In this document: piece after piece, positions 1 through 32,890 of the stretch
Layout: each line of letters starts with the position of its first letter
How positions within the stretch are numbered: position 1 is the first letter of the stretch
Assembly: GCA_018066075.1 (NCBI GenBank)
Contig: JAGHSB010000062.1
Coordinates: 1-32,890 of the forward strand
Source of the DNA: Candidatus Treponema scatequi
GTDB lineage: Bacteria > Spirochaetota > Spirochaetia > Treponematales > Treponemataceae
DNA length: 32,890 nt
Direction of reading: 5' to 3'
Program-made: the position numbers and the translations under genes
The notes under the pieces: generated by a model
Told to the model about the DNA's origin: nothing
The model's database searches: none
The model's input: the letters and a program-made list of their open reading frames with translations, nothing else

Positions 1-296
1 GTTCCGGTTGTAAGCTTATTTACAAAACCTGTAAGCGACAAAACTTTGAAAAAAGCATTTGGAAAATAATTTTTAAGTGGAATTTTCAGTACCGCAATTT
101 TTAATCAAGTTGCGGACATAAAAAAGCCCGGACATTTGATTTGATTAAAATCATTTCAGATGTCCGGGCTTTTTTTTATGTCCGCAACTTGATTAAAAAT
201 TGCGGTACTGAAAATTCCACTTAAAAATTATTTTCCAAATGCTTTTTTCAAAGTTTTGTCGCTTACAGGTTTTGTAAATAAGCTTACAACCGGAAC
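1..296. repeat. Near-perfect 296-bp palindrome at window edge
   Basis: Bases 1-119 are the exact reverse complement of 178-296. The inner part is a rho-independent terminator stem (126-135 with 160-169) flanked by A6 on the left and T8 on the right, so the only asymmetries lie inside the natural hairpin. The right arm holds the last 22 codons of the symporter gene and its 3' flank; the left arm repeats them inverted and stops at base 1. This is what a snap-back or contig-end chimera primed on the terminator hairpin would look like. A real inverted duplication cannot be excluded because the sequence left of base 1 is not visible. Confidence 0.95.
120..177 (-). terminator. Bidirectional rho-independent terminator after the symporter gene
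   Basis: A GC-rich 10-bp stem, gcccggacat (126-135) with atgtccgggc (160-169), is bordered by A6 (120-125) and T8 (170-177), so either strand gives stem plus U-tract. The 24-nt loop is itself partly self-complementary. It lies about 50 bp past the symporter stop codon on the minus strand and most likely ends that transcript. Confidence 0.85.
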
Positions 297-1688
297 AACG
301 ATGAAAGGAACTACGATTGCAATTGAAGCTGCGAGAGGTGAGTTTGCAGCGCCCATTGTCATTGTTAAGATGACTGCTGTTGCAGCACCAGTGTAAAGTC
401 CAGCATAAGCGCCGGCTTTTGTAACGCGCTTCCAGTAGATTCCGAGGATGTATGGTGCCATGAATGCGCCTGAGAGAACGCCCCATGAAAGTGACATCAA
501 TGTTACGATGAAACCGATCTGCATTCTTGAAATGAAATAAGTTGCGAGAATGAAGATTGATGACATGATTCGCATCATTGTTACTGACTGTTTTTCAGAA
601 ACATCTTTGTTGAGGTAACCTTTGTACAAGTCTATTGTAATTGCAGAAGATGAAACGAGAATCATTGAAGCAAGTGATGACATTGAAGCAGACAAAATTA
701 AAAGCATCATTACGGCCATGAGAAGTTCAGGAACGTTGTTTGTAAACAATGTCGGCATGATTTTATCAAAATCGATTGAACCAGATGCAAGGCGAGGAAG
801 TTCTTCTGGTTTGAAGAAGATGTGGCTTAAAACTCCAGGAAAGTAAGCACAGCATCCGATGATTAATGCAAAGAATGTACAGATGATAGTTGCTTTTGGA
901 ATTACTTTTTCATCTTTTACTGCATAGAACTTCTGAACCATCTGAGGCATTCCCCATGTTCCGAAAGATGTCATGAATACGAGGGATGCGATTGTGAGTG
1001 CCGAAGGCTGTTGTGCAAGTGGAACGTGTGCATTATAAATTCCATTTACACTATCAATAGCAGATTTGAAACCGCCGGCTTTGAATGTGATTACGAGACA
1101 AACTGCAATTGAACCTGCAATCATGATGAAGCCCTGAATGAAGTCTGTCAAAGTTACTGCAGAATATCCGCCGAGTACGAGATAGATTCCAGTTACGGCA
1201 ACGAGAATGATGAGTGCGAGGTCGTAAGAAATGTGGAATGTTGATTCAAAAAGATTTCCAAGTCCTTTGAAAACTGATGCTGAGTATGGAAGTAAGAAAA
1301 CGAAAATCAAAACGGCAGCAATCATCTTCATGTGATCACTTTCGTAACGTGCTTCGAGAAACTCTGGCATTGTCATTGTGTTGAGGCGCTGAGTCATGTT
1401 GCGTGTTTTTTTTCCGAGAACGATCCATGCAAGAAACGCACCGAAAATTGCATTTCCCAAAGCGATCCATAATGAGTTGAATCCAAAAAGCCATCCCTGC
1501 TTACCAGCGAATCCGATGAATACAACGGCCGAAAAGTATGTAGTTCCATAAGCAAAAGCACTTACCCACGGACCGCAGCTTCTTCCGCCCAAAAAATAAT
1601 CCTGCAAGGTTGTTGTCTTTTTCATGCTCCAGACACCAACGCAGATCATGACGAGAAGATAAACAAGTAAAAGAATGAGACTAGACAT
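228..1688 (-). CDS. Sodium:solute symporter (SSS family)
   Basis: 486 aa, full length for the solute:sodium symporter family (PutP/PanF-like). It is an inner-membrane protein with about 13 hydrophobic helices. Recognisable family features are the N-terminal DYFLGGRS element near residue 30, which precedes the first core helices, and the GGYSAVTLTDFIQG signature in the middle of the protein. Family members import a small solute with Na+; the substrate (amino acid, pantothenate, sugar or other) cannot be told from sequence. The ATG has a GGAG Shine-Dalgarno 8-9 nt upstream and a TATAAT box at 1717-1712. The C-terminal 22 codons lie within the edge palindrome. It is divergent from the U32-like gene. 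Confidence 0.9.
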   Translation of the reverse strand: MSSLILLLVYLLVMICVGVWSMKKTTTLQDYFLGGRSCGPWVSAFAYGTTYFSAVVFIGFAGKQGWLFGFNSLWIALGNAIFGAFLAWIVLGKKTRNMTQRLNTMTMPEFLEARYESDHMKMIAAVLIFVFLLPYSASVFKGLGNLFESTFHISYDLALIILVAVTGIYLVLGGYSAVTLTDFIQGFIMIAGSIAVCLVITFKAGGFKSAIDSVNGIYNAHVPLAQQPSALTIASLVFMTSFGTWGMPQMVQKFYAVKDEKVIPKATIICTFFALIIGCCAYFPGVLSHIFFKPEELPRLASGSIDFDKIMPTLFTNNVPELLMAVMMLLILSASMSSLASMILVSSSAITIDLYKGYLNKDVSEKQSVTMMRIMSSIFILATYFISRMQIGFIVTLMSLSWGVLSGAFMAPYILGIYWKRVTKAGAYAGLYTGAATAVILTMTMGAANSPLAASIAIVVPFIVVPVVSLFTKPVSDKTLKKAFGK

Positions 1689-1711
1689 TATAAATCTCCA
1701 AGAATGAAAAT

Positions 1712-1740
1712 ATTATAAAGAGTAGCACAATGAGGTGGAA
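1712..1740 (-). promoter_or_regulatory. Predicted promoter of the symporter gene
   Basis: On the minus strand a perfect TATAAT (1717-1712) sits 17 bp from TTCCAC (1740-1735), which is a poor -35 but is one of the over-represented GTGGAAY words. The predicted start near 1705 gives a short leader with a GGAG ribosome site. The -10 is convincing, the -35 is not. Confidence 0.5.
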
Positions 1741-1757
1741 TTGTCGAGAGAGAATGG

Positions 1758-1801
1758 CCACACGGATTAGTCCGTCCAGCGTAGCGGACTTGTCCGTGTG
1801 G
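1758..1801. repeat. Long imperfect palindrome between divergent promoters
   Basis: The arms ccacacgga (1758-1766) and tccgtgtgg (1793-1801) are followed inward by a 2x2 mismatch and a second 6-bp arm pair, agtccg (1769-1774) with cggact (1785-1790), around a 10-nt loop. It lies upstream of both predicted divergent starts (near 1705 minus and 1834 plus), so it is probably not in either mRNA leader. It could be an operator or a dispersed REP-like repeat. Confidence 0.8.
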
Positions 1802-1827
1802 AGAAATTGGGAGAAGTGAGATATAAT
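1799..1827 (+). promoter_or_regulatory. Predicted promoter of the U32-like gene
   Basis: TGGAGA (1799-1804), 17-bp spacer, perfect TATAAT (1822-1827). The predicted start near 1834 leaves a 14-nt leader that holds the AGAGGA ribosome site. The -35 abuts and overlaps the end of the palindrome at 1758-1801. Confidence 0.5.
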
Positions 1828-1847
1828 TTCGGATAAGAGGAAATGTT

Positions 1848-2792
1848 GTGAGCGAGAAGAATGTTAAGTTTCATTTGCCGGGGTTGTTTGAGTTTTTTGA
1901 ATTGTACTTCGCGTTTTTGCCTTTGTATCGAAATCACCGTGACTGGTTTTATGACTGGTGTGAGATTGCTTCGATTTATGGAACTCCTGCCGACTGCGTG
2001 TGGGGCGGCGGTCGTGTTGGTTTTGGGGATGACATTGCAGAACAAGTTATCGAACTTTTAAACGAATATCAGATTTCTCCGCGGCTTACTTTTTCAAACT
2101 CGCTTCTCACAGAAAAACATCTTTCAGATAAAAAATGCAACGCGTTAAGTTCCACATTCCACGAAAAATCAAAAACAAAAACTGGAATTGTGATTTACTC
2201 TGATCTGCTTCTCGATTATCTCAAGAAAAAATTTTCTGACTTTTATTTTGTTTCTTCGACGACAAAAGTTCTGACAGAGTTTGAAGATTTTAAAATGGAA
2301 TTGCAGCGTGATGATTTTGAATATGCCGTTCCGGATTTTCGTTTGAATAAATCGTTTGAAAAGTTAGCGTCGTTGAGCGATGAAGAAAAAGATAAAGTGG
2401 AATTTTTATGCAACGAGTGCTGCTGGTGTGGGTGCAAAGACCGCAAGGCGTGCTATGAAAATGTGAGCAGAAAAAGTCTGGGAGAAGAAAGCTTTTCGGT
2501 TTGTGATGATGATAATTGTTCTGTTGATGAAAACGGTGATTTTATCTGTTACGCGCCTGGAGGAGAAGCTGGCTACTCTTTTTCGCGCGCGATGAAAAGT
2601 CCGATGTTTATTTCGAAAGATGATATTTTAGAAAAATATGTACCGATGGGATTTTCAAATTTCAAAATTGAAGGCCGCGGACTTGGAAGTGCGATGGTGC
2701 TGGAGTTTTTGCTATATTATCTTGTTAAACCTGAGTGCCAGATTGAAGTTCGCGAAAAGATTTATCTTGATTCGATGCTGGATTTGTTTTAG
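1848..2792 (+). CDS. U32-peptidase-like Cys-rich protein, probable Fe-S protein
   Basis: 314 aa, soluble, no signal peptide. It starts at GTG with an AGAGGA ribosome site 6-7 nt upstream; the ATG at 1843 is closed at once by a stop. Near the C-terminus (residues 271-277) it has FKIEGR, the hallmark of the U32/COG0826 TIM-barrel family, and residues 188-202 hold a cluster of six cysteines, followed by C219, C224 and C234. In that family (UbiU/UbiV, RlhA, TrhP types) conserved cysteines hold a 4Fe-4S cluster or stabilise the fold. I infer a U32-like barrel, possibly with a cluster; it is not a recognised named member and its substrate is unknown. It is followed by a DMT transporter on the same strand. 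Confidence 0.7.
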   Translation: MSEKNVKFHLPGLFEFFELYFAFLPLYRNHRDWFYDWCEIASIYGTPADCVWGGGRVGFGDDIAEQVIELLNEYQISPRLTFSNSLLTEKHLSDKKCNALSSTFHEKSKTKTGIVIYSDLLLDYLKKKFSDFYFVSSTTKVLTEFEDFKMELQRDDFEYAVPDFRLNKSFEKLASLSDEEKDKVEFLCNECCWCGCKDRKACYENVSRKSLGEESFSVCDDDNCSVDENGDFICYAPGGEAGYSFSRAMKSPMFISKDDILEKYVPMGFSNFKIEGRGLGSAMVLEFLLYYLVKPECQIEVREKIYLDSMLDLF

Positions 2793-2830
2793 GAAAAGTT
2801 TTATTGATGGAATGTTTGTAATTAAGGGGT

Positions 2831-2836
2831 TATAAT
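2831..2836 (+). promoter_or_regulatory. TATAAT box 6 nt before the DMT transporter ATG
   Basis: A perfect TATAAT ends 6 nt before the ATG at 2843, which would put the transcription start on the start codon. No good -35 lies 16-18 bp upstream (TGGAAT at 2808-2813 is weak). An SD-like AAGGGG at 2824-2829 is 13 nt from the ATG, so read-through from the upstream gene with weak SD use is the alternative. Confidence 0.35.
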
Positions 2837-2842
2837 ATTTTT

Positions 2843-3724
2843 ATGATTTACGTTTTATGTACAATTCTTGCCGGTGTCTGCTGGGGATCAATTTCGCTTT
2901 TTATTCGTCCGCTTTCTGAATGCGGGTTTTCTTCGATTCAGATGATGCTGATTCGAACTGTGCTTTCATCGATTTTTCTTTTTATTTTTCTTTTCATCAA
3001 AGACAAAAAGCTTTTGAAAATTGAACTTAAAGACATCTGGATGTTCATCGGAACGGGGGTTGTAAGTCTGACATTTTTTTCTTTGTGCTATTTCAAAACA
3101 ATTCTCGAAGTAGGAACTTCTATTGCCGTTGTCCTTTTGTATACTTCACCTATTTTTGTCTTGTTTATGTCACTTATCCTGTTCAAAGAAAAAATTACTT
3201 TGAGAAAAGCAATCGGAATCGTAATGACTTTTGCAGGATGTCTTTTAGTCGGCGGCGTTTTTGAAAATGAAACTGGAACAGCAAGCTTAAAAGGTTTTTT
3301 AATTGGAATCTGTGCAGGTCTTGGTTATGCGATGTATTCGATTTTCAGCCGCTATGCACTTAAAAAATACAACCCGCTCACAATTACTTTTTATACTTTC
3401 GTTTTTTCTGCAGTCAGCGTAATTCCATTTGTGCAGTTTTCAAATATTCCAAGCCTCATCAGTACGAAATCTGTTTTACTTATGGTTGGACTGGCATTTG
3501 TAAATTCCACTCTTGCATACATCCTTTACACAACAGGGCTCAGCGGCCTCGAAACTGGTAAGGCTGCGATTCTCGTCACAGTCGAACCTCTCGTCGGAAC
3601 TTTAATCGGATGTTTTGTCTGGAAAGAGGTTTTAACTCCGCTCATGATCGTCGGAGTCGTTTTAATTTTTGCAACTGTAATTCTTTTGGGACCCCCGGAG
3701 AAAAATAGATTAAATTTGAATTGA
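2843..3724 (+). CDS. EamA/DMT-superfamily transporter
   Basis: 293 aa, inner-membrane protein with ten predicted hydrophobic helices arranged as two EamA repeats (about residues 3-138 and 148-283), the usual length and architecture for drug/metabolite transporter carriers of the RhaT/YdcZ/EamA type. Typical features are the CWGS-x-x-x-F segment in helix 1, the VLLYTSPIFV stretch in repeat 1 and the EPLVGTLIGCFVWKE stretch in repeat 2. These carriers move metabolites such as amino acids across the inner membrane; direction and substrate are not decided by sequence. It follows the U32-like gene by 50 bp and may be co-transcribed or have its own start (see the TATAAT at 2831). Confidence 0.85.
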   Translation: MIYVLCTILAGVCWGSISLFIRPLSECGFSSIQMMLIRTVLSSIFLFIFLFIKDKKLLKIELKDIWMFIGTGVVSLTFFSLCYFKTILEVGTSIAVVLLYTSPIFVLFMSLILFKEKITLRKAIGIVMTFAGCLLVGGVFENETGTASLKGFLIGICAGLGYAMYSIFSRYALKKYNPLTITFYTFVFSAVSVIPFVQFSNIPSLISTKSVLLMVGLAFVNSTLAYILYTTGLSGLETGKAAILVTVEPLVGTLIGCFVWKEVLTPLMIVGVVLIFATVILLGPPEKNRLNLN

Positions 3725-3738
3725 GGTAGATATACAAT

Positions 3739-3766
3739 GACAGAAAAAAATTGCAACCTTTCTGTC
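3739..3766 (+). terminator. Hairpin after the DMT gene, weak terminator
   Basis: Perfect 8-bp arms gacagaaa (3739-3746) and tttctgtc (3759-3766) enclose a 12-nt loop 15 bp past the stop codon. The run that follows (tttcttct) is pyrimidine-rich but not a clean U-tract. The right arm is repeated as ttctgtc at 3771-3777. Confidence 0.45.
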
Positions 3767-3787
3767 TTTCTTCTGTCTAATAAAATG

Positions 3788-3815
3788 TAGACAAAATAAA
3801 AAGTTATGTCATACT
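3788..3815 (+). promoter_or_regulatory. Possible promoter of the acyl-CoA synthetase gene
   Basis: TAGACA (3788-3793, one mismatch to consensus), 16-bp spacer, CATACT (3810-3815). The predicted start near 3822 leaves about 13 nt before the ATG with AAGGA and GAAAG purine runs. Plausible only. Confidence 0.35.
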
Positions 3816-3834
3816 AAAAAAGGACGGAAAGAGC

Positions 3835-5562
3835 ATGAACTATTTAAAAAAATTATTTCAAAGTCAAAAAATATTCTCTGCAGACAATTGCACTGATATC
3901 ACAAAAATATTTTCCTCTTACGAAGATATCCAAAATAAATTTCAAATCCCAGTATCCGACAACTTTAACTTTACTCGCGATGTCGTTGATTATTATGCAC
4001 AAGTGGAACCTCAAAAACGCGCGCTCGTATGGTGCAACGATGACGGCGAAGAAAAAATATTTTCATTTGAAGACATTTCGCGTGATTCAAAAAAAACTGC
4101 ACAGTTTTTAATTGATAATGGAATTAAAAAGGGTGATGTTGTCATGTTGATGCTGCGCCGTCGTTATGAGTTCTGGTATTTTATGGTTGCATGTCATCGT
4201 ATTGGTGCGATTGCAATTCCGGCAACTGTTCAGCTGACAGATAAAGATATTGAATACCGCGTAAGATCAAGTGGCGCAAAATTGATTGTTACAATTGATG
4301 ATGAAAATGTAAACAAAGAAATAGACAGCGCACTTGATTTAATTTCTCGCGCGGGCAATACGATTGATGAATGCAAAAAAAATAATTTTGGTATTACAAC
4401 TGATGCCGGTTCTGAAAATTCCATCTGCAGAAAAATAACTCTTTCGCAATTCCATAAAACTTTCGATAACACAAATTTTGCGCTTTACGAAATTCCACCT
4501 GAAACAAAAAACTCTGATACGATGGTTGTCTTTTTCACAAGCGGAACATCGGGCGAGCCGAAAATGGTTGCGCATAATTTTTTGTATCCGCTCGGACACA
4601 TTGTAACAGCTCTTTTCTGGCAGCGTGTTTCTGATGGCGGACTTCATCTGACGCTTGCAGAAACAGGTTGGGCAAAAGCACTCTGGGGAAAATTGTACGG
4701 GCAGTGGATCTGCGGGTCTGCAGTTTTTGTTTATGACTTTATAACTTTTAAACCTGACAATGTTTTGGAAAAAATTGAAAAATATAAAGTGACGACATTC
4801 TGTGCGCCGCCGACAATTTACAGATATCTTATCCGCACAGATTTTTCAAAACACGATATTACTTCACTTACGCATTGCACGACAGCAGGCGAATCTCTCA
4901 GCGAAGAAGTTTCAGAAACATTTTTCAAAAAAACAAATTTGAAAATTCATGAAGCATACGGACAGACAGAAGCAACTGTCATCATCGGAAACTTTTTTGA
5001 TTCAGAAACAAAACCTGGCTCAATGGGAAAAGCATCTCCGTGTTACGATGTCATAATCGAAAATGAAAACGGAGATGAATGCGCTCCAAATGAAAAAGGT
5101 CAGGTTGTCGTAAAGCTTGATAAGAAAATTCCACTTGGGCTTTTTTCTGGATATTACAACGATGAAGAAAAAACTCGCGCTGTATTTTCTGACAAAAAAT
5201 ATTACACGGGTGACACAGCTTATCGCGATGAAGACGGCTACTTTTTTTACTGCGGCCGCGGAGATGATGTCATAAAAAGTGCGGGCTTTAGAATCAGTCC
5301 GTACGAAGTTGAAAAAGTTCTCGCGAGTCATCCGGCTGTAATGGAATGTCTTGTCTGCGGAATTCCTGATGAAAAACGCGGTCAGGTTGTAAAAGCGATG
5401 ATCGTTCTGAATGACGGTTTTGAACCAGGCGAAACTCTTGCCCGCGAGATTCAGGAATATGTTTTCAAGCGCATTGCCCTTTATAAGCGTCCCCGCGTAG
5501 TGGAATTTGTAAAATCGCTTCCAAAAACAGTTTCTGACAAGATCGTGAGAAAGAAAGTGTAG
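3835..5562 (+). CDS. AMP-forming acyl-CoA synthetase (ANL superfamily, medium-chain type)
   Basis: 575 aa, cytoplasmic. It would activate a carboxylic acid with ATP to an acyl-adenylate and pass it to CoA. The ATP-binding P-loop is TSGTSGEPK (235-243); the A5 motif YGQTEAT lies about two thirds along; then YYTGD and GRGDDVIKSAGFRISPYEVE (A7/A8 hinge) and the C-terminal A10 element PKTVSDKIVR with the catalytic lysine at about K569. The overall pattern fits the acetyl/medium-chain acyl-CoA synthetase (MACS) group rather than acetyl-CoA synthetase proper. One oddity is Asp where most family members have Gly in the PKT-x-SGKI-x-R element. It precedes the toxin-antitoxin pair and lies 1.1 kb upstream of fabF, so it may supply primers or salvaged fatty acids; that is inference. 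Confidence 0.9.
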   Translation: MNYLKKLFQSQKIFSADNCTDITKIFSSYEDIQNKFQIPVSDNFNFTRDVVDYYAQVEPQKRALVWCNDDGEEKIFSFEDISRDSKKTAQFLIDNGIKKGDVVMLMLRRRYEFWYFMVACHRIGAIAIPATVQLTDKDIEYRVRSSGAKLIVTIDDENVNKEIDSALDLISRAGNTIDECKKNNFGITTDAGSENSICRKITLSQFHKTFDNTNFALYEIPPETKNSDTMVVFFTSGTSGEPKMVAHNFLYPLGHIVTALFWQRVSDGGLHLTLAETGWAKALWGKLYGQWICGSAVFVYDFITFKPDNVLEKIEKYKVTTFCAPPTIYRYLIRTDFSKHDITSLTHCTTAGESLSEEVSETFFKKTNLKIHEAYGQTEATVIIGNFFDSETKPGSMGKASPCYDVIIENENGDECAPNEKGQVVVKLDKKIPLGLFSGYYNDEEKTRAVFSDKKYYTGDTAYRDEDGYFFYCGRGDDVIKSAGFRISPYEVEKVLASHPAVMECLVCGIPDEKRGQVVKAMIVLNDGFEPGETLAREIQEYVFKRIALYKRPRVVEFVKSLPKTVSDKIVRKKV

Positions 5563-5616
5563 TGTAAAAAAGAAAATTATCACAGTAATGTATCTTTACA
5601 AATTATGGAATATTTC

Positions 5617-5645
5617 TTGACTTACTCTGAAAGTGATGTTAACTT
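5617..5645 (+). promoter_or_regulatory. Promoter of the toxin-antitoxin operon, leaderless type
   Basis: TTGACT (5617-5622), 17-bp spacer, TAACTT (5640-5645). A start 7 nt past the -10 falls on the A of the ATG at 5652. No Shine-Dalgarno precedes that ATG. The -35 is good (5/6), the -10 is weak (3/6). Confidence 0.45.
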
Positions 5646-5651
5646 AAAATC

Positions 5652-6155
5652 ATGAAAGATATTTTGATTTCTCTTCGTACAGAAAACCGATATTCTCAAA
5701 ACGCTCTTGCAAAAGAGCTCGGCATTTCGCGCCAGGCTTATATTAAATATGAAACAGGTGAAGTTGAACCTTCTGTAGAAATAATCCGCAAATTAAGTAA
5801 GATTTTCAATGTTTCGTATGCGTATTTGATTGATAATGGAAAATGTAAAACCGGACATTCTGATAATTTGTATGAATTTTCAGAAGAAAAAAGTTCATCT
5901 GTCGCTGATGCCCGCCCTTTGTATAAGAGCCGGTCTCTTAATTATGAAAATGTTTTATACGGTATACAGTCTATGCTTAAGACTTTTTCACAGGAACAGC
6001 TCCAGTCTGTTTATTCGATTGTTCAATCTGTAAATAACCTTAATTCCAGTTCGCAAAAACCGATTTTAAAACGCACTCCTGGCGGTCTTTCAGGTGATTT
6101 GTGGATCTCAGAAGATTTTGATGCTCCGATTGATGAGTTCAAGGAGTATATGTAA
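5652..6155 (+). CDS. XRE-HTH antitoxin with VapB/Phd-like C-terminal tail
   Basis: 167 aa. Residues 4-62 form a Cro/CI-type helix-turn-helix (SQNALAKELGISRQAYIKYE core) for DNA binding. Residues 63-140 are a low-complexity linker. The last 25 residues contain GDLW-x-x-x-DFDAP-x-x-x-FKEYM, the toxin-binding tail typical of small VapB/Phd-type antitoxins (DUF2281-like). It therefore looks like a large antitoxin in which an XRE repressor domain replaces the usual small DNA-binding domain. It overlaps the toxin gene by one base (TAATG), and the toxin's AAGGAG ribosome site lies inside its last codons, so the two are translationally coupled. Autoregulation is expected. I inferred the role from the tail and neighbour. 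Confidence 0.85.
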   Translation: MKDILISLRTENRYSQNALAKELGISRQAYIKYETGEVEPSVEIIRKLSKIFNVSYAYLIDNGKCKTGHSDNLYEFSEEKSSSVADARPLYKSRSLNYENVLYGIQSMLKTFSQEQLQSVYSIVQSVNNLNSSSQKPILKRTPGGLSGDLWISEDFDAPIDEFKEYM

Positions 6156-6535
6156 TGTTAATTCTTGATACTCATGCACTTCTCTGGTATTTATCTGATT
6201 CAAAAGAAATGGGCGATGATTTAAAACAGCAGATTTCAGACAGTGATTTAGTTGCCGTAAGTATCGCTTCATTTTGGGAAATTGCGATTAAACAGAGTAT
6301 TGGAAAATTAAAGCTGGAAGAATCAGTTTCTGAAATAGAACATATTTGCTATCTAAAAGATATTATGGTTTTACCAATAAAACCATCAGAACTTGATGTC
6401 ATTAAAACTCTTCCAAATATACACGCAGATCCTTTTGACCGTCTGATTATTTCTCAGACAATTTCTGAATCAGCAATTCTTGTGACCAAAGATTCAAATA
6501 TTCATAAATATCCTGTCAGGTCTATCTGGAAATAA
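6155..6535 (+). CDS. vapC: PIN-domain toxin ribonuclease, VapC family
   Basis: 126 aa, a typical VapC length. The PIN-domain acidic residues are visible: D5 in LILDTHALLW, E42 in WEIA, D92/D95 in ADPFDRLI and D113 in TKDSNI. VapC toxins are Mg2+-dependent endoribonucleases that cut tRNA or rRNA and are held inactive by the partner antitoxin. The ATG overlaps the antitoxin stop by one base, with AAGGAG at 6141-6146 giving an 8-nt spacing. It belongs to the group of PIN toxins paired with DFDAP-tailed antitoxins. The RNA target cannot be predicted. Confidence 0.92.
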   Translation: MLILDTHALLWYLSDSKEMGDDLKQQISDSDLVAVSIASFWEIAIKQSIGKLKLEESVSEIEHICYLKDIMVLPIKPSELDVIKTLPNIHADPFDRLIISQTISESAILVTKDSNIHKYPVRSIWK

Positions 6536-6562
6536 ATCTCTCGAAAATTCCACTCTGACACA

Positions 6563-6592
6563 TTGACAAATATTGTCATTTTACTTTATTAT
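6563..6592 (+). promoter_or_regulatory. Strong fabF-fabV promoter with an overlapping palindrome
   Basis: Consensus TTGACA (6563-6568), 18-bp spacer, TATTAT (6587-6592, 5/6), giving a start near 6599 and a leader of about 80 nt. A perfect inverted repeat, tgacaa-ata-ttgtca (6564-6578), covers the -35 and the first half of the spacer, the position of a repressor operator. The regulator is unknown. Two GTGGAAYT words (about 6543-6552 and 6631-6639) flank the promoter. Confidence 0.7.
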
Positions 6593-6679
6593 GACATTAT
6601 TCTAAAAAGTGTAAAACTGGTGCCGTAAGTTCCACTTGAAAAACCCCTGCGGCTTTGGCATCGAATTTGGAGGCATTTT

Positions 6680-7936
6680 ATGAGACGCGTAGTTGTAACA
6701 GGACTTGGAGCTGTGACTCCGATTGGAAATAGTGTTGAAGAAACTTGGAACGCAATCAAGGCTGGAAAAATCGGGATTGATAGGATTTCGCTTTTTGATG
6801 CTTCGGACTACAAGGTTCAGATTGCGGCTGAGGTTAAGGACTTTGATCTTGCAAACTGGGGAATCGATTCTAAAGAGAGCCGAAAGATGGCGCGCTTTAC
6901 GCAGTTTCTTGTTGCTTCATCGACTGAGGCGCTCAAAGATGCCGGACTTACAAAAGAAAAACTTGCGGATGAAAAATGCGGAATCATGGTCGGAAACGGA
7001 ATCGGTGGATTTGACATCATCGAAGAAGGTTTCAAAAAGTATTACGACCCGAAAGCCGGCCCGAACAGGCTTCCTCCACTGACGGCGCCGGAAATGATTC
7101 CAAACGAAGCTGCTGCAAACGTGAGCATGATTTATGGAATCGACGGTCCTTCGTGGACTCTGGCAACTGCATGTTCAAGTGGAACTGATGCGATGGGAAC
7201 TGCACTCGACATGGTAAGAAGCGGTCGTGTTGATATCTGCATTACGGGTGGAACTGAGGCAGACATCAACGGTTTTGGAATAAGCTGTTTTACCGTGCTA
7301 AAGGCTCTCGCTTCGAAATACAATGACGATCCGAAACACGCAAGCAGACCATTTGACAAAGACCGCGACGGATTTGTCATGGGCGAGGGAAGTGCAGTTT
7401 TAATTCTCGAAGAACTTGAACACGCAAAAGCCCGCGGTGCAAAAATTTATGCCGAGTTTGCAGGATACGGCGCATCAAGCGATGCCTATCACATCACAGC
7501 ACCGCTTCCTGACGGAACAGGCGGCGCAAAAGCAATCACACGCGCTCTAGAAGACGCAAACTTAAAACCAGAAGACATTCAGTACTACAACGCCCACGGA
7601 ACATCAACACACGCAAACGATTCGGGCGAAACAAACATGGTCAAAATCGCATTCGGAGACCATGCTAAAAAATTAAAAATATCATCAACAAAATCTATGA
7701 CAGGACACATGATCGGAGCAGCCGGCGCCGTCGAAGCCCTTTTCTGCATCAAAGCAATCAACGACAGCTACTATCCTGCCACAATGAACCTCGAACACCA
7801 GGATACCGAGGGTGGCTGCGATCTGTACTACGTTCCGAACAAAGGCGAAAGTGGAACTATTAATGCCACAGCCTCTGTATCGCTCGGTTTTGGCGGTCAC
7901 AATGGCTGCGTAATTTTTAAAAAGTATGTGAGCTGA
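6680..7936 (+). CDS. fabF: Beta-ketoacyl-ACP synthase II
   Basis: 418 aa, full length for FabF. It condenses malonyl-ACP with acyl-ACP in type II fatty acid synthesis. The catalytic residues are C165 (TACSSGTD), H306 (NAHGTSTHAND), K338 and H343 (STKSMTGHMIGAAGA), with the C-terminal GFGGHN loop. Having two catalytic histidines makes it a KAS I/II rather than a FabH-type enzyme. The ATG has GGAGG at about 8 nt. It is followed by fabV after 47 bp, so condensation and enoyl reduction share a transcript from the strong promoter at 6563. No acpP, fabD or fabG is nearby; the rest of the pathway must lie elsewhere. Confidence 0.97.
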   Translation: MRRVVVTGLGAVTPIGNSVEETWNAIKAGKIGIDRISLFDASDYKVQIAAEVKDFDLANWGIDSKESRKMARFTQFLVASSTEALKDAGLTKEKLADEKCGIMVGNGIGGFDIIEEGFKKYYDPKAGPNRLPPLTAPEMIPNEAAANVSMIYGIDGPSWTLATACSSGTDAMGTALDMVRSGRVDICITGGTEADINGFGISCFTVLKALASKYNDDPKHASRPFDKDRDGFVMGEGSAVLILEELEHAKARGAKIYAEFAGYGASSDAYHITAPLPDGTGGAKAITRALEDANLKPEDIQYYNAHGTSTHANDSGETNMVKIAFGDHAKKLKISSTKSMTGHMIGAAGAVEALFCIKAINDSYYPATMNLEHQDTEGGCDLYYVPNKGESGTINATASVSLGFGGHNGCVIFKKYVS

Positions 7937-7983
7937 GCCGCGCGGGCTTTTGAAGAGAGTGGAATTTGTAAAAAGGAGTTTCC

Positions 7984-9222
7984 ATGTTAGTAACACCAAA
8001 GATTCGAAGTAATATCTGTCTCAATGCTCACCCGGCAGGATGTGCCCAGGAAGTTCGCCGTCAGATTGAATATGTTAAGGCAAAGAAGGCTGCCCGCGCG
8101 GGCACTGCGAGTGACACCTGCGTTGAAAGTGATGTCAGTTTGAAAAGTGAAAGCAGTCCTCGCTTTGTTCTCGTTCTTGGCTGTTCAACAGGTTACGGAC
8201 TTGCTTCACGAATTGCAGCTGCGTTCGAATACGGTGCTGATACAATCGGCGTGTCTTTTGAAAAGGAAGGAACAGAGACACGCGGTGGAACTCCTGGTTT
8301 TTACAACAACATGGCGTTTGACAAAGAAGCGAAAGCGGCTGGTGTAAATTCCATCACAATAAACGGAGACGCATACAGCCACGAAATCAAAAAACGCGTC
8401 ATCGAAGAAATCAAAAAGCTCGGTAAAAAAGTCGACCTCGTAATTTACAGTCTCGCAAGCCCTGTCAGAACAGATCCTGACACCCAGGAACTTTACAAAT
8501 CTGTCATCAAACCTATCGGCCGCACCTACGAAGGAAAATGCCTCGACATCATTGCAGAAAAGCTCACCGAAGCAAAAGCAGAACCTGCATCAGAAGAAGA
8601 AATTGCAACTACAGTAAAAGTAATGGGAGGCGCCGACTGGAAGCTCTGGATTGACGCACTTACAGATTCCGGCTGCCTTGCAACTGGATGCACAACTTTA
8701 GCCTATTCTTACATCGGCCCAGAATTGAGCCACGCAATTTACCGCGACGGAACTATCGGTGAAGCAAAAAAAGACCTTGAAAAAACAGCACGCGAGCTCG
8801 ACTTAGACTTGCAGAAGAAAATCATGGGACACGCATATGTTTCGGTAAACAAGGGACTTGTAACAAGAAGTTCTGCAGTAATTCCGGTGATTTCGCTTTA
8901 TCTTGCGTGTCTTTTCAAAGTGATGAAGGCAAATGGAACTCACGAGGGATGCATCGAGCAGATGGAACGTCTTTTTGCCGAGAAACTGTTTGCGGGCGGA
9001 GAAGTTCCACTTGATGACGAAAAACGCATCAGAATGGACGATTTAGAGCTTACAGACGAGGTTCAGAAGGCGACTGTGGCAAATATGAATGCCGTGACAG
9101 AAGAAAATATGGCAGAATATTGCGATCTGGCGGGCTATAAGCACGATTTCCTTTCAGCAAACGGATTTGACGTTGACGGCGTAGATTACGGTTTAGAGGT
9201 TGAACGCTTTGATATGGTTTAG
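7984..9222 (+). CDS. fabV: FabV/Ter-type enoyl-ACP (trans-2-enoyl-CoA) reductase
   Basis: 412 aa, NADH-dependent. It reduces trans-2-enoyl thioesters in fatty acid synthesis or in butyrate-type metabolism. The Rossmann motif GCSTGYGLASR is at residues 66-76, SLASPVRTDP follows, and the catalytic Tyr-x8-Lys is Y253/K262 (YRDGTIGEAK), the FabV/Ter spacing rather than the FabI Tyr-x6-Lys. As I recall the T. denticola Ter protein (about 397 aa), the match is strong throughout, except that this protein has a longer, Ser/Asp/Glu-rich stretch with a Cys at about residues 38-58, before the Rossmann fold. AAGGAG precedes the ATG at about 7 nt. Whether it acts on ACP or CoA thioesters is not decided, but pairing with fabF favours a fatty acid synthesis role. 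Confidence 0.96.
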   Translation: MLVTPKIRSNICLNAHPAGCAQEVRRQIEYVKAKKAARAGTASDTCVESDVSLKSESSPRFVLVLGCSTGYGLASRIAAAFEYGADTIGVSFEKEGTETRGGTPGFYNNMAFDKEAKAAGVNSITINGDAYSHEIKKRVIEEIKKLGKKVDLVIYSLASPVRTDPDTQELYKSVIKPIGRTYEGKCLDIIAEKLTEAKAEPASEEEIATTVKVMGGADWKLWIDALTDSGCLATGCTTLAYSYIGPELSHAIYRDGTIGEAKKDLEKTARELDLDLQKKIMGHAYVSVNKGLVTRSSAVIPVISLYLACLFKVMKANGTHEGCIEQMERLFAEKLFAGGEVPLDDEKRIRMDDLELTDEVQKATVANMNAVTEENMAEYCDLAGYKHDFLSANGFDVDGVDYGLEVERFDMV

Positions 9223-9228
9223 TATAAT
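9200..9228 (+). promoter_or_regulatory. Promoter inside the fabV 3' end giving a leaderless pilZ mRNA
   Basis: TTGAAC (9200-9205), exactly 17 bp, then perfect TATAAT (9223-9228). The expected start 7 nt later is base 9235, the A of the next gene's ATG. No Shine-Dalgarno is present in the 12-bp gap. The -35 and spacer are within fabV codons. Confidence 0.7.
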
Positions 9229-9234
9229 ATAACC

Positions 9235-9621
9235 ATGTGCGCTAAAACACGAAAATTTGAAAGATATGACGTTTTGGGTCGGATTGAGTCAGAAGAGCTT
9301 TCGAGCTTTCCGGGAACACTTATTGATATAAGTCTGAACGGATGTAAGATTCATTATTCAAACCCGGTTGCTGTTTCTCTTGAAGAAGAGTACACAATCA
9401 AGGTTAAATTTACGGACCAGTCATTGAACAAACCGATTACTCTCATCTGCCAGCCGATGTGGGCAAAAGAAGACAGCGGTTCAACAGATATCGGTATGAA
9501 GTTTCTTCACTCTCCGGACACAGACACCCTTCAGGAATACATCAAGTATCTTTACAAGGACTCTCAGAACCTCGGAGACATCGCTCATCAGATAATGGAC
9601 AGTGAATGTCAGTTCATATAG
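9235..9621 (+). CDS. PilZ-domain protein, probable c-di-GMP effector
   Basis: 128 aa, a stand-alone PilZ domain. The D-x-S-x-x-G element of the c-di-GMP-binding site is present as DISLNG (31-36). The N-terminal arginine switch is not canonical: R10 and R16 are separated by five residues instead of the usual RxxxR, so binding affinity is uncertain. PilZ proteins relay c-di-GMP level to motility, adhesion or exopolysaccharide machinery. It has its own consensus promoter whose start falls on the ATG. Its 3' end overlaps the methyltransferase gene by 16 bp, suggesting co-transcription. Cyclase and phosphodiesterase genes lie further along this window. Confidence 0.85.
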   Translation: MCAKTRKFERYDVLGRIESEELSSFPGTLIDISLNGCKIHYSNPVAVSLEEEYTIKVKFTDQSLNKPITLICQPMWAKEDSGSTDIGMKFLHSPDTDTLQEYIKYLYKDSQNLGDIAHQIMDSECQFI

Positions 9622-10685
9622 AAAACCTTTCGGCAATCGGATTTTTAGCTTTTCCCGATTGTCTCGCATTTCTCAAATCAGAATTAATCAAACGCTTTGG
9701 CCTCTCAGAATCGACACATTTTAAGTGCTACGGTGACATCGTGTTACTCGAGGGCGAAGATTTAAGCGCTTTTTTAAGTGGAATTTCGTCAAACGGCGAA
9801 TCAGTTTCAGAAAAAGACATCACAGCAGAATCTCTTTCTGAAACTTCCGGAGAAAAACTCCTCGAAGTCATTCCACCGCAGAAACTTCCGTACTGGGCGC
9901 GAACAGTTTTGTTAAAGCCGTTTATTCTCGATTTTGAATCAATAGGTGATGCTTCACGCACTTTAAAAGAACTTCAGAGAAACTGGGCTCCGTATCAGTA
10001 CCAGAGCTTTCGTCGTGCAACTTTAATTCAGGAAAAATTGCCTTACATAAATCTTAAGGCTAAGAAATTCCCTTTTTCGATTCCTAAAAGTCCGATCGGA
10101 GTTTACACTCTCATCGAAGATAAAATAATACTTGCATCTCAGTTTACGTCGTCGTTCGTTCCTGCGGGGCGAATAGAGTTTATCGAAGACCACGAAAATC
10201 CACCGAGCCGTGCATACCTCAAGATTCAGGAAAGCCTCACGATGGCAAACCTCTTTTTTGATGTGGAACTTCCGGGGCCCGAGTCGCGTTGTTTTGAAGC
10301 AGGTGCGTGTCCCGGTGGCTGGACTTGGGTTTTAGTAAACCTTTGTTCAAAAGTTTATGCCGTAGACCGTGCAGAACTTGCGCCTTCTCTTATGACAAAT
10401 CCGCTTGTGACTTTTCAGGCTCACGATGCGTTCACATTAAAACCAGAAGACATCGGAAAGTGCGACTGGGTTTTCAGTGATGTAATCTGCTATCCAGAGC
10501 GCCTTCTCGAATGGGTTAAAGTTTGGCTCGACAGTGGCTTAACAAAGAACATGATCTGTACAATCAAGATGCAGGGCGAAATCGACTGGAGTATCGTACA
10601 GCAGTTTGCAGATATCCCGAACAGTCGTGTTGTTCATTTGAATTATAATAAGCATGAATTGACTTGGATTAATTGCGAGAAGTAA
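9606..10685 (+). CDS. RlmM/FtsJ-like SAM-dependent 2'-O-ribose methyltransferase
   Basis: 359 aa. The C-terminal half is a Rossmann methyltransferase with SAM motif I as GACPGGWT (233-240) and the K-D-K-E tetrad of RrmJ/FtsJ enzymes: K206 (AYLKI), D292 (FSDVICYP), K321 (TIKMQG) and E351 (NKHELTW). The N-terminal part resembles the THUMP-like region of RlmM, which methylates the 2'-O of C2498 in 23S rRNA; exact target here is inference. It starts inside the pilZ 3' end (16-bp overlap) and has only a weak ribosome site, so it is probably translationally coupled. It is convergent with pheS. Confidence 0.85.
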   Translation: MSVHIENLSAIGFLAFPDCLAFLKSELIKRFGLSESTHFKCYGDIVLLEGEDLSAFLSGISSNGESVSEKDITAESLSETSGEKLLEVIPPQKLPYWARTVLLKPFILDFESIGDASRTLKELQRNWAPYQYQSFRRATLIQEKLPYINLKAKKFPFSIPKSPIGVYTLIEDKIILASQFTSSFVPAGRIEFIEDHENPPSRAYLKIQESLTMANLFFDVELPGPESRCFEAGACPGGWTWVLVNLCSKVYAVDRAELAPSLMTNPLVTFQAHDAFTLKPEDIGKCDWVFSDVICYPERLLEWVKVWLDSGLTKNMICTIKMQGEIDWSIVQQFADIPNSRVVHLNYNKHELTWINCEK

Positions 10686-10693
10686 AAGAACGC

Positions 10694-10720
10694 GACAGAT
10701 TGCACGGATTGGCACAGATT
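10694..10720. repeat. Three short tandem units of the cacRgatt type
   Basis: Consecutive units gacagatt (10694-10701), gcacggatt (10702-10710) and ggcacagatt (10711-10720) are followed by T-rich sequence. From memory, intergenic runs of CAC(A/G)GATT units occur in many unrelated bacteria. Here they fill the spacer just after the methyltransferase stop. Confidence 0.5.
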
Positions 10721-10748
10721 TTTTTATTAATTGAAAGGACAAAAAAAA

Positions 10749-10766
10749 GGTCACCGTCAGGTGACC
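10749..10766 (-). terminator. Bidirectional terminator between convergent genes
   Basis: Perfect 7-bp stem ggtcacc/ggtgacc with loop gtca, flanked by A8 (10741-10748) and T4 (10767-10770). On the minus strand it gives stem plus U8, 12 bp past the restored pheS stop, so it is the pheS terminator. On the plus strand, with U4 then AU-rich sequence, it can also end the pilZ-methyltransferase transcript. Confidence 0.85.
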
Positions 10767-10778
10767 TTTTATATAAGT

Positions 10779-12328
10779 CTAGAACTTAGCTTTTCTTAGT
10801 CTTACTTTTTCGATATCTTCACAAAAGAGTTCCCTCAGGTCATTCAATCCGAGTGCCATCAAAGCCATGCGGCGATACCGATTCCCCATGCGAGAACAGG
10901 AACATCGATGCCCATTGCTTTTGTTACTTCTGGGCGGAAGATTCCGGAACCACCGAGTTCGAACCAGCCGAGTTTCGGGTGTTTGATGTGAACTTCGATT
11001 GAAGGTTCTGTGAACGGGAAGTAACCTGGAACATATTTTACTTCTTCTGCACCTGCGATTTCTTTAGCGAACATTTCGAGGAAGCCTAAGAGTGTCTTAA
11101 GGTTTACATCTTTTCCAAGAACGATACCTTCTGTCTGATAGAAGTCTGACAAGTGAGTTGCGTCAACTTTGTCGTAGCGGAAGCAGCGTGCGATACCGAA
11201 GTATTTGCCCGGGATTTCTGCTTTGTGAAGCTGGTGTGCAGAAAGAACTGTACCCTGGCTTCTTAAGAGAAGGCGTTTTGTAAAGTCTCTGTCAAATGAG
11301 TAGTTCCATCCGCGGCTTCCTGAGTTTCCGCCGTTTTCGTGAACAGCTGCTACATTTGAGAGATATGGTTCTTCGATTGATTTTGCGTGTGTAGGATTTT
11401 TAATTCTGTATACATCGTGAATATCGCGAGCTGCGTGGAACTGTGGCATAAAGAGTGCGTCACCGTTCCAGAATTCTGTTTCTACGAGTGGTCCGTCAAA
11501 TTCCTGAAAGCCGAGTGAACAGAGTTTGTCTTTTACTGATTCGAGGAATGAAACGTATGGATTGATACGGCCAGGGATGTTTCTTGCAGGTGGAATAGAA
11601 ATGTTGTATCCACGGAATGTGCCTTTCTTCCATTCGCCTGATTCGAGCATCTTTGTTGTGATTTCGCCGATTTCGTTTCCTGTAACTCCGACTTTTTTGA
11701 GTTCGGCTGCTACAGCGTCGCTTTCGCCGCAGAGTTTGTAAACTACAGTTTCGCGTGTGTATGTTTTAAATGGAGCGTCTGCTGCTCCACGTTTTTTTGC
11801 AAGTCCTGAGAGAACGTCGATTTCTTCTTTTGAAAGGTCGTCCTGATTGAGTGTTGTGTCTGCAACTGCTTTCTTAAGAAGAGCAGCTGTCATTGTGATG
11901 CGTGCAGGAAGTTCTTTGCCTGTATATTCTGCTTTCTTTTCTTCGTTCATTTTGAGAACGCCTTCTTTTGAAAGCTGACCGAATGCACTACCGATGTCTT
12001 TCTGTTCAACACCGATTCCTGCTGCGATCTCAGGAAGTGTCTTTGCTCCGTTGTCTTTCAAGAAGTTTACAGCGCGTTCTTCTATAAGACCTTTTTCTGA
12101 AAGTTCTTTACCTAAATCAGTGATTTCAAAGAATGTGTGTGGTGTACGGCTAACTTCCTGTACGAGACCTTTTCCGCCGAGCCAGCTGAATGCCTGGTTT
12201 GCGTGTCCTTCTTTGTAATCTAATTCTTTCTGTAAACGGCTTGATGTAAGTTCGTCTTTCTGTGTGTACTTGAGAAGTACTTTGATTTCAAGTGGGTGTA
12301 AGTTTTTAATTGTTCCTGAGATATCCAT
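10779..12328 (-). pseudogene. pheS: Phenylalanyl-tRNA synthetase alpha subunit, frameshifted near the 3' end
   Basis: Class II aaRS alpha chain of the archaeal/spirochaete type: an N-terminal region of about 220 residues with winged-helix-like repeats, then the catalytic core (FHAARDIHDVYRI motif 2; GYFPFTEPSIEV; ELGGSGIFRPEV). The uninterrupted frame stops at 10859 after GIGIAAWL. In the next frame the sequence from about 10869 down to 10781 reads RMALMALGLNDLRELF and on to a TAG at 10779-10781, exactly the expected motif 3 and C-terminus. Adding one G beside 10873 restores GIGRMALMALG and a 516-aa protein. So either a sequencing/assembly deletion or a real frameshift is present. As pheS is essential, an error is the likelier reading. 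No SD precedes the ATG; an AT-rich TATATT (12339-12334) lies 5 nt upstream. Confidence 0.9.
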
Positions 12329-12333
12329 TTTAA

Positions 12334-12339
12334 AATATA
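12334..12339 (-). promoter_or_regulatory. TATATT box just before the pheS ATG
   Basis: On the minus strand TATATT (12339-12334) would put transcription start at about 12327-12328, on the ATG. No matching -35 was found at 16-18 bp. No Shine-Dalgarno is present, so a leaderless start is possible but weakly supported. Confidence 0.3.
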
Positions 12340-12341
12340 TT

Positions 12342-12385
12342 GGTGGAATTTCACAATCCGAGAAACCGAATTATGAAGTTCCACC
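12342..12385. repeat. Inverted pair of GTGGAAYTT words upstream of pheS
   Basis: ggtggaatttca (12342-12353) and tgaagttccacc (12374-12385) are inverted 12-bp arms with one T/G mismatch and a 20-nt loop, in the short gap between the pheS start and the small lipoprotein-like gene. Two copies of the window's over-represented word face each other. The U-rich run lies on the wrong side for a classic terminator of the minus-strand transcript. Confidence 0.65.
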
Positions 12386-12399
12386 CCTCCAAAAAAATA

Positions 12400-12819
12400 T
12401 TAACGAGAGAATTTTACGATGCAGAGCATTTCGCCCATTTTTACACCGCGATCGTCTTTGTAATGTCTTGTTTTGTCGCGTTTGATGTAGCTGTATTTGA
12501 AATAACCGTGTTCTTTCTTAAAGTCTTCAAGTACATCATGAATTGTAATCATAGCATCACTTTTGTCGAAAGCTACGTCCATACATGTGTAGTAAATATG
12601 AGCTTCATCATAGTTTTCAGAATATTCAATTCTAACAGAAGCTGGTTTTGTTTTTCCAGTTTCAGGGTTTACAGGAAGGTGCTGGTCTTCAGGTACGATA
12701 GTCTGAATTGTTCTATCCATTTTGTTTTTTGGATTGACAATGTCTTCTACTTCTTTATCCTGTGCATAAAAGCATGATACAGCAGCCAAACAAGCCAAAA
12801 TTGCAATAATCTTCTTCAT
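12400..12819 (-). CDS. Small exported protein, possible lipoprotein
   Basis: 139 aa of unknown function. The N-terminus KKIIAILACLAAVSCFYAQ is a secretion signal: AAVSC with Cys16 could be a permissive spirochaetal lipobox, or signal peptidase I could cut near YAQ-D. The mature part is about 120 residues, charged, with YSENYDEAHIYYT and a basic C-terminal third, and has no domain I recognise. A strong GGAGGAG ribosome site lies 5 nt before the ATG. It follows the secreted-protein gene by 39 bp on the same strand, and may be last in that operon or have its own promoter in the AT-rich gap. Confidence 0.75.
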   Translation of the reverse strand: MKKIIAILACLAAVSCFYAQDKEVEDIVNPKNKMDRTIQTIVPEDQHLPVNPETGKTKPASVRIEYSENYDEAHIYYTCMDVAFDKSDAMITIHDVLEDFKKEHGYFKYSYIKRDKTRHYKDDRGVKMGEMLCIVKFSR

Positions 12820-12858
12820 ATTTCTCCTCCAGAGTTTTAGCAGCGAATATTTATGACG

Positions 12859-13527
12859 CTAAAATTGACTATATTCCTTTATTTTACTTGTTTCTAGGAA
12901 AAAATCAAGTTGAACGACATAATAACCTTTGTCTATCAATATAGCCGGAACGCTTCTGATTAAAAGTTTTCCGGTAATTTGCTTTGGTTTATTTTTGATA
13001 ATCTTTCTATAATATTCACGGATTCCGTCTTTGGCTGCGTTTTCGATTGCTTCCTGGAGACCTTCGAAGCCTTTGCTGAGTTTTCCCTTTCCTTTGCCGA
13101 CTGCATGCGGGTTTTTGATCTGGGAAAACTGTTTATAGTAGCGCATCATCTGTTCGGTGCGGGTAAAATTGACCCAGAGAAAGATTTTATCCTCGCGCCA
13201 GTATGTTTTGTCCCATTCGATGTTGTCTTTGTCTTCTGAAAAGTCGTTAAGTGGAACTAACTCGAAATATTCGTCAACTTTGCGGAGTTTGTCGCTTGGA
13301 GTGTAATCAAAGCTGAATCCGTAAGTCATGCCTTCGATGAGATATTCTGAAAGGTTTGTGAGATGCTGTCTTGCGAGATCGTGAGGTTTGTCTTCTGTAA
13401 ATTCCGGGTATGCATCCTGGGCGGCCCAGAGGTAAAGTCTGATTTTTCCAGGGCTTTCTGACTGGGCAAAAAGAGAAGAGAACGAAATTAAAACTGCGAC
13501 AATTAGTGTTTTGAAGCTTCTATCCAT
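12859..13527 (-). CDS. Secreted protein of unknown function
   Basis: 222 aa from the ATG at 13527, chosen because it begins directly with a signal peptide (basic MDRSFK, hydrophobic LIVAVLISFSSLFA, cut near FAQ-S). The frame stays open to another ATG at 13572, which would bury the signal peptide behind 15 polar residues. The mature protein is rich in Lys, Tyr and Trp and has no domain I recognise. Its start overlaps the end of the rhomboid gene by 25 bp and there is only a weak upstream purine run, so translation is probably coupled to the rhomboid protease. Being encoded next to a rhomboid invites a functional link, but it has no second membrane segment that would make it an obvious substrate. 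Confidence 0.8.
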   Translation of the reverse strand: MDRSFKTLIVAVLISFSSLFAQSESPGKIRLYLWAAQDAYPEFTEDKPHDLARQHLTNLSEYLIEGMTYGFSFDYTPSDKLRKVDEYFELVPLNDFSEDKDNIEWDKTYWREDKIFLWVNFTRTEQMMRYYKQFSQIKNPHAVGKGKGKLSKGFEGLQEAIENAAKDGIREYYRKIIKNKPKQITGKLLIRSVPAILIDKGYYVVQLDFFLETSKIKEYSQF

Positions 13528-14141
13528 ATTCTTATCGGGCTCACTCCCAGACGGATTGGAAAGTACAGCCATGCTCCGAGAAAACCAAACAGATGAGTCA
13601 TATGAGCAATGCCGCCAGAAATTCCAAAGAACTGACAGCCCAATTCAATTAAAGCAAACAAAATAACGCATACAGGGGCTGGCACTGGAATTATTCCATA
13701 TATTGAAACACGAACTGTCGGAAAAATTACAGCAAAAGCGAAAAGAATTGAAAAAACTATTCCGCTTGCTCCCATGAGAAGTGTGTTCCACCAGCCGCCG
13801 ATTACAAAGAATGCGAGTGAAAGTGCATTTGAAAAGATTGCACATATAAAAATAAAGAGTATATATTCTTTTGAACCGAGGGATTTTTCTACATACATTC
13901 CAAAAGAAATAAGACCGAACATGTTTAGAAAAAGATGAAGAAAATTTGCGTGAACAAAAGTACATGTTAAAAGCTGCCAGTACATATGATAGTCAATTAC
14001 TGCGCGCGGATTTAACGAGAGATAAAATTTAAGCGTCGGGAAAAATTTTGTGAGAACAAAAACAGCAACATTGATTACCGCAATAATAATTGTTGCGTTA
14101 ATGTAATTGTAGCGGAATTTTTTTCTCAAAAGATTTATCAT
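13503..14141 (-). CDS. Rhomboid-family intramembrane serine protease
   Basis: 212 aa with six or so membrane segments, the minimal bacterial rhomboid size. Catalytic features: H-A-N-F-L-H-x-x-x-N (H65, H69, N73) in helix 2, the GASG serine motif with S126, and the helix-6 histidine in AHMTHLFGFLGA (H180/H183, more likely H183). Rhomboids cut membrane-anchored substrates within or next to a transmembrane helix. The start overlaps the cyclase stop by 4 bp (ATGA) and the end overlaps the secreted-protein gene by 25 bp, so it sits inside a tightly packed operon with a c-di-GMP cyclase. Substrate unknown. Confidence 0.92.
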   Translation of the reverse strand: MINLLRKKFRYNYINATIIIAVINVAVFVLTKFFPTLKFYLSLNPRAVIDYHMYWQLLTCTFVHANFLHLFLNMFGLISFGMYVEKSLGSKEYILFIFICAIFSNALSLAFFVIGGWWNTLLMGASGIVFSILFAFAVIFPTVRVSIYGIIPVPAPVCVILFALIELGCQFFGISGGIAHMTHLFGFLGAWLYFPIRLGVSPIRIWIEASKH

Positions 14142-15280
14142 TGTGGAACTTCTGTGCTGTTGATAACTTCGTCGTCTGCAAATGTTACTCTGTTTCTTCC
14201 TGAACGTTTTGAAACATAGAGAGCTTTATCTGCCTGTTCTACGAGAATCTTTGGACTGTCTACATGGTTGTATGTTGAATCGTAAACCGCACATCCGATT
14301 GAAATTGTAACTTTCATGTGCTGGTCTTCGTAAACAAAGTCGTTGTCTTCAATCTGCTTTCTGATTCTTTCTGCAACAGACATTGCGTCTTCTTTTGTTG
14401 TGTTTGGAAGCATGATTGTAAATTCTTCACCACCGTAACGGCTTGCTGTATCCTGAGCGCGAGTGTTCTGCTTTAAGATCTTTGCAACTGATTTTAATAC
14501 ATAGTCACCGCATGCATGTCCCCATGTATCGTTGAATTTCTTGAAGAAGTCGATGTCGAACATCAAAACTGCAATCGGCTGTTTCTGAGAAATGGCAAGA
14601 TCGAGTTTGTCAGTAAGCATGTTGAAGAAATAATATTTGAGTTTCAAATGTGTCATCATGTCTGTACTTGATTTTTCAAGCAATGCTGCATTGTTGATGG
14701 CAACGGCAGCAAGTGACGCAATTGAAAGAATCTGGTCTTTGTCGTAAGAAGTATATTCTACGCCTTCACCGATATCGAGTCTTTCACCGAGAACCAAAAA
14801 TCCGTTCATTCTGTTTTTGTGGAACAGTGGAACGATGAGAGTTGGGTGAAGTGATTCGATTTCTTTTATGTCAGTTCCTTTTGGAAGAAGCTCTTTTATT
14901 TGCTGAACTGTGAAAGTCTGATTGTTTCTGAAAATCGCCCTGATGATTGGCGATGTTGTCGGAATTGAATATGTAATTGAAGGATCAAGGTCGATTCCAG
15001 TGTGGTTTGATGAAAGGTTGTAAGAGTTTGAATCCATTTCATCAAGTACGAAGATTCCGGCACCTGTTACGTGCATCTGACACATACTTGTGTAGAGAAT
15101 TGATTCGATAAGTGTGCTGTATTCGAGTGTAGAACAAAGTGAGCGGGAGATTTCGAGAAGCTGCTGCAGGTCGTAAATTCTTTTTTCGTACTGATCTACT
15201 GCTTCCTGAACGAATGTGTTGTCAGGAATTGCGAGTGAGCTTAAATCTACGTCTTCTGAAATGTTGATGTCTTCTGCCAT
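14138..15280 (-). CDS. GAF-GGDEF diguanylate cyclase
   Basis: 380 aa, soluble. A short coiled stretch (25-45) leads to a GAF sensor domain (about 45-190), a linker helix, and a GGDEF domain (about 205-370). The active-site motif is intact, GGEEF at 293-297, with metal-binding FDIDFFKKFND near 241. An RxxD inhibitory site (R284-AQ-D287) lies five residues before it, so feedback inhibition by c-di-GMP is expected. It makes c-di-GMP from two GTP. The gene starts 1 bp after the DUF5312-like gene ends and overlaps the rhomboid gene by 4 bp. The GAF ligand is not predictable. Confidence 0.94.
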   Translation of the reverse strand: MAEDINISEDVDLSSLAIPDNTFVQEAVDQYEKRIYDLQQLLEISRSLCSTLEYSTLIESILYTSMCQMHVTGAGIFVLDEMDSNSYNLSSNHTGIDLDPSITYSIPTTSPIIRAIFRNNQTFTVQQIKELLPKGTDIKEIESLHPTLIVPLFHKNRMNGFLVLGERLDIGEGVEYTSYDKDQILSIASLAAVAINNAALLEKSSTDMMTHLKLKYYFFNMLTDKLDLAISQKQPIAVLMFDIDFFKKFNDTWGHACGDYVLKSVAKILKQNTRAQDTASRYGGEEFTIMLPNTTKEDAMSVAERIRKQIEDNDFVYEDQHMKVTISIGCAVYDSTYNHVDSPKILVEQADKALYVSKRSGRNRVTFADDEVINSTEVPQ

Positions 15281-15281
15281 G

Positions 15282-16877
15282 TTAGTTCTTCTTGTCTACG
15301 CCAGAAATGATGGCGTAGTTCCTCATAATGTCAAAGAAAATCTGCCAGTTTGGATAATTGTTTTCCAAAAAGTCTGTGTTGTCGCGGTTTCGTGAAGACA
15401 TCATCAGTACTTTAAGGTTAGAAACAATTTCGCATGACGGTTTCTTTGCGTCTTGTAGTAAATCTCCGAGTTCCACAAAAAGTGAAAAAAGGGCGGAAAC
15501 CTGGTCCTGAATTATTCGCTTTGCTTCCGCATTTATATTATCGACCTGATTTATTAATTTCTTAGAGAAATCTGAATCCTTGTGGCTATCACGAATATAG
15601 CCCTTGAGAACGGCCGAGCTGTTTGACTGATTATTTGCAAATGATGCCTCAAAAGCATCAATCTTTTCAAGTACTTCGTTAGCACCGAATACAGTCTGTG
15701 AAAACTGAGTCTTGAAATTAGGATTATTGAAAAAACCTTCGATTACGATGTCGTTTAAGAGGGCTTTGATTGAGTCAGGATAGTAATGAGTGGCAAAAGT
15801 CTTGAGAATCTTGAGAGGTGTAATCCATGAGAAGCTGACAGAAGAGTTCTGAAGGAGAAGGTCGTTCATTTCTTCGTTGTAACCGTTGAGCGGAAGAAGC
15901 TGTGTATTTGGGAAAAGGCTTTCGATATCACTCTTGATTCTTTCGTCTTTGATTTCACGTTTGATTCGCTGTTCGTCTGCGTTGTACTGGTCCTGGATGT
16001 ATGTCGAGAATTTCTGTCTTGCATCTGCAGAATAAGAAGCACATGTAGGTTCAAAGTCAGGATTCTGTTTTGCAATCTGAATGAGGCTTTTTAAAATGTC
16101 TTTGTTAAGGATTTTATGGCATGCGTATTCAATCTTCTTGAGGTTTTCTACGATGCTTTTCTGGTTGTTTGTTGTCATCGAGTCGACATCTACAATCTGA
16201 GCAAGTGCAATTACTGCATATGCAACAGGCATTGTCATCTGAAATTCTGCGATGATGTAGTAAAGGTCGAGGAAAACGTTTTCGAGTGATACAGGTGGAA
16301 CTGCTGAAAATGACGGAGTGAGGTTTGGCTGTTCCGGATTGAATCGTGCATCGAATGTCTTTAATGGAGTTACAAAGTTAAATTTACAGAGCTCTGTAAG
16401 CTGTTTGAGTTTTACAAAGATTTCATCCATCTTGATGAATTCTTTTGAATTGAGCTCGTGAATGATTTTTTCAAGTCGTCTGTGCTGGTCGTCGAAGATG
16501 CGCTGGGCTGACGTTCCCTGGAGCTCTGCAATTGAAACTTCGTTTTTTCTCTGTTCGTATTCGAGAAATTTAAGTTTCTGCTGGTTTTCTTCTGAGTATC
16601 CTGAAACGAGAAGCTGGTATTCAAATCTTGTATTTCGCTTGATGTCAGGTCCGGCTATTGTGTTTTCGAGAATTTTATAAATCGGGCGTGTATTGATGTA
16701 GAGAACGCGTAAAATTTCTGCAAAATTAGGCTGGATTAAACCGTTTCGGTAAATTCCATTTGGGAGAGCACGTAAATCTGCATCGATTTTCTTAAGCTTC
16801 TGTCTTTTCTGGACTTCAGGAGAAGAACTTCGAAAGATGCTGTCAAAAAAATCTGTTATAGCCTGAAAAAATGACAT
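15282..16877 (-). CDS. Treponeme-type protein of unknown function (DUF5312-like)
   Basis: 531 aa, no signal peptide or membrane helix, predicted mostly alpha-helical with coiled-coil-prone stretches (for example near residues 105-150). It starts MSFFQAITDFFDSIF, an amphipathic N-terminus that might touch the membrane. I recall proteins of this kind in treponemes annotated as DUF5312; that assignment is from memory. It is first in the run that continues with the cyclase (1-bp gap), rhomboid and secreted protein, so it may take part in the same c-di-GMP-linked process. The ATG lacks a Shine-Dalgarno and lies 3 nt from the predicted transcription start. Confidence 0.8.
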   Translation of the reverse strand: MSFFQAITDFFDSIFRSSSPEVQKRQKLKKIDADLRALPNGIYRNGLIQPNFAEILRVLYINTRPIYKILENTIAGPDIKRNTRFEYQLLVSGYSEENQQKLKFLEYEQRKNEVSIAELQGTSAQRIFDDQHRRLEKIIHELNSKEFIKMDEIFVKLKQLTELCKFNFVTPLKTFDARFNPEQPNLTPSFSAVPPVSLENVFLDLYYIIAEFQMTMPVAYAVIALAQIVDVDSMTTNNQKSIVENLKKIEYACHKILNKDILKSLIQIAKQNPDFEPTCASYSADARQKFSTYIQDQYNADEQRIKREIKDERIKSDIESLFPNTQLLPLNGYNEEMNDLLLQNSSVSFSWITPLKILKTFATHYYPDSIKALLNDIVIEGFFNNPNFKTQFSQTVFGANEVLEKIDAFEASFANNQSNSSAVLKGYIRDSHKDSDFSKKLINQVDNINAEAKRIIQDQVSALFSLFVELGDLLQDAKKPSCEIVSNLKVLMMSSRNRDNTDFLENNYPNWQIFFDIMRNYAIISGVDKKN

Positions 16878-16886
16878 ATCATTACT

Positions 16887-16915
16887 ATTTTATGGCAGAA
16901 AGGGGGTATTGTAAA
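16887..16915 (-). promoter_or_regulatory. Operon promoter before the DUF5312-like gene, near-leaderless
   Basis: On the minus strand TTTACA (16915-16910), exactly 17 bp, TAAAAT (16892-16887). The predicted start is near 16880, 3 nt before the ATG at 16877, and no Shine-Dalgarno precedes that ATG. The promoter would drive the DUF5312-cyclase-rhomboid-secreted protein operon. Confidence 0.6.
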
Positions 16916-16922
16916 GTCTAAA

Positions 16923-17000
16923 AGCCCGGTAAGAGATCCCGAAACGAGTCCGGGATGTCATTACGGGTTTAAGGGATCCCGAAACGAGTTCGGGATGACT
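16923..17000. repeat. Tandem REP-like hairpins after the giant gene
   Basis: Two copies of a palindromic unit, gatcccgaaacgag(T)YcgggatgWc: copy 1 at 16935-16960 (6-bp stem) and copy 2 at 16975-17000 (8-bp stem atcccgaa/ttcgggat, 16976-16996). Copy 1 is enclosed by an outer stem, cccggtaa near 16925-16932 with ttacggg at 16961-16967. It starts 2 bp past the giant gene's stop codon and probably acts as its terminator or mRNA 3' stabiliser. Similar ATCCCGAA..TTCGGGAT units are common dispersed repeats in bacterial genomes. Confidence 0.75.
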
Positions 17001-17002
17001 TT

Positions 17003-20000
17003 TTATTTTACTACCATTACTTTTCGGGTTTCTTCGATGTCTGGACCTACTACGCGGATGAAATAGATGCCTCGCGCAACTGTGTCGCCGGCATTATTAG
17101 TTCCATTCCAGTAATAATAGTGCAGACCGCGTGTCTGACGACCGTTTTCGAGGTATTTTACGATGTTGCCGTCTGCAGTCATGATGATGACGCGAAGGTT
17201 TCCGTCTTTAGGCATGTCTACTTCGAGTGTACAGAAGTCCTTGTTTGCTGCATTGATTACATTTGAGTAAATTGTAGCTCCGCCTCTCTGACGTTTTGGT
17301 TCTGACATGATGAATGACCAGAGGTCGATTGATGTCGGATCGAGAGGGTCTTTGAGGCGCAGACAATAGAGTGGTGTAATTTCTCCGCTTCCTGCCTGGT
17401 ACTTGTGGTTAATTGTGTATGATGTACCGTTTCTTGTTGCTTCAAAGAAGAAGTTTACATTGCTTCCTGAAGGCCAGTTGAGGCAAGGAGTATTTTCGTG
17501 GAAGTTGTGGAACAAGTATGTAATTGTTGTACTTCCTGCAACCGGAGTAATGTCTATGTATTCACTGTCTGAAGTTGTAATGTTTGTAGAAAGGTTTCTA
17601 GTCTGTGCAAAGCCTGAAATCGGAGCAGTATAGTTTGTACCTCCCTGGCTGTATGAAGGGAACCAGAAACGAGTTTTTCTGCCTGAGTATTCGTTGAAGA
17701 GAGTTCCGTCTGAGTAAGGTGTCGGAGTGATGTCTGCAACGAGTTTATATGTGAATGGCGCATCATTGTTACCGCCGTCCTTAGGTGCAACATTTTTTGT
17801 AACAAGAGTAATGTCTTTGTCTGAGAATACTTTGTTGTTTCTTCCTTCGCCAGTGAAGTTTCTCATTACGATTGAGTCTTCTGGTGCAAGTCCGCCTGTG
17901 CTGTCGATGTAAGTGTCGTTACGGTTATCGTATGCATATTGAACTTCGACGCAGTTTGTTATTACATCTGAAATACAGTGTGTTTCGCCATCTCGTACTA
18001 CTTTTGCAACTTGATGAGTACTGTGAATTTTGTTTTCAAGAAGGAATGATCCACCGTATTGGATTAATATTCCGTGTGTAATCATTTCATATGTCAGCGG
18101 CTGGTTAAGTGTTAACTTGAGCCCGTATTGAGTATTTGGTATTTGTTCTACAGAATCGACTGTACGAACAGCGGTTGTGCTTCCGATGGCAGAAATAATT
18201 TTGATTGCAGTTTTTGTTCTGTTTGCCTGTCCGTCATCATTCCATATATTATTATCGAATGCAACTGGCTGGTCAAAGAAGAGATAAATTGCATTTGAAG
18301 TAAAGTCTGCAATTGCAAATGATATGTACATATCGTTTGTAGCACATCGTGTTGCAGTAGCAGTAAATCTAAATCCTTCTGCATCACTAGGTGTTGATGT
18401 CGGTGCAGCCTTGTAGTTACTGATTCTGTTTTTATGATGGTCAGTTAATGTGTAGAATGCTTCTGCAAATGCACGCTCGATGGTGAGGTCAGTTGTGTTT
18501 GACTGATGGTCGCCATGAGAGTCTGAATCTGCACCGGCATTGATACCAGTTGCAGAAAGGTTCCATGTGATGTCGGTAGCTTTGATGTAGAATACGGCAA
18601 GGTCTCCCTTTCCGTCTGTTGATTCTGTACATTCTGCATCGATGTATGCTTTGCCAGTTTCGAAAGTTTTATTTGAGCCGTTTACTTTGATTGTTCTGCC
18701 TGAAGGGAAGTTTGTCATTGCTCGAGTAATTTCATTATTGGAATTTTCGATTAATGTATGTTTGTTTATGTCGTCATTTCTTACGAATTCAATTCGGATT
18801 ACATTATCACGAACTGAATATGTTCCTGAGAAGTTTGGAATTTCTGGTCCTGTTGTACGACCTTCTGATGCCGAGTAGCTTGAGTTGTTTGTAAGAATTT
18901 TCGGGTGTTGGAATGACACACCTGTTAGTGTTCTTGTGTAGACACCTGTTATTACTGTCGGATTTAAGTTGTATCTGATTTCGTCATCTGGTTCAGTATT
19001 GTTGTTTCCAGAGTTTGTACAATTTTCTCCTGCAGAAAGCCAGGCAAAACCATTGGTAGTTGTACAGCTTACTTTGCAGTAACTGATACTTGCATTGTAT
19101 GCTTCTGCGAAAGAGTCACGGGCATTATCGTTTGCTTTTATTTTTAGATCCCATGCTGCAGTTGAAGTGAGATTGACACCATTGTCATAGAAGTTCTGTT
19201 TGGCAGTAATTGTTTTACCCGCAAAACCTGTCAGAGAAGAAATGTATGTATTGTCTCCTGTGTGTGTAATTGTGTGAGTTGCAGAGTCAGGGAATCTTTC
19301 AGGATATTTTGAAGCAGTTGGAGTTGCCGATCCTGGTGCAGTATAAACCAGAGATGGCGGACAGAGCTTGTTATCTGCAGTACGAAGAGAATTATGGTAA
19401 TCGAAAAGGTTTGAAATGTTAGATTGAGAATCTTTGTACATTGAGTTAACATTGCCTTTCAAAAGAATGATGTCTTTGCCGGCTGTCATGTTTGCGTTGA
19501 GTGTAACGTTGCCGTTGAAGAGTGCGATGTTACCTTTGACATCGAGTGTGCCTGCTTTGAAAGTTACATCTTGTGCAGTTGTTCCGTTTCGGGCTGAGAT
19601 GTAGAGGTCTTTAGGAGCTGCGTCTGTTCCGACGGTGATGTTTGCAGTACCAGAGTTGATGACTGAAGTATTGCTGATGAATGTGTTTCCTTTTAATGTG
19701 ATTGCACCTAATGCTTGTGTTGCGGTACCAATGCTTGATTCAATAAGAATGTCGCCTGTACCTGTTGAAATTTCAAAAGTGTGTGCGCCATTTGAACTGA
19801 ACGGTTGGTTAAGGATTACGTTTCCAGATCCTGTTCCAGTTTCGAATGTTGTGTTTCCGTTTAATGTTATTACACCTGCTGATGCAGCTGCGCTGTTGAA
19901 AAGGATGTCGCTGTTTGCTGTGCTAATCTTATTTTTAATTGTGCCGCTTCCGTTTCCTGTAAGAGTAAAGCCGTTTGTTGCTGTAATGTTGCCACCTGCA

Positions 20001-23000
20001 ATAAATGAAGACGAATTAGAAACAGTCATTTTTGCAACTGATACAGTGCTGGATATTTCAATGTTTCCTGCAGTTGGAGTGATGCTGAGCTCTGAAGTTG
20101 TGCCTGTAACTGTGACAAGTTTTATTTTTCCTGCTGCACCTGTGGATGTAGTTTCAATAGTTGAGTTGCCTGTTAATGTAAGAGTTCCGTTGATGTCAAT
20201 TCCACCTGAAGTACTTGCTTTAAAAGTACCGTTTAATGAAACTCCTCTCGGCTGATTGAAAGCGACTCCTTTCTGGAAATTAACAGTTACTGGTGAACCT
20301 GCAGAACCAAAAATGTAATTGCTCTTTGTTGTTAATGCTGCTGTACCTGTTGCAGCGTTTGCTACAGTAATGTTCTTTGTAAAGTTAAGGTCTCCTGCTG
20401 TTGCGGTTGCATCCTGACAAGTAAGCGTTGTAATTGAAAGAGGAAGATTAAATGTTTTTGCAGTTGTCTGCTGGTTGATTGTTACTGCGCCGAGATTGAC
20501 TGGATTTGCTGTTGTGGAACCGCCGATAGTACCAGCGATGCTGGTATAAGAAGTTCCACCTGATGTAAATTGTCCGAGATATAAAGTTTTACTGTTATCG
20601 GCGTATGTACCGTTGATTGTGAGGTTTCGTCTTACTACGATTGCAAGATTGTTTGTAAATGTTATTCCTGCAGGAATTGTGAGGTCGTAGAAGATTCCGG
20701 AAATGTATGCTGTTCCGATAGTGACATTTTTTTGATTGAATACGATGAGATGATTGATATCAGAAGATTTGATTACATCAGTTCCTGTGCCGGTAATTGT
20801 AAGAGAGCCGCCAGCTGCAGAAGAGTCCCAGACCATTGAACCGCTGTTGTCGAGATATGCAACTGTCTGAGTGTTAGCTTCAGGGTTTGCACCTGTCTGA
20901 GTAAATTTTGCGCCTGTTGCAGCTACTGTGATTTTATTTGCTGTAATTTTATTTGTACCGAAAGTTACTTGTGATGTTGAATTAATTGTAATGTCATTTA
21001 CAGAGATTACTGCGGCAGCTGTTGTGTTTGTGTAAGTGCTTGCGTTGTTTAGGGTGAGGTCAGTAACAGTAAGTGGTCCAGTCTGTGTTGTAAGACCCGA
21101 ATTAATTGTGAGATCTTTTCCTGTAACGGCAGTGTAAGATGAACTTAAAGTAATTGCAGAAGCTGCACCTGCTGTGAGTACAATGTCATTTTCTGCTGTA
21201 ACTTCGCCTGTGTATGTTTGAGCACTTGTTGTCTGAATTGAAGTGATTGTTCCCTGTAATACAGTTGGTCCATAAACTTTGAGTGATGTAAAGTTTGCAA
21301 CATTGTTGTTGAAGATTGCTTTTGTTGCATTTGTTGCATCTCCGATTTCGAGATTTGGAGTTGCGGTGTCATATCGGTCGAGGGTGCTTCCAAATGTTAC
21401 GGTTCCGGTTGCTGAAGTTGAAATGAGTTTTAATGTGCTGTTTGTTTCGTTCGTATTCTGTACTGCAGGTCCGGTGTATGTCTGGTTTTCTGTTGTTGTA
21501 ATTTTTGCTGTTGCATAACCGAATGTAGTTGCATCTGCTACAGAAACATTTTTTGCATTTACATTGCCTCTGAAAACGGCTGTTCCTGAAATTGTAAAGT
21601 CATCGTCGCAGTAAACAGAACCTGTCTGTCCTGTTAAAGATTCAAAGTTACCAGTGACTTCAAGTTTGTTGAGATGTTTGTTGTTACCGACAATTTTTGT
21701 AATTAATTTGCCAGTAACTGATAAATCTCTTGGAGTTGCATCGCTGTTAAGGTTGTTTGTAAATTGTATTACTTTATTTGCGTCTGCAGCAGATGTTGAT
21801 TTGAGCGTTACGTTTGCAGTTAATGTTGAGTTTCCTGTGTAAGTCTGTTTGTTTGTTGTCGTAATGTTTGCACCGATTGAAGAAGTGCCTGTTACTTCGA
21901 GGGATGTTCCGGCTGTGATTGCAGCAGTTGTTGTAAGTGTGCCGCCTGCTTTGATGTCGCCGTTGAGAGTTGCTGTGCCTGATACGACTAAGTTGTGGTA
22001 ATCGTTTCCAGTAGCGTTTATGTCATCGATTGTGAGACCGGTGCCTGCAAATTCCACTGTACCTTGAGTTGCATCCATAATTACTGCAGGAGTTGCTTCA
22101 TTGTTTTTGATGCGTCCTGTGTTTGAGTAGACGATTTTTCCTTTGTTTGTGATTGTACCGTCTTTGACTTTAATGTCTGATGCGCTTGAGAAAGTGAATA
22201 TGCGTGCTGCATCATTGATGCTGAGAGATTTAATTGTAATTTCAGCTGTCGAGAAAGTCGGCTGGTTTGTTGCAGTAGCTCCGATTGTAACTGTATCTTC
22301 AGTACTTAGCTGTCCCGGGTATTCTGTTGCAGGATTTGCAGCGTCGGCTCCGTTGAAAGTTGTTTTCCAGTTGCCTGCTGTTGTCCATGCAGTAGAAGAT
22401 GCACCTGTCCATACGAAGTTCTGTGCGATTATCCAGTTTACGTTATTACCGAGTGAAAGAGATGAACTTGCTTCGATTATGTCAGTAAGTGATTCTGAAT
22501 CTTTAACTTTTACATTGCTGACATTTTTAGTGGCAGCTGATGCATCAATTTTCCATTTTGTTCCTGCAGTTGAACTCTGAAGATTGATTTCGTTTCCTGC
22601 ACTTGCCGAGAGAGTGAGTGCAGTGTTTACTCTCTGAGTTGTTCCGGCAGTGAATGTAATTGTTTTCTTGCCTGTGCTGCAAACAAATGTTCCGATTGTG
22701 TTTGAACCTGTGATGTTTGAATTGGAAGCTGCAGCTCCAGTGATTGTGAGTTTAGTAATAGTGTGGTTGCCTGCGAGGTTTCCTTTGAGTTCGAGGTTGT
22801 TGAATGCGTTTGTTCCGCTTACATTTCCGTCGACTTTTAATGTTGTTCCTGTCGCAGTTACTGTTCCTGATGTGTGAACCCAGTTTCCTGAAACATTAAT
22901 TGTGTTTCCGTTTGTAAGTGTGAGAGAGTGTGTATTTGTATCAACTTTGATGTTTTTGAAAGTCTTTCCGTCTGCATTTAATGTAATGTTTGCGTTGTCG

Positions 23001-26000
23001 CCGAATACAACAGTGTTGTTTGTATTATTGAATGTTCCGATTGTAACGGCTCCGCCTGCAAAGACAATGTTTGTATCAGCTGATGTGCTTTCTGCTAAAG
23101 TTCCACCAGAAAAACCACCGTTAAATATTACTCCGTTGCCTGTGATGTTTGGAACGTTGATTGTTCCTGTGTTTGTAACAGCTCCTGTGTATGTCTGAGC
23201 GCCGGTTGTTGTGATTGTTCCGGCGTTGTCTGTTGTTCCGTTTACTGTGAGTGTCGAGATATTTGTAACGGCGCCTGCAAAGTTTACGTTCTGTATTGTG
23301 AGGGCAGTTGCTGTTGCCGGTCCTGTTAAAGTGGAATTGAATTTTGTAGTTCCTGTTCCGGCATTGAGTGAAACTGTTGCAGCTGTAAGTGAAGCAGCAC
23401 CTGTAAATGTCTGGTTTCCGGTTGTCGTAATGTTTGCACCGATTGAAGAAGTGCCAGTTACTTCGAGAGATGTTCCGGCTGTGATTACAGCAGTGTTTTT
23501 GAAAGTTCCATGAACTTTGATTGCATCGCCAAGAGTTACTGAACCGCTGATTACGAGGTTGTTGTAGTCATCACCTGTTCCGATATTGTCGACTGTTGCA
23601 GAGCTGCCAGAAAATTCCACTGTACCATTTGCTGCATCTGAGATTACTGCAGGAGTTGCTGCATTGTTTTTGATGCGGCCTGAGCTTGAGTAGATGATTG
23701 TTCCGTAGTTTTTGAAAGTTGATGCAGTAACAAGTCTGATTGAACCTGAAGAACTTAATGTTAATTTGCCAGTATGTGTTGCATCGCCTATGATCAGGTT
23801 GTCAATTATGATGTCTGCAGTTGTTGAGTGAGAAGGGTAATCTTTTCCAGTTTCGAGGTATGCTGATGAAATGTATGCTGTATCAGCTGTACCAAATTGT
23901 CCAGGGTATGTAGCAGCCTGTGCATATGATCCGTTGAATTGAAGAACGGACCAGTTTTCGGCGAGTGCCCATGCATCAGAAGAGTGACCTGTCCATCTGT
24001 ATGTTCCTGCGATGATCCAGTTTGTATTGTTTCCGAGTGAAATGGAATTTGCTGCTGTGATTTTTGAGATGTCTGCAGTTGAGTCTTTGACTGTGGCGTA
24101 GCTGACTGTTTTGTTTGCTGCAGCGACACTTGAGCAGTCAATCTGCCATGGTGTACCGTCAGTTGAACTCTGGAGCGTTATAGGGTTTGCAGCTGTACCT
24201 TGGATTTGAAGCTTTGTTGAAATTGTCTGTTTTTTGCCTGCTTCAAAAGATAATGTTTTACCGGCTGCTGTACATTCGAAGGTGTCTATTGTGTGTTGAC
24301 CTAAAATTGAAGATGTACCAGTTCCATTTATTGTCAAATTGGTAAAATTGTTGTTTCCGGTAATGTTTCCGCCAACTATGACTGTTGAAGTGTTTGGAGT
24401 AAATGTTCCTGTTCCAGTCCAGTTATTTTGTACTGTAATAGTTGCACTTTTGCCTGTAACTGTGGCGCCAGTTGAAATTTCAAAATTCTGTGCAGTTACA
24501 TTTGAATTAATATTTGTCGTGCCTGTAGAGAAAAGAAGTTTGTCTCCGTTATGTGTAAATGTTCCGAATGTGACGTCTCCGCCGTTAAATTTTATTGCAG
24601 GATTTGAAGTCAAATTTCCAATGAGAGAGCCGTCTGTTCCGTTGTAATCTGAATTGAATGAGATTGCAGTAGTTCCGTTTCCAGTATTTGGAACGTTGAT
24701 TGTTCCTGTGTTTGTAACTGCTCCTGTGTATGTCTGAGCGCCGGTTGTTGTGATTGTTCCGGAGTTTGCTGTTGTTTCGTTTACTGTGAGTGTCGAGATG
24801 TTTGTCATTGTTGTGGAACTTGAGAAAGCTGCATCGTTGAATGTGAGGGCAGTTCCACCTGTCTTACCGGTAATTGTTGATCCAAAATATGTGCGGTAAG
24901 GGTTTCCGCTTGTATCTGTACCTGAGTTAGTTGCAAGAAGTTCTGAAGAGGCAGTTGTAAATGTTACAGCTCCGCCGTAAGTCTGACTATGACCTGTCGT
25001 AATGTTTCCGCCGATTGAAGAAGCGCCGGCAATATGGAGTGACTGGCCACCGGCTCCGATGTCGCAGTCATTTTCAAGAGTAAAATCATGGCCGATTGTA
25101 ATCTGATGTCCGCCTTCGAAAGGTAAAGTTGCAGAAACTATAAGGTTGTAGTAGTCGTTTTCGCCTGTTCCATTACAGTTTGAAATCTGTCCTGCTCCAG
25201 TTGTGTATTCAACAGTTCCGTGGGCGCCATCCATGATGATGTCTCCAGAACTGTTTGTAATTCGGCCTGTGCTTGAGTAGATGATTTTACCGTAGTTTGT
25301 AATGCTGCCTTCTGTGACGATGATGTTTTTAGCACTTGATATTTTAAAATTTGCACCTGTATTTTTTAATGTCAGAGATTTACATGTAAAATCCTGTGCT
25401 TCACCAAAATCAGGGTTTTTATTTGAGGATTGAATTGTAATTTTGTCATCTGATGTGTATGGAGGAACAACTGCATCGATGTAAGTGCTTCCGTCATAAA
25501 CACTCCAGTTAGCAGGATTAACTACGGTATTGTCTACAGCAGTTGTTTTCCATTGATAGTCAGATGAAATCATAAGGCCATCATTTGAAGTTGTGCTGTT
25601 GCCGCCGTAAATACATCCTTTGTCAGAGCCGAGATAAATAACGACAGAATCTGTAATCTGAGTGTCCTTTATTATAGCATTTGTAATTTCTGCTTTGTCC
25701 GCGGCAACTTTGAGATTCCATTTTGTATCTGCAGTAGAACTTTGAATTGTTGTTTTTGAAGCTGCACTTCCTGATACTGTGAAAGTTCCGTTTACAGTCT
25801 GAGTCTTGCCTGCTTCAAATGTAATTGAAGTAGAGCCAGAGCCTGCAGTTAAGTTGTAGAAAGTATTGTTTCCGTTTACTTCTGAAGAAACGGTTACCGT
25901 CGGTGTTTTGCCAGTTTCGTATAAAACTGTGTATCCCTCGTTGTTCCATTTGTTAACTGTGATATTACCAGAGTATGTTGTGGCTCCTTTTAAAGTTAGT

Positions 26001-26998
26001 GTTCTATTTGCACCTGTTACAGAGCTTAAAAATTTTACAGGACCTGTTACGCCTGAATCAAATGTTGTGTCCCCTGTAAGTGTTACGGCACCGGTGTAAG
26101 ACTGTCCTGCGGTGCCAGTTGTTGTAATTGTTCCGTTGAGTATTGAAGTTCCATCTATAGATACGGATGTAGCTGTGATAGTTCCACTTGCAGTAATTGT
26201 ACTTGTTGCGGCTGCGGTGATTTTATTAATTGAAGAAGTGCCGGATAAATTGAGTGCTGCACCTGCTTCGATTACGAGTTCGCCGTTGAGTGTGATGTCA
26301 GTTGCAGAAGGATAATGTGCACATCCTGACGGGATTGTAACTGTTTCGAGATTTTCAAGCTGTGAGATGTCAGTAATTCCAAGCCAGTTTCCTGGTTTTG
26401 ACCAATCATCATCTATGGCACCGGTCCATTTTGTTCCTGTAATTGTAAGTCCTGCGGCGGCAGTAAACTGGTCAGGAGAACCTGTATATCCTGATAAATC
26501 AAGTTTACCGTCTCCTGTAATTTTTAAAGTACCGCCTGTTGACTTGATTGCGTTGTTGAGTTTTAAAACCCCGTTTGTACCAATGTTGATTGTAATTGTC
26601 TTGTTTGTACCAGTCTGGTTTTGCAGGTTGCCAATTGTGAGTGTTTTTCCATCTGAAACAGAAATAGTGATATTGCTGTCACTCTGTAATGTACCTATTT
26701 GGATGTCCTGATCTACTGTAACTGTAATTTCGTGATCTGCGTAAACAAATGCATTTGGATTTGCGGTAACTCCAGGAGCAGCTTCTGCATCTCGTTTTGT
26801 TCCACCATTTGTATCTGATGTTTTCCATGCTGCAGTGGACCATGAACAGTTGCTGTTTGTTGCTAACCAGTAATAATTGCCGTCAGCTCCCCACACATTT
26901 CCTGCCAAAGCACCAAAAATCAGTGCGGAAATGAGTAATTTCTTTGAGAATACTGTTCTTAAAAATTCCATCAACTTTCTATATATTAGAGAAAACAA
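17003..26998 (-). CDS. Giant secreted beta-helix-type repeat protein (adhesin-like), FlgD-like C-terminal domain
   Basis: About 3,331 aa. The start is set at the TTG at 26998, which has GGAGGA 7 nt upstream; ATG at 26971 is the alternative, and an in-frame ATG at 27097 adds residues without secretion character. A signal peptide (LLISALIFGALAGNVWG) follows. The body is rich in Thr, Ser, Asn and Gly, with almost no Cys. W...NW units mark module starts near 26.85, 26.4, 25.55, 23.98 and 22.40 kb; the last three modules are spaced about 1.57 kb and share YPG, G-x-I-x-YS-x-x-GRI and NLxVSG elements. A TTxxQTYTG unit recurs about eight times. Predicted right-handed beta-helix. Residues beyond about 2,650 are non-repetitive, and the last 65 (GNLRVIIMTADG to VMVVK) resemble a FlgD-type Ig domain. 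No autotransporter barrel, LPXTG or transmembrane anchor is visible. Role inferred: surface adhesin. Confidence 0.85.
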   Translation of the reverse strand: MFSLIYRKLMEFLRTVFSKKLLISALIFGALAGNVWGADGNYYWLATNSNCSWSTAAWKTSDTNGGTKRDAEAAPGVTANPNAFVYADHEITVTVDQDIQIGTLQSDSNITISVSDGKTLTIGNLQNQTGTNKTITINIGTNGVLKLNNAIKSTGGTLKITGDGKLDLSGYTGSPDQFTAAAGLTITGTKWTGAIDDDWSKPGNWLGITDISQLENLETVTIPSGCAHYPSATDITLNGELVIEAGAALNLSGTSSINKITAAATSTITASGTITATSVSIDGTSILNGTITTTGTAGQSYTGAVTLTGDTTFDSGVTGPVKFLSSVTGANRTLTLKGATTYSGNITVNKWNNEGYTVLYETGKTPTVTVSSEVNGNNTFYNLTAGSGSTSITFEAGKTQTVNGTFTVSGSAASKTTIQSSTADTKWNLKVAADKAEITNAIIKDTQITDSVVIYLGSDKGCIYGGNSTTSNDGLMISSDYQWKTTAVDNTVVNPANWSVYDGSTYIDAVVPPYTSDDKITIQSSNKNPDFGEAQDFTCKSLTLKNTGANFKISSAKNIIVTEGSITNYGKIIYSSTGRITNSSGDIIMDGAHGTVEYTTGAGQISNCNGTGENDYYNLIVSATLPFEGGHQITIGHDFTLENDCDIGAGGQSLHIAGASSIGGNITTGHSQTYGGAVTFTTASSELLATNSGTDTSGNPYRTYFGSTITGKTGGTALTFNDAAFSSSTTMTNISTLTVNETTANSGTITTTGAQTYTGAVTNTGTINVPNTGNGTTAISFNSDYNGTDGSLIGNLTSNPAIKFNGGDVTFGTFTHNGDKLLFSTGTTNINSNVTAQNFEISTGATVTGKSATITVQNNWTGTGTFTPNTSTVIVGGNITGNNNFTNLTINGTGTSSILGQHTIDTFECTAAGKTLSFEAGKKQTISTKLQIQGTAANPITLQSSTDGTPWQIDCSSVAAANKTVSYATVKDSTADISKITAANSISLGNNTNWIIAGTYRWTGHSSDAWALAENWSVLQFNGSYAQAATYPGQFGTADTAYISSAYLETGKDYPSHSTTADIIIDNLIIGDATHTGKLTLSSSGSIRLVTASTFKNYGTIIYSSSGRIKNNAATPAVISDAANGTVEFSGSSATVDNIGTGDDYNNLVISGSVTLGDAIKVHGTFKNTAVITAGTSLEVTGTSSIGANITTTGNQTFTGAASLTAATVSLNAGTGTTKFNSTLTGPATATALTIQNVNFAGAVTNISTLTVNGTTDNAGTITTTGAQTYTGAVTNTGTINVPNITGNGVIFNGGFSGGTLAESTSADTNIVFAGGAVTIGTFNNTNNTVVFGDNANITLNADGKTFKNIKVDTNTHSLTLTNGNTINVSGNWVHTSGTVTATGTTLKVDGNVSGTNAFNNLELKGNLAGNHTITKLTITGAAASNSNITGSNTIGTFVCSTGKKTITFTAGTTQRVNTALTLSASAGNEINLQSSTAGTKWKIDASAATKNVSNVKVKDSESLTDIIEASSSLSLGNNVNWIIAQNFVWTGASSTAWTTAGNWKTTFNGADAANPATEYPGQLSTEDTVTIGATATNQPTFSTAEITIKSLSINDAARIFTFSSASDIKVKDGTITNKGKIVYSNTGRIKNNEATPAVIMDATQGTVEFAGTGLTIDDINATGNDYHNLVVSGTATLNGDIKAGGTLTTTAAITAGTSLEVTGTSSIGANITTTNKQTYTGNSTLTANVTLKSTSAADANKVIQFTNNLNSDATPRDLSVTGKLITKIVGNNKHLNKLEVTGNFESLTGQTGSVYCDDDFTISGTAVFRGNVNAKNVSVADATTFGYATAKITTTENQTYTGPAVQNTNETNSTLKLISTSATGTVTFGSTLDRYDTATPNLEIGDATNATKAIFNNNVANFTSLKVYGPTVLQGTITSIQTTSAQTYTGEVTAENDIVLTAGAASAITLSSSYTAVTGKDLTINSGLTTQTGPLTVTDLTLNNASTYTNTTAAAVISVNDITINSTSQVTFGTNKITANKITVAATGAKFTQTGANPEANTQTVAYLDNSGSMVWDSSAAGGSLTITGTGTDVIKSSDINHLIVFNQKNVTIGTAYISGIFYDLTIPAGITFTNNLAIVVRRNLTINGTYADNSKTLYLGQFTSGGTSYTSIAGTIGGSTTANPVNLGAVTINQQTTAKTFNLPLSITTLTCQDATATAGDLNFTKNITVANAATGTAALTTKSNYIFGSAGSPVTVNFQKGVAFNQPRGVSLNGTFKASTSGGIDINGTLTLTGNSTIETTSTGAAGKIKLVTVTGTTSELSITPTAGNIEISSTVSVAKMTVSNSSSFIAGGNITATNGFTLTGNGSGTIKNKISTANSDILFNSAAASAGVITLNGNTTFETGTGSGNVILNQPFSSNGAHTFEISTGTGDILIESSIGTATQALGAITLKGNTFISNTSVINSGTANITVGTDAAPKDLYISARNGTTAQDVTFKAGTLDVKGNIALFNGNVTLNANMTAGKDIILLKGNVNSMYKDSQSNISNLFDYHNSLRTADNKLCPPSLVYTAPGSATPTASKYPERFPDSATHTITHTGDNTYISSLTGFAGKTITAKQNFYDNGVNLTSTAAWDLKIKANDNARDSFAEAYNASISYCKVSCTTTNGFAWLSAGENCTNSGNNNTEPDDEIRYNLNPTVITGVYTRTLTGVSFQHPKILTNNSSYSASEGRTTGPEIPNFSGTYSVRDNVIRIEFVRNDDINKHTLIENSNNEITRAMTNFPSGRTIKVNGSNKTFETGKAYIDAECTESTDGKGDLAVFYIKATDITWNLSATGINAGADSDSHGDHQSNTTDLTIERAFAEAFYTLTDHHKNRISNYKAAPTSTPSDAEGFRFTATATRCATNDMYISFAIADFTSNAIYLFFDQPVAFDNNIWNDDGQANRTKTAIKIISAIGSTTAVRTVDSVEQIPNTQYGLKLTLNQPLTYEMITHGILIQYGGSFLLENKIHSTHQVAKVVRDGETHCISDVITNCVEVQYAYDNRNDTYIDSTGGLAPEDSIVMRNFTGEGRNNKVFSDKDITLVTKNVAPKDGGNNDAPFTYKLVADITPTPYSDGTLFNEYSGRKTRFWFPSYSQGGTNYTAPISGFAQTRNLSTNITTSDSEYIDITPVAGSTTITYLFHNFHENTPCLNWPSGSNVNFFFEATRNGTSYTINHKYQAGSGEITPLYCLRLKDPLDPTSIDLWSFIMSEPKRQRGGATIYSNVINAANKDFCTLEVDMPKDGNLRVIIMTADGNIVKYLENGRQTRGLHYYYWNGTNNAGDTVARGIYFIRVVGPDIEETRKVMVVK
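21855..23496 (-). repeat. Near-identical 75-bp pair inside the giant gene, 1.57 kb apart
   Basis: The block from 21855 to about 21930 and the block from 23421 to about 23496 differ at only a few bases, including shared third-codon positions. Both encode the same TSSIGANITTT-type element. The offset of 1,566 bp matches the module period of the encoded protein. Confidence 0.75.
23148..24806 (-). repeat. Near-identical 120-bp pair inside the giant gene, 1.54 kb apart
   Basis: The block 23148 to about 23270 and the block 24687 to about 24806 are almost the same, with scattered changes. Both encode the TLTVN..TTGAQTYTGAVTNTGTINVPN element. Such similarity at DNA level points to recent duplication or gene conversion between modules. 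Confidence 0.8.
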
Positions 26999-27005
26999 AA
27001 CGCTT

Positions 27006-27032
27006 TCCTCCGGTCCTAACGATATAATTATA
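27006..27032 (-). promoter_or_regulatory. -10 box and ribosome site that set the giant gene start
   Basis: On the minus strand TATAAT (27032-27027) predicts transcription from about 27020; GGAGGA (27011-27006) then lies 7 nt before an in-frame TTG at 26998. TTCCGA 17 bp upstream of the -10 is a weak -35. The ATG at 26971 has only GAAAG 3 nt before it, so TTG is the better start. Confidence 0.55.
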
Positions 27033-27096
27033 CTACTTCTTTTCAATTGTCGGAATTTTAAAGAGGTGACCTTAGAAAAATCATTCGTTCTTCTCA

Positions 27097-27115
27097 ATAG
27101 AAAGTTTCTTTCTAT
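27097..27115. promoter_or_regulatory. Perfect palindrome in the divergent spacer, candidate operator
   Basis: Arms atagaaag (27097-27104) and ctttctat (27108-27115) around ttt. The half-site ctttctata at 27108-27116 recurs in the same orientation at 26975-26983, just upstream of the ATG at 26971 of the giant gene (complementary strand). The palindrome lies between the giant gene and the divergent phosphodiesterase gene and overlaps a plus-strand TATAAT at 27113-27118. Confidence 0.5.
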
Positions 27116-27138
27116 AATATTCCACTAAAAAAATAAAA

Positions 27139-27168
27139 TTTGCCCGTTCCAAATTCCTGTGTTATCAT
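27139..27168 (+). promoter_or_regulatory. Promoter of the EAL phosphodiesterase gene, near-leaderless
   Basis: TTGCCC (27139-27144), 18 bp, TATCAT (27163-27168); predicted start near 27175, 5 nt before the ATG at 27180. No Shine-Dalgarno is seen. The TATAAT at 27113-27118 is an alternative that would give a leader of about 55 nt. Confidence 0.45.
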
Positions 27169-27179
27169 AAAATTCACTT

Positions 27180-29453
27180 ATGCCGAAACCTTACAACTAC
27201 GGTCCACATCACAAAACTCTCACCCGCCGAATGGCCAAGTATCTCTGCTTTTTTGTAAGTGGAATTATCATCATCGGCTTTCTCACGTCGGTTGCAGTCT
27301 ATAGTGTTAACCTGATGCGCAAGTATACGGAACAGTCAATCAGACATTCATCTGAGATGCTCGTTCATGAATATGGTCTTGTTTCAAAATATCTTTACGA
27401 AGAGACATGCTCAGAATTAAAGCAGTTTTCAAAAAACAGACAGTTTGCCGGGTTAAAAACTCATGCGCAGAGAGTTGAATGGTTTAATTCTCATTTAAAT
27501 CAGAAGCCTGATTTTTTCTGCAACATCGGCTATGCAACTTTGACTGGCGACGCAATTGCTGCAAATAACGTTATAATAGATGTAAGTGACCGTCCTTATT
27601 TTACTGAAATTGTTTCGGGCAATAAAATTGAAACGATTCACGGGCCTTATATTTGCCGCGCTACTGGTGAAACTGTCATCGTTGTTTCGCAGGGTGTTTA
27701 TGATTTAGGGGGAACTTTACAGGGTGTCATGTTCTGTTCTGTTAAGCTTTCAACTCTTGCGATGCTTACAGAAAAGCTCGACATTAAAAATGACGGCCGC
27801 TTCTTTATAATCGGTGACGACGGAAAATTTATCTGTCATTATGACCAGCGTTATCTCGGTCAGACTTATGTTCCGTCGAGTGAAAAATATAAAGCATTCA
27901 ATTCGCAGTATTTCTTTGAAGCACGCCGCGGTGTATTTGAAACTATTTCATCAGAAGACCGCATCATTCAGGTTTATCTCGAAGCAATAGAAAAAACTCC
28001 TTTTACATGCGGAATCACAGTTGATACAGCCCGCGTATTTGCAACGTTCAATCAGTTTAGAACACTCATCATTTCGGTTGTGTTCATCACTGTGATGCTC
28101 ATCTGTCTTTTGACTTACATTTCAACTTTGTTCCTTAATATGACAACTCTTCGCGAAGGATATTACGACCAGCTTACAAATCTCTGGACTCGTCCGAAGT
28201 TTGAAAAAGAAGCTCAGAATATGCTCGACAGAAATAAAGGTGCGCGCTTTGTCCTCATGGAAATGGATTTCAGAGGCTTTAAGTTCTTGAACCAGAGTTT
28301 CGGAAGCGAAGAAGCAAACAAAGTTTTGGTGGAATATTCAAAAGCGATTTTAACTTACTGTAAAAAGATGGGTGCACTCTGTGGCCGTGGATATGCAGAC
28401 CACTTCTATCTGATTTCGAAAATCGATTCTGTAAATACTTTCCTCGAAGATCTTGATGATGTCGTTCAGGAATTTGAAGATGCAATTTCTCCTCTCGAAC
28501 TTCCCGCTCATCCAAAATACGGAATTACTTTTGTGCTTCCTGAAAGAACTTTCTACAATGACAATAAGACAATTCAGGATTTGATCGGCGAAGCATCTTA
28601 CGCAAAGGGAACAATCAAGGAAAACATCCTTCAGGTATATGCAATTTACTCAAGCCTTATGGCAGAGACAATCGAAAGGGAACAGCGCATCGAACGTCAT
28701 ATGGAAAAGGCTCTGGACCGCGGCGAGTTCTATGTAATGTACCAGCCAAAGATTTCTCTTACAGATGACAAGATTCAGGGTGCAGAAGCCCTCGTAAGAT
28801 GGAACAGCTCAAATCCAAAACTCGGTGAGCTCAGTCCTGGAGATTTCGTTCCTGTATTTGAAAGAAACGGATTTATCGTTCAGCTCGACTTTGAAGTTTA
28901 CGAAATGGTTTTCAAGTTCCTTCGTGAACAGATCAATCTTGGAAATCCTGTTGTTCCGATTTCGGTAAACATGTCACGCAACCATTCAAACCCTGATAAG
29001 TTTGTAAGGGAATTTGTAAGACGATTCAACAAATATGATTTGCCGCCAAACTTGATTGAAATTGAAATTCTCGAACGCGCTTCAGAAGGCGACGCATACA
29101 ATCTCATTCGTGTAACTGAAAAACTTCACCAGTACGGATTTAGCGTTGCAATGGACGACTTCGGAAGCGGACAGTCTTCTCTCAATATGTTAAACGAAGT
29201 TCCAATCGATGTGCTTAAGTTTGACCAGAACTTCTTGCGCCGTGAAAACACAAAGACAGGTCATCAGAAGATGATTACAACTTTGATCGAACTTGGAAAA
29301 CAGCTTAACAAAAAAACTCTCTTCGAAGGCGTAGAAACAGAAGAACAGCGTGACATGCTCAAGGAATTAAACTGCGATCAGGTTCAGGGTTACTTCTATT
29401 CAAAGCCTCTCTACGAAAAAGACTTTGTTGAATTTGTAAAACAGCACAGATAA
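27180..29453 (+). CDS. Membrane Cache-GGDEF(degenerate)-EAL c-di-GMP phosphodiesterase
   Basis: 757 aa. Transmembrane helix at 21-42, periplasmic Cache-like sensor at 45-290 (DVSDRPYF and GPYICRATGE near 134-163 are typical), second helix at 297-318. The GGDEF domain (about 325-480) has GYADHF at 404-409 where GG[DE]EF should be and so should not cyclise GTP. The EAL domain (about 500-757) has all catalytic residues: E536 (EALVRW), N597, E628, D659/D660 (DDFGSG), K680, E716 and Q736 (QGYFYSKP). It should therefore hydrolyse c-di-GMP in response to an outside ligand. It is transcribed away from the giant surface protein gene, sharing a 180-bp regulatory spacer with it. Confidence 0.93.
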   Translation: MPKPYNYGPHHKTLTRRMAKYLCFFVSGIIIIGFLTSVAVYSVNLMRKYTEQSIRHSSEMLVHEYGLVSKYLYEETCSELKQFSKNRQFAGLKTHAQRVEWFNSHLNQKPDFFCNIGYATLTGDAIAANNVIIDVSDRPYFTEIVSGNKIETIHGPYICRATGETVIVVSQGVYDLGGTLQGVMFCSVKLSTLAMLTEKLDIKNDGRFFIIGDDGKFICHYDQRYLGQTYVPSSEKYKAFNSQYFFEARRGVFETISSEDRIIQVYLEAIEKTPFTCGITVDTARVFATFNQFRTLIISVVFITVMLICLLTYISTLFLNMTTLREGYYDQLTNLWTRPKFEKEAQNMLDRNKGARFVLMEMDFRGFKFLNQSFGSEEANKVLVEYSKAILTYCKKMGALCGRGYADHFYLISKIDSVNTFLEDLDDVVQEFEDAISPLELPAHPKYGITFVLPERTFYNDNKTIQDLIGEASYAKGTIKENILQVYAIYSSLMAETIEREQRIERHMEKALDRGEFYVMYQPKISLTDDKIQGAEALVRWNSSNPKLGELSPGDFVPVFERNGFIVQLDFEVYEMVFKFLREQINLGNPVVPISVNMSRNHSNPDKFVREFVRRFNKYDLPPNLIEIEILERASEGDAYNLIRVTEKLHQYGFSVAMDDFGSGQSSLNMLNEVPIDVLKFDQNFLRRENTKTGHQKMITTLIELGKQLNKKTLFEGVETEEQRDMLKELNCDQVQGYFYSKPLYEKDFVEFVKQHR

Positions 29454-29462
29454 TGCTATACT
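29434..29462 (+). promoter_or_regulatory. proC promoter within the end of the EAL gene
   Basis: TTGTAA (29434-29439), 17 bp, TATACT (29457-29462); predicted start near 29469 and a 23-nt leader with AGAGG before the ATG at 29492. The -35 lies in the last codons of the upstream gene. Confidence 0.6.
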
Positions 29463-29491
29463 AATTCTATCCAAAATAACAGAGGCTTTAT

Positions 29492-30283
29492 ATGCAGAAA
29501 ATCGGTTTTATCGGAATGGGAAACATGGCACAGGCCATCGCTCTCGGTTTTATAAATTCCACTAAAATAAAAAAAGAAAACATTTACGCATTTGCTCCAA
29601 ACCAGGACAAGCTCAAAAAAAATGCGGACAAAATAGGATTTAATCCTGTACCGGATGTAAAATCTGTCGTACAAATGTGTGATACATTGATTATGGCTTG
29701 CAAACCATATCAGATTGAAAGTGTTCTTTCAGAAGTAAAAGATCTTTTGAAAGGAAAGGCTTTGATCTCGATTGCAGCCGGATGGGTTTTTGAAACTTTT
29801 GAAAAAGTTCTTGATAAGAGTGTTCGCGTTCAGTGCATCATGCCGAATACTCCGGCGATGATTGGTGAAGGCGTCATGCTTTTTGAAAAGAAAAACTCGC
29901 TCGAGGAAAAAGAGCACGAAGAAGTAAAAGATCTTTTTACAAGTCTTGGAATTGTCGAAGAACTTGATTCTCATCTGATGGGAATCGGTGGTGCAATTTC
30001 TGGATGCGGTCCGGCTTTCATGGATGTGATTATGGAAGCATATGCAGATGCTGCAGTGAAATATGGAATTTCGCGTGACGCTGCATACAGATTGGTAAGT
30101 CAGACAATGGCCGGAAGTGCAAGACTTCAGCAGAAGACAGGAAGCCATCCAGGCGTTCTGAAAGATGCAGTCTGTTCTCCAAACGGAACTACAATCCGCG
30201 GAGTTGATGCACTTGAAAAAAATGGTGTACGCGGTGCATGTATTTCAAGCATCGATGTCATAATGGATTTTAAGAAAAAATAA
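29492..30283 (+). CDS. proC: Pyrroline-5-carboxylate reductase
   Basis: 263 aa, usual ProC length. It performs the last step of proline synthesis, reducing 1-pyrroline-5-carboxylate with NAD(P)H. The N-terminal nucleotide site is IGFIGMGNMAQAI (4-16), CIMPNTPAMIGEG follows mid-protein, and the C-terminal dimer/active-site helix bundle has SGCGPAFMDVIMEA, HPGVLKDAVCSPNGTTIRG, the ProC signature. AGAGG lies 6 nt before the ATG, with its own promoter in the end of the upstream gene. No proA or proB is in the window. It is convergent with the glycoside hydrolase gene; the 53-bp gap has an A8 run (T8 on the minus strand) but no strong stem. Confidence 0.96.
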   Translation: MQKIGFIGMGNMAQAIALGFINSTKIKKENIYAFAPNQDKLKKNADKIGFNPVPDVKSVVQMCDTLIMACKPYQIESVLSEVKDLLKGKALISIAAGWVFETFEKVLDKSVRVQCIMPNTPAMIGEGVMLFEKKNSLEEKEHEEVKDLFTSLGIVEELDSHLMGIGGAISGCGPAFMDVIMEAYADAAVKYGISRDAAYRLVSQTMAGSARLQQKTGSHPGVLKDAVCSPNGTTIRGVDALEKNGVRGACISSIDVIMDFKKK

Positions 30284-30336
30284 TTTAGAATCCGAGGAGA
30301 GAGTTTATAAAAAAAAGGTGTCACATTTAGCGTGTT

Positions 30337-32889
30337 TTAATATTCATTCTTTGCTAAAAGACATTTGATTGCCTTGAATGGTTTTTTGTTTACTGCGTTT
30401 ACGATTGCATCTGCCTGATTCTTTTTGAGCTTTCCTGCAGAAAGAAGTACCGTTGCTTCAATTGGATTTTCAGAAATTCCGCAGATGACGATTTTTGCAG
30501 CAGGATCATTGGCTGATCTTCCGTGTTTTCTGTTGTCTTCAAGAACTCCTTCAATGACTTTGTCGAGAATCTTTTTACAAGTCTTATTAAGTTGAGCTGC
30601 TTCTTTAAGTGAATTGTAAATCGTAAATGTTCCGACTGCTGCAGGTTTGTCTTCTGGAAGCTCACCACCGTAAAGTGTTACGAAGTCTCTGTGAGTAAAG
30701 AGTTTATCAAGTCTTGCAACAGGATTTTTTCCGGCAGGCATAAAGTATGATGGAAGTTTTGATTTTGTATCTTCTGTGTATTTTACGCCTTTGACTTTGA
30801 TGTTCTTTTTAAGCTTGATGTCTTTTACTGATGCTCCGACTTCTATTTCGTATGTACCAGCTGGTGCAATCCATGCATGTGAATTAACGTCGTACATTGA
30901 GAATGCTTTTGCATCGAGTTCGATTGTTACTACTTTTGATTTTCCTGGTTCGAGATAAACTTTCGCAAATCCGCGAAGTTCTTTCGAAGGTCTCATGTAA
31001 TTTGCTTCTGGATTTTTTACATAAACCTGAACGATTTCAGAACCTGCAACTTTTCCTGAGTTTTTAACAGTGAATTTTACTTTAAGGTTTTTCTTGCTCT
31101 TTGAAAGTGTATCACCGTATCCACATTTGTCACCTACTGTTCCGATTGCACCATCTGCATCTGTTGCATCAAATGTTGCAGCAGAAAGTGTAAGTTTTGA
31201 ATATGTAAACTTGGTGTAAGAAAGTCCGTATCCAAATTCATACTGAACAGGAATGTTGAATGTTTCGTAATATCTGTATCCTGTAAAAATGCTTTCGCGA
31301 TATTCAACAGCGGATTCGTTTTCTTTTCCCCATGTTGATTTTGACGGAACATCTTTTTCTGAGAATGGATATGTTTCAGAAAGCTTTCCGGACGGGTTTG
31401 CTTCGCCTGTTAAAAGAGAAGCACATGCTTCGCCGCATGCTTCGCCTGCAAGGTACATGTGTAAGATTGCATTTACATCGTCAGCAAATGGAAGTGCAAA
31501 AGGAGAGCCACCGAAGAGAACGACAGAAACATCTTTGTTCATGATTAAAACTTTTTTCAAAACAGAAACCTGTTCGTAAGGAAGATCCAGATCATGTCTG
31601 TCAAATCCTTCACCTTCTGTTCTGTTTGTAAGTCCCATGAAGAATAAAATCGGAATATTTTCATCAGCGGCATATTTTGCGTCTGAAACTGCCTGCTGTG
31701 CCATCTTCTGAATTTCTTCTGGCGCAATTGAATCAAGTTCTTCATCTGAAGGATAAGCTTTTGAATATTTGATGTTGAAGCCTTTTGCTTTTAAAACATC
31801 GATTACATTTGGTCCCATGTTTGCATTGATGTGGCTTGATCCGCCACCCTGAATGCGCATGTTGTCAGCCATTGATCCCATCACGAGAATGTTTTTTCTT
31901 TTTTTTGAAAGTGGAAGCATTCCGTCGTTTTTAAGAAGAACTGCACATTGTTCTGCAAGTTTCTTTGCAGTGTCATGTGCTTTTTTATAATCAACGCCCG
32001 GTTTCTTTTTTGTCTTTGAAAGTTTTGTAACAAGTTCGATTACTTTGTGGCATGCGTGGTCAATCTGAGCTTCTGTGAGAGTGCCGGCTTCGTATGCTTT
32101 GCGAAGAAGCATTGTCTGGTAACCGCAGCTGTCTGGCATTGCGAGGTCGAGTCCGGCCTTGATGCATTCCGGAATATTTAAAGCGGCACCCCAGTCAGAA
32201 ATGACGGCACCTTTGAATCCCCATTCATCTCTAAGGATGTCTTTTATGATTTTGGAATTCTGGCATGTGATAGTTCCATTTATTTTATTGTATGAGCCCA
32301 TGAGAGTTGTAGGCTGTGCATTTCGAACTGCCATTTCAAAAGGGCGGAGATAGATTTCGCGGAGAGCTCTTTCGTCTACGATGCTGTCTGAGTTCTGGCG
32401 GCGTGTCTCCTGGTTGTTGCATGCAAAGTGTTTAAGCGATGTTCCTACGTTTTTTGACTGCATTCCGTCTGTGTATGCAGTTGCAAGGGAACCTGCAAGA
32501 AGTGGATCTTCTGAGAAATATTCGAAATTGCGTCCGCACATTGGAGATCGCTTGATATTAGTTCCACAACCTAAAACCATTGCAACGTCGTTGTCGATAG
32601 CCTGGTCTGCAATTGCACCGGCCATTGTCTTTACGACATTGAGGTCCCACGAGTTTGCAATACAGCTCGCTGTAGGAAAGCATGTAGCCTTGTCAGAGTC
32701 GTTGATGTCGACCTGGTTTGCAGCCTGTCTTCTGAGACCGTGAGGACCGTCAGTCATCATGATCTGCGGCAGTTTTTTGTTTGCATCGTAGGTGTACCAT
32801 CCGCCTACGCCACTTAATAATCTGATTTTTTCATCGAGGGTTAAACCTGCAAGGAGTTCGTGAGAACTGGCTTTTTTTACACTTTTCAT
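30337..32889 (-). CDS. Family 3 glycoside hydrolase (beta-glucosidase-like), cytoplasmic
   Basis: 850 aa. TIM-barrel domain with DGPHGLR near residue 47, KHFACNNQE in mid-domain and the catalytic nucleophile aspartate in GFKGAVISDWGA (about D232); an alpha/beta sandwich domain with GMLPLSKKRKNILVMGS and EGEGFDRHDLDLP; a Fn3-like domain (ELRGFAKVYLEPG near residue 630). GH3 enzymes of this layout release terminal beta-linked glucose or xylose. No signal peptide, so it acts on imported oligosaccharides. After the Fn3 domain there is a further 150 residues or so of charged sequence that I do not recognise. The ATG is one base from the window edge, so its ribosome site cannot be seen; the N-terminus aligns well with family starts, suggesting it is complete. 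Confidence 0.93.
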   Translation of the reverse strand: MKSVKKASSHELLAGLTLDEKIRLLSGVGGWYTYDANKKLPQIMMTDGPHGLRRQAANQVDINDSDKATCFPTASCIANSWDLNVVKTMAGAIADQAIDNDVAMVLGCGTNIKRSPMCGRNFEYFSEDPLLAGSLATAYTDGMQSKNVGTSLKHFACNNQETRRQNSDSIVDERALREIYLRPFEMAVRNAQPTTLMGSYNKINGTITCQNSKIIKDILRDEWGFKGAVISDWGAALNIPECIKAGLDLAMPDSCGYQTMLLRKAYEAGTLTEAQIDHACHKVIELVTKLSKTKKKPGVDYKKAHDTAKKLAEQCAVLLKNDGMLPLSKKRKNILVMGSMADNMRIQGGGSSHINANMGPNVIDVLKAKGFNIKYSKAYPSDEELDSIAPEEIQKMAQQAVSDAKYAADENIPILFFMGLTNRTEGEGFDRHDLDLPYEQVSVLKKVLIMNKDVSVVLFGGSPFALPFADDVNAILHMYLAGEACGEACASLLTGEANPSGKLSETYPFSEKDVPSKSTWGKENESAVEYRESIFTGYRYYETFNIPVQYEFGYGLSYTKFTYSKLTLSAATFDATDADGAIGTVGDKCGYGDTLSKSKKNLKVKFTVKNSGKVAGSEIVQVYVKNPEANYMRPSKELRGFAKVYLEPGKSKVVTIELDAKAFSMYDVNSHAWIAPAGTYEIEVGASVKDIKLKKNIKVKGVKYTEDTKSKLPSYFMPAGKNPVARLDKLFTHRDFVTLYGGELPEDKPAAVGTFTIYNSLKEAAQLNKTCKKILDKVIEGVLEDNRKHGRSANDPAAKIVICGISENPIEATVLLSAGKLKKNQADAIVNAVNKKPFKAIKCLLAKNEY

Positions 32890-32890
32890 A

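Follow-up and report, generated by a model that had tools for sequence, protein, structure and literature searches.

A putative VapBC-type operon of Candidatus Treponema scatequi with an antitoxin combining an XRE head and a DUF2281 domain

Described systems and the locus

Neutralisation of VapC by DUF2281 proteins has been shown in E. coli (PMC4963859, PMC12654330); the pairs described include Ssr8013/Slr8014 and Ssl2138/Sll1092 of Synechocystis, which are VapBC systems with a DUF2281 (COG5559) antitoxin (PMC4963859), and a marine VapC/DUF2281 pair (PMC12654330). These systems share the PIN toxin and the DUF2281 neutralising domain with the locus reported here, but their antitoxins are filed as plain DUF2281 proteins, whereas the present antitoxin adds an XRE head and a promoter/operator region. 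Xre-PIN has been listed as a class of gene pairs, under-represented, by Makarova et al. in 2009 (PMC2701414), and resembles our locus in that an XRE antitoxin gene adjoins a PIN gene; the common chassis, changing tails and common operator of the loci analyzed here are not described in the accessible part of that survey. In the Panacea (PanAT) systems, promiscuous antitoxins combine one conserved domain with many unrelated toxins (PMC8832971, PMC10440598), as do the chassis loci described below. However, the constant domain of Panacea is the neutraliser or a proposed sensor, whereas the chassis keeps its DNA-binding head constant and varies the neutraliser. Overall, XRE-PIN pairs and promiscuous antitoxins are already known; in the open-licence literature we found no description of a common XRE head that, together with its promoter, is combined with many tails in Treponema, an absence that is weak evidence.

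The window, i.e., the whole stretch of 32,890 nucleotides that was analyzed, comes from a draft assembly (2.3 Mb in 280 contigs). On its forward strand, to which coordinates below refer unless stated otherwise, an ORF for the putative chimeric XRE-DUF2281 antitoxin (positions 5652-6155; 167 aa) is followed by an ORF for a VapC-type PIN protein (6155-6535; 126 aa). The two overlap by one base, with the antitoxin stop codon TAA at 6153-6155 and the toxin ATG starting at 6155; these positions, the 167-aa length and the overlap, all reported in a sequence-only reading of this DNA, were reproduced. Pfam searches assigned HTH_3 to antitoxin residues 7-59 (E 2e-15; 56.9 bits as compared to a cut-off of 23), DUF2281 (PF10047) to antitoxin residues 132-166 (27.3 bits, barely over the cut-off of 26.5), and a PIN domain to toxin residues 3-119 (E 4e-14). 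At the start of the contig, the 27-base sequence TTACAGGTTTTGTAAATAAGCTTACAA occurs twice in opposite orientation (8-34 on the minus strand and 263-289 on the plus strand), which may be a true inverted repeat or an artefact of assembly.

The pair is 98% identical, with conserved gene order, in Ca. Treponema merdequi, the nearest named relative in the genome collection. A copy at a non-syntenic site in Ca. T. caballi shows 53% (antitoxin) and 57% (toxin) identity, and an XRE-DUF2281-VapC pair is also found in a different genus (locus L192). As the pair is kept in these three, it does not represent a chance ORF; the XRE-DUF2281 architecture is rare, with examples from three species of Treponema and from a single genome outside that genus. 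A plasmid search found no relative of the pair at 80% coverage, and the viral-contig match examined (L212) covered the HTH portion only, with no PIN gene behind it. Within the codons of the antitoxin tail, the sequence AAGGAG (6141-6146) lies 8 nt 5' of the toxin ATG and is likely the Shine-Dalgarno sequence of the toxin gene; its position suggests translational coupling from antitoxin to toxin.

We consider it very probable that this pair is a VapBC operon (type II toxin-antitoxin) whose antitoxin is chimeric, an XRE front-end cassette having been joined to a DUF2281-VapC back end. As expected for VapBC, the PIN protein has conserved acidic residues, and the antitoxin gene lies immediately 5' of, and overlaps, the toxin gene. 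The antitoxin is an XRE/HTH_3 regulator by its Pfam score; it is not a canonical VapB, because HTH_3 takes the place of an AbrB, RHH or Phd DNA-binding domain, and its match to the NCBIfam VapB model NF050009 (39.1 bits) falls below the cut-off of 60. By analogy, it probably works like a VapB. The SocA_Panacea domain of PanA is absent, and the match to the RmrA models of RosmerTA, which combine an HTH with an ImmA-type COG2856/M78 protease domain, was limited to their N-terminal part.

The DUF2281 domain and its PIN partner

The structure model of the toxin shows a confident PIN fold (pLDDT 95.6), and the closest solved folds are VapC toxins (e.g., the Shigella VapC entries 5ecd and 3tnd); a sequence search of solved structures gave no match to the toxin. 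Residues D5, E42, D92, D95 and D113 are invariant among nine relatives from several phyla. The Pfam match, the VapC-like fold and the invariant acidic residues all support the VapC-type partner proposed previously, and the protein is probably a VapC-type RNase toxin, with toxicity assumed by analogy to known VapC proteins.

The antitoxin had been read from its sequence as an HTH, a linker of roughly 75 residues and a short neutralising tail. Domain matches and comparisons support this combination of HTH and tail, and the predicted core of the tail is indeed present (DLWISEDFDAPIDEFKEYM; 6096-6152, residues 149-167), but the C-terminus holds a complete DUF2281 domain (5964-6152, residues 105-167), comprising a helical hairpin and a disordered tail. 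A profile of 28 stand-alone Treponema DUF2281 antitoxins matched residues 105-167 with 63 bits, covering profile positions 6-70 of 70; the C-terminus therefore represents the whole antitoxin domain and extends beyond the 19-residue tail. Membership in DUF2281 is thus indicated by Pfam and, across the whole domain, by the local profile. As the profile match starts at residue 105, the linker (5847-5963, residues 66-104), which is mostly predicted to be disordered, has about 40 residues rather than 75. The structure model of the antitoxin, which is of low confidence (pLDDT 63.9), shows an HTH bundle, a disordered segment (65-96), a helical hairpin (98-133) and a disordered tail with a terminal short helix; matches among solved structures were confined to the HTH end.

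In a survey of 146 genomes of the genus, we examined the gene 5' of the toxin in the 30 loci with the best toxin matches. Nearly all of these loci have a stand-alone DUF2281 gene without an HTH ahead of the toxin, encoding proteins of mostly 69-82 aa with a similar short overlap; apart from the window, only one locus, with a broken copy of the toxin, departs from this pattern. The prevalence of stand-alone DUF2281 genes among these closest loci thus indicates that the first 104 residues were added ahead of a complete antitoxin. Outside the genus, the WISEDFDAP tail occurs on Phd/YefM heads in four MAGs (L012-L015; Proteobacteria and Gemmatimonadaceae) and, in Siphonobacter, in a stand-alone DUF2281 protein. 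The Phd/YefM-VapC pairs have the same tail core and toxin family as the window, but a Phd/YefM head instead of an XRE head. The proposal of a modular swap of the DNA-binding part consequently does not apply within Treponema, where a head was added to an antitoxin without a recognised DNA-binding domain, but does apply across bacteria, where the presence of the same tail on a Phd/YefM head in other phyla amounts to an exchange.

Accounts of modularity in toxin-antitoxin systems usually concern the mixing of gene pairs. Here it is visible inside one protein and in both directions: a given head carries many different tails, and a given tail is found alone or attached to either an XRE or a Phd/YefM head. 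The locus also suggests a route by which DUF2281 antitoxins, lacking a recognised DNA-binding domain, can gain auto-regulation. Elsewhere in the survey, three VapC genes with equal match score and identity (G145:C1, positions 727587, 744938 and 801736) lie within a span of approx. 75 kb in a single genome, which suggests recent copying of a DUF2281-VapC pair.

The XRE head as a chassis for different tails

The XRE/Cro-CI head (HTH_3; 5652-5837, residues 1-62) contains the recognition helix SRQAYIKYETG. We use the term chassis for an XRE HTH followed by a linker that carries an LxVASPxxxY-like motif. Searches with the head across the genus and its family found 117 XRE proteins, six of which are Panacea antitoxins; the chassis was thereby recovered in more than 100 loci of Treponemataceae, with several toxin types. 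Across the phylum, sampled with 296 genomes, every matching genome but one belonged to this family, the exception matching the HTH end only. Clustering of chassis proteins by tail and by downstream protein gave coinciding classes, with at least eight tail classes: a TREELYER tail with PIN (27 pairs), an EEKYG tail with PIN_3 (24 pairs), an ELRGASLI tail with PIN (16 pairs), two MazF/PemK tails (13 pairs), DUF2281 with VapC (4 pairs), ParE (3 pairs) and smaller PIN classes. Toxin families were checked by Pfam on representatives; the ParE match was weak (19.6 bits as compared to a cut-off of 23). The recognition helix (SRQxYxKYExG) is nearly identical among the large classes, and one genome of another genus (G401) carries approx. 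eleven chassis loci, including the independent XRE-DUF2281-VapC locus L192. The architecture first described as a single case therefore stands, but its head is a general chassis, and the same kind of genetic switch seems to have been combined with many toxins.

The window genome also carries a chassis XRE antitoxin gene without a toxin gene behind it (L004; G000:C250, about 17515-18188, minus strand), which looks like a decayed pair because its T. merdequi-like copy (L168) differs at the C-terminus and is followed by the start of a PIN-like ORF. Solitary XRE proteins of 104 aa (L031, L034, L036, L038, L057, L060 and similar) combine a related head with a short helical hairpin behind it, lack a recognised toxin-antitoxin gene downstream, and are possible ancestors or regulators of the chassis. 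The six Panacea (SocA) antitoxins with a related, chassis-like XRE head in the sample (L032, L033, L041, L055, L072 and L186) are followed by a small conserved gene (MINYKTLPEFDKDFKSLLKRYRTL); its product, for which the L041 representative had no Pfam match, is possibly a toxin of an unrecognised family.

Where similar heads (at least 60% identity) are combined with different tails, the toxins were similar in 1% of 210 locus pairs, as compared to 99.5% of 200 locus pairs with heads less than 50% identical and a shared tail. At the level of sequence, these comparisons show that the toxin partner follows the tail rather than the head and that head and tail are independent of each other. The heads of the window and T. 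caballi are sister to that of L177 (support 100/94), a locus with a TREELYER tail and another PIN; between the window and L177, identity is 80% for the head, 11-18% for the tail (11% over the last 62 residues) and 27% for the toxin. L192, on the other hand, shares the tail and has a 57% identical toxin and a 50% identical head located elsewhere in the tree. As the tree (87 heads) is based on 66 columns, many of its forks are open, and the bootstrap had not settled. Well-supported branches nevertheless force two origins of XRE-DUF2281, with the caveat that L192 is a long branch of unsure placement. Such loci allow a natural test of whether the half that binds DNA and the half that neutralises evolve separately from each other.

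Some XRE antitoxins have no separate tail, and the head is the most conserved part of the antitoxin between the window and T. caballi, as would be expected if the head itself blocked the toxin, in the fashion of HigA or HipB, and the DUF2281 part were a mere remnant. We consider this very improbable, as toxin type tracks the tail rather than the head, the same toxin family is accompanied by stand-alone DUF2281 genes, and DUF2281 neutralises VapC in other systems (PMC4963859, PMC12654330). Under the chimeric VapBC reading, the PIN protein would act as an RNase toxin and the DUF2281 back end (residues 105-167) would bind it; by analogy, neutralisation may involve the WISEDFDAP-FKEYM tail covering the toxin in the manner of VapB tails.

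Promoter, putative operator and linker

The regulatory spacer (5563-5651), located between an upstream AMP-dependent synthetase/ligase-like gene and the antitoxin gene, contains a putative operator, TTACA-N5-TGGAA (5596-5610, no strand assigned), with one mismatch to the TTACA-N5-TGTAA palindrome that is intact in the T. merdequi orthologue. This is followed by a -35 hexamer, TTGACT (5617-5622), which contains the TTGAC box common to most XRE-headed loci, and by a -10-like hexamer, TAACTT (5640-5645), 17 bp from the -35 hexamer and 6 nt before the ATG. The antitoxin ATG has no Shine-Dalgarno sequence, and the promoter is apparently leaderless, as judged from the position of the -10 box. Loci of tail classes 0, 2, 3, 6 and 9 show the same upstream order, i.e., TTACA-N5-TGTAA, TTGAC and a -10 box that mostly lies 6-7 nt ahead of the ATG, also without a Shine-Dalgarno sequence (the class 6 set contains one unrelated region, L010 with two XRE ORFs, which did not affect the conclusions).

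In XRE-headed loci the palindrome is found at the same distance from the ATG (-55 to -59). With up to 2 mismatches, it was present at this fixed position in 38 of 65 promoters (58%), as compared to 1.1% in shuffles. In PIN_3 class 1 the palindrome has a 3-bp spacer (20 of 27 with up to 1 mismatch), and among short solo XRE proteins it was found in 2 of 18. None of 29 stand-alone DUF2281 loci had a palindrome with up to 1 mismatch in the 100 bp upstream; in the upstream sequences inspected, these loci have Shine-Dalgarno leaders instead of the palindrome/-10 layout. A whole-genome scan for operator plus -35 (up to 3 mismatches) found 163 sites as compared to 145 in a reversed control, and the pattern is therefore informative solely at fixed promoter positions. 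Overall, these comparisons show that the promoter travels with the head and that its layout is common to XRE-headed loci across tail classes and genera. As this layout is absent from stand-alone DUF2281 loci of the same toxin family, the idea that toxin control is tied to a different operator type is supported by comparison.

This layout could be expected to recur even if the antitoxin were a chance fusion of an ordinary regulator to an antitoxin, with operators and promoters alike through common descent of phage-repressor-like heads and forming no functional unit: homology of the heads could by itself make their promoters similar through descent, and XRE-PIN pairs were already known (Makarova et al. 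2009; PMC2701414). However, the layout is kept across tail classes and genera although linkers and tails diverge, heads and DUF2281 domains were joined at least twice separately, the palindrome is enriched at a specific position, and descent and function are mutually compatible; we thus regard a chance fusion as improbable.

Under the preferred reading of a cassette joined to a DUF2281-VapC pair, the XRE head would dimerise, bind a TTACA-N5-TGTAA-type operator just 5' of the -35 box and autoregulate the apparently leaderless promoter. With its centre approx. 49 bp 5' of the start, the palindrome could be suited to repression or equally to activation; the direction of regulation is a prediction, as is leaderless translation. 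In Treponemataceae, the front-end cassette (operator, promoter, head and linker) would have been combined on repeated occasions with various tail-plus-toxin back ends; here it would have been added to a pre-existing DUF2281-VapC pair.

When the linkers of 77 non-redundant chassis proteins were searched for ungapped motifs, LxVASPxxxY emerged with a score of 1237, as compared to 553-594 in shuffled sets; in class 1 linkers the search partly settled on another segment, YDAYFDGNxVR. When trained without one class, the motif predicted the left-out MazF, ParE and ELRGASLI classes well and classes 0 and 1 moderately, while prediction was poor for DUF2281 (P = 0.048 for the window, 0.44 for T. caballi and 0.29 for L192). 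The window copy, SSVADARPLY (5895-5924, residues 82-91), is degenerate. An ImmA-type protease acting on the shared linker is not favoured, because Peptidase_M78 was not found in the window genome.

The occurrence, in one cell, of toxins under similar heads and operators raises the question of whether they are cross-regulated. A broader hypothesis, which we consider unlikely, is that one cassette controls many unrelated toxins per cell, with antitoxins cross-regulating as a network and the linker motif serving as a docking or cleavage site for a common host factor; if so, this factor could free several toxins together.

The operator, the -10 box and the linker motif of the window are all degenerate copies, which counts against the cassette reading and, as the T. 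merdequi palindrome is intact, would fit a decayed or silenced pair with a toxin that no longer works. Such decay is extremely improbable, as both ORFs are intact, the catalytic residues are invariant, and the pair retains its 98% identity to that of T. merdequi with no stop codons.
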